A program made the translations under genes and the position numbers. This document shows positions 1-49,973 of a DNA stretch of 49,973 nucleotides, one piece after another (position 1 is the first letter of the stretch; every line of letters starts with the position of its first letter). The notes below the pieces were generated by a model. It saw nothing but the letters and a program-made list of their open reading frames with translations, did not search any database and had not been told where the DNA came from. Origin of the DNA: Thermoleophilia bacterium (GTDB lineage Bacteria > Actinomycetota > Thermoleophilia > Gaiellales > Gaiellaceae); the NCBI GenBank assembly GCA_009694305.1, contig SHVL01000015.1:1-49973 (forward strand). Reading direction: 5' to 3'.

Positions 1-217
1 CGGCTGTATCTCTGCCGGGAACCCCGGGCGAGACGGTGGCAAACAGGGTGCGGTCACCGGCATAGCGGCGGCCGACGTTCCTGGCCGTCAGGCGCAGTGC
101 GGCGTGCGTGCGTCGTACCCCCGCGAGCGCCGTCCCCGCCGGAGCGATCCCGAGTGCGAGAAGACCGCTCGCGCCCCTGCGCAGGAGGCGGGCGCGGTCG
201 ATGCTCTCTGCCGCCAT
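1..217 (-). CDS. Secreted protein of unknown function, N-terminal part
   Basis: This minus-strand reading frame opens with ATG at 217 and runs off the left edge without a stop, so only the first 72 residues are visible. The N-terminus is a signal peptide: a basic stretch (RARLLRR) is followed by a hydrophobic core (GLLALGIAPAG) and a TALA-type cleavage region. The paired arginines before the core could act as a Tat signal, but the full consensus is not met. The visible mature part is basic and matches no family I recognise. The gene diverges from uvrB and shares a 155-base intergenic region with it. Function unknown. Confidence 0.5.
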   Translation of the reverse strand, partial: MAAESIDRARLLRRGASGLLALGIAPAGTALAGVRRTHAALRLTARNVGRRYAGDRTLFATVSPGVPGRDTA

Positions 218-334
218 AACGCAAACGTAGACGAGAGAGATGATCGATCTGTTTGCAGGTCGTGTCTTCTCCGGCAGCCTCGACACGGCGGGCAGGAGAG
301 CGGTGCTTCCGAGAAGCTATGAACGGCTGTCAAA

Positions 335-350
335 ACGAACGGGTGTTCGT
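335..350. promoter_or_regulatory. SOS box (LexA operator) of uvrB
   Basis: The sequence ACGAACGGGTGTTCGT is a perfect 6-4-6 palindrome and contains the actinobacterial LexA consensus CGAAC-N4-GTTCG. It lies 22 bases before the proposed uvrB start and just before a TAGGTT -10-like box (359-364). uvrB is a classic SOS gene, so position and target both fit. Confidence 0.8.
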
Positions 351-372
351 GCGCCTGATAGGTTGGGGAACC

Positions 373-2373
373 GTGCCCGAGCTTCGTGTCACCGCCGACT
401 ACTCGCCGACCGGCGATCAGCCGCGCGCGATAGCCGAGCTGACGGCCTCGCTCGAGGCGGGCAACCGCTTCCAGACGCTCCTCGGAGCAACGGGCACCGG
501 CAAGACCGCGACGATGGCGTGGCTGATCGAGAAGCTGCAACGGCCCGCCCTCGTGATCGCACACAACAAGACGCTTGCGGCCCAGCTCTGTAACGAGTTC
601 CGCGAGTTCTTCCCCGAGAGCGCCGTCGAGTACTTCGTCTCGTACTACGACTACTACCAGCCCGAGGCCTACGTCCCGCAGGCCGATCTCTACATCGAGA
701 AGGATTCGTCGCGCAACGACGACATCGACCGCCTGCGCCACGCCGCTACGGCATCACTTCTCTCACGCCGTGACACGGTGATCGTCGCGTCCGTCTCGTG
801 TATCTACGGCCTCGGCTCGCCCGAGGAGTACCAGAAGCGCCTGATCCATGTGACGGTCGGCGAGCAGCACGACCGCGACGCACTGCTCCGCAAGCTGATC
901 GACACACAGTACCTCCGCAACGACACCCTGCTCGGCCGGGGCCGTTTCCGCGCCAGGGGTGACGTGATCGAGGTGCAGCCTGCCTCCTCCGAGACCGCCT
1001 ATCGGATCTCGCTCGACGGAGACGAGGTCGAGCAGATAACGCACTTTGACCCTCTGACCGGTGAGGTCTACGCGAAGCTCGACAACCTGACAATCTTCCC
1101 GGCCACCCAGTACGTGACCTCGAAACCCACGATCGAGGCCGCGATGGGGGGGATACGCGCTGAGCTCGAGTCGCAGACCCGCCAGTTCGAGGCCGATGGC
1201 AAGCTGCTCGAGGCACATCGCATCCGCCAGCGCACCGAATACGACATGGAGATGATGAAGGAGCTCGGCTTCTGCAACGGGATCGAGAACTACTCGCGTG
1301 TCCTCGAAGGGCGGCCCGCCGGCTCTCCACCACACACGCTGCTTGACTACTTCCCGTCCGACTTCCTCTGTTTCATCGACGAATCGCACCAGTCGGTGCC
1401 GCAGATCGGCGGAATGTACGAGGGCGACCGCTCGCGGAAGCAGACGCTCGTGGACTTCGGCTTCCGGCTACCGTCGGCGCTCGACAACCGCCCGCTGCGC
1501 TTCGACGAGTTCCTCCAGCGTGTCGGTCAGACGATCTTCGTCTCGGCGACGCCCGGCTCGTACGAGCTGGGCAACTCGACGGTCATCAGCGAACAGTTGA
1601 TCCGGCCGACGGGAATCATCGACCCGGTCGTCGAGCTTCGGGCGACCACGAACCAGATCGACGATCTGCTGGGTGAGATCCGCAGCCGTTCCGACGTGGG
1701 CGAGCGTGTCCTCGTGACGACGCTGACGAAGAAGATGTCCGAGGATCTGACGGACTACCTGCTCGAGGCAGGCGTGAAGGCACGGTACCTCCACTCCGAG
1801 ATCGACACGCTCGAGCGCATCCAGATCATCAGGGAGCTCCGCCTCGGCGAGTACGACGTGCTCGTGGGCGTCAACCTTTTGCGCGAGGGCCTCGACCTTC
1901 CGGAGGTGTCGCTCGTCGCCGTGCTCGACGCCGACAAGGAGGGGTTCCTCCGCGGCAAGACGGCTCTTGTGCAGACGATCGGCCGCGCAGCGCGGAACGT
2001 CAACGGCCGCGTGCTGCTCTACGGCGACAAGGTGACCGAGGCGATCGCCTTCGCGGTGGACGAGACGAACCGCCGTCGGGCCAAGCAGATCGCGTACAAC
2101 GAGGAGCACGGGATCACACCCGAGAACATCGTCAAGGGCGTCTCCGACATCGCCGAGTTCCTCTCGCTCGACTCCCCGACGGTGCCGGGGCGTAGGCGGC
2201 GGGGCAAGGAGAAGATCGAGGGCCTCGACCAGGCCGAGCTGGAGAAGCTCGCGATCACCCTCGAGGAGGAGATGTTCGTTGCCGCCGAGGAGTTGCGGTT
2301 CGAGTACGCGGCAAAACTGCGAGACGAGATCAAGCAGTTGCGGCGCGAATTACAGGCACTCGCAGAGGCCTGA
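373..2373 (+). CDS. uvrB: UvrABC excinuclease subunit B
   Basis: UvrB is the helicase-like damage-verifying subunit of nucleotide excision repair; it receives lesions from UvrA and recruits UvrC. From this GTG start the product is 666 aa, normal for the family. Walker A GATGTGKT is at residues 38-45, followed by the tyrosine-rich beta-hairpin ([14 protein letters not shown]), the DESH helicase box ([11 protein letters not shown]), helicase motifs of the second RecA domain, and a C-terminal UVR coiled coil ([13 protein letters not shown]) that binds UvrC. The frame stays open upstream to an ATG at 253 and another at 319, but those starts would lie before or across the LexA box at 335-350. GTG 373 also gives the family N-terminus. 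SOS induction is expected. Confidence 0.95.
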
Positions 2374-2522
2374 CGGAACGGAGAGTCGCGGTCACCGATT
2401 CCAGGAAAGCCTGACGCACCCACGGTGTTTCGAGATATTCGGGACGCTCGCCGGGTCTTTCCCCGAGCGACTCAGACGCAGCAAATCGTGCGATCTGTCT
2501 CTGAACGTGGTCGAATGCCTGT

Positions 2523-4283
2523 ATGGCGATTCTCGGCATCGACGTCGGCGGCACGTTCACCGACGCCGTTCTGCTCCACGAGGGCAGCCTCTACACCGCC
2601 AAGGTGCCAACGCAGCAGGCACAGGAGGATTCGGTGATCGAGGCCGCCCTGGACGTTCTGCACCAGGCAGGGATGCCGTGTGTCGAGCGCTTCACGCACG
2701 GGACGACGGTGGCCACGAATGCTCTGCTCGAGCGCAAGGGAGCGCGTACCGCTTTCGTCTGCACCGACGGATTCGAGCACATCCTGCACCTGCGACGGCA
2801 GAACCGTGCGCATCTCTACCGGCTCGACGCTGCGCATGCAGAGCCACTCGTTCCGCTGGAGCGCTGTTTCGGGGTGAGGGAGCGGATCGGACCGGACAGA
2901 ACACTGGTGCCCCTGGATCTCGACTCGCTGCCCTGGTTCGACGCCGAGGCGATCGCAGTCTGCCTTCTTTTCTCCTTCCGCGATCCCTCGCACGAGATGG
3001 CGGTCGTGGACGAGGTACGCCGGCGTCACCCGGGGGCGCACGTCGTTGCCTCCCACGAGGTGGCTCCCGAGTTCCGCGAGTACGAGCGTGCCTCGACAAC
3101 GGTGGCAGATGCCTATCTGGGGCCGATCGCAGCGCGGTACCTTCGCTCGCTCGGGGCCGCAGCGGTAACTGCCGGGCTACCCGAGCCACTCGTCATGCGC
3201 TCGTCGGGTGGGGTCGCTTCGATCGACGAGGCCGCCGCGCACCCGGCGGTGATCCTTGTCTCGGGGCCGGCCGCCGGGGTCGTCGGCGCGGAGCGGATCG
3301 CCGCGCTCGCGGGTTGCGAGAACGCGATTGCGTTCGACATGGGTGGCACCTCGACCGACGTCTGCCTGATCGCAGGAGGGAAGGCCGGGCGCAGCCAGGG
3401 CAGGGAGGTCGCGGGGTTCCCCGTTCGCCTGCCGATGGTGGACATCCATACGGTCGGTGCCGGAGGGGGTTCGATCGTCTGGCGTGACGCGGGTGGGGCT
3501 CTGCGCGTCGGGCCGGGCAGCGCGGGTGCGACCCCCGGCCCCGCCTGCTACGGCCGCGGCGGTCTGGAGGCGACCGTCACCGATGCGAACCTCCTGCTCG
3601 GCCGCCTTCCGCTCGACCTGCCGGGCGGGTTGGCGCTCGATGTAGACGCCGCTTCACGGGCGCTTGCCGGCATCGACCCACAGGCGGTCGTGGATGTCGT
3701 GAACGCGGAGATGCTGCGGGCGTTGCGCGTTGTCTCGGTCGAGCGAGGCCATGATCCGGTGGACTTCGCGCTGGTCGCCTTCGGTGGCGCAGGGCCGTTG
3801 CACGCCTGCGCGCTCGCGGACGAGCTCGGCTGCCGCACGGTGCTCGTGCCCGAGGCCGCCGGCGTGCTCTCGGCGCTTGGCCTCGTGGCGAGTGACGAGC
3901 GGCGCGATCACGTTCGCTCTCTTGTCCAGCCGCTCGCCGAGGCGGGGGAGCTTCCGGTTGAAGGGGAGGCGAGCCTGCGCTATGCGGGCCAGTCGTTCGA
4001 GCTTGCCGTCGCTCTGGGCGACGGGCTTGCCGAGCGGTTCCATGCGGCCCACGAGGAGCGCTATGGCTACGCCGACCGTGAGCGCATGATCGAGCTTGTT
4101 GCGCTCCGGACAGCCGAGACGCGTCCCGGGCCCGAGATCCTGCTTGCGCGAGCGGAGCGGCTCTCGGTTTCCGTCGCCGGGCCTCAGCTCGTCGAGCTCG
4201 CGGGCGCATCCTGCTGGGTGCCAGGTGACTGGGCCGGTACGACGGATGGGCAGGGGACGTTCGTGCTGAGGCGGCAGCCATGA
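2523..4283 (+). CDS. hyuA: Hydantoinase/oxoprolinase family protein, subunit A (HyuA-like)
   Basis: The product resembles N-methylhydantoinase / 5-oxoprolinase / acetone carboxylase subunit A, ATP-dependent enzymes that open or carboxylate small substrates. The N-terminal phosphate loop is GIDVGGTFTDA (about residues 5-15). The second actin-like ATPase motif is FDMGGTSTD, then HTVGAGGGS and a PGSAGATPGPACYG segment typical of the family. At 586 aa it is shorter than the usual 650-700, mainly because the C-terminal domain is reduced. It overlaps hyuB by four bases (ATGA), so the two are translationally coupled and should form one complex. The substrate cannot be read from sequence. The 149 bases between uvrB and this gene hold no other gene. 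Confidence 0.85.
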   Translation: MAILGIDVGGTFTDAVLLHEGSLYTAKVPTQQAQEDSVIEAALDVLHQAGMPCVERFTHGTTVATNALLERKGARTAFVCTDGFEHILHLRRQNRAHLYRLDAAHAEPLVPLERCFGVRERIGPDRTLVPLDLDSLPWFDAEAIAVCLLFSFRDPSHEMAVVDEVRRRHPGAHVVASHEVAPEFREYERASTTVADAYLGPIAARYLRSLGAAAVTAGLPEPLVMRSSGGVASIDEAAAHPAVILVSGPAAGVVGAERIAALAGCENAIAFDMGGTSTDVCLIAGGKAGRSQGREVAGFPVRLPMVDIHTVGAGGGSIVWRDAGGALRVGPGSAGATPGPACYGRGGLEATVTDANLLLGRLPLDLPGGLALDVDAASRALAGIDPQAVVDVVNAEMLRALRVVSVERGHDPVDFALVAFGGAGPLHACALADELGCRTVLVPEAAGVLSALGLVASDERRDHVRSLVQPLAEAGELPVEGEASLRYAGQSFELAVALGDGLAERFHAAHEERYGYADRERMIELVALRTAETRPGPEILLARAERLSVSVAGPQLVELAGASCWVPGDWAGTTDGQGTFVLRRQP

Positions 4284-5779
4284 GCGGGGTCGTCATCCCG
4301 GTCGAGCTCCAGGTGCTCGGCAGCGCGCTTCGCGCTGTCGCCGAGGAGATGGGCGCCGTGCTGATCCGCGCAGCCTTCTCCTCGAACATCAAGGAGCGGC
4401 GCGACTGCTCGACGGCGCTCTTCGATGCGGCGGGGCGGATGGTCGTTCAGGCCGAGCACATTCCCGTGCATCTGGGGGCGATGCCGGAAGCCGTCGCAGC
4501 GGTGATGGCACTCGGCCCGCAGCCGGGCGAGGTCTGGGCCCTGAACGACCCGTACACGGGTGGCACTCACCTACCCGACATCACGCTCGTGTCTCGTACG
4601 GCGCTTGGTTTCGCCGTCAGCCGCGCCCATCACGCGGATGTCGGGGGCATGGAGCCCGCGAGCCTTCCCGCCGGCTCGACGGATCTCTTCCAGGAAGGGC
4701 TGATCATCCCGCCGACGAGGCTCGACGACGGCCTGCTCGGTCTGATCGCCGCCAACTCGCGTAATCCCGACGAACGGCGAGGCGACCTTCGCGCCCAGCT
4801 TGCGGCGCATCGTCTCGCCGAACAGCGAGTTGCCGAGCTCGTCGAGCGCAGGGGCCAGGAGCGGGTGGAGGCGGCGATGGCCGAGTTGCACGCGTACTCC
4901 GAGCGCCGCGTGCGCGTGGCGCTCGCGGGTATTCCCGACGGGCGCTATGAGGCCGCCGACGTGATCGAAGCCGTTGCCGGTGATCTCGAGATCCGTGTCG
5001 CTGTGACCGTTGCCGGAGACAGCGTCGAGATCGACTTCGCCGGCACGGCGCCGCAGTACGCCGGCAATCTCAACTGCCCTCTCGCCGTGACGCGCTCGGC
5101 CTGCTTCTTCGTCGTGCGGCTGCTCACCGACCCCGACATTCCCGCCTCGGGTGGTGCCTTTGCGCCCGTCACCGTCCGGGCACCCGAGGGGTGCCTCGTC
5201 AATGCTCGACCACCGGCTGCCGTCGTCGCCGGGAACACCGAAACGTCCAGCAGGATCACCGACGTGGTGCTCGCCGCGTTCGGACAGGCAGTTGACGTGC
5301 CTGCTGCGGGGGCCGGCACCATGAACAACACGACGTTCGGGACGAGTGCCTGGACCTACTACGAGACGATAGGGGGCGGCCAGGGGGCGAGCCCGCATGC
5401 CGACGGCCCCTCCGCGGTGCACGTGGCGATGTCGAACGCGCTCAACACCCCTGTCGAGGCCCTCGAGCTCGCCTACCCGCTCCGCGTCGAGCGCTATGCG
5501 CTTCGGCTCGGCTCCGGCGGCGCAGGGCTGCACTGCGGCGGCGACGGCGTTGTGCGCGAGGTGCGGGTGCTCGAGGAGTGCCGTCTGTCGGTGCTCGGAG
5601 ATCGCCGCCGCCATGCTCCTCCCGGGGCCAGGGGAGGGGCGTCGGGCGCCCCTGGTCGCACCTTCGTCAACGGAGAGGAGATTCCGGGCAAGGACTCGCG
5701 CACTCTCGTGCCCGGGGATGTCGTCCGCACCGAGACGCCGGGCGGTGGCGGCTTCGGACAGCCCGGGCACGGCGTCTAG
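4280..5779 (+). CDS. hyuB: Hydantoinase B/oxoprolinase family protein (HyuB-like)
   Basis: This 499-aa protein is the partner of the HyuA-like protein just upstream. Family signatures are the N-terminal region with SSNIKERRDCSTALFD, the VWALNDPYTGGTHLPD motif, HHADVGGMEP, and the later NTETSSRITD and MNNTTFG segments. In the family subunit B carries the substrate-transforming site that works with the ATPase of subunit A. The C-terminal region is glycine-rich with TPGGGGFG, the usual end of this family. Start ATG overlaps the hyuA stop as ATGA. The specific substrate (hydantoin, oxoproline or another lactam) is not determined. The next 190 bases up to the convergent gene hold nothing I recognise. 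Confidence 0.87.
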   Translation: MSGVVIPVELQVLGSALRAVAEEMGAVLIRAAFSSNIKERRDCSTALFDAAGRMVVQAEHIPVHLGAMPEAVAAVMALGPQPGEVWALNDPYTGGTHLPDITLVSRTALGFAVSRAHHADVGGMEPASLPAGSTDLFQEGLIIPPTRLDDGLLGLIAANSRNPDERRGDLRAQLAAHRLAEQRVAELVERRGQERVEAAMAELHAYSERRVRVALAGIPDGRYEAADVIEAVAGDLEIRVAVTVAGDSVEIDFAGTAPQYAGNLNCPLAVTRSACFFVVRLLTDPDIPASGGAFAPVTVRAPEGCLVNARPPAAVVAGNTETSSRITDVVLAAFGQAVDVPAAGAGTMNNTTFGTSAWTYYETIGGGQGASPHADGPSAVHVAMSNALNTPVEALELAYPLRVERYALRLGSGGAGLHCGGDGVVREVRVLEECRLSVLGDRRRHAPPGARGGASGAPGRTFVNGEEIPGKDSRTLVPGDVVRTETPGGGGFGQPGHGV

Positions 5780-5967
5780 CGCGCCTGCGACGCAGGACAG
5801 GATGCGGTACCCGATGACCGTATGTCTGTCGAACGACCGCGTTGCACCCGTCGATCGTGTTGCGGGTACGAGACCACCCTCGATACGCCCCTCTCCGACT
5901 CCGCACTTCAACTCCGTGAGTCGTCGATTCGTCGATGCTTCTCTCGACGTGGTAACGCCCGAGAGAT

Positions 5968-6903
5968 CTAGTGCTTGGAGACTGAGGGACGCCAGGAGGG
6001 AGCGCCGTCTGTCCACACGCCGCTCGTCAGGACGTGCACCGCACTGCCGTCGGCTCGCATCTGGAAGATGTCCTGGTCGCCGTCGCGGTCGCTTACGAAC
6101 GCGAGCATCGCACCGTCGGGAGACCACGCGGGTTCCTTGTCCGAGACCGCGCTGTTCTCGGTCAGGCGGACTACGCCCCGACCGTTGAGTCCGACGGTGA
6201 AGATGTCGTCGTCGCCGTCTGCGTCGCTGACGTAGGCGATCGTACGGCCGTTGGACGACCACGCGGGAGACGACGACAGTGCCTTCAGGAACCTGTGCTG
6301 TCCCTTTCCGTTCGCCTTCATCATCCAGAGGTGCGGAGAGCCACCACGGCGGCTGGTGAAGACGATCCGTGAGCTGTCGGGAGACCACGTCGGCTCGGTG
6401 TCCTCGCACTGGTTCGACGTCAACTGCTGCAGGCCCTTACCGTTGGGATGGATGAGGTAGATCTCGAAGTTGCCGCTGCGGTCACTCGCGAAGGCGATCC
6501 ACTTGCCGTCGGGTGACCAGTCGGGCTCCTCGTCCCACGCGGCGCCTTCGGTGATCCTCGTGCGACCCGATCCGTTGGCTGCAACGACCGCGATGTCGAA
6601 GTCCTGGCCGGTGGCATCAGAGATTGCAATTGCGAGTTGCCGACCGTTCGGAGACCACGAGGGCGTGACCTCCATTCCGGGGCTACGGGACTGCAGAACC
6701 CGCCGCGTGTTCGTTGTAGCGCCAAAGAGATGGACGCGGCCGGGTCCGCCACGCTCGCTGCCATAGGCGATGACGGTTTGACTGGACGTTGCCCCGGCGA
6801 CGCTCGCGGCGAGCACGGCTGCACCGAGCAGGCCGGCCAAGACACTCCCAAACGCTATAGCTCCCCGCAACAATCGTGTCTCCGCATTCCTTTTGTCTGT
6901 CAC
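5968..6903 (-). CDS. Secreted TolB-like beta-propeller protein (PD40 repeats)
   Basis: The product has an N-terminal signal sequence or membrane anchor (AIAFGSVLAGLLGAAVLAASVAG) followed by about six WD40-like PD40 repeats. Each repeat carries the W-S-P-D/N-G core, as in PSWSPNGRQLAIA, PDWSPDGKWIAFASD, PTWSPDSSRIVFTS and PAWSPDGAMLAFVSD. Such propellers occur in TolB and in extracellular binding proteins; here there is no Tol-Pal context, so the partner is unknown. I chose GTG at 6903 (311 aa) because it puts the signal peptide at the N-terminus. A GTG at 6975 would add 24 residues and overlap the upstream phosphoesterase by 17 bases, so coupling of the two genes is possible. Confidence 0.75.
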   Translation of the reverse strand: MTDKRNAETRLLRGAIAFGSVLAGLLGAAVLAASVAGATSSQTVIAYGSERGGPGRVHLFGATTNTRRVLQSRSPGMEVTPSWSPNGRQLAIAISDATGQDFDIAVVAANGSGRTRITEGAAWDEEPDWSPDGKWIAFASDRSGNFEIYLIHPNGKGLQQLTSNQCEDTEPTWSPDSSRIVFTSRRGGSPHLWMMKANGKGQHRFLKALSSSPAWSSNGRTIAYVSDADGDDDIFTVGLNGRGVVRLTENSAVSDKEPAWSPDGAMLAFVSDRDGDQDIFQMRADGSAVHVLTSGVWTDGAPSWRPSVSKH

Positions 6904-6958
6904 AAACCGCAAGAGTACGAGTCTTGTGTCCAACTCGGACACAGCAGGTCGAGAAATC

Positions 6959-7780
6959 CTATCTCTGTAACGCACGGAATCCCGATCGTAACGCGCCGTA
7001 TTTCCCGCAGGTCAAAAAACCAGTGGTATCCCAGATTCTACTCTCGATCAGGATATCCTCGTGTGTCCAGCGGACAACATGCAGGCCATGCGCCTCACCG
7101 CGTCGGTGGGGGCGTGGTCGGCCAAAGCCCGGAGCCGTCGAGAGCACGAGCGAGCTGTGGTCGCCGGTGTCGAGGGCCTCGAACTGGTGTCGCCCGACGG
7201 CGGTGCTCTGGTGTATATGGCCGCCGAGAATCAGCTCCGTGCCGGCGGCTGCGAGCGAGCCCAACACATCGTTGCGGTGCTTGAGGGGGAATTTGCGCGA
7301 CGCACGCCAGGGAGCGCCCGCGAGATGGTGGTGGAGAACGACGACGCGGAGTGCGTCGGAGGGTGCGTCGCGCAGCGCCTCGGCTGCGGCCGAGAGACGA
7401 GCGGCGTCGAGCCGGCCACCCTGGTGACGCCACGGACGGGCAGAGTTGAGACCGCAAACGACCGCGTGGTCGGTGCGCAGCACGGGATCCGTCGTCCCGA
7501 ACACGGCAGTGAACCGATCCCAGGGGCGCGTGAACCGCGCCGGCACGGTGTACGGAAGGTCGTGATTGCCCGGCACGACGAGCGTGGGGGCGGGAAGCCT
7601 GTGGAGCAGCGCCTTCACCTGCTCGAACTCCGCCGTCCGGCCACGGTTTGCCAGGTCACCGCTTGCGATCACGAGCTCGGGCGAGAGCTCTTCACAAAGA
7701 GCGAGAAGCGCGTCGTCGAGTCCGGGCACCTCGCGTGTGCCACGGTGGAGGTCGGAGATATGGATGAGGCAGCCTGTCAC
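6959..7780 (-). CDS. Calcineurin-like metallophosphoesterase
   Basis: This 273-aa cytoplasmic protein has the full set of calcineurin-like metal-binding motifs: ISDLH (D10, H12), GDLANRG, GNHD, a HHH block (VVVLHHHLAG) and GGHIHQ near the end. The order and spacing resemble the CpdA/Icc class III cyclic nucleotide phosphodiesterases, but substrate cannot be assigned from motifs. It is the first gene of a minus-strand pair with the TolB-like protein and diverges from the small membrane protein at 7808, with only 27 bases between the two starts. Confidence 0.85.
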   Translation of the reverse strand: MTGCLIHISDLHRGTREVPGLDDALLALCEELSPELVIASGDLANRGRTAEFEQVKALLHRLPAPTLVVPGNHDLPYTVPARFTRPWDRFTAVFGTTDPVLRTDHAVVCGLNSARPWRHQGGRLDAARLSAAAEALRDAPSDALRVVVLHHHLAGAPWRASRKFPLKHRNDVLGSLAAAGTELILGGHIHQSTAVGRHQFEALDTGDHSSLVLSTAPGFGRPRPHRRGEAHGLHVVRWTHEDILIESRIWDTTGFLTCGKYGALRSGFRALQR

Positions 7781-7807
7781 CGCCGACTGAGGCTATACAC
7801 TGGACGC

Positions 7808-8047
7808 ATGTCCGAACAGTCCCCCGAGATCTTCGACGACCTCTATCTCGGCCTTCAGGCCGGAGGTGCTCTGCGGAAGCAGCGTCGCGGCGAGGAGCTG
7901 ACGGAGCAGGAACAGGCGGCACTCGGTCACTGGCAGAGGCTCTCCGTCTGGCGCAAGGCTCTCGCGGTGGGTGCGTTTTCGCTCGGTACGTTCGGGCTCG
8001 GCTTCACGCTCGGCGGCCTCATCTTCGGTCGCCGGCGAGCGACGTAG
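7808..8047 (+). CDS. Small single-pass membrane protein of unknown function
   Basis: A 79-aa protein with a polar, charged N-terminal half and one hydrophobic segment (about residues 49-73, rich in G, L and F) that ends with GRRRAT, suggesting a C-terminal membrane anchor with the basic tail inside. The N-terminal part contains ELTEQEQAALGHW, a predicted amphipathic helix. The ATG at 7808 sits 6 bases after a TACACT -10 box (7796-7801), with CTGTCA 16 bases further upstream, so the mRNA is probably leaderless; no Shine-Dalgarno sequence is present. Function unknown. Confidence 0.65.
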   Translation: MSEQSPEIFDDLYLGLQAGGALRKQRRGEELTEQEQAALGHWQRLSVWRKALAVGAFSLGTFGLGFTLGGLIFGRRRAT

Positions 8048-8279
8048 CTGCAGCTTCCTGCCCGACCTACCCCACGTGTGGAGCCCCGGCGAGGACGCGA
8101 GCTTCTGGGCGACGTTCCGCACGATCGCGGACGAGGTGACACCGGGCGCCCACCTCGTCTCCGGCGCCCACCTCGTCTCCCTCATGCGCGCCTTCGGCGT
8201 TGAGGGGATCTGGACGCACGATCGTGACTACCTCGAGTTCGACGGGGTGCGAGTGCTCGACCCGTTGGTGCCCGCCTGA
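8048..8279 (+). pseudogene. Remnant of a PIN-domain (VapC-type) toxin
   Basis: The frame ending at 8279 encodes about 75 residues that look like the C-terminal half of a PIN-domain ribonuclease: a FLPDLPHVWSPGEDA segment, a helix, then AHLVSLMRAFGV, and the family ending IWTHDRDYLEFDGVRVLDPL. The N-terminal half with the first catalytic acidic residues is absent, and the frame overlaps the preceding gene if extended. The aspartate normally found before AHL is a glycine here, next to an exact 18-base duplication. No antitoxin gene is adjacent. I infer a dead toxin fragment. Confidence 0.55.
8145..8180 (+). repeat. Exact 18-bp tandem duplication inside the PIN relic
   Basis: Two exact copies of an 18-base unit (8145-8162 and 8163-8180), each encoding GAHLVS, lie in frame in the PIN relic. 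Part of the doubled peptide also fits the normal family motif, so a slippage or conversion event over a similar sequence is likely. Confidence 0.85.
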
Positions 8280-8332
8280 GCCACGGGGCTCGCCGGAATC
8301 CCCGGATCCGCCCCGTACGTCACACTAGGGCG

Positions 8333-9313
8333 GTGGTACACCCTCTGACGTCCCGCATCGAGGCCTTCATTCGCGCCCGTGACCTCGTGCCTCCGGGCGG
8401 AGCCGTGACCTGCCTCGTCTCGGGCGGAGCCGACTCGACGTGTCTCTGGCACGCGCTGCGCACGCTCGGCTACGCCGTTTCGGCGGTGCACGTGCACCAC
8501 GGCGTACGGGGCGAAGATTCCGATGCGGATGCCGGGCACTGCGCCACGGAGATGGGCGCGCGCGTGATCCACGTCGAGGCCGTCCCGACCGAGGCTGCAA
8601 TGCGTGAGCTTCGCTACGCCGTCACGGAGGGCTGCGGCCCACGTGCCACCGGGCACACGGCATCGGATCAGATCGAGACCGTGCTCTACCGGATCGTCTC
8701 GAGCGGTTCCACGCGCGGGATCAAGGTGCGGCGGGAAGACGGCGTCGTGCGCCCGCTGCTCTGCCTGACACGCGAAGAAACGGCCGCCTACTGTGAGGAG
8801 TGTGGCCTTCCCGTGCGGATCGACGCGACGAACCCGGAAACCACACGCGGGCTGATCAGGGACGAGGTTCTGCCGCTGCTCCGCCGCCTGCACCCTGGCG
8901 CGGACGCGAATCTGCAAGCCCTCGGTGAAGAGCGCCCTTCGCTCCCGCGCGCCCTCGAGGACACACTCGTGGAACTGCTCTCGTCGCGTGCCGGTTCGCA
9001 ATCCGCCGACCTCGGGAACGGTGTTCGCGCAGTTCGCGAGTACGACACGCTGCGACTCGAGGGCACCGTCGAATGGGGCCCCTGGACGCTCGAGTCTGCA
9101 AGAGACGGACTCGAGGTGCGAACGCGCCGCCCGGGAGATCATCTGGCAGGACGCCGCAAGAAAGTGCAGGATCTCCTCGTGGACGCAAAGGTGCCAAGGG
9201 CAGAGCGGGACACGTGGCCGGTCGTGGTTTACGGTGACGCCGTCGTCGCCGTACCCGGCATCGCAGTGGCGCCAGGGTGGGACGGCGTCGTCGAAGCAAG
9301 GAGGGCTCGGTGA
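8333..9313 (+). CDS. tilS: tRNA(Ile)-lysidine synthase
   Basis: TilS converts the wobble C of tRNA-Ile(CAU) to lysidine using ATP and lysine, which is essential for reading AUA. The product is 326 aa. The PP-loop is LVSGGADST near residue 30, followed by HVHHGVRG and the TGHTASDQIETVLYR segment typical of the catalytic domain; DATN and RGLIRDEVLPLL also fit. The C-terminal domain contains the substrate-binding RPGDH stretch and a KVQDLLVDAKVPRAERD motif. It begins with GTG in a GTGGTA context and its stop overlaps the hpt start (GTGA). tilS-hpt-ftsH is a widely conserved order. Confidence 0.93.
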   Translation: MVHPLTSRIEAFIRARDLVPPGGAVTCLVSGGADSTCLWHALRTLGYAVSAVHVHHGVRGEDSDADAGHCATEMGARVIHVEAVPTEAAMRELRYAVTEGCGPRATGHTASDQIETVLYRIVSSGSTRGIKVRREDGVVRPLLCLTREETAAYCEECGLPVRIDATNPETTRGLIRDEVLPLLRRLHPGADANLQALGEERPSLPRALEDTLVELLSSRAGSQSADLGNGVRAVREYDTLRLEGTVEWGPWTLESARDGLEVRTRRPGDHLAGRRKKVQDLLVDAKVPRAERDTWPVVVYGDAVVAVPGIAVAPGWDGVVEARRAR

Positions 9314-9867
9314 GCGAGGTACATCACGGTGTGGGCGAGATTCTGATCGACGAAGCGTCGGTGCAGGGTCGCGTCGCCGCCCTCGGGGTCGAGATCTCGG
9401 CCGACTATGCGGGCCGTGACCTGCTGCTCGTCGGCGTGCTCAAGGGCGCCGTGTTCTTCATGGCCGACCTGATGCGCGAGATCTCGATGCCCTGCGAGAT
9501 CGACTTCATGGCGATCTCGAGCTACGGCGCTGCGACCGACTCCTCGGGCGTCGTGCGGATCCTCAAGGACCTCGACATCAACATCACCGGCCGCAACGTG
9601 ATCATCGTCGAGGACATCATCGACTCCGGGTTGACGCTCTCGTACCTGATGCGCAACCTCCAGGCTCGAGAGCCCCTAACCCTCGAGGTGTGCACGCTGC
9701 TGACCAAACCAGAGCGGCGTGAGATCGAGATCCCGATCCGCTATGTCGGCTTCGAGATCCCCAACTGCTTCGTGATCGGTTACGGGCTGGATTTCGCCGA
9801 GAAGTACCGCAATCTCCCGTATATAGGTGTTTTACACCCCGATCTCCTCGCGGGCACACCTCATTAG
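9310..9867 (+). CDS. hpt: Hypoxanthine phosphoribosyltransferase
   Basis: The enzyme salvages hypoxanthine (and usually guanine) by transferring the phosphoribosyl group of PRPP. The 185-aa product has the PRPP-binding loop VIIVEDIIDSGLTLSYL and a GVLKGAVFFMADL motif, plus the C-terminal YVGFEIPNCFVIGYGLD segment of the bacterial family. GTG 9310 is preferred: it follows an AAGGAGGG ribosome-binding site and overlaps the tilS stop by four bases. An upstream ATG at 9277 would read through that site. The operon continues to ftsH after 65 bases. Confidence 0.94.
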   Translation: MSEVHHGVGEILIDEASVQGRVAALGVEISADYAGRDLLLVGVLKGAVFFMADLMREISMPCEIDFMAISSYGAATDSSGVVRILKDLDINITGRNVIIVEDIIDSGLTLSYLMRNLQAREPLTLEVCTLLTKPERREIEIPIRYVGFEIPNCFVIGYGLDFAEKYRNLPYIGVLHPDLLAGTPH

Positions 9868-9932
9868 GGGTTGATGAATACGCCTGAGCGGTGGCGGTGT
9901 GGGAGACCACGCTGCTATCCTTACAAGTACCT

Positions 9933-11878
<1,946 letters not shown>

Positions 11879-11882
<4 letters not shown>

Positions 11883-12616
11883 ACGACCGACCTGCCGGCG
11901 CCTCGCTCGTTGGCCCCGGTTCGCTCGCCTTCTGTGACACCCTGCCCGGCCTCGTCGAGCTGCTTCGATGGCCGCGCATCTCTCGCTGCCAGCACGAGCA
12001 GGCCGACAGCGGCGGCGGCAGCAGCAACGCCGACTACTTCGGTGGCGATGCCGCCCGCGTGGAGAACGCCTACGACCGCGAGCGTCGTCGCGCCGAGAGC
12101 GAGCGCGAGGAGCGCAAGTACGGCGACCGAGGCGACGCGCCTTGCTGTGGCGCCTGCCTCCTCGGTTACTGCAAGGTGGGCCTCGACCGAGAGGTAGGCC
12201 AGTTCGCCGATCGTGAGGAGCGCAGCACCGACGATTACCGATCTGCCGTCGAGCGGGGGGCTGTCGATGACGAGAATCAGCGCGTAGGTTGCTCCGAGAA
12301 GCGCCAACACGCCCACGATCGGTTCGGGCCTACGGACGAGGAGCGTGGCGACGAGGCAGACCGCCGCCACCGCGCCGATACCTGCCACGGGCCCGGCGGC
12401 CTCAGGCCCTGCGACGGCTGCCAGCCAGGTAGTCAGCCCTGCGGCGAGCCCGACAGAGGCCGCCCCGAGAGCTACCGTCTTGAGAGTCGCGCGCGGCGGC
12501 GAAATGCTCTCACCCCTTCGAGTCCCGCGTCGAGGGTGCGCTCGTCGTTCCAGCGGGCTACGGCAACTCCGGAGCGCTCGAAGCGGGCGCGGAGGCCCGC
12601 GCGCCGCAGAAGCCAC
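11879..12616 (-). CDS. Multi-pass membrane protein of unknown function
   Basis: The frame encodes about six hydrophobic segments (for example GAASVGLAAGLTTWLAAVAG, VAAVCLVATLLV, ILVIDS-adjacent, VAVLALLALALGATTLAVVG and VVGVAAAAAAVGLLVLAA) and a polar C-terminal tail. It is the last gene of the DUF4129-MoxR-DUF58 operon. The only standard start, GTG 12616, lies 145 bases inside the DUF58 gene and adds an arginine-rich N-terminus that looks like out-of-frame DUF58 code. The true start is more likely near 12478-12507 with an unusual codon, just at the DUF58 stop. The end overlaps the ftsH stop by four bases, convergently. Function unknown. Confidence 0.6.
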
Positions 12617-13746
12617 AGCCGGTAGGCGAGTGCGTCGAGCCCGTCACTCGGCGTCACGACTTCCTCGGGCGAGACCTCGACGATCGCGAGGTCGTGACCG
12701 CGGGCGCGAAGGTCGAGAAGCGCCGCGATCGACCGCTCGTCGAGGAGCGGCGTCACGGCGATCACGAGCGCCTTCGGTGGGAGTGTCCGCGCCGGGATGA
12801 TGTTCACGTCTTTCCACGCGTAACTGAACTCCACTCCGGTCTCGAGGAGCGCGTCGATCAGGCGGTACCGCTGGACGAGACCGCCGCCGGGCTCGAGCCA
12901 GCGCAGCACACCTCCGAACGTGACGAGGCCGACCCGGTCATGGCGTTCGAGATAGCGGCCGCCGAGCGTTGCTGCCGCCCTCACTGCCCGCTCGAGCGTG
13001 CCGTCTGTGTCGGTGCCACTGCGAGCCTCGGCAAAGCTGTCGAGAAAGAGGACGACGTCGGCGTTGCGGTCGGGGTGTCGCTCGTTGACGATCAACGCGC
13101 CGCGACGGGCGCTCGCCCGCCAGTTGACCGAGCGCAGTCGATCGCCGGGCACGAACCCGCGCGTGTCGGCGAACTCGAAGCCGTCCGCGCGGACGCGGGC
13201 CACGAGATCGCCGGTTACGAGCTGCGTCTCGAGCGGTGCCACGAGGCTATGGAGAAGCTCCGAGCGTGGGTAGATCTGTATGTGTTGAGGGCGACGGACG
13301 CGGCCCTCCCAGGCGAGCATTCCGATCCGACCGCGGGCCCGCAGGCGCATGTCTCCCAGTTCGACCGATCCCCACCGCTCGCACCGGAGCGTGAGAGACA
13401 GCGTTCGCTCCTCTCCGGCCCGGAGATGGAGGCTGCACGGGTTGTCACCGTGGACGACTGTCAGACCACGGGGAATCACCAGGTGGAGCTCGAGCACGTC
13501 GGCCGACGTGTGTGCGTTGAGCTCGATCTCCACGATCACCTCGTCGCCCTCGAGGGCCCGGTCGCAGCCGACGGTCAGCCATGCTCCTACCTCTGGCCGG
13601 CTTTCGAGGAGCCCGGCAGCGACCATCAGGGCAAACGGGGCTGCGACGACGACGAGCTCGGAGCGACGGAGCGTGAGCGCGGCGATCAGGCCGAGGGCTG
13701 CGAGGCCGAGGTACGAGGCGAGCCGGGGCGACGCGAAGGGAGTCAC
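12472..13746 (-). CDS. DUF58 domain protein of a MoxR operon
   Basis: The 424-aa product has two N-terminal membrane helices (about residues 10-50), a beta-rich extracytoplasmic-type region, and the DUF58 core: [17 protein letters not shown], then WRASARRG and [16 protein letters not shown], followed by a von Willebrand A-like fold. The MIDAS position reads DSFAE, so the DxSxS metal motif is degenerate. DUF58 proteins are usual partners of MoxR AAA ATPases, which are thought to remodel or load metal into vWA-type proteins at the envelope. GTG 13746 overlaps the moxR stop as GTGA; an upstream reading frame to 13938 is moxR shadow. Confidence 0.85.
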
Positions 13747-14609
13747 GTGGGCGGAGTGACGTCCTCGGCCTGCGGCGTCGGCACGAGCGCGAGCGTCTCG
13801 CGTACGACGTCCTCGCCAGAGCGTCGTTGGACCCACAGCTCCGGCTTGAGCAGGAGCCGGTGGGCGAGAGCGGGAACCGCGATCGCCTTGACGTCGTCGG
13901 GGGTGACGAAGTCGCGGCCTGCGAGCGCTGCACGGCACCGGGAGAGCTTCATCAGCGCCAGGCTCCCGCGGGGGCTCGCCCCGACCGCCAGGCTCGTGCT
14001 CTTGCGCGTTGCGGCCACGATGTCAACCATGTAGCGGCCCACGGACGGTTCGACGTGCACGAGTTCCACGGCCCCCTGCATCTCGACCAGCGTGTCACGG
14101 TCGATCACCTGCGTGAGCGTGATGTCATCCTCTCGCCGCTCGATCCGGCGGGCCAGCATCTCCCATTCGGCGTCCTCTCCCGGATACCCGAACCCGGTGC
14201 GAAGCAGGAACCGGTCGAGCTGGGCCTCCGGCAGCGGGTAGGTACCCTCGTACTCGATCGGGTTCTGTGTCGCGAGAACGAGAAACGGTCGTTCGAGAGG
14301 CCGGGTGACGCCATCCGTCGTCACCTGACGTTCCTGCATCGCCTCGAGCAACGCGGCCTGCGTCTTCGGCGGTGCGCGGTTGATCTCGTCTGCGAGGAGC
14401 AGGTGGGTAAAGATCGGGCCGCCCCGGAACTCGAAGTCTCCCTCGCGCTGGTTCCAGATCGAGGAGCCGGTCACGTCGGCGGGCAGGAGGTCGGGCGTGA
14501 ACTGCACCCGGCTGAAGTCGAGGCCGCTCGCCTCCGCGAAGGAGCGTGCTGTCAGTGTCTTCCCGAGCCCGGGCACGTCCTCGAGCAGAAAGTGTCCGTC
14601 GGCCAGCAT
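13743..14609 (-). CDS. MoxR family AAA+ ATPase, separated from its N-terminus by an in-frame stop
   Basis: The 288-aa reading frame carries the MoxR AAA_3 domain: Walker [13 protein letters not shown] near the start, the [13 protein letters not shown] motif, [16 protein letters not shown] as Walker [11 protein letters not shown], and the sensor segment [24 protein letters not shown], with the lid domain following. MoxR normally begins about 34 residues earlier. Those residues are encoded directly upstream in the same frame (14613-14711) but a TGA codon at 14612-14610 separates them. The internal ATG 14609 abuts that TGA, so reinitiation could make a shortened ATPase. Whether this is real decay, reinitiation or a base error cannot be told here. 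Confidence 0.85.
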
Positions 14610-14711
14610 TCAGAGCAGCACGAGCTCGAGCTGCTCCCGCTTACCGACGATGGCGCGCTCGACCTCGTCGATGAGGCGGCTACCCAGGCTGGTGAGTTCG
14701 CGGAGCTCCAT
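14610..14711 (-). pseudogene. Detached N-terminal fragment of moxR ending at premature TGA
   Basis: ATG 14711 opens a 33-codon frame (MELRELTSLGSRLIDEVERA and then IVGKREQLELVLL) that matches the N-terminal helix of MoxR proteins and ends with TGA immediately before the ATG of the long moxR frame. The ATG overlaps the upstream gene stop by one base, as in the other couplings of this operon, so it was the original moxR start. The interrupted codon sits where the family has a small residue between LL and LADGH. Confidence 0.8.
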
Positions 14712-15223
14712 CAGACATGCTCCAGGGCGGTGACGACCCGCTCGAGTTCGACCTCGCCGAGGCCCGCGCCGTGGCGCTCCGATGGTTGTGGCCGGTCGGG
14801 CCTGACAAGCTCCCAGGCGTCGTCGCCCAGCACGGCGTGAGCCTGGCCGGGCTCACGCTCGAGGTCGATGCCCCGCCGCGACAGGAGGAGTTCCGTCGCA
14901 AGCTCCACGAGGGCGGGGCGGAGGCGAAAGTGGACGTCGAATGCCGCCGACCCTGCCATCGAGACCTCCCGCTCGAGCCGCATCAGACCGGCGGGGCGCC
15001 GGACGGGGACGCTGTGTTGCCGCAGGCTTGCCACAAAGGGGGACGCACCGGAGGGATACGTCACACGCACGATGCGGAGGAACGCGAGGAGCGCAAGCCC
15101 GAGCAGGACGAGGAGCCAGATATGCACCTCGAGCGCCGCGCGGTCGGGGGCAAGCACGAGCGCGACAGCGAGTGCGGCCGTCGGGAGCAGAGCCAGTCCG
15201 GCTAGCCGCCGTGCGTCCCTCAT
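14711..15223 (-). CDS. Two-helix membrane protein of the MoxR operon
   Basis: The 170-aa product has two N-terminal hydrophobic segments (LALLPTAALAVALVLA and IWLLVLLGLALLAFLRIV) and a soluble C-terminal part with predicted helices (FRLRPALVELATELLLSRRG and GLGEVELERVVTALEHV). I recognise no named domain. Both ends overlap the neighbours as ATGA, so it is translated together with the DUF4129 protein and MoxR. Location suggests that it belongs to the same envelope complex; the role is not known. Confidence 0.7.
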   Translation of the reverse strand: MRDARRLAGLALLPTAALAVALVLAPDRAALEVHIWLLVLLGLALLAFLRIVRVTYPSGASPFVASLRQHSVPVRRPAGLMRLEREVSMAGSAAFDVHFRLRPALVELATELLLSRRGIDLEREPGQAHAVLGDDAWELVRPDRPQPSERHGAGLGEVELERVVTALEHV

Positions 15224-16146
15224 CAGGCCTCCGCTCGCCCGCGTTGCTCCATGAGTGCCTGGAGGCGCTGTTGCTCGGCGAGAATCCCGGCTGCCTGTAG
15301 CTCCTCGCGTACCGCCTCGAGCGCCTCGATTGCCTCCTGCTTCATCTCCGGCGCCACATCATGTGCGGAGAACTTCGCCCATGCGAACAGCGCAGTCAAG
15401 CGGGAGGTCGCACGCCGGCTCACGTCGAGGTCGCTGAAGATGCGTTCCAGGTATTCGTCGGGCGCCTCGGCCGGGTTGCGGGGCAGCCCGTAGGCGGCGA
15501 GGGCACGCTCCATCCGGGAGTAGGCGGCGATGACCGCACGCCGCGGGTCGGTTTCGGCGCGCAGGTCGTCGAGCGTCTCCTCCAGCACGTCTGCGAGGGT
15601 CGGGAGCAGCGCATCCGGCATCGATTCGAGCCGGCGTCGGCGGGCACGGGTGTTTAGGGCCCAGGCGACGAGGACGACGGCAAGGAGGGCTACGACGACG
15701 AGCACGGGACCGGTCGCAAACTCGGGCCGGTAGTCGTTGCGCTCCCCGGGGTTGCCGCCCGGCAGGCCGGGCACCGCGGGGCGGATCCTGCCCGCAAGCC
15801 GTCGGCGCAGGCTCTCGTCAACCGAGAGCCAGCGCACGAACACGGCAAGCAGGCCGAGGCCGATTGCGATTATCGCGACCGACAACCACGCACTGCGGCG
15901 GGGCCGGTCGGCCATCGCATCTGCGACAGCATCCTTGCGGACGAGGAGGATGTAGGCCCAGACTCCGACGCCGGCCAGCATCGCAAGCAGATAGAGGCTG
16001 ATCAGCACGTCGAGGAACTGGTCGGAAAGCCGTCTCGTGCCCCCGGTGCCGGTGGGCACCGACCCGTTCGAGGCGACCGCGACCGCGGCCAGAAGGAGCA
16101 CGAGCCCGACGAGGCCGAGCAGCGTTCGCCGACGTGTGCCGCTCAC
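15223..16146 (-). CDS. DUF4129 domain membrane protein
   Basis: This 307-aa protein is the first gene of the MoxR operon. It has an N-terminal membrane helix (LLGLVGLVLLLAAVAVAS), two to three more helices (ISLYLLAMLAGVGVWAYILL, SVAIIAIGLGLLAVFV, VLVVVALLAVVLVAWAL), and a cytoplasmic C-terminus with the DUF4129 signature AVIAAYSRMERALAAYGLPR and PDEYLERIF. In other bacteria DUF4129 is found alone or fused to transglutaminase in MoxR/DUF58 operons; no transglutaminase is present here. GTG 16146 follows a GGAGGG ribosome-binding site by seven bases; the frame is open to 16236 upstream but there overlaps folP. It diverges from folP with 21 bases between starts. Confidence 0.8.
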   Translation of the reverse strand: MSGTRRRTLLGLVGLVLLLAAVAVASNGSVPTGTGGTRRLSDQFLDVLISLYLLAMLAGVGVWAYILLVRKDAVADAMADRPRRSAWLSVAIIAIGLGLLAVFVRWLSVDESLRRRLAGRIRPAVPGLPGGNPGERNDYRPEFATGPVLVVVALLAVVLVAWALNTRARRRRLESMPDALLPTLADVLEETLDDLRAETDPRRAVIAAYSRMERALAAYGLPRNPAEAPDEYLERIFSDLDVSRRATSRLTALFAWAKFSAHDVAPEMKQEAIEALEAVREELQAAGILAEQQRLQALMEQRGRAEA

Positions 16147-16167
16147 ATCGCTACCCTCCGTCGTCTG

Positions 16168-16998
16168 GTGCGACGTTCTTCGCTTGCTGCGTGTTGGCCG
16201 CGTCCCGCGGTAATGGGTGTCGTCAACGTCACGCACGACAGCTTCTCGGACGGTGGTGACAATGCCGGCCCGGTGGCCGCCGTCGAGGCCGCGCTGCGCC
16301 TGTTTGCCGAAGGTGCGGCCCTCGTGGACGTCGGTGGTGAGTCAACGCGGCCCGGTGCGTTGCCGGTGCCGCTCGACGAGGAGCTCCGGCGGGTCGTGCC
16401 GGTGCTCGAGGAACTAGCCGGGATGCCCATGTCCGTTGATACCTCGAAGGCCGAGGTCGCGCGTCGGGCACTCGCGCTCGGGGTCGTGCTCGTCAACGAT
16501 GTCAGCGCCCTGCGCGCCGAACCGGACATCGCGGGCGTGATCGCCGATGCCGGCGCGTACGTTTGCCTGATGCACATGCAGGGCGATCCTCGCACGATGC
16601 AGGTCGAGCCGCGGTACGAGGACGTCGTCGGGGAGGTCGTGGGGTTTCTCGAGGAACGCCTTGCCGTGGCGGTCGCAGCGGGAATCCCCGAGGACAACGT
16701 GTGTCTCGATCCGGGGATCGGGTTCGGAAAGACGGACGATCAGAACCTTACGCTCGTCCGGGAGCTCGGGCGAATCTGCGCGATCGGCCGCCCGGTGCTC
16801 GTCGGCCTCTCGCGCAAGAGCACGCTCGCACGCGTGCTCGGAGACCCGGCCGGCCGGGTGGGGAGCGATGCGGCGTCCGTGGGCGCTGCAGTCGCCGCCT
16901 TCGACCGCGGCGCCACGCTGTTTCGCGTGCATGACGTCGCGGCCCACGTGGACGCGCTCGCCGTCGCCGCGGCCATCGAGCGGGGTACGTCGTCGTGA
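16168..16998 (+). CDS. folP: Dihydropteroate synthase
   Basis: FolP joins p-aminobenzoate to dihydropterin pyrophosphate in folate synthesis; it is the sulfonamide target. The 276-aa product has MGVVNVTHDSFSDGG near residue 16, DVGGESTRPGA, VDTSKAEVA, VNDVSA, LMHMQGDPRTMQ, DPGIGFGKT and VGLSRKS, the complete pterin- and pABA-site set. The first loop has H where the family nearly always has P (NVTPDSFSDGG). GTG 16168 gives the normal short extension before the first strand. The stop overlaps folB (GTGA). Confidence 0.93.
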   Translation: MRRSSLAACWPRPAVMGVVNVTHDSFSDGGDNAGPVAAVEAALRLFAEGAALVDVGGESTRPGALPVPLDEELRRVVPVLEELAGMPMSVDTSKAEVARRALALGVVLVNDVSALRAEPDIAGVIADAGAYVCLMHMQGDPRTMQVEPRYEDVVGEVVGFLEERLAVAVAAGIPEDNVCLDPGIGFGKTDDQNLTLVRELGRICAIGRPVLVGLSRKSTLARVLGDPAGRVGSDAASVGAAVAAFDRGATLFRVHDVAAHVDALAVAAAIERGTSS

Positions 16999-17357
16999 CG
17001 ATCGAGCTCCATGGCATCATCCTGCACGGCTACCACGGTGTCCTCGAGGAGGAGCGCCGCGACGGGCAGAGGTTCCTCGTGGACGTCGAGCTCGATCTCG
17101 AGGGTGAGCAGGCTGCGCTCAGCGACCTGATCGAGGATGCCGTTGACTACCGCGGCGTGGTCGAGCAGGTGCGGCAGGTCTCCGACGGCCGGGCCTATCA
17201 CCTGCTCGAGGCGTTCGCCGCAGCGATTGCGGACGCGCTGCTCGCGGGCTGGCCGGTGTCTGCCGTTCGGGTTCGCGTCTGCAAGCCCGATGTCGTCCTC
17301 GATCCGCCGGTCGAGTACGCAGCGGTGTCGGTCGAGCGCCGGAGACGCCCGGGGTAG
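16995..17357 (+). CDS. folB: Dihydroneopterin aldolase
   Basis: FolB splits dihydroneopterin to 6-hydroxymethyl-dihydropterin, the step before FolK. The 120-aa product has the family N-terminus with LHGIILHGYHGVLEEERRDGQ, where the conserved E and the substrate-binding segment are visible, DAVDYRGVVEQV in the middle, LLEAFAAAIADALL, and VRVCKPDVVL near the end, which includes the catalytic lysine region. GTG start overlaps the folP stop by four bases. folP-folB-folK order is conserved in many bacteria; here a subtilase gene separates folB from folK. Confidence 0.92.
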   Translation: MTIELHGIILHGYHGVLEEERRDGQRFLVDVELDLEGEQAALSDLIEDAVDYRGVVEQVRQVSDGRAYHLLEAFAAAIADALLAGWPVSAVRVRVCKPDVVLDPPVEYAAVSVERRRRPG

Positions 17358-17368
17358 CGTCTGGCCCG

Positions 17369-18928
17369 TCAGCCGAGGCGCAGGCGGTAGGTCGCCTCCC
17401 GCACGCCCCTGGACGGAGCTACGGCGAGGAAGGCGAAACGTCCCGGTCCCGGGTTGTCGAACGTCAACCGGGTGGACATGCCACGGGCCGTTGCACGAGC
17501 GAGCCGGTCGGTGCCCACGAGCTGCTCGATCACGCTCACGGTGCCCTGCTTCCAGAGGCTCAGATCGACGGTCGCGGTCGTTGTCACGGTGGCTGTCACA
17601 CGACCGCCCCGCGGCAGCCAGACGCGGTAGACGTCGCGGGGGTCTTCGACCCGGTCGAGTCGTGCCCGGATGGTGCTCGTGCGCCTGGCAGGCGTCGTCA
17701 GGGGCGGGATAGAGGTGTCATAGAGCCCCCCCGGACGGACGAACTCGATATCGTCGTTCGGCTCGGAGGGGTCGCGAGGAGGGGCCGGATACGCGAGTGC
17801 CGCGGGGACGTTGAGCAGGCCGTAGCCTGCCGCATCGTCTCTGCCCGGCAGACCGATGTCCACCGCGGAGCGGCGCATGATCTCGAACACCTGGCTGGCA
17901 TCGATCTCGGGACGCACCGTCCAGACCCATGCGCTCGCACCCGAGACGAGGGGTGCCGCAAAGCTGGTGCCCTCGCCGGTTCTCCACCCCTTCCCGAGCG
18001 CTGTCGCGATGGGCATAGCGACGCCCGGTGCGGCGAGGTCGAGAAACCGCGACCTGCTCGAGAAGGCCGCGATCCGATTTGCCGGGTCGCTCGCGCCGAC
18101 GGTCAGGACGTGGGGGATGCTTGCCGGATATCCGAGCGGGTTGCCGGTATCGCCGTCGTTCCCGGAGGCGGCGACGATGAGGGTTCCCTTCCTGACCGCC
18201 TCGTAGATCGCCTGCTCGACCGCCAGCTCCTTGGCGCCGGAGCCGAGGCTGAGGTTGACGACGCCCGGGCCGAGGTTCGCCGCAGCGAGGATGCCCTGCA
18301 CGATCTCGACCGTGTCGAGCGCCGTGCCTGCGCCCCGTGCGGCATCCCAGGAGCGGACGAGTGCCTCGGGATAGATGCCGACGAGGCCGAGCCCGTTCAC
18401 CGGCGCTGCAATGAGCGAGACGATCGCAGTGCCGTGCTCACCACCGATACTCACCGGCTCCTGGGGGTTCAGCGTCTCGGTATTGGCGCGCCCGAGGAAC
18501 TCCGGGTGCGAGACGTCGATTCCCGAGTCCACAGCCGTGACCGCCCGCCCTGCAGGTGGCGGCGTCAGAGTGTCCACTCCGACCGCCGCGCGCCACCATT
18601 CCGTCGGGACAAGAGGGTCGGTGAAGCCTGCGACTGCAAGCGAGCCCACAATCCGGTTGGGGGCGCTGAAGCGGAGGGCTCCGCGCAGCCGCAGCTCGGA
18701 GACGACCCGTGTCGCGACGGTGTTCGGGACGCGATAGAGGTTGAGTGACGATGCGATAAGCGTGCCTCCGAGCCCGGTAACGAAGACGGCTTCGCTACAG
18801 CGGGCGGCGGGGCGCAGCTCGACGATTGTTGACCCGGAGGTGGGCCCTGCTGCGGTGGCGGGTGAGACGAGGATCGCTGCCGCAGCAAAGAAAAGTGCCG
18901 TCACGCCGGCTGGCTTCGTGTAATGCAT
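17369..18928 (-). CDS. Secreted subtilisin-like serine protease (S8)
   Basis: The 519-aa product has a signal peptide (VTALFFAAAAILVSPATAA) and a propeptide-like region of about 90 residues. The catalytic triad is complete: D134 in VDSGIDVSHPEF, H165 in GGEHGTAIVS and S322 in GEGTSFAAP, with the oxyanion N257 in AASGNDGD. After the catalytic domain a C-terminal beta-sandwich (about residues 400-519), with PSEPNDDIEF at its start and YRVWLPRGGRVTATVT inside, resembles the bacterial PPC domain often removed during maturation. The gene is convergent with folB (11 bases apart) and diverges from folK, interrupting the folate cluster. Confidence 0.92.
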   Translation of the reverse strand: MHYTKPAGVTALFFAAAAILVSPATAAGPTSGSTIVELRPAARCSEAVFVTGLGGTLIASSLNLYRVPNTVATRVVSELRLRGALRFSAPNRIVGSLAVAGFTDPLVPTEWWRAAVGVDTLTPPPAGRAVTAVDSGIDVSHPEFLGRANTETLNPQEPVSIGGEHGTAIVSLIAAPVNGLGLVGIYPEALVRSWDAARGAGTALDTVEIVQGILAAANLGPGVVNLSLGSGAKELAVEQAIYEAVRKGTLIVAASGNDGDTGNPLGYPASIPHVLTVGASDPANRIAAFSSRSRFLDLAAPGVAMPIATALGKGWRTGEGTSFAAPLVSGASAWVWTVRPEIDASQVFEIMRRSAVDIGLPGRDDAAGYGLLNVPAALAYPAPPRDPSEPNDDIEFVRPGGLYDTSIPPLTTPARRTSTIRARLDRVEDPRDVYRVWLPRGGRVTATVTTTATVDLSLWKQGTVSVIEQLVGTDRLARATARGMSTRLTFDNPGPGRFAFLAVAPSRGVREATYRLRLG

Positions 18929-18954
18929 CCACCGGAGTTCTACGTGGCGCGTGT

Positions 18955-18983
18955 TTGTCCGGTTGTAAGGGGTTGTTTAAGAT
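18955..18983 (+). promoter_or_regulatory. Promoter of folK, leaderless type
   Basis: TTGTCC (18955-18960) and TAAGAT (18978-18983) are separated by exactly 17 bases, and the GTG start of folK follows the -10 box after 6 bases. The transcription start would then coincide with the start codon, so the mRNA has no leader. Confidence 0.65.
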
Positions 18984-18989
18984 TGAGTT

Positions 18990-19460
18990 GTGGGTCGTGC
19001 CTACGTGGGGCTTGGATCGAACCTGGGAGACCGGGGTGCGATGCTCGCGCGCGCTGTCGTCCTGCTCGGGGAGAGGCCCTGGATCGAGGTGGTCGCGACC
19101 TCCTCGTTCCTCGAGACCGATCCCGTCGGCTACCTCGAGCAACCGGCATTCCTCAACGCCGCTGTCGCGGTGGAGACATCGCTCTCCCCCACCGAGATTC
19201 TCGCCACCCTGCTCGACATCGAGCGCGAGCTCGGCCGCACGCGCGAGGGGCCACGGTTTGGCCCGCGCACGATCGACCTCGACCTGCTGCTCGTGCCCGG
19301 CGTGACGATCGACGAGCCGGGCCTCACGCTTCCCCACCCGCGCCTGCACGAGCGAGCGTTCGCGCTCGAGCCGCTCGCCGAGCTCGATCCGCTGCTCGTC
19401 GTGCCGGGTCAAGGGCCGGTGCGGGAGCTCCTCGACGCTCTTCGGCCTCTCGACGACTGA
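18990..19460 (+). CDS. folK: 6-hydroxymethyl-dihydropterin pyrophosphokinase
   Basis: FolK transfers pyrophosphate from ATP to 6-hydroxymethyl-dihydropterin, giving the substrate of FolP. The 156-aa product starts MGRAYVGLGSNLGDR and carries ETDPVGYLEQPAFLNAAV, the GRTREGPRFGPRTIDLDLLL motif with the ATP/Mg residues, and the PHPRLHERAFALEPLAEL ending. All are standard for the family. Its promoter appears leaderless. folK is followed by a DUF2469 gene after 20 bases and coaX after that. Confidence 0.93.
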   Translation: MGRAYVGLGSNLGDRGAMLARAVVLLGERPWIEVVATSSFLETDPVGYLEQPAFLNAAVAVETSLSPTEILATLLDIERELGRTREGPRFGPRTIDLDLLLVPGVTIDEPGLTLPHPRLHERAFALEPLAELDPLLVVPGQGPVRELLDALRPLDD

Positions 19461-19480
19461 TTCCGTCTAGAATCCTCCCC

Positions 19481-19849
19481 ATGAGTCATCTCGATGAGCT
19501 GGACGAGTTCGAGGCGAAGCTCGAGCTCGAGCTGAAGCGTGAATACACCGCCGTCTTCGGTCTTTTCCGCTACTGCATCCTGACCCAGGACGCGACCTAT
19601 CTCTGCAATCGGCTCGATCTCAAGGTCGAGCCCCAGGCGAGCTACCCGTTCTTCCACCTGCAGATGGAGGACGTCTGGGTGTGGGACAAGAATCGCCCCA
19701 CCCGGATGATTCCGAAGGCCGAGGTGTACACGTCGGGTGACATGACCGTCGAGGAGTTGCGCGGCGAGGGCGACGAGCCAAAGCTCACCGCACAGTCGCT
19801 CGCCGATCGGATCGGCGAGTCGTTGCCGGGCGACGAGGAGTCCCTCTAG
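19481..19849 (+). CDS. DUF2469 family protein (actinobacterial)
   Basis: The 122-aa protein matches the actinobacterial DUF2469 family, represented in Mycobacterium by a roughly 100-residue protein of unknown role. Shared features are the acidic N-terminal helix (DELDEFEAKLELELKREY), a core beginning VFGLFRYCILTQDATYLCN, the VWVWDKNRPTR motif, and a helix with DMTVEEL. The version here has an extra C-terminal acidic tail. ATG 19481 lies seven bases after TAGAAT (19468-19473), so it probably has its own leaderless transcript in addition to any readthrough from folK. Function unknown. Confidence 0.8.
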   Translation: MSHLDELDEFEAKLELELKREYTAVFGLFRYCILTQDATYLCNRLDLKVEPQASYPFFHLQMEDVWVWDKNRPTRMIPKAEVYTSGDMTVEELRGEGDEPKLTAQSLADRIGESLPGDEESL

Positions 19850-19876
19850 CTCGTTGCGCGGGATCACGGAGATCAG

Positions 19877-20626
19877 ATGCTGCTCGCTGTTGACGTAGGC
19901 AACACCCAGACCGCCCTCGGGCTCTACGACGACGGCGGCCTTCGTGACGACTGGCGGCTTGCGACGGAGCGAACGCGCACGGGAGACGAGCTGGGTGTTC
20001 TGCTCGGCGGGATGCTCGACCTCGACGACGTGGACGGCATCTGTCTCAGCTCGACGGTGCCGACGCTTGTCCGGGAGTGGGAGCGGGTGGCCGACCGCTG
20101 GGCGCACGTTCCGATCGTTGTCGTCGGCCCCGGTGTCAAGACGGGCATCCCGATCCGGTATGACGATCCGCGGGAGGTCGGGCCCGACCGGATCGTCAAC
20201 GCGGTCGCTGCCAGGGAACGCTACGGGTCGCCGGTCATCGTCGTGGACTTCGGCACGTCCACGAACTTCGATGTCGTCTCTCCTGAGGGCGAGTACGTGG
20301 GTGGCGTTCTCGCGCCCGGGATCGAGACGTCGATGGAGGCTCTCTTCGCGCGGGCGGCCCGGCTCGTCAAGGTGGATTATGTCGAGCCGCCGTCCGTGAT
20401 CGGCAAGACGACGGTCGGGGGCCTCCAGTCGGGGCTGATCTACGGCTTCGCCGGGCAGGTGGACGGTATCGTCGCGGCGATCTGCGGCGAGCTCGGAGTC
20501 GAAGCCCGCGTGATCGCCACGGGTGGGCTGGCCGAGCTCGTAGCCCCCCATTCGAGCACGATCGAGAGCGTCGATCCGCATCTGACGCTTGACGGCCTTC
20601 GTCTGGTCTGGAATCTCAACGCTTGA
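19877..20626 (+). CDS. coaX: Type III pantothenate kinase
   Basis: CoaX phosphorylates pantothenate in the first step of coenzyme A synthesis; type III enzymes need a monovalent cation and have high Km for ATP. The 249-aa product has the ASKHA phosphate loop LLAVDVGNTQTALG, the EVGPDRIVNAVAARERYG substrate segment, VDFGTSTNFDVVSPEG, and GGVLAPGIETSMEALFARAARL, all family hallmarks, and the ATGGLAEL phosphate 2 loop. The start follows a short GGAG ribosome-binding site. The coaX stop overlaps the TTG start of the LysE-type gene. Confidence 0.94.
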   Translation: MLLAVDVGNTQTALGLYDDGGLRDDWRLATERTRTGDELGVLLGGMLDLDDVDGICLSSTVPTLVREWERVADRWAHVPIVVVGPGVKTGIPIRYDDPREVGPDRIVNAVAARERYGSPVIVVDFGTSTNFDVVSPEGEYVGGVLAPGIETSMEALFARAARLVKVDYVEPPSVIGKTTVGGLQSGLIYGFAGQVDGIVAAICGELGVEARVIATGGLAELVAPHSSTIESVDPHLTLDGLRLVWNLNA

Positions 20627-21270
20627 TCGTCGAGCCGCACACGTTTGCGGTCTTCTCACTCGCTGCGCTCGCAATCCTGGCTGTTCCCGGGCCCGCCGTC
20701 ATCTACATCGTGACGCGCAGTATCGATCAGGGGCGCGGCGCGGGCCTGGCGTCGGTCGCGGGCATCCACGTCGGCACGCTGTTTCATCTCACCCTGGCGA
20801 CGCTCGGGCTCTCGGCCATCCTCGTCTCGTCGGCGACGGCATTCACCGTCGTCAAGGTGGTGGGCGCGCTTTACCTGATCGTGATCGGAATCCGCACGCT
20901 GCTCGGACGCGCCGACGAGGCGGACACCGATCCACAGCGTCCGCTGCGCCGCCGCCGCAGAGACTTTGCCGAGGGTGTCGTCGTCAACGTGTTCAACCCG
21001 AAGACCGCCCTGTTCTTCCTCGCATTCCTGCCCCAGTTCATCGATCCGAGTCACGGTCAGGCAGCGCTGCAGATCCTCGTGCTCGGGTTCACGTTCATCT
21101 TTCTCGGCCTGATCACCGACTCGGCCTGGGCGCTGGCCGCGGGGTCGGCGCGTGAGACGCTGCGAGACAGTCGCCGTTGGGTCGGTGTGCAGCGCTACGT
21201 GTCCGGGTCGATCTTCGTGATACTCGGGGTTGCGACGGCTCTGACGGGATCGCACGGCCCGTCTCGCTGA
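20623..21270 (+). CDS. LysE/RhtB family amino-acid exporter
   Basis: This 215-aa membrane protein has six hydrophobic segments and the LysE family N-terminus, with AILAVPGPAVIYIVTRSIDQGR where the conserved PGP motif lies in helix 1. A second signature, EGVVVNVFNPKTALFFLAFLPQF, appears after the cytoplasmic loop. Relatives export lysine, threonine, homoserine or similar solutes; the substrate here is unknown. TTG start overlaps the coaX stop (TTGA), so it is coupled to coaX though no functional link is known. It is convergent with the diguanylate cyclase, with only seven bases between. Confidence 0.88.
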   Translation: MIVEPHTFAVFSLAALAILAVPGPAVIYIVTRSIDQGRGAGLASVAGIHVGTLFHLTLATLGLSAILVSSATAFTVVKVVGALYLIVIGIRTLLGRADEADTDPQRPLRRRRRDFAEGVVVNVFNPKTALFFLAFLPQFIDPSHGQAALQILVLGFTFIFLGLITDSAWALAAGSARETLRDSRRWVGVQRYVSGSIFVILGVATALTGSHGPSR

Positions 21271-21277
21271 TTCCTGG

Positions 21278-22558
21278 CTACGCTCTTACGGCCTGGAGCG
21301 TGAGGGGCGGAGGTAGCGAGACAACCGATGCGTCGCGGGTGCGTTTTGCTTCGTACAGCGCGCCGTCGGCGCGGTGGAGTGCTGCGCTCGCAGAGACGCC
21401 ATCCTCGAGGAGCGTTCCTCCGACCGACACGGTCACCGGGAGAGCCGTCGTAGAGGTTGCGATCGGAAACTCTCGTACGAGGATCCGGATTCGCTCGGCG
21501 AACTGCTCGAGCTGGCGACGCCCACGGACGCCCGGCGCGAGCACCGTGATCTCCTCACCGCCCCAGCGGGCAACGAGGTCGGCGGGACGGAGGCCGTCGC
21601 TGAGCCGGCGAACGACCTCGATCAGGACCTCGTCGCCGACACGGTGCCCGAAGCGGTCGTTGACCGACTTGAACCGGTCGAGGTCGATCAAAAAAAGTCC
21701 TGCCGGCAGCCCTCCGCGGCTGATACGTGAGTGCTCGGCGTCCATGGCCTCCTCGAATGCACGGCGATTTGGCGCTCCGGTGAGCTGATCGCGTCGCGCC
21801 GTCGCCTGTTCGGTTGCAAGCGCGGCGGCCGTGGACTCCCGGCTTCGATGGGCGATCAGGAGCGTCGCGAGGATCGAGGCCGTGGTGGCGGCGACGAGGG
21901 CTGCGCTCGCACCGTCAGCGATCAGCAGAACAGAGAGAAGGGGGGCAACGAGAATGGCCTCGAGGAGATCGACGCGGAGACGATGCAGCCACAGGACTCG
22001 GAGCCGGCTCGGGCTTGGCTCGAACACGATCAGGAACCGGCAGGTCGCGTTCACGGTGACGGCAGCAAGCATGGCAGCGATGGCAGTCAATGCCGCGAGG
22101 GATCCGCTGAGGACGTAACCCTCGAGGAGCACGAGGCCGACGATCCCGGCAGCGAGCCCTTGAAGCGTCGCGATGCCGCCTTCGGTACCGACCCGGCGCC
22201 AGGCTCCCCTTGAGTGGATGAGCTGCGTGGCTGCGCCGGCGGCTACCCCGACCAGCGGTCCGCCCAGGAGGCCTGCAAGGACGACAACGGGAGTCGCCAC
22301 CGTGTACCAGCTGCGCGGGCCGAGTTGGACGACGGCCTGGCTGGCTACTGCCGCCAACGCAATCAGCATGATCGTGATCGGGAGCGAGCTGCTGACGGAT
22401 GCGCCGAGCAGCATGATGCTGAGTGCGGTTGCGACAACAGCGGCAACGGGGAGACCGATCGCGACGCGAGCGTTGCAGTAGGAGCTCCCGACCTTCTCGG
22501 AGGGGTGCGGTAGGGCTGCGGGTTGTCTTGCCCGGCGTGTCGAAGTCGGCTTTTTCAT
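21278..22558 (-). CDS. Membrane-bound diguanylate cyclase (GGDEF)
   Basis: The 426-aa product has about seven N-terminal hydrophobic segments forming a membrane sensor region (residues about 30-235) and a C-terminal GGDEF domain. Domain signatures are DQLTGAPNRRAF, LIDLDRFKSVNDRFGHRVGDEVL and the active site ARWGGEEI (GGEEF-type), so cyclic di-GMP synthesis is likely. An RxxD inhibitory site five residues before the active site is not obvious. I use ATG 22558, right before a basic segment, MKKPTSTRRARQ; the frame is open to 22639. It follows dusB on the same strand after about 108 bases. Confidence 0.87.
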   Translation of the reverse strand: MKKPTSTRRARQPAALPHPSEKVGSSYCNARVAIGLPVAAVVATALSIMLLGASVSSSLPITIMLIALAAVASQAVVQLGPRSWYTVATPVVVLAGLLGGPLVGVAAGAATQLIHSRGAWRRVGTEGGIATLQGLAAGIVGLVLLEGYVLSGSLAALTAIAAMLAAVTVNATCRFLIVFEPSPSRLRVLWLHRLRVDLLEAILVAPLLSVLLIADGASAALVAATTASILATLLIAHRSRESTAAALATEQATARRDQLTGAPNRRAFEEAMDAEHSRISRGGLPAGLFLIDLDRFKSVNDRFGHRVGDEVLIEVVRRLSDGLRPADLVARWGGEEITVLAPGVRGRRQLEQFAERIRILVREFPIATSTTALPVTVSVGGTLLEDGVSASAALHRADGALYEAKRTRDASVVSLPPPLTLQAVRA

Positions 22559-22666
22559 GGCTATGGAAAGAGGTCGGGCTACGGCGCGCGTTCGTGTATC
22601 CCCCGACAGGGTTACAGAGCCTGATTCGGGGCCCCTCATTGCTGCTGCGGCGACCCGCAGCTGCGG

Positions 22667-23725
22667 TCAGCCGCCGCCGAAAGCGGAGATCGGGAGCGCG
22701 AGCGTGAACTCGTCCGCCGACGGAACTTCGGCTTCGAGCTGCTCGATCAGTTGCAATGAACCGGGCGCGGCGGCAATCAGGCGCCGCTCGACCTCCTCGG
22801 TGGAGTCGAGTACGACGAGCTCCTGCTTGAAGGGCCGAGGGAAGCGGCCACGTCCGAGGTACCACGCGTAGAACTTCTTCAGGAAACCAGAAGCTCGCCG
22901 TTCACCGAGCTCACGGACGGTCTCGCGGATGAACAGTACGAGCTCGGCCACGACCTCCTCTCGACTCGGCTCGGTGGCGTCCCCGTCCACGATCTCCCGC
23001 AGCGCCCACGGGTTGCCCTGCGCGCCGCGGCCCACCATCACGGCTGCCGCCCCGGTCGTAGCGAGGACGGTCTGGGCCCGGGCCCGAGAGATGATGTCAC
23101 CGGATGCGATGACGGGAACGTTGACGAGCGACACGAGCTCTGCCGTCAACGCGTGGTCGGCGGTGCCGGTGTACATCTGTTGCGCCGAGCGCGGATGGAG
23201 GGTCAGAACGGATGCGCCGGCCTCGACGAGGAGCGGGCCGATCGTGAGGCAGTCGCGCGAGCCGTCCTTCAGCCCGCGCCGCATCTTGACCGAGACGGGC
23301 ATGTCCACAGCGGCGGCGACCGAGGAGACGATGCGGCAGGCGAGGTCTGGGTCGTCGAGGAGCGTTGCTCCTGCGCCGGTCTTCGTCACCTTCCGTACCG
23401 GGCAGCCGAAGTTGATGTCCACGATGTCGGCGCCCGCCGCAGCGACCATGCGCGCGGCCTCGGCCATCGTGTCGGGGTTGGAGCCGAAGATCTGGATCGC
23501 GAGTGGATGCTCGTCGGAGGCCACGCGAAGGTAGCCGAGCGTTTTCTCGTTGCGGTGCTCGATCCCGGCGCAGGAGACCATCTCGGAGCACACGAGCCCG
23601 GCCCCGAATCTCCGTCCCTGTCGTCGGAAGGCCTGGACGCTGACGCCTGCCATGGGCGCGAGGACGAGACGCGTCGGCACGTCAACCGCACCGATCTGCC
23701 AGTTTTCCCTGAGATCGATCGACAT
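22667..23725 (-). CDS. dusB: tRNA-dihydrouridine synthase (DusB-like)
   Basis: Dus enzymes use FMN and NADPH to reduce uridines in the tRNA D-loop. The 352-aa product has the TIM-barrel start RLVLAPMAGVSVQAFR, the EMVSCAG segment, DINFGCPVRKVTKTGAGA with the catalytic cysteine, SVKMRRGL, LTLHPRSAQQMYTG and VIASGDI, then MVGRGAQGNPW. The C-terminal helical domain is present. ATG 23725 lies seven bases from a TACGAT -10 box with GTGACC 17 bases upstream, so transcription is probably leaderless; a GTG at 23761 would give a 12-residue extension. dusB next to lysS is a conserved neighbourhood. Confidence 0.92.
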   Translation of the reverse strand: MSIDLRENWQIGAVDVPTRLVLAPMAGVSVQAFRRQGRRFGAGLVCSEMVSCAGIEHRNEKTLGYLRVASDEHPLAIQIFGSNPDTMAEAARMVAAAGADIVDINFGCPVRKVTKTGAGATLLDDPDLACRIVSSVAAAVDMPVSVKMRRGLKDGSRDCLTIGPLLVEAGASVLTLHPRSAQQMYTGTADHALTAELVSLVNVPVIASGDIISRARAQTVLATTGAAAVMVGRGAQGNPWALREIVDGDATEPSREEVVAELVLFIRETVRELGERRASGFLKKFYAWYLGRGRFPRPFKQELVVLDSTEEVERRLIAAAPGSLQLIEQLEAEVPSADEFTLALPISAFGGG

Positions 23726-23842
23726 CTGGCGCATCGTAGTTGCCGTTTGCGCCCGGGTCACTGGTGCAGCTACCCTTCACGACCGTCGTGGCGCCCACAG
23801 TTCGGTCCAGATCCCAACTCTAGCCTCCTGGAGGCCGTAATC

Positions 23843-24319
23843 TTGAAGGACGTACTTCTCACCCCCGAGGGCTACGAGAAGCTCACGCAGGAACTCGAGA
23901 TGCTGCGCACCGACAAGCGCCGCGAGGTCGCCGACCGGATTCGCGTTGCGCGCGAGTTCGGCGATATCGCAGAGAACGCCGAGTACGACGACGCCAAGAA
24001 CGAGCAGGCGATGCTGGAGCACAGGATCGCCCAGCTCGAGGAACGACTGCTCAGCGCGCGGGTGATCGACACCGCCCACGTCGATACGAGTGTCGTCTCC
24101 GTCGGCTCGATCGTCCGCCTGCGCGACGTGGAGGCCAAGAAGAGTTTCGAGTACTACATCGTTGGGTCGGCAGAGGCCAACCCGGCCGAGTTCCGACTCT
24201 CGAACGAGTCGCCGGTGGGACGTGCGATCCTCGGCCACAAGAAGGGCGAGACGATCGAGGTCGCGACGCCGCGCGGCGGTAAGATCACGTTCAAGATCAT
24301 GGCGATCACGGCAGCCTGA
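23843..24319 (+). CDS. greA: Transcription elongation factor GreA
   Basis: GreA rescues backtracked RNA polymerase by stimulating transcript cleavage. The TTG start at 23843 gives exactly 158 aa, the family length, and follows a GGAGG ribosome-binding site at 23830-23835. The N-terminal coiled coil (LTPEGYEKLTQELEML, then RIRVAREFGDIAENAEYDD) carries the acidic tip D-E pair that acts at the polymerase active site, and the C-terminal FKBP-like domain ends with GGKITFKIMAI. It is followed by lysS after 82 bases, and diverges from dusB. Confidence 0.93.
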   Translation: MKDVLLTPEGYEKLTQELEMLRTDKRREVADRIRVAREFGDIAENAEYDDAKNEQAMLEHRIAQLEERLLSARVIDTAHVDTSVVSVGSIVRLRDVEAKKSFEYYIVGSAEANPAEFRLSNESPVGRAILGHKKGETIEVATPRGGKITFKIMAITAA

Positions 24320-24401
24320 CCGCTGCCGCCGCCGGCGCGCGCGACGCAGACGGTCGTCGCTGCGTGCGGGCACTCGCCTTGCACATCGCCGCGAAGAGCC
24401 C

Positions 24402-25778
24402 TTGTCCCGTAACCCCACATCTGCCAAGCGCTTTCCCGACAGGGCCGAGATCTCGGCCGTCAGGGAGGAGTGCGAGCCGCTCGAGGCGGGCCAGGCGGCC
24501 GAATCCAGCCGCCGGATAGCGGGCAGGGCAATGGCTCGTCGCGACATGGGAAAGCTCGTCTTTCTCGATGTCGTTGACCGTACGGGACGGATCCAGGTGA
24601 TCTGCGAGACGGCGAAGACCGGCGAGATCGATGTTCTCCTCGGCGACGTCGTTGGCATCACGGGGCATCCGGCCAGAGCCCGTCGGGGTGAACCGTCTGT
24701 CCTCGCCGACTCCCTCGACGTCCTCGCGCGGAACACGCAGTCGCTCCCCGACACCTTCCACGGACTGACCGACGTCGAGCTCCGATATCGCAAGCGCTAC
24801 CTCGATCTGCTCGTCAACGAGCAGACACGCGCAGACTTCGTGCTCCGGTCGCGGATCATCGCCGCGGTCCGCGCGTACCTCGACGGCGAGGGGTTCCTCG
24901 AGGTCGAGACACCCGTGCTGCAGCCGCTGTACGGTGGCGCCTCCGCGCGCCCCTTTGTGACCCACCACAACGAGCTGGAGCGTGATCTCTACCTGCGCAT
25001 CGCGACGGAGCTCTATCTGAAGCGGCTCATCGTCGGTGGCCTCGAACGGGTCTACGAGATCGGTAAGGACTTCCGTAACGAGGGTGTCTCGTTCAAGCAC
25101 AATCCCGAGTTCACGATGCTCGAGTGGTACGAGGCGTACGCCGACTACCGCGACACGATGGTGCGGGCCGAGACGCTCGTCGAGGAGGTGGCGCGGCAGA
25201 CCATCGGTACGACCGCCGTGCAGTTTCGCGGCCACGACATCGATCTGAAGGCCCCGTGGGTGCGGGTGAGGTTTACCGAGGCGCTCGAGGCCAAGGGGCT
25301 CTGGACGCGCGACGAGAACGAGCTCCGTGCATCGCTCACGGAGCGTGGGGCGGACACGGAGGCAGACAGGGACTGGTCGCAGCTCATCGACAAGGCGTTC
25401 AGTCACTTCGTCGAGCCGGAGCTCGTCCGGCCGACGATCGTCTATGACTACCCGATCGAGATCTCGCCGTTTGCACGGGAGACCGATGACGATCCGACGT
25501 TGACCGAGCGCTTCGAGTTCTTCGTCGCAGGGATGGAGCTCGGTAACGCGTTCTCCGAGATCAACGACGCTGCGACGCAGCAGGAGCGTTTCGACCAGCA
25601 GGCGCAGCAGTTCGAGGGCGAGCCCGGCGACCCCGACTACATCGAGGCTCTCTCGTACGGGATGCCGCCGACCGGCGGTCTCGGCCTCGGAATCGATCGT
25701 CTCGTGATGCTTCTGACCGGCCGCGAGACGATCCGTGACGTCGTGCTCTTCCCTGCGCTGCGCTCATCCCCCTCGTAG
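24402..25778 (+). CDS. lysS: Lysyl-tRNA synthetase (class II)
   Basis: LysS charges tRNA-Lys with lysine. The 458-aa product has the OB-fold anticodon-binding domain (AMARRDMGKLVFLDVVDRTG) and the class II catalytic core: motif 1 FLEVETPVLQPLYGGASARPF, motif 2 YEIGKDFRNEGVSFKHNPEFT and motif 3 GMPPTGGLGLGIDRLVMLL. The start is uncertain: TTG 24402 gives a slightly short N-terminal region compared with the usual roughly 490 aa, and no strong ribosome-binding site is seen. The next in-frame ATG, 24532, would remove part of the OB fold. The stop codon lies inside the first arm of the REPIN-like repeat. Confidence 0.92.
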   Translation: MSRNPTSAKRFPDRAEISAVREECEPLEAGQAAESSRRIAGRAMARRDMGKLVFLDVVDRTGRIQVICETAKTGEIDVLLGDVVGITGHPARARRGEPSVLADSLDVLARNTQSLPDTFHGLTDVELRYRKRYLDLLVNEQTRADFVLRSRIIAAVRAYLDGEGFLEVETPVLQPLYGGASARPFVTHHNELERDLYLRIATELYLKRLIVGGLERVYEIGKDFRNEGVSFKHNPEFTMLEWYEAYADYRDTMVRAETLVEEVARQTIGTTAVQFRGHDIDLKAPWVRVRFTEALEAKGLWTRDENELRASLTERGADTEADRDWSQLIDKAFSHFVEPELVRPTIVYDYPIEISPFARETDDDPTLTERFEFFVAGMELGNAFSEINDAATQQERFDQQAQQFEGEPGDPDYIEALSYGMPPTGGLGLGIDRLVMLLTGRETIRDVVLFPALRSSPS

Positions 25779-25906
25779 GGGCGGGCCCTGTCCCGCCCGT
25801 TGTGTGCCTCGGACTCCCGCCTTTGCCCGGTCTGCCGGTGATCTTCCGCGGCCCTGTCCCGGCGCTCGTGTCGTTGTCGGTGGGCGGGACAGGTCCCGCC
25901 CCTACG
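25774..25906. repeat. REPIN-like inverted repeat between convergent genes
   Basis: Two 25-base arms (25774-25798 and 25882-25906) are inverted copies with one mismatch. Each arm is itself a hairpin, GGGCGGG and CCCGCCC around a six-base loop, beginning with the CGTAGGGG head. The 83-base interior holds no gene. The arms contain the stop codons of lysS (TAG) and of the convergent epimerase. The layout is that of a REP doublet, and may also act as a two-way terminator. Confidence 0.75.
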
Positions 25907-26882
25907 GGTGGCTTGCGCGTTGCCGCTCGAAGGCGACAACGTCACCCAGGATGTCCTCGAGCGACTGTTTTGGCTCCCAGCCGATCGCCGCCCGGATCTT
26001 TTCCGTCGAGGGGATCCGGTGCAGCATGTCCTCGATGCCGTGCTCGTACACCTGCGAGTAGGGGATGTGCGCGATCGTCGAGGACGAGTCGGTGAGCTCT
26101 ATCACGCGGTCGGCGAGCGCCGAGATCGCGATGCGATTCGTCGCGCCGACGTTGTAGATCTCTCCTGACACCGTGTCGTCCATCAGGCCCTGGAGCGCGC
26201 GAATCGTGTCGTCCACGTGACAGAAGCAGCGCGTCTGGTCGCCATCGCCGTGGATCTCGAGCGGGCGGCCGTCGAGCGCCCGTTGGACGAAGGTCGGGAT
26301 CACCATGCCGTACTGACCGCTCTGGCGTGGGCCGACGGTGTTGAAGAGACGGGCGATCGTGCAGTCGAGGCCGTGCTCCGAGAAGTGGGCCAGTGCGAGG
26401 AACTCGTCCATCGCCTTCGAGTCCGCATACGCCCAGCGACGTTGCGTGGTCGGACCGTAGATCCGGCGTGCGGTCTCCTCGAGCGGTGTCTCCTCCCGGT
26501 GGTCGCCATAGACCTCGGAGGTGGAGGCGACGAGGACGCGCTTTCCGAACCGGTGGCAGTGCTCCAGCACGATCTCGGTGCCACGGAGGTTCGTGACGAG
26601 CGTCTGCACCGGATGTTCCACGATGAGCCGCACACCGACCGCAGCCGCGAGGTGATAGACGACGTCGCACTTGTAGACGAGCTCGTTGACGCTCGTTGAC
26701 TGGAGGACGCTATCCACGACGAGGTGGAACCCCGGGTGGTCTCGCAGATGCTCGACGTTTTCGAGCGATCCGGTCGAGAGGTCGTCGAGTGACCACACCT
26801 CCCAGCCGCCGTCGAGCAGCCGCCCGGCGAGATGACTGCCGATGAATCCTGCACCGCCTGTGATGAGGGCCTTGCCAGCCAT
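25902..26882 (-). CDS. NAD-dependent sugar-nucleotide epimerase/dehydratase
   Basis: This 326-aa extended SDR has the Rossmann motif GGAGFIGSH at residues 9-17, AGRLLDGGWEV, the HLAAAVG segment, the STSEVYG strand, and the YADSK form of the catalytic YxxxK. Substrate-domain motifs RLFNTVGPRQ and CFCHVDDTIRAL resemble UDP-glucuronate decarboxylase and UDP-glucose/dTDP-sugar enzymes, but the exact activity cannot be fixed. Such enzymes supply cell-envelope sugars. The start ATG 26882 diverges from clpC. The frame upstream stays open for a long way only because it lies opposite clpC. The stop is inside the REPIN arm. Confidence 0.88.
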   Translation of the reverse strand: MAGKALITGGAGFIGSHLAGRLLDGGWEVWSLDDLSTGSLENVEHLRDHPGFHLVVDSVLQSTSVNELVYKCDVVYHLAAAVGVRLIVEHPVQTLVTNLRGTEIVLEHCHRFGKRVLVASTSEVYGDHREETPLEETARRIYGPTTQRRWAYADSKAMDEFLALAHFSEHGLDCTIARLFNTVGPRQSGQYGMVIPTFVQRALDGRPLEIHGDGDQTRCFCHVDDTIRALQGLMDDTVSGEIYNVGATNRIAISALADRVIELTDSSSTIAHIPYSQVYEHGIEDMLHRIPSTEKIRAAIGWEPKQSLEDILGDVVAFERQRASHP

Positions 26883-26977
26883 AGTCGGTGAGGGTACCGG
26901 CCGGTGCGGCCGAGGGTGCCGGTAGGGCCTGTAATCGCAGACGCAACCGGGTGAGCTGCGCCGACCCGCGCGTGCGG

Positions 26978-26983
26978 TACAAT
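26978..26983 (+). promoter_or_regulatory. Possible -10 box of clpC
   Basis: TACAAT matches the -10 consensus about 71 bases before the clpC start. No good -35 box is visible 16-18 bases upstream. A CTCTC-N5-GAGAG inverted repeat (26991-27005) follows in the leader and might be a regulator site; I see no CtsR or HspR consensus. Confidence 0.4.
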
Positions 26984-27053
26984 CGAATTCTCTCACATCG
27001 AGAGCCTGCGAGTGGCGTAGGCCTCGAGTCAATGCGGAAAGGTGGGCCGGCCA

Positions 27054-29603
27054 TTGTTCGAGCGATTTACCGAACGGGCACGTCAGGTCGTCGTCCTCGC
27101 CCAGGACGAGGCCCGGGCCCTGAAGCACAACTACATCGGCACGGAGCACATCCTGCTCGGTCTGCTGCGCGAGGAAGAAGGCCTCGCAGCGCGGGTGCTC
27201 GAGTCGCTCGACATCACCGTGGAAGAGGTGCGGGCTCAGGTTGCGCGGATCGTCGGCCAGGGTGACGAGGTCACGACGGGCCAGATCCCGTTCACGCCGC
27301 GTGCGAAGAAGGTGCTCGAGCTCGCACTGCGCGAGGCGCTGTCGCTCGGGCACAACTACATCGGCACGGAGCACATCCTGCTCGGCCTCGTGCGCGAGAA
27401 CGAGGGCGTTGCCGCCCGCATCCTGCTCGACTTCGATGCCGACGCAGAGAAGATTCGCAACGAGATCATCCGCATGCTGTCGGGGCCGGGGCGCCGTCAG
27501 GCGGGTGCCGCCACAGCACCCGGTGGCGAGAAGACGAAGAACTCGAAGCTGCTCGACCAGTTCGGCCGCAACCTCACAAAGATGGCGACGGAGGGCAAGC
27601 TCGATCCCGTCGTGGGGCGCCAGACCGAGATCGAGCGCGTGATGCAGATCCTCTCGCGCCGCCAGAAGAACAACCCCGTGCTGATCGGCGAGCCGGGTGT
27701 CGGCAAGACGGCAGTCGTCGAGGGCCTCGCCTCTCGTATCGCGGCGAACCAGGTGCCCGAGCTCCTGAAGAACAAGCAGATCTACACGCTCGACCTCGCC
27801 TCCCTCGTGGCCGGCTCCAAGTATCGAGGTGAGTTCGAGGAGCGTCTCAAGAAGGTGATGAAAGAGATCACCCAGCGGGGCGACATCATTCTCTTCATCG
27901 ACGAGCTCCACAACCTCGTTGGCGCGGGAGCCGCCGAGGGCGCGATCGACGCAGCCTCGATCCTCAAGCCTGCCCTCGCCCGTGGCGAGATGCAGACGAT
28001 CGGCGCGACGACGCTCGACGAGTACCGCAAGTATCTCGAGCGCGATGCTGCGCTCGAGCGGCGCTTCCAGCAGGTGCGGGTCGAGGAGCCCTCGATCGAC
28101 GACACCGTGCAGATCCTCCGCGGCCTGCGCGACCGCTACGAGGCCCATCACCGTTGCAAGATCTCCGACGAGGCGCTGCGTGCAGCTGCGGTGCTCGCCG
28201 ACCGCTACATCCAGGACAGGCACCTGCCGGACAAGGCAATCGACCTGATCGACGAGGCCGGCTCGCGCCTGCGCATCCGCACGATGTCTGCTCCGCCCCG
28301 CTATCGGGAGCTCGAGGAGGAGATCGAGAAGGTGCGCTCCGACAAGGAGAGCGCGATCGAGTCGCAGGAGTTCGAGAAGGCGGCAGCGCTGCGCGACAAG
28401 GAGCGAAAGCTGGCCCAGAAGAAGAAGGAGCTGGAGGAGAGCTGGCGCAACGACGCCGACGAGGAGCAGCCCGAGGTGGGTGAGGACGAGATCGCCGACA
28501 TCGTCTCGATGTGGACGGGCATCCCGGTGTTCAAGCTCACCGAGGCCGAGTCGCAGAAGCTGATCAGGATGGAGGAGGAGCTCCACAAGCGCGTGATTGG
28601 CCAGGAGCCCGCGATCGTCGCGGTCTCGAAGGCGATCCGCCGTGCGCGCGCCGGGATCAAGGATCCCAAGCGCCCCACCGGCTCGTTCATCTTCCTCGGC
28701 CCGTCCGGTGTCGGCAAGACGGAGCTCGCCCGCACGCTGGCGGAGTTCCTCTTCGGTGACGAGGAGGCGATGATCCAGATCGACATGAGCGAGTACATGG
28801 AGAAGCACTCCGTCTCGCGCCTCGTCGGCTCGCCTCCCGGCTACGTCGGGTACGACGAGGGTGGTCAGCTCACCGAGGCCGTTCGCCGCAAGCCCTATTC
28901 GGTGCTGCTCCTCGACGAGGTCGAGAAGGCCCACCCGGACGTGTTCAACATCCTGCTGCAGATTCTCGAGGACGGGAAGTTGACGGACGCGCAGGGTCGC
29001 AAGGTGGACTTCCGCAACACCATCGTGATCATGACGTCGAACATCGGCGCGGCCCAGATCTCGAAGAACCAGTCGCTCGGTTTCACTCTGGGCGACGAGG
29101 CGGGCCTCAGCTACGACGACATGAAGGGTCGCGTGATGGGGGAGCTGAAGAAGGTCTTCCGCCCCGAGTTGCTGAACCGCATCGACGAGATCATCGTCTT
29201 CCACAAGCTCGAGAAGAGCGAGATCCTGCAGATCGTTGACCTGATGATGAAGAGGCTCCGCAACCAGATGGCGGTGCACGGAGCGACCATCGAGCTCACC
29301 GACGAGGCGAAGGAACTGCTCGTCGAGCAGGGCTACGACCCTGCGATGGGTGCCCGTCCGCTGCGCCGCTCGATCCAGCGGCTGATCGAGGATCCACTTG
29401 CCGACTTCGTGCTCGGGCAGGAGCTCATCGAGGGCTCGACGATCCTCGTTGACCGCAAGAAGGAGTTGGCGGGCCTCGAGGGCGAATCACTCGTCGAGAT
29501 CACGATCATCGAGGGGCAGGCCACACCGGAGCCCGTGACGGTGCCGCCGGATGCTCTGGCTGCTGACGACGACGAGTCGCCGGCCGAGAACGACCTGGAC
29601 TGA
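27054..29603 (+). CDS. clpC: ATP-dependent Clp protease ATPase subunit ClpC
   Basis: ClpC unfolds substrates for the ClpP peptidase. From TTG 27054 the product is 849 aa with the classical start [20 protein letters not shown] lies about nine bases before it. A GTG at 27042 would add four residues. Two N-domain repeats carry [13 protein letters not shown]1 Walker A GEPGVGKT is near residue 212, a UVR-type middle domain ([17 protein letters not shown]) follows, and D2 Walker A GPSGVGKT is near residue 549. The C-terminus ends in an acidic tail. No CtsR, McsA or McsB genes precede it, unlike in Firmicutes; the neighbour is a divergent epimerase. radA follows after 370 bases. Confidence 0.96.
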
Positions 29604-29973
29604 GCTCGGCCACGCCGTGGCGGCGGCGAAGCGCTCGACCTGCCTCGACCTGTCTCGACCTGTCTCGACCTGTCTTCCGGGCCTGGCGTTTCTCCGGGAT
29701 TCGCAGACCCCGGTAGCGTGCGCGCTGAGTGCGGCTGCAGCACGACGGCCTCCGCACGAGCGCGAATCACCCCGAGACCCTGTGCCGCCCGACCCTGCTG
29801 GGCGGCACGCTGCTTCGTTCCCGGTGGCACTGCTCCCGATCGCTCCGGTGGGCTCCGCGCGTCCTCGAGTCGTACGCGCGCATCACGCCCCGGTGGCCGA
29901 CCTCTCTTCGGGAACGCGCGCCAGTTGTCCAGACAGGCGACATGTCGTCCGGCCCCTCCCGTAGTATTCTTCT
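29604..29973 (+). other. clpC-radA intergenic region
   Basis: These 370 bases contain no gene I can support on either strand. They begin with a block of short tandem repeats (29634-29673), followed by ordinary GC-rich sequence and the radA promoter at the end (TAGTAT, 29962-29967). Confidence 0.7.
29634..29673 (+). repeat. Four tandem copies of a 10-bp unit
   Basis: CTCGACCTG[C/T] is repeated four times without gaps, starting 31 bases after the clpC stop. The unit length is not a multiple of three and the block is noncoding. Confidence 0.9.
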
Positions 29974-31410
29974 ATGGCAAAGGTCATCGTTCAGCATGTC
30001 TGCTCCGAGTGCGGCACCGCCACGGGCCGTTGGCTCGGTAAGTGTCCCGGCTGCGGTGTCTTCGGATCGCTCGTCGAGGAGCTGACGAGTCAGGCGCCGC
30101 CGGGTAAGAGCCGTGGCGCCGCCGCCCGCACACCCGAGCGTCTGGCCGACGTTCGTGCCGAGGAGGCCGCGAGGATCGGGACGGGCGTCCCCGAGTTCGA
30201 CCGCGTCCTCGGAGGGGGTCTCGTGCCCGCGTCGCTCGTCCTCGTGGGAGGCGAGCCGGGTGTCGGGAAGTCCACGCTGTTGCTTGCCGCACTCGGCAAC
30301 ATTGCGCGGGGCGGCAGGCGCTCTCTCCTCGTCACAGGGGAGGAATCGGTTGCGCAGGTCAAGCTCAGGTCCGACCGGCTCGGTGGGTCGGATCAGGTCG
30401 AGATCCTCGCCGAGACGGAGCTCGAGTCGGTGTGTGCCACGCTCGAGCGGGAACGTCCCGACGTGTGCGTGATCGACTCGATACAGACGCTCTATTCCGC
30501 CGATCTCGGATCGTCGCCCGGGTCGGTAGGGCAGGTGCGCGAGGCTGCCGGACGGCTTCTCCGGGTTGCGAAGGAACAGGGGGTCGCCACGATTCTCGTC
30601 GGCCACGTGACAAAGGACGGGTCGGTGGCAGGGCCGCGTGTCCTCGAGCATCTCGTTGACTGTGTCCTCCAGTTCGAAGGCGACCGCTATCACGCCCACA
30701 GGATTCTGCGGGCGGTGAAGAACCGGTTCGGCTCGACCAACGAGCTCGGCGTCTTCGAGATGACGAGCGGTGGGCTCGTCGGTGTCCCAAACCCCTCCGA
30801 GCTGTTCGGACGCACGCACTCCGGCGAGGTCGGCGCCGCGGTAGCCTGCGCGCTCGAAGGAACGAGGCCAATCCTGCTCGAGATCCAGTCGCTCGTCTCG
30901 CGCAGCGACCTGGCGATGCCGCGCAGGGTGGCAACCGGCGTCGACCCCAGGCGTCTCGCGATGATCGTTGCCGTGCTCTCACGTCACGCGGGCATTGCTC
31001 TCGGGTCTGCAGATGTCTTCGTGAACGTCGCGGGCGGGGTGCGGATCGACGAGCCCGGTGCCGATCTTGCGGTGGCGCTCGCGATTGCTTCCGCCGCCCG
31101 GGGTGTGCCGGTGCGCGACAGTGTCGCCGTGTTTGGTGAGATAGGGCTTACCGGTCGCCTGAGGCCGGCCGCCCAGGCCGAGCGTCGTCTGGAGGAGTGC
31201 GCGAAGCTCGGCGTCGCCACGGTGATCGCCCCCGACGGAACCACGAGTCGTGGCGGCCCGAGGATCACCCGTGCCGAGACCCTCCGTCAGGCGATCGCCG
31301 CCGGACTCGACGGCTCGGCAACCTCTGACAGTTCGGGGTCGTTCGACAGTTCGGGGTCGTTCGACAGTTCGGGGTCGTTCGACAGTTCGGCGGCGCCTGA
31401 CGAAGGCTGA
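29974..31410 (+). CDS. radA: DNA repair protein RadA
   Basis: RadA (Sms) is a RecA-related branch-migration ATPase in recombination repair. The 478-aa product has an N-terminal zinc finger with C10, C13, C24 and C27, Walker A GEPGVGKS at 93-100, the KNRFG motif at 249-253, and a C-terminal Lon-protease-like domain with the ALGSADVFVNVAGGVR and GEIGLTGRLRP segments. The last 30 residues, after the normal end of the family, consist of DSSGSF repeats. ATG 29974 is six bases from TAGTAT, so the transcript is probably leaderless. radA follows clpC as in Bacillus, but disA is not downstream. Confidence 0.95.
   Translation: MAKVIVQHVCSECGTATGRWLGKCPGCGVFGSLVEELTSQAPPGKSRGAAARTPERLADVRAEEAARIGTGVPEFDRVLGGGLVPASLVLVGGEPGVGKSTLLLAALGNIARGGRRSLLVTGEESVAQVKLRSDRLGGSDQVEILAETELESVCATLERERPDVCVIDSIQTLYSADLGSSPGSVGQVREAAGRLLRVAKEQGVATILVGHVTKDGSVAGPRVLEHLVDCVLQFEGDRYHAHRILRAVKNRFGSTNELGVFEMTSGGLVGVPNPSELFGRTHSGEVGAAVACALEGTRPILLEIQSLVSRSDLAMPRRVATGVDPRRLAMIVAVLSRHAGIALGSADVFVNVAGGVRIDEPGADLAVALAIASAARGVPVRDSVAVFGEIGLTGRLRPAAQAERRLEECAKLGVATVIAPDGTTSRGGPRITRAETLRQAIAAGLDGSATSDSSGSFDSSGSFDSSGSFDSSAAPDEG
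31327..31390 (+). repeat. 18-bp tandem repeat in the 3' end of radA
   Basis: Three exact 18-base units (31327-31344, 31345-31362, 31363-31380), plus the first 10 bases of a fourth, encode DSSGSF in frame at the C-terminus of RadA. Confidence 0.95.
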
Positions 31411-31583
31411 TCGCCTCCGGCTGCTTCCTGGCTGTCCCCGTGGTCGCCTCCGGCTGCTTCCTGGTTGTCCCCGTGGTCGCGTCGGGCTGGCCGCCTGCCT
31501 TCTGGGGTCTCCTCTGACGGCGCCTGACGGGGGAAGGCCCGATGATCGGCCGGGAACGGCCCTGATCGGCGTCTAGTGGCCCT

Positions 31584-31599
31584 GAGAGCCCCTGCTCTC
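31584..31599 (+). terminator. Hairpin downstream of radA
   Basis: GAGAGC and GCTCTC form a perfect six-base stem around the loop CCCT, about 175 bases after the radA stop. There is no T-tract, so termination is only possible, not shown. Confidence 0.35.
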
Positions 31600-31703
31600 G
31601 GCCTCCGGCGTCCCTGGCAAACCTCTGCCTGGCCTCTGGCGGGTCTTTCATGGCCCCGAAACAACGCCTGACGGCCTCGACAACCCGTGGCTGGGTCTCT
31701 CAC

Positions 31704-31771
31704 GCCCCCAGATACTCCTGGTGGCCCTGAGCCACCTATCTGGTGCCCCCAGATACTCCTGGTGGCCCTGA
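31704..31771 (+). repeat. 27-bp direct repeat, 41-bp period
   Basis: An exact 27-base unit occurs at 31704-31730 and 31745-31771, separated by 14 bases. It lies in the noncoding radA-carD gap. Confidence 0.9.
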
Positions 31772-31981
31772 AGCGCCTCTGACGGCCTCTACGACGTGCT
31801 TTCTCCCGGCGGCATCATCTCGGGCCTCGGAAAGCAGAGAAACGGCATTCTGTACACACCGAAGACGTGTCCGCATCCGTCCTCTGTCGCGCAGGATTCT
31901 CAGCTAGAATGACGTTCCCTGGTTGGTAGCCTCTTGGCGCCGGCGGTTTCGTGAAAATGGGTGGATAACGGGAGGTTCTGC

Positions 31982-32518
31982 GTGTTTGACGTCGGCGACA
32001 ATGTGGTGTACCCCCACCATGGAGCAGGTACGGTCGTGAGCAAGGACACGCGTGTTGTTCTCGGACAGGACCGCGAATACCTCACCATCAAGATCCTGCA
32101 CAACGACATGACCGTCAACGTGCCCACCGAGAACGCCGAGAGGGTCGGCCTTCGCTGGGTGATCGGACTCGAAGCGGTGGAGGTCGTCGTCAAGGCGCTC
32201 TCCGGCGACTCGACCGAGATGCCGAAGAACTGGAATCGCCGCTTCAAGCACAACCGTGACAAGATGAAGACGGGCGACATCCTCGAACTTGCCGAGGTGG
32301 TCAGAAACCTCGCGCTTCGCGATCACGAGAAGGGCCTCTCCACGGGCGAGAAGCAGATGTACGTCAAGGCGAAGAAGATCCTCGCCTCGGAGTTCATGTA
32401 CGCGAAGGACATGAGCGAGGACGATGCTGCCGTGTGGCTCGACGAGGTGCTTGCCAACCCTCCGGGCGGCGCCAAGAAGGTCAAGCCCAGAGCCAAGGTC
32501 GCTGCCGCAAGCGCGTGA
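31982..32518 (+). CDS. carD: CarD family transcription regulator
   Basis: CarD binds the RNA polymerase beta subunit and stabilises open promoter complexes; it is essential in mycobacteria. The 178-aa product begins MFDVGDNVVYPHHGAGTVV, the RNAP-interacting Tudor-like domain, and continues into a helical C-terminal domain with GDILELAEVVRNLALR, GLSTGEKQMYVKAKKILASE and a basic, alanine-rich tail. GTG 31982 has GGAGG six bases before it. An ATG at 31961 would lie upstream of that site. carD-ispD-ispF order matches Mycobacterium. Confidence 0.94.
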   Translation: MFDVGDNVVYPHHGAGTVVSKDTRVVLGQDREYLTIKILHNDMTVNVPTENAERVGLRWVIGLEAVEVVVKALSGDSTEMPKNWNRRFKHNRDKMKTGDILELAEVVRNLALRDHEKGLSTGEKQMYVKAKKILASEFMYAKDMSEDDAAVWLDEVLANPPGGAKKVKPRAKVAAASA

Positions 32519-32569
32519 GGCAGTGTCGCTGTGGTCGCATGAGGGGAGGGCTGCGCCCTGGCAGGTGAT

Positions 32570-33265
32570 GTGAACGGCAGCACGACGTGGGCGATTCTCG
32601 TCGCCGCTGGTTCCGGCGAGCGACTCGGTGCCGACCGGCCCAAGGCGTTCATTGCGCTCGGTGAGCGTGTTCTTCTGGCCGAGAGCCTGGAACGTCTCGA
32701 CGCGAGCGCCTGGATCGATGCCGTCGTGGTCGCCGTCCCTCCCGCGTGGGAGGAGGCCGCGATCGTGCTCGCGGAGGAACTCGTTGCCTCGAAGGTCGCA
32801 GCAGTCGTGCCGGGCGGTGTGACGCGTGCCGCATCGGTTCGTGCCGCGCTCGTCGAGATCCCCGACGATGCGCTCGTCGTGATCGTCCACGACGCTGCGC
32901 GCCCTCTCATCGACGACGCTATGATCGAGCGTGTCCTCGGGCCTCTCGCCGAGGGCTACGACGGTGTCGTGCCGGGGCTCCCTCTCGCCGACACGGTCAA
33001 GCGGGTCGAGCGTGGTCTCGTCGTCGAGACGCTCGACCGGTCAGCTCTCGTCGCCGTGCAGACGCCGCAGGCCTTCACCGCGACCGCCCTGCGCTCGGCG
33101 TACGCCGGCCCCGATCCCGCGGGTGCGACCGACTGTGCCTCTTTCGTGGAGGCACGGGGAGGACGGATACGTGTGGTGGCGGGGGATACGAGACTGCTCA
33201 AGATCACGACGGGAGCCGATCTGGCGCTCGTCGAGTCGTGGCTCGGAGAGCCTCCACCTGGATGA
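32570..33265 (+). CDS. ispD: 2-C-methyl-D-erythritol 4-phosphate cytidylyltransferase
   Basis: IspD makes CDP-methylerythritol in the MEP pathway of isoprenoid precursors. The 231-aa product has the nucleotide-binding loop ILVAAGSGERLGADRPKAF, VVPGGVTRAASV, VIVHDAARPLI with the conserved DAARP, and AVQTPQAFTATALRSAY. GTG start; 51 bases after carD. IspF, the enzyme two steps later, is the next gene after 262 bases; that gap shows nothing I recognise beyond the ispF promoter. Confidence 0.93.
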   Translation: MNGSTTWAILVAAGSGERLGADRPKAFIALGERVLLAESLERLDASAWIDAVVVAVPPAWEEAAIVLAEELVASKVAAVVPGGVTRAASVRAALVEIPDDALVVIVHDAARPLIDDAMIERVLGPLAEGYDGVVPGLPLADTVKRVERGLVVETLDRSALVAVQTPQAFTATALRSAYAGPDPAGATDCASFVEARGGRIRVVAGDTRLLKITTGADLALVESWLGEPPPG

Positions 33266-33527
33266 AGCGTGAGCCGCCGGAACGTGCCGGATGGCGCTCG
33301 GAATGACAATCGAGTGGGCCGGACAGCACGCAGCGCCCCTTCCCCGTCCCGGCATCGAGAGGCCGGCGGAGCCGGCTCGGGTGCGAACCCCTGTGTTCCC
33401 GGCGGCAGCCGCTGGCCTCGTCACCGTCCACGCTCGCCGTGGCCCGTGCTGGCCTCGGGTGGACGTCACCGTAGGCGACCGCCATCGATGATCTCGCGTT
33501 GCTCCCCGAAACGCTAGCCTCGCTTCT

Positions 33528-34019
33528 ATGAGTGGCCTCCGGATCGGGATCGGGATCGATGCGCACGCGTTCGAGGACGGCGTACCGCTCGTTCTTGCCG
33601 GCGTCTCGATCGACCACCCCCGTGGCCTCGCAGGGCATTCCGACGGCGATGTGATCGCCCATGCGCTGACAGACGCGCTGCTCGGCGCAGCGGGCCTCGC
33701 CGATATCGGGGCGCTCTTTCCGTCGAGCGACGAGCGCTATCGCGGAGCCGATTCGCTCGAGTTGCTGGCCGAGGCCTATCGGCAGGTGCGGGAGACCGGC
33801 TTTGGGCTCGTCAACGCTGACTGCGTCTTGATCGGCCAGGAGCCGCGGATCGCGTCGCACCGACAGGCGATGGGCGAGCATCTTGCTCGGGCGCTCGGAG
33901 TCGACTCCGAGCGCGTGGGTGTGCGGGCGACGACGATGGACTTCCTCGGCTTTACAGGTCGTGGCGAGGGACTCGCAGCACAGGCCGTAGCTCTGCTCGA
34001 GCGCGTTGAGTCTCGCTAG
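33528..34019 (+). CDS. ispF: 2-C-methyl-D-erythritol 2,4-cyclodiphosphate synthase
   Basis: IspF cyclises CDP-methylerythritol 2-phosphate in the MEP pathway. The 163-aa product has the metal-binding D-x-H near the start (GIDAHAF), LAGVSIDHPRGLAGHSDGD with the second histidine, HALTDALLGAAGLADIGALF, VNADCVLIGQEPRI, and the ATTMDFLGFTGRGEG ending. ATG 33528 is seven bases after TAGCCT (33515-33520), so the transcript is probably leaderless even though ispD lies upstream on the same strand. Confidence 0.94.
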   Translation: MSGLRIGIGIDAHAFEDGVPLVLAGVSIDHPRGLAGHSDGDVIAHALTDALLGAAGLADIGALFPSSDERYRGADSLELLAEAYRQVRETGFGLVNADCVLIGQEPRIASHRQAMGEHLARALGVDSERVGVRATTMDFLGFTGRGEGLAAQAVALLERVESR

Positions 34020-34099
34020 CCTTCTCTGCACCCGCGAGGAGCGCCGCGGCTTTCGTTGCCGCAGGCCCTCGCCCGAATGGCAAGCTATTGCCCTGGTAG

Positions 34100-36139
34100 C
34101 TAGCGGTAGTAAGCGGTGCCGGCGATCGTGATCGCGCCATTCTGGCCGCTGGTCGTGTCGGTCATCAGAAAGCTCAGACCGGTGGCTCTGATGCCGCGGA
34201 AGTCGCCGGTGCCGCCGATAACCCTGAGCGTGCCGGTCAGCGTGATGACGGAGGTTGCGCTGTCGATCGTGAATGTGATGCCGACTTTGCCCTTGATCAA
34301 CCCGGATCCGCAGCTGATCGTGAGCGTCCCTACGCCGGTTTTCTTGGCCGGATCCAGAACCCAGTCGATCACGATCTTGCCCGATCCGACGGGTGCTCCG
34401 GTGATGGATCCGGTGTCGGTGAACCGGAATGTCTTGCTGTTTTTGGTCTGCTTGGTGGCTGCCGTCAGCGAGATCGACTGCTTCGTGCCGCGGGACGGCC
34501 CGAGACGCGTCTTCTCGACACGAGCGAGCTTGGCCCTCAGCCGCCTGTACTCTCGCTGCTCGAGCGGCGTGCGACGATGGCGAGGGGCTGCCAGGTTCCG
34601 GAACTCATTCGGGTCGCGTTTGAGGTCGTACATCTCCCACTCCGCCTTCTCGATCCCCCGAGGGTCGCTGTAGCAAGCGATCTTCCAGCGCTCTTCACGG
34701 ATCCCGACGATGTGGTTTGGCTCCGGAACATACGGCCCCTGTGACTGGCCGCACTGCCAGTCGTCATAGGTGAACATCACATAATCCTGCGCAGCACGGG
34801 CCGCGGGATTGACGATCAGCTTCGAGTAGTCAACGCCCTGCCAACGGGACATCGCCGATGTCGGGGCGCCAAAGAGGTTTGCGATCGTCGGCAGGAAATC
34901 GACATGGGAGACGAGTGCCTGGCTCGTTCGCGCCTTCGGAAAGAGCTTCGGGTTCGAGTAGATCAGCGGGACCCGGATGGTTTCCTCGTAGAAGTTGAAG
35001 TTCTTCTGGCGTGAGGTGCCATGGGCCGTACCCATTTCGCCGTGGTCGGAGGTGCGGATAACCACGGTGTCGTCGAGAAGGCCCGTGGCCTCGAGGAGGT
35101 CGAGGACCTGTCCGAGATACGCATCGGCCTTCTTCAGCAGGTTGCCGTAGAAGTTGATGTACTCGCGTTTCTGGGCATCCGTCTTGAGCTTGCCCAGGCC
35201 GGCGTTGGAGATCACGTTGAACGCGGCCTGTGCCCGCGGCTTTGTCGTCAGGCGTTCGTTGACCGTCGCCGGCAGGCCGATAGTGCCCGCGAGGTCGCTG
35301 TCGGGATAGCCGGTCACCTCGTTCATTGTGGGATAGAAGAGGATGTCGTGAGGGTTGACCAGTGATATGACCATGAAGAACGGTTGCTGGGTCGCGGCGA
35401 CAGAGCCGAGGTATGCGAGCGCCCCTTCTTTCCCGGCCGTGACATCGCCGCTGTCGTCCATGAAGCGCTCGTCATTTGCCCCCCCGGTGTACGGGACAGC
35501 AGGGTTCGCGAAGGTGTTGCCTCCACCCTGGTCAGGATTCTGATTCGCACCGGCGTCCTTGGGGTTCCAGCGCTCGAATCCGTACTGGCCGACGTCGTTT
35601 GGTACGAACGTTTCGACGACGTTGCCTGTGGCCGGGTCAGTCACCATCTGGCCTTTGGTCAGATGCCACTTGCCCTTCCAGATCACCGTGTATCCGGCCG
35701 CCGACATCACCGAGGCGATATTCGCGATCTCGGTCGAGAGCGGAATCTGCGGATACGACGTGTCGGGCATGAGGCCCTCGAGGGTGTGGCGCACCTGATG
35801 CTGGGCGGGCATGAGGCCCGTGAGGAGCGTCGCGCGGGCCGGGGAGCACATGCAGGCGTTGGTGCATGCGTTCTCGAAGACGAGGCCGTTGTCGAGCAGC
35901 CTCCGGGTATTTTTGAGGTTTTTCGCGGCCCAGCCGCGGGGGAAATGCTGGATCGTGCGTTCCTGGTCGGTGATGAACATCACCACGTTCTTGCCTTTGA
36001 AGCCGGCGGCGGTTGCCTCGGCATCGGTGCCTCCGGCGGCAAGTGCACCCCGGGTGTCCGGGCCGAGCATCAGGGCGGCCGTCGATGCGGCTGCACCCTT
36101 GAGCAGCCGACTACGTGTCAGATCCCCGGTGGTTCGCAT
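34100..36139 (-). CDS. Exported sulfatase with C-terminal beta-barrel domain
   Basis: The 679-aa product has an N-terminal signal (TRSRLLKGAAASTAALML) close to, but not matching, a Tat motif. The sulfatase domain has the metal site VMFITDQ (D58), the formylglycine motif C98-S-P-A-R, KGKWHLTKG, and RTSDHGEMGTAHG, so it should be a type I sulfatase activated by a formylglycine-generating enzyme; none is visible nearby. Residues 556-679 form a separate beta-rich domain with IGGTGDFRGIRATG, resembling the allene-oxide-cyclase-like barrel found in some actinobacterial secreted proteins. Substrate unknown. It is convergent with ispF; the 80 bases between have no gene. Confidence 0.88.
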   Translation of the reverse strand: MRTTGDLTRSRLLKGAAASTAALMLGPDTRGALAAGGTDAEATAAGFKGKNVVMFITDQERTIQHFPRGWAAKNLKNTRRLLDNGLVFENACTNACMCSPARATLLTGLMPAQHQVRHTLEGLMPDTSYPQIPLSTEIANIASVMSAAGYTVIWKGKWHLTKGQMVTDPATGNVVETFVPNDVGQYGFERWNPKDAGANQNPDQGGGNTFANPAVPYTGGANDERFMDDSGDVTAGKEGALAYLGSVAATQQPFFMVISLVNPHDILFYPTMNEVTGYPDSDLAGTIGLPATVNERLTTKPRAQAAFNVISNAGLGKLKTDAQKREYINFYGNLLKKADAYLGQVLDLLEATGLLDDTVVIRTSDHGEMGTAHGTSRQKNFNFYEETIRVPLIYSNPKLFPKARTSQALVSHVDFLPTIANLFGAPTSAMSRWQGVDYSKLIVNPAARAAQDYVMFTYDDWQCGQSQGPYVPEPNHIVGIREERWKIACYSDPRGIEKAEWEMYDLKRDPNEFRNLAAPRHRRTPLEQREYRRLRAKLARVEKTRLGPSRGTKQSISLTAATKQTKNSKTFRFTDTGSITGAPVGSGKIVIDWVLDPAKKTGVGTLTISCGSGLIKGKVGITFTIDSATSVITLTGTLRVIGGTGDFRGIRATGLSFLMTDTTSGQNGAITIAGTAYYR

Positions 36140-36148
36140 CGTGCCATT

Positions 36149-36322
36149 CTAGCCCCTGAGAGGCGGAGGCCGGACTGCCGGGACTGCCGGGGCGCTACGA
36201 GGCAGCGTGAAGCTCACCCGCGCGCCGCCGCCGGGGCGATTCTCCGCCCAGATTCGACCACCCTGGGCCTCGACGAGTCCGCGAGAGATCGCGAGCCCGA
36301 GGCCGGCACCGGCCTCGGATTC
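36149..36322 (-). pseudogene. C-terminal relic of a sensor histidine kinase
   Basis: The minus-strand frame ending with TAG at 36149 encodes [19 protein letters not shown], followed by [21 protein letters not shown] and a short tail. This is the G2 box and final strand of a HATPase_c domain. All upstream parts of a kinase (dimerisation helix, H box, N and G1 boxes) are absent because mutY ends at the point where the kinase match begins. No response regulator is nearby. Confidence 0.75.
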
Positions 36323-37040
36323 AGGGGAGGGCGACCGTGCCGTTCGGGAGGACGATGACGAGGCCGTCTGTCACCAGAGCCTCGACCGCCTCCCGGTCGA
36401 GGCTCTCGCCGGGTGTGTCGGCGACCGAGACGAGCCGCAGGGTGGCTGCCCGCCGCTGGCGGAACGATCCCTCGAAGCGGCTCTGCTTGCGGGCCGCCGT
36501 GTCGCGCGTCCCCTTCGACGGACAGGCGGCCGCGAGCGGGCAGACGTCGCACCGCGGGATCCGGGCGAGACACACGGTGGCACCGAGATCCATCAGCGCC
36601 TGCGCTGCAGCGCCCGTGAAGCCGTGGCCCGTGCGGCGCTCTATGCGATCGACGTTGACGTCGTGCGGGAGGATGTCTACGTCGCCGAACGCGAAGTTGC
36701 GGAGAGCTGCTGCGGTGTACGGTCCGACACCGGGGAGCGCGGTCAGGGTATCCGGCCAGCCGTCCTGCGCAACCGCTTGCGCTGCGTGGTGAAGTGCAAG
36801 TGCGCGGCGGTTGTAGCCAAGACCTTGCCAGGCGCGAATCACGTCTGCCGCGGTCGCGTTCGCGAGTGCCTCCACGGTCGGCCAGCGCTGGAGCCAGGCG
36901 AGATACCGAGGAACCACCCGGTCGACCTGCGTCTGCTGCAGCATCACCTCGCTGACGAGGATTGCATACGGGTCGTGCGTGTGTCGCCACGGGAGATCTC
37001 GTTTCGCCCGCCCGTACCACGCGATGAGCTCCGCCTCCAC
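36321..37040 (-). CDS. mutY: A/G-specific adenine glycosylase (MutY-type)
   Basis: MutY removes adenine mispaired with 8-oxoguanine. The 239-aa product has the HhH-GPD domain: [10 protein letters not shown] with catalytic E31, the helix-hairpin-helix [12 protein letters not shown], the conserved aspartate in PHDVNVDR (D127), and the 4Fe-4S cysteines C157-x6-C164-x2-C167-x5-C173. The C-terminal Nudix-like 8-oxoG recognition domain of the E. coli protein is missing, as in many short actinobacterial forms. Its stop touches the histidine-kinase relic. Confidence 0.88.
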
Positions 37041-37132
37041 AGGCCCGAGTGTACGGCGCGAGCACGGCCCGGAGCAGCGTTCGTGTCGGCCCTGTGTAAT
37101 GACAAGAAAACCTTCGGTACAAAGCTGCGACC

Positions 37133-37195
37133 GTGCTCGACGTCGCTGTGATCGACAGTCCAGCCGCCGCCGAGGCGTCCCTCGATCCGATGCGG
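37133..37195 (+). pseudogene. N-terminal relic of an ArsR-type regulator
   Basis: GTG 37133 starts MLDVAVIDSPAAAEASLDP and M-R, which closely follows the beginning of a common actinobacterial winged-helix ArsR group. After SLDPMR the match stops: the expected helix-turn-helix is absent, and the frame continues into unrelated sequence. A short hairpin follows. I infer a truncated remnant. Confidence 0.45.
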
Positions 37196-37212
37196 GTCGA
37201 CGAACAGGCGCA

Positions 37213-37232
37213 CAGGCCCGGTTCTGGGCCTG
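37213..37232. terminator. Hairpin between the ArsR relic and the secreted-repeat gene
   Basis: CAGGCCC and GGGCCTG pair over a six-base loop. It lies downstream of the minus-strand gene ending at 37272 and could terminate it; no T-tract is seen. Confidence 0.35.
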
Positions 37233-37271
37233 GTTGGACGGCGTCTACGCGTAGCGAGCGCTACGTTGGAA

Positions 37272-37703
37272 TTACTTGGGGTGGACGGCGAACCAGCCGT
37301 CCACGTTGTCACATAAGACAACTCCCTTGGAGTCGTTGTGGTAGGTGTAGGCAGGCAGCCCGTTCACTGTGAGCTGGCGCTTCGAGCCTCGCTTGATCGT
37401 GCCGAAGGTCGCCATCACACCCTTGACGTGCTTCTGCACTTTGCCGCTGACGTAGACAGGCGGCCAGGCGACGGTGCACTGGCCCGTGCACTTGATCTTG
37501 CCGCCGGCCTTCTTCTCGACGCTCCAGTAGTAGATTCCGAACTTGCCAGGGGTTGCGATCACCTTGCCGATGTTGTTGGTCTTGATCTCGATCGCAGGTT
37601 TCGAACCCGGGACGGTCTCAGGCCCTGTCAACGACTGGGCTGCGGCGATCGTCGGGACGAGAGCGATCGCGGCCAATGCGAAGAGGAACGCAGCGCTCTT
37701 CAT
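37272..37703 (-). CDS. Secreted protein with Lipoprotein_15 repeats
   Basis: The 143-aa product has a signal peptide (AFLFALAAIALVPTIAAA) and two copies of the Lipoprotein_15 (PF03640) repeat: one with IYYWSVEKKAGGKIKCTGQC and TVAWPPVY, the other with LPAYTYHNDSKG and NVDGWFAVHP. Cysteines in the CTGQC and LCDN segments may form disulfides; there is no lipobox, so it should be released rather than lipidated. ATG 37703 has AAGGAG ten bases before it. The role of the family is unknown. Confidence 0.82.
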   Translation of the reverse strand: MKSAAFLFALAAIALVPTIAAAQSLTGPETVPGSKPAIEIKTNNIGKVIATPGKFGIYYWSVEKKAGGKIKCTGQCTVAWPPVYVSGKVQKHVKGVMATFGTIKRGSKRQLTVNGLPAYTYHNDSKGVVLCDNVDGWFAVHPK

Positions 37704-38101
37704 GAGACGATTCTCCTTGTCGGGTGCGTGAGATCGGCGCAGTATGGCTGAACCACACGTGGCTCCGGAGGATTCCGGACTCGGTTCAAGGGACTCTTCA
37801 TGACCCGGAGGCGCGAGCGCTCCTCGAGATGGAGCTTCGCCGTGTCGAGGCTGTACGTGGGCTCGGTCGAGTCGGATCCATCGGTAAAGACATGGCCGAG
37901 ACGGGGGTGTGCCGACATCATTCAATTGATGGCTCCGGCTGGACGGCGAGGACAGGGAGGCCGACCGTCTGCCTCGTGGACGCCTCTGGTGTGACCTACG
38001 CACCTCCGCGAGGCCGGGCCGAGATCGTCGAATCGCCGACGGATGCGCACCAGCGCATCCCGGTGTGAGTGATACTTCGGGCCACCACACGAACGGAGAT
38101 C
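37704..38101. other. 398-bp region without a supported gene; possible MsrB relic
   Basis: No intact gene is visible. On the minus strand at about 37921-37800 a frame reads SAHPRLGHVFTDGSDSTEPT and continues LDTAKLHL, which loosely resembles the C-terminal part of MsrB (HLGHVFxDG), but the catalytic cysteine context is absent and the match is short. A GATACT box near 38071 precedes the OsmC gene. Confidence 0.35.
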
Positions 38102-38626
38102 ATGGATCGAGATCAGCTACGGAGTGCACAGGAGCCGTTGAAGCAGCGATACCGGGATGAACCGGACAAGGCCGTGGTGACGCTCCAGGCGACCGGAACG
38201 CTCGGGGAAGGGCTGACCTGCTCGGTGACGACCGGTCGTGCGCTCGCGGAAGCAGGGCTGCACCCGGCGACGGGTGGGGACGGCTCCACCCTTTGCTCGG
38301 GGGACATGTTGCTAGAGGCCCTGGTCGCCTGCGCAGGGGTCACGCTGAGGGCGGTTGCGACGTCGATCGGCGTTGACGTGCGGGCAGGAAGCGTACTCGC
38401 CGAAGGCGATCTCGACTTTCGCGGGACACTCGCCATCTCGAAGGATGTTCCGGTCGGATTTCGCGCGATTCGCCTCGCTTTCCGCCTCGAAACCGACGCG
38501 AGCAAGGAGGACCTCGACACCCTGCTAAAGCTGACTGAGCGCTACTGCGTCGTCTATCAGACACTCGCCAGCAGCCCGACCCTCGCGACGTCCTGGGCTG
38601 CGGACGCGGCGATTCCCGAGGCTTGA
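38102..38626 (+). CDS. OsmC family protein
   Basis: The 174-aa product belongs to the OsmC/Ohr superfamily of thiol-dependent peroxidases. Peroxidatic-type C65 is in STLCSGDMLLEALVACAGVT, with a second cysteine, C77, in the same helix, and a third in the ERYCVVYQTL segment near the C-terminus. The C-to-C spacing is not that of canonical Ohr, so substrate (organic or inorganic peroxide) is uncertain. ATG 38102 follows GGAGATC; an ATT/ATG extension to 38069 is less likely. It is followed by a GST-family gene. Confidence 0.85.
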   Translation: MDRDQLRSAQEPLKQRYRDEPDKAVVTLQATGTLGEGLTCSVTTGRALAEAGLHPATGGDGSTLCSGDMLLEALVACAGVTLRAVATSIGVDVRAGSVLAEGDLDFRGTLAISKDVPVGFRAIRLAFRLETDASKEDLDTLLKLTERYCVVYQTLASSPTLATSWAADAAIPEA

Positions 38627-38704
38627 TCCGACCGCGGCCGCCGCAAGCGTGCCGCCCATCACGCCCCAGCGACGAACCGTCATTCTGATTAGGGTTCTTA
38701 GCGG

Positions 38705-39304
38705 ATGCTGCTGTACAACTCGGCCGGATCGGGCAACTGCTACAAGGTGCGCCTTCTCGCGGCGCAGCTCGGCCTCCCGCTCGAGCTCCAGGAACTAGAC
38801 GTCGTCGACCGTTCGAACCGAGCGGAGGTGCTCGGCGACCTCAACCCGGCGCGACGCGTCCCGACGCTCGTGCTCGACGACGGCCGTCCGCTCGCCGAGT
38901 CCAACGCGATCCTCTGGTACCTCGGGGACGGCAGCGAGTACGTGCCCGTCGCCCCCTACGAGCGGGCACAGGTGCTCCAGTGGCAGTTCTTCGAGCAGTA
39001 CCAGCTCGAGCCGTCGATCGCCGTCGTGCGATTCCTGCTCATCTTCTCCGGCGAGGCAGGCAGGCACGCCGCACGCATCAGGGAGCAGACTGCAAACGGG
39101 TACATCGCTCTCGATGCGATGGAGCGGCATCTCGCTCAGCGCACCTACCTTGTCAGCGAGCGCTACACGATCGCTGACATCTCGCTCTACGCCTACACGC
39201 ACGTGGCGCACGAGGGAGGGTTCGACCTCGGGCCCTATCCGGCGCTTCGCGCGTGGCTGGGGCGCGTGGCGGCGCAGACCGGGCACGTGACGATCGACGC
39301 GTGA
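38705..39304 (+). CDS. Glutathione S-transferase family protein
   Basis: The 199-aa product has the N-terminal thioredoxin-like domain (YNSAGSGNCYKVRLLAAQLG, then PARRVPTLVLDDG and the glutathione-site motif LAESNAILWYLG) and the all-helical C-terminal domain with YTIADISLYAYTHVA. Since most Actinobacteria make mycothiol rather than glutathione, the cosubstrate is unclear; such proteins may use other thiols. It is convergent with the globin gene, and the two stops flank a 7-bp hairpin. Confidence 0.85.
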   Translation: MLLYNSAGSGNCYKVRLLAAQLGLPLELQELDVVDRSNRAEVLGDLNPARRVPTLVLDDGRPLAESNAILWYLGDGSEYVPVAPYERAQVLQWQFFEQYQLEPSIAVVRFLLIFSGEAGRHAARIREQTANGYIALDAMERHLAQRTYLVSERYTIADISLYAYTHVAHEGGFDLGPYPALRAWLGRVAAQTGHVTIDA

Positions 39305-39337
39305 AACCCCGGAGACCGGCTGAAGCCGGTCACCTCG
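39305..39337. repeat. REP-like hairpin, copy 1 (between convergent genes)
   Basis: GACCGGC and GCCGGTC (39314-39320 and 39325-39331) form a perfect seven-base stem with loop TGAA. On the minus strand it is followed by TCCGGGGTT. A second copy with the same flank lies at 42827-42857. It sits between the gst and globin stops, so it may also terminate both. Confidence 0.7.
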
Positions 39338-39346
39338 CCGACCACG

Positions 39347-39739
39347 TCAGAACGTGTTGATCATGGCCGGCGCGGCGGTCTCGAAGTAGCGCCAGATCAG
39401 CGCGTCGAACTCGTCCGGCAGTGCCTGCTCGTCGAGCGATGCCCGCATGTGCCCGAGCCACCGCTCGGTCGCGGCTTCGTCGATGGGGAACGGCGCATGG
39501 CGCATCCGCAGGCGCGGATGGCCGCGCTGGTCGGAGTAGGTCGTGGGGCCGCCCCAGTACTGCTCCAGGAAGAGGCGCAGGCGTTCAGCGGCCGGTCCGA
39601 GGTCGCGGCCCGGGTACATGGGCCGGATCACCGGGTCGGTCTCGACCCGCTCGTAGAAGCCGGCGACGAGGCGCTCGAAGAAGGCGTGGCCGCCGAACGC
39701 CTCGTAGGCCGTGACCATCTCCTCGCCGGTGTTGCTCAC
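39347..39739 (-). CDS. Group II truncated haemoglobin
   Basis: The 130-aa haem protein has the truncated-globin fold: GGHAFFERLVAGFYERV with tyrosine B10 (Y29), proximal histidine H81 in RMRHAPFPI, and tryptophan G8 in ATERWLGHMRAS. Y-B10 together with W-G8 marks group II (TrHbO), which handles oxygen, NO or peroxide. GTG start 39739 diverges from gltX 42 bases away. The frame upstream lies opposite gltX and is not coding. Confidence 0.87.
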   Translation of the reverse strand: MSNTGEEMVTAYEAFGGHAFFERLVAGFYERVETDPVIRPMYPGRDLGPAAERLRLFLEQYWGGPTTYSDQRGHPRLRMRHAPFPIDEAATERWLGHMRASLDEQALPDEFDALIWRYFETAAPAMINTF

Positions 39740-39781
39740 CCGAGCATTCTGCCCGCGGTGGGAGTCCGATACGGTCAGGGG

Positions 39782-40840
39782 GTGACAATCCGCGTCCGCT
39801 TCGCACCGAGCCCCACCGGCTCCCTCCATCTGGGCAACGCGCTCAGCGCAGTCGTCAACCGCACGTACGCCGACGAGCACGGTGGCGTGCTCGTGCTGCG
39901 GATCGACGACACCGACCCGACCCGCTCGCTCGCCGGGGGAGAGGAGGCGATCCTGGCCGATCTCGCCTGGCTCGGGATCGGCTGGGACGAAGGGCCGCTG
40001 CGGCAGAGCCGGCGCGGTGCCGTCTACGCGGCCGCGCTCGAACGGGCGCTCGGCAACGGCGCCGTCCACGACGACGACGGCTCGATCCGGCTTGCCGGCA
40101 CGACCCTGGCTCGAGCCGACGGGACCGCCACCTACCAGCTCGCCACGGTCGCAGACGACCTCGACCTCGGGATCACCCACATCATCCGCGGTTCGGACCA
40201 CCGGCCCAACGAGGACGTGCAGCAGTGGATCGCCCGGGCGCTCGGAGGCGAGCTGCCGGAAGTGATCCACCATGGGCTGCTCCTCGGCGAGGACGGCAAG
40301 AAGCTTTCCAAGCGCGCTGCACACGCCTCGGTCGCCGACCTCCGCGAAGAGGGCATTCCAGGAGCGGCGGCGCGCGCCTACCTCGACGAGCTCGGGCTGC
40401 CGCGCCACGACGTCCAGCTCGATCCCGCGCGAATCCAGCGGCTCGCAATCGATTCGATCGCAGCAATGTCCGACGCCGACCTCGTCGCAGCGGCGGGTGC
40501 TCCGATCGAGCTCGCGCGGGCCCTGCGCGGGGCACGCACGCTGGTCGAGGCAGGCGAGATCGCGCAGCAGATCACCGCGCCGGTAGCCGTGGTTCTCACC
40601 GAGGAGGCGCGGCCCACGATGGAGCGGTTCGTCGAGTTGCGTGAGGGAGCGCCCGAATCGCTCGACGAGGCCGGTGCCCGCGCGATCGTCCGCGAGCTGA
40701 AGGCCGTGGGCGGGAGCCTGAAGCAGCTGCGCCTCGCCCTGACGGGAGCCGAGCGTGGCCCGGAGCTCTGGACGGTCGTTGCCGCTCTGCCCCGTGACGA
40801 GGCGCTCCGTCGAGCGGCCGCCGCTATAACACCGCGATGA
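39782..40840 (+). CDS. gltX: Glutamyl-tRNA synthetase, compact form
   Basis: The enzyme charges tRNA-Glu. The 352-aa product has the class I core: FAPSPTGSLHLGNAL with HLGN, RIDDTDPTRS, GIGWDEGP, THIIRGSDH and the KMSKS variant KKLSKRA at residues 173-179. In ordinary GluRS the KMSKS motif is near residue 245 and the length is about 470-490. About 60-70 residues of the connective insertion and part of the anticodon-binding region are missing. It is longer than GluQ-RS, keeps a C-terminal helical domain, and sits where gltX lies in Bacillus (before cysS), so I call it GltX, with GluQ-RS-like or another specificity possible. GTG 39782 is six bases after TACGGT (leaderless). Confidence 0.8.
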   Translation: MTIRVRFAPSPTGSLHLGNALSAVVNRTYADEHGGVLVLRIDDTDPTRSLAGGEEAILADLAWLGIGWDEGPLRQSRRGAVYAAALERALGNGAVHDDDGSIRLAGTTLARADGTATYQLATVADDLDLGITHIIRGSDHRPNEDVQQWIARALGGELPEVIHHGLLLGEDGKKLSKRAAHASVADLREEGIPGAAARAYLDELGLPRHDVQLDPARIQRLAIDSIAAMSDADLVAAAGAPIELARALRGARTLVEAGEIAQQITAPVAVVLTEEARPTMERFVELREGAPESLDEAGARAIVRELKAVGGSLKQLRLALTGAERGPELWTVVAALPRDEALRRAAAAITPR

Positions 40841-42117
40841 CGGTACGCCTCTACGACACCCAGACGAAGTCGCTCGTCGAGCTTCCACCCGCTCCGGCGC
40901 AGGTCGGGATGTACGTCTGCGGCCCGACCGTCTACCAGCGGGCCCACATCGGCAACGCCGTCCCGTTCGTCATCTTCGCCTGGCTCCGCAACTGGCTGCG
41001 CGAGCGTGGCTACGACGTCACCTACGTCCACAACATCACGGACGTCAACGACAAGATCTACGAGGCTGCACCGGGCGCGAGCGCGGAGCGGGCGCGCGAG
41101 GCGACCGCCTGGTACATCGAGGACACCGCTTCCTTCGGGCTCGAGATGCCGGACGCCCAGCCGCTCGCGACCGAGACGATCCCCGAGATCGTGGAGCTGA
41201 TCGAGGAGCTCGTCTCTGCCGGCCATGCCTACGAGTCCGGCGGGGACGTGTACTTCCGGGTCGCGAGCTTCGAGAGCTACGGCGCGCTCTCGGGCCAGCG
41301 GCCGGATCAGGTCGAGGAGCAGGAGCCGAGTGCGCTGAAGGAGGACCCAAGGGACTTCGCGCTCTGGAAGGCGACGAAGGAGGGAGAGGACACATCGTGG
41401 GCCTCACCCTGGGGGCAGGGCCGGCCCGGCTGGCACATCGAGTGCTCGGCGATGGCCGAGAAGACGCTCGGGCCGGAGTTTCTCATCCACGGTGGTGGGC
41501 TCGACCTCGTCTTCCCGCATCACGAGAACGAGCGGGCGCAGTCGCAGGCCGTCGGGCGGCCGTTCGCGAAGATCTGGATGCACAACGGGCTGCTCCGCTT
41601 CGTCGGCGAGAAGATGTCGAAGTCCGTCGGCAACATCGCCACGATCCAGGAGGTGATTGCCGAGTGGGGGGCCGAGACGGCGCTGCTGTTCCTGATGACG
41701 GGGCACTGGCGCAAGCCGCTCGAGTTCTCGCAGGAGGCGATGACGGCTGCGAGCGTGCAGGTCGAGAGTCTGCGTAACGCGCTTCGGGGTGAGACGAGGG
41801 CTGTCGGGGACTGGGACGCTCTCGCCTCCGCACTCGACGAGGACTTCAACACGCCTGCCGCTCTTGCGCTCCTCCACCGCTGGGCCCGCGAGGGCGCTCT
41901 CGACGAGCTGCGGCGAGGCCTCGCGATCTTCGGGCTCGGTGAGCTCGGCGACACCGTGGAGGCGCCGGCGGAGGTGATCGCACTGGCGCAGGCACGCGTC
42001 GAGGCACGCCTGGCCCGCGACTTTGCCGCGTCGGACAGCCTGCGTGACGAGATCGTGCGGGCGGGGTGGGAGGTGCGGGACATCCCGGCCGGCTTCGAGC
42101 TCGTGCCGCTGTCGTGA
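40837..42117 (+). CDS. cysS: Cysteinyl-tRNA synthetase
   Basis: CysS charges tRNA-Cys. The 426-aa product has zinc ligand C28 in MYVCGPTVY, HIGN at residues 37-40, the WHIECSAMAEKTLG and GGLDLVFPHHENE zinc segments, and EKMSKSVGN. The C-terminal DALR-type helical domain is short but present. ATG overlaps the gltX stop (ATGA) and its own stop overlaps rlmB. cysE and mrnC, which flank cysS in Bacillus, are absent. Confidence 0.94.
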   Translation: MTVRLYDTQTKSLVELPPAPAQVGMYVCGPTVYQRAHIGNAVPFVIFAWLRNWLRERGYDVTYVHNITDVNDKIYEAAPGASAERAREATAWYIEDTASFGLEMPDAQPLATETIPEIVELIEELVSAGHAYESGGDVYFRVASFESYGALSGQRPDQVEEQEPSALKEDPRDFALWKATKEGEDTSWASPWGQGRPGWHIECSAMAEKTLGPEFLIHGGGLDLVFPHHENERAQSQAVGRPFAKIWMHNGLLRFVGEKMSKSVGNIATIQEVIAEWGAETALLFLMTGHWRKPLEFSQEAMTAASVQVESLRNALRGETRAVGDWDALASALDEDFNTPAALALLHRWAREGALDELRRGLAIFGLGELGDTVEAPAEVIALAQARVEARLARDFAASDSLRDEIVRAGWEVRDIPAGFELVPLS

Positions 42118-42818
42118 CCCGGGAAATCGTCTTCGGACGGAACGCTGTCCGTGAGGCTCTGCGCGGCCGACGCGAGGTGCTCGAGCTGTGGGTGTCCGAA
42201 CGGGCGGCCGCAGCGCTCGACTGGCTCGGAGAGGGTCCTCGACCGCGGGTCGCCAGGGAGGAGGAGCTGACGGAGGCGGCGGAGAGCCCCGATCATCAGG
42301 GTGTCGTCGCCTGGGCTGAACCGTACCCGTACGCCGACCCGTGGGCGCTCGCCTCGCTCGAGAAGCCATTGCTCGCCTGTCTCGATCAGGTCACCGACCC
42401 GCGGAATCTCGGAGCGGTGATCCGATCGGCCGCAGGGGCAGGTGCCACGGGCGTGATCGTGCCCGCCCACGGTGCGGCCCGGGTGACGCCGGCCGTGTGC
42501 CGATCTTCGGCAGGAGCTGTCGAGCATCTGCCGGTCGCCGTCGTACCGAACCTCGCGCGCTACCTGGCCGAGATCAAACGGGGCGACCTCTGGTCGTACG
42601 CGGCCGCGGCAGACGCGACGCAGACGATGTGGCAGACAGACCTGACGGGAGGCGTTGCGCTCGTCTTCGGGGCCGAGGGCAAGGGTGTGCGGCCGCTCGT
42701 CCGCAAGACCTGCGACGCGACCGTCTCGATCCCACTCGCTGCCGGTGTCGAGTCGCTGAACGTCAGTGTCGCGGCCGCCGTGCTGCTGTACGAGGCCCGT
42801 CGGCAGCGAGCCTCGTAG
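42114..42818 (+). CDS. rlmB: 23S rRNA 2'-O-methyltransferase, SpoU/RlmB family
   Basis: This SPOUT methyltransferase probably methylates G2251 of 23S rRNA, judged by family and neighbours. The 234-aa product has the substrate-binding N-terminal domain (VFGRNAVREALRG and so on) and the knotted catalytic domain: DQVTDPRNLGAVIRSA (motif 1), VFGAEGKGVRPLV (motif 2) and IPLAAGVESLNVSVAAAVLLYE (motif 3). GTG 42114 overlaps the cysS stop by four bases; an ATG at 42066 is an out-of-context extension. cysS-rlmB-NYN-sigH is the Bacillus order. Confidence 0.92.
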   Translation: MTREIVFGRNAVREALRGRREVLELWVSERAAAALDWLGEGPRPRVAREEELTEAAESPDHQGVVAWAEPYPYADPWALASLEKPLLACLDQVTDPRNLGAVIRSAAGAGATGVIVPAHGAARVTPAVCRSSAGAVEHLPVAVVPNLARYLAEIKRGDLWSYAAAADATQTMWQTDLTGGVALVFGAEGKGVRPLVRKTCDATVSIPLAAGVESLNVSVAAAVLLYEARRQRAS

Positions 42819-42826
42819 GTCTCTGC

Positions 42827-42857
42827 GGTGACAGGCTTCGGTCTGTCTCCGGGGTTC
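42827..42857. repeat. REP-like hairpin, copy 2
   Basis: GACAGGC and GTCTGTC form a seven-base stem (one G-T pair) with loop TTCG. The flank TCCGGGGTT is the same as in copy 1, and a stem pair differs by a double change that keeps pairing. It lies between rlmB and the NYN gene. Confidence 0.65.
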
Positions 42858-42884
42858 AGCCGGCTTTCGCCCTACGATGCGTCC

Positions 42885-43316
42885 ATGCCCGAGCCGACCC
42901 TTTACCTCTTCGACGGCCACAATCTCCTGCACGCGGGTGGGTACACGGATGTCTGTGAGCTCACCGACGAGCTTGCAAACTTCGTCGCCGTGAACGGTGC
43001 GCGCGGAGTCGTCGTCTTCGACGGTACCGGCGAGGAGTCCGAGATAGGGCCGCTCTCGGTGCGCTACGCGCCTCACGCCGACACGCTGCTCGAGCGTCTC
43101 GCAGCCGAGCATCGGCAACGGGAGCGCGTCTGCCTGATCTCCTCCGATGCTGCCATCCGCGGCACATCCGGTCAGGAGGTGCGCAACATCTCCTCGGGCG
43201 CGTTCCTGCGCGACCTCGAGAGCCCGACGCATGTCGAGTACGAGGCGTCACGCCTCCGGGATCGGATCGACCCGGAGACACGGGCCCGCCTCGAGCAGCT
43301 CCGCCGCGGTCTCTGA
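42885..43316 (+). CDS. NYN-domain endoribonuclease, YacP/Rae1-like
   Basis: The 143-aa product has the NYN (PIN-like) nuclease start YLFDGHNLLHAGG with the first acidic residue, a GVVVFDG strand, the RYAPHADTLLERLAAE helix with further acidic residues, and LISSDAAIRG with the last conserved aspartate. In Bacillus the protein in this position, Rae1 (YacP), is a ribosome-associated mRNA endonuclease. Location between rlmB and sigH is the same here. ATG 42885 is six bases after TACGAT (42873-42878), so it is probably a leaderless transcript; an ATG at 42828 would extend into the REP-like hairpin. Confidence 0.85.
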   Translation: MPEPTLYLFDGHNLLHAGGYTDVCELTDELANFVAVNGARGVVVFDGTGEESEIGPLSVRYAPHADTLLERLAAEHRQRERVCLISSDAAIRGTSGQEVRNISSGAFLRDLESPTHVEYEASRLRDRIDPETRARLEQLRRGL

Positions 43317-43371
43317 AGCACCGGGGCGCGTTGAGTCAGCCGGCGCGAAGCAGAGAAGCTCTTCGCGCATA

Positions 43372-43385
43372 CGAACGTATGTTCT
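43372..43385. promoter_or_regulatory. LexA-like box upstream of sigH
   Basis: CGAACGTATGTTCT contains CGAAC-N4-GTTC, one base short of the full SOS consensus. It also lies in the palindrome CATACGAACGTATG (43368-43381). It is 134 bases before the sigH start and could regulate sigH, or be coincidental. Confidence 0.4.
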
Positions 43386-43412
43386 TATCACAGTGCAAAA
43401 TCTGCAAGGGGG

Positions 43413-43444
43413 TTGTAACGCGCGCAAGAACGTGCTACGTTCTT
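43413..43444 (+). promoter_or_regulatory. Promoter of sigH overlapped by an 8-3-8 inverted repeat
   Basis: TTGTAA (43413-43418) and TACGTT (43436-43441) are 17 bases apart. AAGAACGT and ACGTTCTT (43426-43433 and 43437-43444) form a perfect inverted repeat around GCT that covers the spacer and -10 box, the usual place for an operator. A GGTGA/TCACC hairpin (43457-43475) lies in the leader. Confidence 0.6.
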
Positions 43445-43519
43445 CCTCAAGTTCAGGGTGAGACTTTGCTTCACCGTGATGCGTAAAACCTCGGAAAACG
43501 CTTAGACAAGGGAGAAACG

Positions 43520-44185
43520 ATGTCCCCCCGTACGGCCTTTGCCCCGAAGACCCCACAGAAGCTTCAACGTGAACTTGAGGATTTGCAGCTCGTCCTCAAG
43601 GCCCGGAACGGCAACCAGGCGGCGCTCGATCAGCTGATGCGGCGCTATCACGGCTTCGTCCGTCTGAAGGCGAGCAGCTACTTCCTCGCAGGCGGTGACG
43701 CGGACGACCTGATCCAGGAGGGCATGATCGGGCTGTACAAGGCGATGCGTGATTTCAGGCACGACAAGGAGACGTCGTTCCGCTCGTTCGCCGAGTTGTG
43801 CGTGACGCGCCAGATCATCACGGCGATCAAGACAGCGACGCGGTTCAAGCACTCGCCTCTGAATCAGTACATCTCGTTCAGCCATACGCCGTCGGGCCAG
43901 GACAACGAAGGAGACTGCACGCTGGGTGACGCTCTCCCCGGCCCCGGCACGGACGATCCTGCTAGTCGCGTGATCTCCACCGAGGAGCTCCAGAGCCTCG
44001 TCGGCTGTCTCGGTACGACGTTGTCGCCACTCGAGTCCGACGCGTTGCGCCTCTACCTCGACGGCAAGTCGTACGACATGATGGCGGTCGAGCTCGAGTG
44101 CGATACGAAGACGATCGATAATGCGCTGCAGCGGGTGAAGCGCAAGATCGTGCAGCATCAGGCAACGCGCGCGGTGCCTGCCTAG
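43520..44185 (+). CDS. sigH: RNA polymerase sigma factor of the SigH (Spo0H) type
   Basis: The 221-aa sigma-70 family protein closely resembles Bacillus SigH: region 2 has MRRYHGFVRLKASSYFLAGG, DDLIQEGMIGLYKAMRDF and FAELCVTRQIITAIKTATR, and region 4 has DGKSYDMMAVELECD and TIDNALQRVKRKI. In Bacillus SigH governs the transition to stationary phase, sporulation and competence; no sporulation gene is present here, so the regulon is unknown. AAGGGAG lies before the ATG. The leader and promoter carry two inverted repeats, one LexA-like. sigH closes the conserved block. Confidence 0.9.
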   Translation: MSPRTAFAPKTPQKLQRELEDLQLVLKARNGNQAALDQLMRRYHGFVRLKASSYFLAGGDADDLIQEGMIGLYKAMRDFRHDKETSFRSFAELCVTRQIITAIKTATRFKHSPLNQYISFSHTPSGQDNEGDCTLGDALPGPGTDDPASRVISTEELQSLVGCLGTTLSPLESDALRLYLDGKSYDMMAVELECDTKTIDNALQRVKRKIVQHQATRAVPA

Positions 44186-44516
44186 CGGGAGAGCTCGCTT
44201 CCAGCGGGAGCGGTCGAGGCTACTCCGAGCGGTGGGAGGACACCTGCAGCGGCGGTCGAGCGACGCGCTGCTCTGCTGTCTGCCCGACTCGCAGGCGACC
44301 GCAAAGAGCTCGGCATCCTACACGGCGGAAGCGACCGTGCAGTAGATCGGTGGCGACGCTGTCGCTCCTGCGGCCGAGGAAGCCCAAGCGGCCGGTCGTG
44401 CCAGGTGGTTCAACGCCCTCGCCGTCGGCGAAGCGCTCGCGGAGATCGGCGAAGTGGAACGGAGAAGACCTGACCCCGCCCATACGCCCATACAAACCGG
44501 CCGCACAAAAGCGAAG
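44186..44516. other. sigH-tRNA intergenic region
   Basis: About 330 bases without a gene I can support on either strand. The right end is downstream of the minus-strand tRNA and could hold its terminator, but no clear hairpin with a T-tract is seen. Confidence 0.6.
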
Positions 44517-44590
44517 AGCCGAAGAAGGGATTCGAACCCTTGACCCCCGCTTTACAAGAGCGGTGCTCTGACCAGCTGAGCTACTTCGGC
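44517..44590 (-). tRNA. tRNA-Thr (anticodon TGT)
   Basis: The minus strand folds into a full 74-nt cloverleaf without encoded CCA. The acceptor stem is GCCGAAG paired with CTTCGGC, the D-arm begins GCTC, and the anticodon stem CCGCT/AGCGG closes the loop CTTGTAA. The T-loop is TTCGAAT between AAGGG and CCCTT. The discriminator base is T, as allowed for threonine tRNAs. Confidence 0.96.
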
Positions 44591-44711
44591 GACTGTACCA
44601 TCGTAGACGCCGCCGTCCCTCGTACGACGCGGGACGGCGCGAACGACCGACCCTGACCTGCATCATGCGGGGAGAGCGGCGAAAAGAGCATCATTGCGCC
44701 ATACTCCGCAG

Positions 44712-45992
44712 ATGAACGCAATCACCGAGACCACAGCGCACGACCGCATCCTCGCCGACCGCGCCCGCTACGTGAGCGCAGGCGTTTCGACGCCGAAGCT
44801 CGTCGTTTCCCGCGCCGACGGCGCCCGCGTCACCGACGTTGACGGCCGCACGTTCCTCGACTTCGCCGGCGGGATTGGCTGTCAGAACACGGGCCACCGG
44901 TTTGCACCGGTTGTCGAGGCGATCAGGGCGCAGGCCGACGACTACCTTCATCAGTGCTTCATGGTCGGCGTCTACGAGCCGTACGTCGAGGTCTGCCGCC
45001 GCCTGGCCGAGCTGTCGCCCTGCGCGGGCGAGCAGCAGAAGTCGCTGCTCGTCAATTCGGGCGCCGAGGCAAACGAGAACGCCGTCAAGATTGCGCGCTC
45101 GGCAACCGGCCGGCCCGCCGTCGTCGTCTTCGACAATGCGTTCCACGGCCGCACGCTGCTGACGATGACGATGACCGCCAAGGTGAAGCCGTACAGGGCG
45201 GGCTTCGGGCCGTTCGCGCCCGAGGTCTACCGCGCTCCGGTGCCGAATCTCTATCGCGGGGTCACGACCGACGATGCGATCGCAGGACTCAAGCAGCTGT
45301 TCAAGGCAGAGGTAGACCCGGCCTCCGTCGCCTGCGTCGTCCTCGAGCCCGTGCAGGGGGAGGGCGGCTTCCTGCCGATGCCGACCGACTACCTGCAGCG
45401 GCTGACCGAGATGTGTCGCGAGCACGGAATCCTCTTCGTTGACGACGAGGTGCAGTCGGGCGTGGGGCGGACGGGAAAGATGTGGGCGATCGAGCATCAC
45501 GACGGCGTCGCCCCGGATCTGCTCGTCTCGGGCAAGTCGATCGGGGGCGGGCTTCCGCTTGCCGCTGTCACCGGCCCCGCCTCGATCATGGACGCGGTTC
45601 CTGCCGGAGGGCTTGGCGGGACGTTCGGCGGCAACCCGCTCTCCTGCGTTGCTGCCGCAGCCGTGCTCGACGCGGTCGCCGACCCCGAGTTCCTCGCGCA
45701 GGCGACCGCGCTCGGTGGGACGATCCGCCTCCGGCTGGAGCAGGTGGCCGCAAGACACGACGCGATCGGCGAGGTGCGCGGCCTCGGCCCGATGCTCGCG
45801 TTCGAGCTGTCCGAACAGACTCCCGACCAGGCCGCCGCGATCGTCGCTGCCGCGTTCGAGCGCAACCTGCTCCTGCTCGCCTGCGGCATGTACGGCAACG
45901 TGATCCGGCTTCTCGCGCCGCTGACGATCGGTGATGACGATCTCGAGGAAGGCCTGGCAGTACTCGAGGAGTCGCTTGACACAGCTCTCTGA
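44712..45992 (+). CDS. gabT: 4-aminobutyrate aminotransferase or close relative
   Basis: This PLP-dependent class III aminotransferase should move the amino group from GABA (or another omega-amine such as putrescine) to 2-oxoglutarate. The 426-aa product has DFAGGIGCQNTGHRFAPV, VNSGAEANENAVKIAR for phosphate binding, FHGRTLLTMTMT, EPVQGEGGF, VDDEVQSGVGRTGKMWA and the PLP lysine in SGKSIGGGLPLAAV. ATG 44712 is six bases after CATACT. A TTG at 44694 would add six residues. The polyamine transporter follows with overlap, so the operon probably imports polyamines and processes the products. Confidence 0.9.
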   Translation: MNAITETTAHDRILADRARYVSAGVSTPKLVVSRADGARVTDVDGRTFLDFAGGIGCQNTGHRFAPVVEAIRAQADDYLHQCFMVGVYEPYVEVCRRLAELSPCAGEQQKSLLVNSGAEANENAVKIARSATGRPAVVVFDNAFHGRTLLTMTMTAKVKPYRAGFGPFAPEVYRAPVPNLYRGVTTDDAIAGLKQLFKAEVDPASVACVVLEPVQGEGGFLPMPTDYLQRLTEMCREHGILFVDDEVQSGVGRTGKMWAIEHHDGVAPDLLVSGKSIGGGLPLAAVTGPASIMDAVPAGGLGGTFGGNPLSCVAAAAVLDAVADPEFLAQATALGGTIRLRLEQVAARHDAIGEVRGLGPMLAFELSEQTPDQAAAIVAAAFERNLLLLACGMYGNVIRLLAPLTIGDDDLEEGLAVLEESLDTAL

Positions 45993-47028
45993 ACAGCCCG
46001 CCTCGGGGGTTCCCGTCGATGTCAGGGTCTGCGGCCTCCACAAGCGCTACGGCGATGTCACGGCTGTCGATGGCGTTGACCTCGAGGTTGCGAAGGGCGA
46101 GTTCTTCACGATGCTCGGGCCGTCGGGATCGGGCAAGACGACGACGCTGCGGATGATCGCCGGCTTCGAGCGGCCCGACGCAGGCACGATCGAGCTCGGT
46201 GGGAAGGATGTTTCGTCGCTCCCGCCGTTTGACCGCGACGTCAACACGGTGTTCCAGGACTACGCGCTGTTCCCGCACATGACCGTGCAGGAGAACGTGG
46301 AGTACGGCCTGCGGGTCAAGAAGCTGCCGAGGGCAGAGCGGCGGAACAGAGCCAAGGAGGTTCTCCGGGTCGTGCGGCTCGAGGAGTACGGGGGTCGCAA
46401 GCCGGGGCAGCTGTCGGGCGGTCAGCGCCAGCGGGTCGCGCTGGCGCGCGCCATCGTCAACACTCCGCGTGCGTTGCTGCTCGACGAGCCGCTCGGCGCC
46501 CTCGACCTCAAGCTCCGGCAGGAGCTGCAGATCGAGCTGAAGCAGGTGCAGCAGAAGCTCGGGATGACATTCATCTACGTGACGCACGATCAGGAAGAGG
46601 CGCTCACGATGAGCGATCGTATCGCCGTCTTCAACGAGGGCAAGATCGTGCAGGTGGGCAAGCCGGCCGAAGTGTACGAGCACCCCGCGAGCGAGTTCAT
46701 CGCGGGCTTCATCGGCGTCTCGAACGTGATCGAGCGTGACGGCCGGCGGATCACCGTACGGCCGGAGAAGATCCGGGTTCTCGAGGACGGCGCATTGCCG
46801 GACGAGGGAACCCGTGTGGAAGAAGGCACCGTGCGCGATGTCCAGTACGTCGGCCCGGTGACGCGGTATCACGTCAGCCTCGATCAGGGAGGGGATCTTC
46901 AGATTCTTACCCAGAATCTCGAGGAGACCTCGACTGAGGTGCTGGCGTTGGAGGGGCGGCGCGTGCGGCTTGCGTGGCGTCCGGAGCAGGAGTCGGTCAT
47001 CGGCGAGAGAGAGGGAGTACCAGCATGA
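45976..47028 (+). CDS. potA: Polyamine ABC transporter ATP-binding protein
   Basis: PotA powers uptake of spermidine/putrescine. The 350-aa product has Walker A GPSGSGKTT, the Q-loop FQDYALFPHMTV, signature LSGGQRQRVALARA, Walker B LLLDEPLGALD, and the H-loop VTHDQEEALTMSDR; a C-terminal TOBE-type domain follows (about 260-350). TTG 45976 follows GAGGAG at a fair spacing and overlaps the gabT stop by 17 bases; an ATG at 45931 would overlap more. The stop overlaps potD as ATGA. Confidence 0.91.
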   Translation: MTQLSEQPASGVPVDVRVCGLHKRYGDVTAVDGVDLEVAKGEFFTMLGPSGSGKTTTLRMIAGFERPDAGTIELGGKDVSSLPPFDRDVNTVFQDYALFPHMTVQENVEYGLRVKKLPRAERRNRAKEVLRVVRLEEYGGRKPGQLSGGQRQRVALARAIVNTPRALLLDEPLGALDLKLRQELQIELKQVQQKLGMTFIYVTHDQEEALTMSDRIAVFNEGKIVQVGKPAEVYEHPASEFIAGFIGVSNVIERDGRRITVRPEKIRVLEDGALPDEGTRVEEGTVRDVQYVGPVTRYHVSLDQGGDLQILTQNLEETSTEVLALEGRRVRLAWRPEQESVIGEREGVPA

Positions 47029-48227
47029 GCAAACGAAAGAAGCGGATGGGCCCGAGGGCACTTCTGGCACTGGCCGTGGCGGCGCTCGCCATCGTGGCTG
47101 CGGGGTGCAGTAGGAGTGACAGCTCGGGCTCTGCGAACACAGAGATCAAGGGTCTCGGGGCGACACTCGAGGAGATCCAGGCGAACGCCAGGACGGAGGG
47201 CGAGGTCAACCTTGTCAACTGGGCGGGTTACGTCGAGAAGGACTGGACGGACGCGTTCGTGGCGAAGACCGGGTGCAAGGTCAACTCGAAGGTCGGCGTG
47301 AGCTCGGACGAGATGGTCACGTTGATGAAGACTGGCAACTACGACGGCGTCTCGGCCTCTGGTGACGCAACGTTGCGGCTCATTGCCGCGAAGGACGTCG
47401 CGCCGGTCAACCTCGACCTCATCCCGAACTATACGAACGTCTTTGACGGTCTGAAAAACCAGAGCCACAACACGGTTAACGGTGCCTCGTACGGCGTTGC
47501 CCACGGGCGAGGCGCGAACCTGTTGATCTGGAACAAGGACGACGTGACCCCGGCTCCGACGACCTGGGATGTCGTGTGGAACGCGGACTCTCCGGCTGCC
47601 GGCAAGATCTCGGTGTACGACAGCCCGATCTACATCGCCGATGCGGCGCTTCATCTGAAGACGACGCAACCCGATCTCGGGATCGACAACATCTACGAGC
47701 TCGACGAGGATCAGTTCAACGCTGCTGTCGCCCTGTTGAAGCAGCAGAAGACGATCGTCGGCGAGTACTGGGGCGACGCTGCAAAGCAGATCCAGTCGTT
47801 CACGAGCAGCGACAGCACTGCGGGTACGACCTGGCAGTACCAGGTCAACCAGCTCCAGGGCGCGAAGGATCCGGTTCCGGTCGAGGGGATCCTGCCGGAC
47901 GAGGGCTCGACGGGCTGGTCGGACACGTGGATGATTGCCAGCACGTCCGCGCATCCGAACTGCATGTACCTCTGGATGGACTACATCATCAGCCCGCTGG
48001 CAAACGCCAAGGCGACGGAGTACTTCGGTGAAGCTCCGGTGTCGCCCCAGGCCTGTGCGCTGACCGCCGACAAGGAGCACTGCGTGAAGTTCCATGCCGA
48101 GGACGAGGAGTACTTCTCGAAGGTCTACTACTGGACGACGCCGGTTACCGCCTGCGGCGACGACCGGGGTGACGTCTGCAAGGACTACTCGGAGTGGACG
48201 ACCGCATGGACTGAAATCAGAGGCTAA
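47025..48227 (+). CDS. potD: Polyamine-binding lipoprotein (PotD-like)
   Basis: The substrate-binding protein of the transporter. The 400-aa product has a lipoprotein signal with basic N-terminus and lipobox VAAGC at residue 28, then VNLVNWAGYVEKDWTDAF, the usual start of PotD/PotF-type periplasmic folds, and ALLKQQKTIVGEYWGD and WMIASTSAHPNCMYLWMDYI later. Six or more cysteines in the C-terminal third may form disulfides. ATG 47025 overlaps the potA stop. Confidence 0.9.
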   Translation: MSKRKKRMGPRALLALAVAALAIVAAGCSRSDSSGSANTEIKGLGATLEEIQANARTEGEVNLVNWAGYVEKDWTDAFVAKTGCKVNSKVGVSSDEMVTLMKTGNYDGVSASGDATLRLIAAKDVAPVNLDLIPNYTNVFDGLKNQSHNTVNGASYGVAHGRGANLLIWNKDDVTPAPTTWDVVWNADSPAAGKISVYDSPIYIADAALHLKTTQPDLGIDNIYELDEDQFNAAVALLKQQKTIVGEYWGDAAKQIQSFTSSDSTAGTTWQYQVNQLQGAKDPVPVEGILPDEGSTGWSDTWMIASTSAHPNCMYLWMDYIISPLANAKATEYFGEAPVSPQACALTADKEHCVKFHAEDEEYFSKVYYWTTPVTACGDDRGDVCKDYSEWTTAWTEIRG

Positions 48228-48237
48228 GAACGTCCGG

Positions 48238-49140
48238 ATGACCTCTGTGGCCGGAATCGAGCCGCCGCCCCACCGGAGCGTGGGGCGGCGGCTTTCCGCC
48301 TGGCTGTACCGCTGGCCGGGCGTGCGTCTTGGCGCGCTTCTTGCAGCACCGTTTTCCTGGATCGTCGTCCTCTACCTCGGCTCACTCGCCGTTCTTCTGG
48401 TCTCGGCGTTCTGGCAGCTCGACACGTTCACGGGCGAGGTCGTGCACCAGCCGACGCTGAAGAACTTCCAGACGATCGTGGAGGTGCCCGTCTACCGCAC
48501 GATCGCGCTCAGGACGATTGCCATGGCCGTGGCAGTGACGGTCGCGTGTGCGCTGCTCGCGTTCCCGATCGCCTACACGATGGCGAGGCTCGCCTCGAAG
48601 CAGATGCGTCGCCTGCTGCTCGTCGCGATCCTGATTCCGCTCTGGGCCAGCTATCTCGTGAAGGTCTACTCCTGGCGCGTCATCCTCGGTGAGGAAGGCG
48701 TGCTCAACTGGCTCCTCGAGCCGTTTGGGGCCACGGGTCCCGGGTACTCGATCACCGGCACCTGGCTCGTCTTCACGTACCTGTGGCTGCCGTACATGAT
48801 CCTCCCGCTCTATGCGGGCCTCGAGCGGATTCCGTCCTCGCTGCTCGAGGCGTCGTCCGATCTCGGCGCCCGCTCGGGGCGCACCTTCTTTCGCGTTGTG
48901 CTGCCGCTCGTCTTCCCGGCACTCGTCGTCGGCTCGATCTTCACGTTCTCGCTCACCCTCGGTGACTACATCACGCCCGAGGTCGTCTCGAGCACGCAGT
49001 TCATCGGCAACGTGATCTACGACAACGTCGGCGTCGCGAACAATCTGCCGCTCGCGGCGGCGTATGCGTTCGTGCCGATCTCCGTCATGGTCGTCTATCT
49101 CCTGCTCGCGCGGCGCGCGGGTGCGTTCGAGAATCTCTAG
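48238..49140 (+). CDS. potB: Polyamine ABC transporter permease (PotB-like)
   Basis: One of two permease subunits. The 300-aa product has six membrane helices beginning with AAPFSWIVVLYLGSLAVLLV and the binding-protein-dependent transport EAA loop ERIPSSLLEASSDLGARSGR, then FRVVLPLVFPALVVGS. ATG 48238 is the first after potD, ten bases past its stop. Its stop overlaps the potC start by one base. Confidence 0.9.
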   Translation: MTSVAGIEPPPHRSVGRRLSAWLYRWPGVRLGALLAAPFSWIVVLYLGSLAVLLVSAFWQLDTFTGEVVHQPTLKNFQTIVEVPVYRTIALRTIAMAVAVTVACALLAFPIAYTMARLASKQMRRLLLVAILIPLWASYLVKVYSWRVILGEEGVLNWLLEPFGATGPGYSITGTWLVFTYLWLPYMILPLYAGLERIPSSLLEASSDLGARSGRTFFRVVLPLVFPALVVGSIFTFSLTLGDYITPEVVSSTQFIGNVIYDNVGVANNLPLAAAYAFVPISVMVVYLLLARRAGAFENL

Positions 49141-49973
49141 TGGTCGAGGGCCCCGTCACCCGTTTGCTGCTGCGGCTCGGCACCGTGTTCGTGCTCCTGT
49201 TCATCTACTTCCCGCTGGCCGTGATCGGGCTGTATGCCTTCAACGACGACATAACCCAGGCGTGGCCGATCCAGAACTGGACGACGAAATGGTTCGAGGT
49301 CGCATTCCACGATCCCGAGGTGCGCGATGCCTTCCTCCTGTCGGTCAAGGCCGCGATCCTCGCCACACTGATCGCCCTCGTGCTCGGCACCTGTCTCTCG
49401 TTCGTGATCGCGCGCTACCGTTTCTTCGGGCGCCAGACGATCTCGTTCCTCGTCGTCCTGCCGATCGCGCTCCCCGGGATCGTCACGGGACTGGCCCTCA
49501 ACGCGACGATCGACACCGTTCTGCAGCCGATCGGGATCGGCTTCGGCCTCGCTACGATCGTCATCGGGCACGCAACGTTCTGCGTCGTGGTCGTCTTCAA
49601 CAATGTGCTCGCAAGGCTGCAACGTACGTCGCTTTCGTTCGAGGAGGCGTCCGCCGACCTCGGAGCCGATTCGATCCAGACGTTCAGGCTGGTCACGCTG
49701 CCCGCGCTCGGGACGGCATTACTCGCTGGCGGCCTGCTGGCGTTCGGCCTCTCCTTCGACGAGGTGATCGTCACCGTCTTCACCGCTGGTTCCGACCAGA
49801 CGCTGCCGATCTGGATCTTCACAAACCTCGCTCGGCCCAATCAGCTTCCGATCATAAACGTCGTCGCGCTCGTCGTGATCGTGATCTCGATCATTCCCGT
49901 CTGGGCCGCACAGAAGCTCGCGGGCCCGGTCGAGGGCGACGAGATGAGGACGGTTGGCATCGCCGAGCCATAG
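49140..49973 (+). CDS. potC: Polyamine ABC transporter permease (PotC-like)
   Basis: The second permease. The 277-aa product has six hydrophobic segments starting with LLLRLGTVFVLLFIYFPLAV, the EAA-type loop RTSLSFEEASADLGADSIQT, and RLVTLPALGTALLAGGLLAF. GTG 49140 shares one base with the potB stop. The TAG stop is the last codon of the window, so anything downstream in the operon cannot be seen. Confidence 0.9.
   Translation: MVEGPVTRLLLRLGTVFVLLFIYFPLAVIGLYAFNDDITQAWPIQNWTTKWFEVAFHDPEVRDAFLLSVKAAILATLIALVLGTCLSFVIARYRFFGRQTISFLVVLPIALPGIVTGLALNATIDTVLQPIGIGFGLATIVIGHATFCVVVVFNNVLARLQRTSLSFEEASADLGADSIQTFRLVTLPALGTALLAGGLLAFGLSFDEVIVTVFTAGSDQTLPIWIFTNLARPNQLPIINVVALVVIVISIIPVWAAQKLAGPVEGDEMRTVGIAEP

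Follow-up and report, generated by a model that had tools for sequence, protein, structure and literature searches.

In the Gaiellaceae lineage, the gene for the Spo0H-type sigma factor SigH is most likely under LexA (SOS) control, as comparison of its upstream regions across the family suggests. What is new is a predicted LexA box that is conserved family-wide and keeps a fixed position on a chromosomal Spo0H orthologue. The window, by which we mean the whole stretch of 49,973 nt that was analyzed, is contig 44 of a draft genome of 2.47 Mb.

A Spo0H-type sigma factor in a lineage without Spo0A

In Firmicutes, Spo0H is a master switch of sporulation and competence. A gene of this family, with its ATG start codon at 43520, lies in the window next to a yacP-like gene:

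42891..43316, + strand: yacP-like NYN-domain gene, the 5′ neighbour of sigH (Pfam NYN_YacP)
43520..44185, + strand: sigH, Spo0H-family sigma factor of 221 aa (NCBIfam NF006148; Pfam Sigma70_r2 and r4_2)

The earlier note on this DNA had named the product a Spo0H-type sigma factor, and the protein indeed scores above the cut-offs of two SigH equivalog models, NF006148 (240.7 bits; cut-off 208) and NF006145 (232; cut-off 212); against the stricter TIGR02859 it scores 234.7, under the cut-off of 294.8. In regions 2.4 and 4.2, which contact DNA, its sequence is very close to that of Firmicute SigH. The gene order cysS-rlmB-yacP-like-sigH spans 40837-44185, and a tRNA-Thr gene follows sigH on the opposite strand. 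The Bacillus sigH region also has the order cysS-rlmB-yacP-sigH, and we take this order to be ancestral. Spo0A was found in none of 41 Gaiellaceae-family genomes, and the B. subtilis control was positive, which bears out the earlier suggestion of a likely non-sporulating host insofar as the lineage is without the sporulation initiator. We know of no study on the role of Spo0H in actinobacteria that lack Spo0A.

SOS boxes of the order and of the genome

A CGAAC-N4-GTTC core was present 5′ of lexA in all 39 lexA loci, which come from four families of the order and hold 41 boxes in total, and this lineage motif agrees with the LexA motif of Streptomyces, tCGAAC-N4-GNNCGa (PMC9380542). In the genome to which the window belongs, CGAACATATGTTCG lies directly upstream of lexA (G000:C66 20745-21377), the product of which carries the Pfam domains LexA_DNA_bind and Peptidase_S24. 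A scoring matrix was built from the lexA-gene boxes alone, with the sigH sequences kept out, and these boxes score 19.7-26.5 bits against it. Sites were then listed in the same genome by an exact-pattern search together with targeted loci (recA), a procedure that may miss degenerate LexA sites; those of at least 17 bits precede lexA, recA, uvrA, uvrB, the gene for an ImuB-like (IMS-family) polymerase, the gene for a DnaQ/UvrC-like (GIY-YIG) nuclease, a LysM protein gene (two sites) and sigH. The sole other site at this threshold, of 17.1 bits, is inside the citrate synthase gene. The ImuB-like gene has its box in a TTGACA-box-TATAGA arrangement. The uvrB gene is itself in the window, where it serves as an internal SOS control:

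336..349, + strand: second LexA box of the window, CGAACGGGTGTTCG, before uvrB (20.2 bits)
385..2373, + strand: uvrB, start approximate (Pfam UvrB, UvrB_inter and UVR)

The LysM protein is small (83 aa; L042:2093-2363, G000:C55) and its gene is preceded by two tandem perfect LexA boxes; the protein is reminiscent of YneA-like inhibitors of cell division in the SOS response.

A LexA box is conserved upstream of sigH

The region between yacP and sigH contains the following elements:

43372..43385, + strand: LexA (SOS) box CGAACGTATGTTCT, 5′ of sigH (17.8 bits; family conservation)
43386..43412, + strand: conserved 27-nt block from the box to the −35 (TATCA...GCAA here, TGGGTCCANNGCAA in many other genera), seen in the alignment on the box
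43413..43418, + strand: −35 element TTGTAA (family-wide conservation)
43426..43444, no strand: perfect 8-3-8 inverted repeat AAGAACGTGCTACGTTCTT, judged incidental
43433..43441, + strand: extended −10 element TGC-TACGTT (TGC-TANNNT in relatives), in 36/36 box-bearing sequences and 30/31 others
43446..43462, no strand: conserved CTCAAGTTCAGGGTGAG palindrome on the predicted start of transcription (conservation and spacing)

The box reads CGAAC-GTAT-GTTC(T) over 43372-43385, with CGAACGTATGTTC at 43372-43384, and its score with the lexA-box matrix equals that of the box before recA in this genome. Its conservation was counted over the 200-bp regions upstream of sigH, of which 67 distinct ones were left after identical sequences had been removed, family membership being set at a SigH identity of at least 72%; the relatives include many metagenome-assembled genomes, and some named loci duplicate other genomes in the set. 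A box of at least 10 bits is present in 36 of the 67, and the distribution is bimodal, the other 31 all scoring below 0. As background, the DNA around sigH at these loci, 316 kb in all, held 8 sites of at least 10 bits, or 0.005 per 200 bp. The box-bearing sequences represent nine genera (g1, g2, g8, g9, g11, g18, g19, g24 and g29). On the SigH tree, presence of the box changes 7 times, versus about 25 times for shuffled labels, which is compatible with a single early gain and several losses, the order of gain and loss not being fixed by the tree.

At the same threshold of 10 bits, a box was lacking in 27 of 28 sequences from other families and in all 36 of the distant sigH upstream regions scored. 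The sole site outside the family, in L201 from another family of the same order, is weaker (15.8 bits). Since the box is missing from 31 of the 67 family sequences and from nearly all of those from other families, SigH function does not depend on LexA control.

The earlier note had described the upstream CGAAC-N4-GTTC as LexA-like and had proposed looking in relatives for the two palindromes that it saw before sigH. This one matches the lexA-gene motif and recurs in 36/67 family sequences, versus 0.005 expected per 200 bp, and is upheld on both counts as a LexA box. From these comparisons, the element at 43372-43385 is very probably functional as a LexA site.

The box follows sigH rather than the upstream gene

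In many box-bearing relatives other genes lie between yacP and sigH; they are mostly co-directional and end before the box, and the box stays beside sigH while the upstream gene changes. We therefore rejected the possibility that the box belongs to the upstream gene, the more so as that neighbour is usually co-directional.

Two clades have further genes around this arrangement. In one (e.g. L060 and L067), the far side of the box is occupied by a divergent response-regulator gene, which could share the box with sigH. In the g11 clade (L103:4107-5156; L080, L111, L116 and L105), a second RpoD-like sigma gene, the product of which is 57-67% identical to the own RpoD, is found just 3′ of sigH; the LexA box may there precede two sigma genes.

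Architecture of the sigH control region

The promoter proposed earlier, TTGTAA (43413-43418) and TACGTT (43436-43441) with a 17-nt spacer, is correct in its letters, and the pattern TTGNN-(14-17)-TGYTANNNT is kept, as an extended −10 promoter, in 66 of the 67 distinct family sequences. In relatives the −35 is TTGTAA or TTGTAT, and the 17-nt spacer ends in TGC. The distance from the end of the box to the −35 is 27 nt in the window and 26-28 nt in 31 of the 36 box-bearing sequences (55 nt in one clade); against this fixed spacing, the distance from the −10 to the start codon varies between 39 and 111 nt.

The block that separates the box from the −35 contains GCAA in 36/36 box-bearing sequences, and directly behind the box it has a T in 30/36 and an A in 31/36. 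Its GGTCC part has been lost in the genus of the window. To the left of the box there is hardly any conservation. The block at 43386-43412 is a possible activator site. In relatives (e.g. L075, L090 and L172) a GGTCCA-N2-GCAA element, sometimes repeated, is found between the box and the −35, and it looks like the site of a separate regulator; GGACC occurs again within the −35/−10 spacer in many genera.

The palindrome behind the −10, present in most sequences as CTCAANYTNAGGGTGAG, starts 4 nt after the −10 (3 nt in two sequences) wherever it was matched among the box-bearing sequences, a spacing at which it coincides with the predicted start. The same position is palindrome-like in 29 of the 36 sequences with a box and in 20 of the 31 without one. 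The only perfect match to CTCAAGTTCAGGGTGAG in the genome is the one at sigH, and near matches elsewhere are outnumbered by those of the reversed control. Related CCTCAA...TGAGG elements are seen near the sigH promoters of other families of the order. This palindrome, the conserved block before the −35 and the uvrB box are additions to what the earlier note had described.

Relative to the start predicted by the conserved promoter, the centre of the LexA box is at about −69. A LexA operator is usually placed over the promoter or no more than about 50 bp from the start, whereas activators typically bind near −69.

A model for LexA control of sigH

DNA-damage control of sigH, which the earlier note had raised as possible, is likely on comparative grounds, given that a LexA box lies upstream. 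Almost all of the bacteria in which LexA has been studied use it as a repressor, and from its action elsewhere we infer that it represses rather than activates sigH, although we are less sure of this than of LexA control itself. We propose that LexA dimers on 43372-43385, centred some 69 bp before the predicted start, would hold down a conserved promoter of the housekeeping type (TTGTAA-17-extended −10). Upon DNA damage, RecA would become active and LexA would cleave itself, vacating the site and allowing sigH to be transcribed, and SigH would then steer RNA polymerase to a regulon of its own. Because the centre of the box, near −69, is upstream of the usual place of a LexA operator, simple occlusion of the promoter does not explain repression. 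The route that we prefer is that LexA would keep an activator, or contacts of RNA polymerase, off the block between the box and the −35.

A less probable, though by no means negligible, alternative is that LexA represses a second promoter further upstream, with TANCAT (in relatives) or TATCAC (here) behind the box as its −10 and an SOS start near 43398, the conserved promoter then being the basal one. TANNNT directly follows the box in 16 of the 36 box-bearing sequences and TANCA in 12 more, the arrangement at the ImuB-like gene of the same genome is in the same register, and pBS32 sigN is known to have a LexA-repressed upstream promoter together with a constitutive downstream one (PMC6751061). 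However, none of the 36 sequences has a TTG at the right place for the −35 of such a promoter, in a left flank that is almost unconserved, and a T stands at position six of this presumed −10 in only 17/36.

It is more doubtful still that LexA binds but activates sigH or has little effect on it, and that the start-site palindrome, together with the GGTCCA-GCAA block, mainly sets expression. Both of these elements are also found in sequences without a LexA box, and the site near −69 is where an activator would typically be expected; but such a role would run counter to the general behaviour of LexA as a repressor, and the companion sites in the genome of the window are nearly all at damage-repair genes.

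The 8-3-8 inverted repeat over the promoter had also been put forward as an operator. Its perfect arms, AAGAACGT-GCT-ACGTTCTT, are present as letters, and the 40 nt measured between the end of the LexA box and this repeat agrees with the roughly 40 bases given before. As a regulatory element we rejected it: perfect 8-3-8 repeats occur in the window at chance level (2, versus 1.8 expected from Markov shuffles), the genome has no second copy with fewer than 3 mismatches, GAAC-N7-GTTC is absent from the equivalent place in every relative examined, and the LexA matrix scores about −40 bits at the arms, where the half-sites are 7 bases apart and not 4. For the same reasons, the idea that one regulator binds both palindromes, which had been suggested by the GAACGT/GTTCTT common to the two in the window, is so improbable that it can be set aside.

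Candidate targets of SigH

A search of 41 genomes with the Bacillus SigH consensus, AGGAWWW-N11/12-RNNGAAT, returned 17 matches versus 5 for the reversed control, and no target gene recurred among them. At 30 comEC loci, a pattern related to this consensus had no match. In the genome of the window, AGGAAAATTCCTGCGACTAGGGAAT matches the consensus 158 nt before rpoD (L243:1501-1525, G000:C23:57202), and no relative has a match before rpoD. That the SigH programme is DNA uptake is only a guess, made by analogy with relatives of SigH in other bacteria.

Relation to known systems and implications

Bacillus Spo0H/SigH is an orthologous protein with the same locus order and with conserved regions 2.4 and 4.2, and we know of no LexA control of Spo0H/SigH in Bacillus and its relatives. 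A search of open-licence papers found none that deals with LexA in Thermoleophilia or with control of a Spo0H by LexA. The novelty claimed earlier for a damage-controlled Spo0H-type sigma factor stands in part: no LexA-controlled Spo0H orthologue was found, but LexA-controlled sigma factors as such are known (SigN and, putatively, C. glutamicum SigH).

The gene for SigN (ZpdN) of Bacillus subtilis pBS32 has a LexA inverted-repeat box, is bound and repressed by LexA and is induced by mitomycin C (PMC6751061). Gaiellaceae sigH resembles it as an alternative sigma gene with a predicted LexA box. In contrast to pBS32 SigN, which is plasmid-borne, lethal to the cell and autoactivated and whose box overlaps the −35 (PMC6751061), Gaiellaceae sigH is chromosomal, lies at an ancestral locus, belongs to the Spo0H family and has its box 27 nt upstream of the −35. 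In Corynebacterium glutamicum, also an actinobacterium, a putative SOS box overlaps one of the promoters of the gene for the alternative sigma factor SigH (PMC3489674). This SigH is, however, of the unrelated ECF type and has an anti-sigma factor, RshA, so that the name alone is common to both; moreover, its LexA control was proposed from one site, whereas that of Gaiellaceae sigH is proposed from family-wide conservation. Another actinobacterial sigma factor with a link to damage, SigG of Mycobacterium tuberculosis, is DNA-damage-inducible mainly via the RecA_NDp promoter, not one of the LexA-box type (PMC3776920), and differs in both sigma family and promoter type.

If sigH is repressed by LexA as we propose, the Spo0H orthologue of the Gaiellaceae may have been rewired from a starvation or sporulation input to DNA damage, with SOS leading on to a second-wave sigma regulon in a two-tier response; we put this forward tentatively, as a possibility that we rate somewhat short of even. 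LexA usually controls repair genes directly, and with a sigma factor under LexA the alarm would spread to an entire additional gene set. DNA damage would probably switch on an extra SigH gene programme, and this second-wave regulon may serve DNA uptake or recombination, or set up a survival state. SOS control would give a concrete lead to what triggers SigH in actinobacteria that lack Spo0A.
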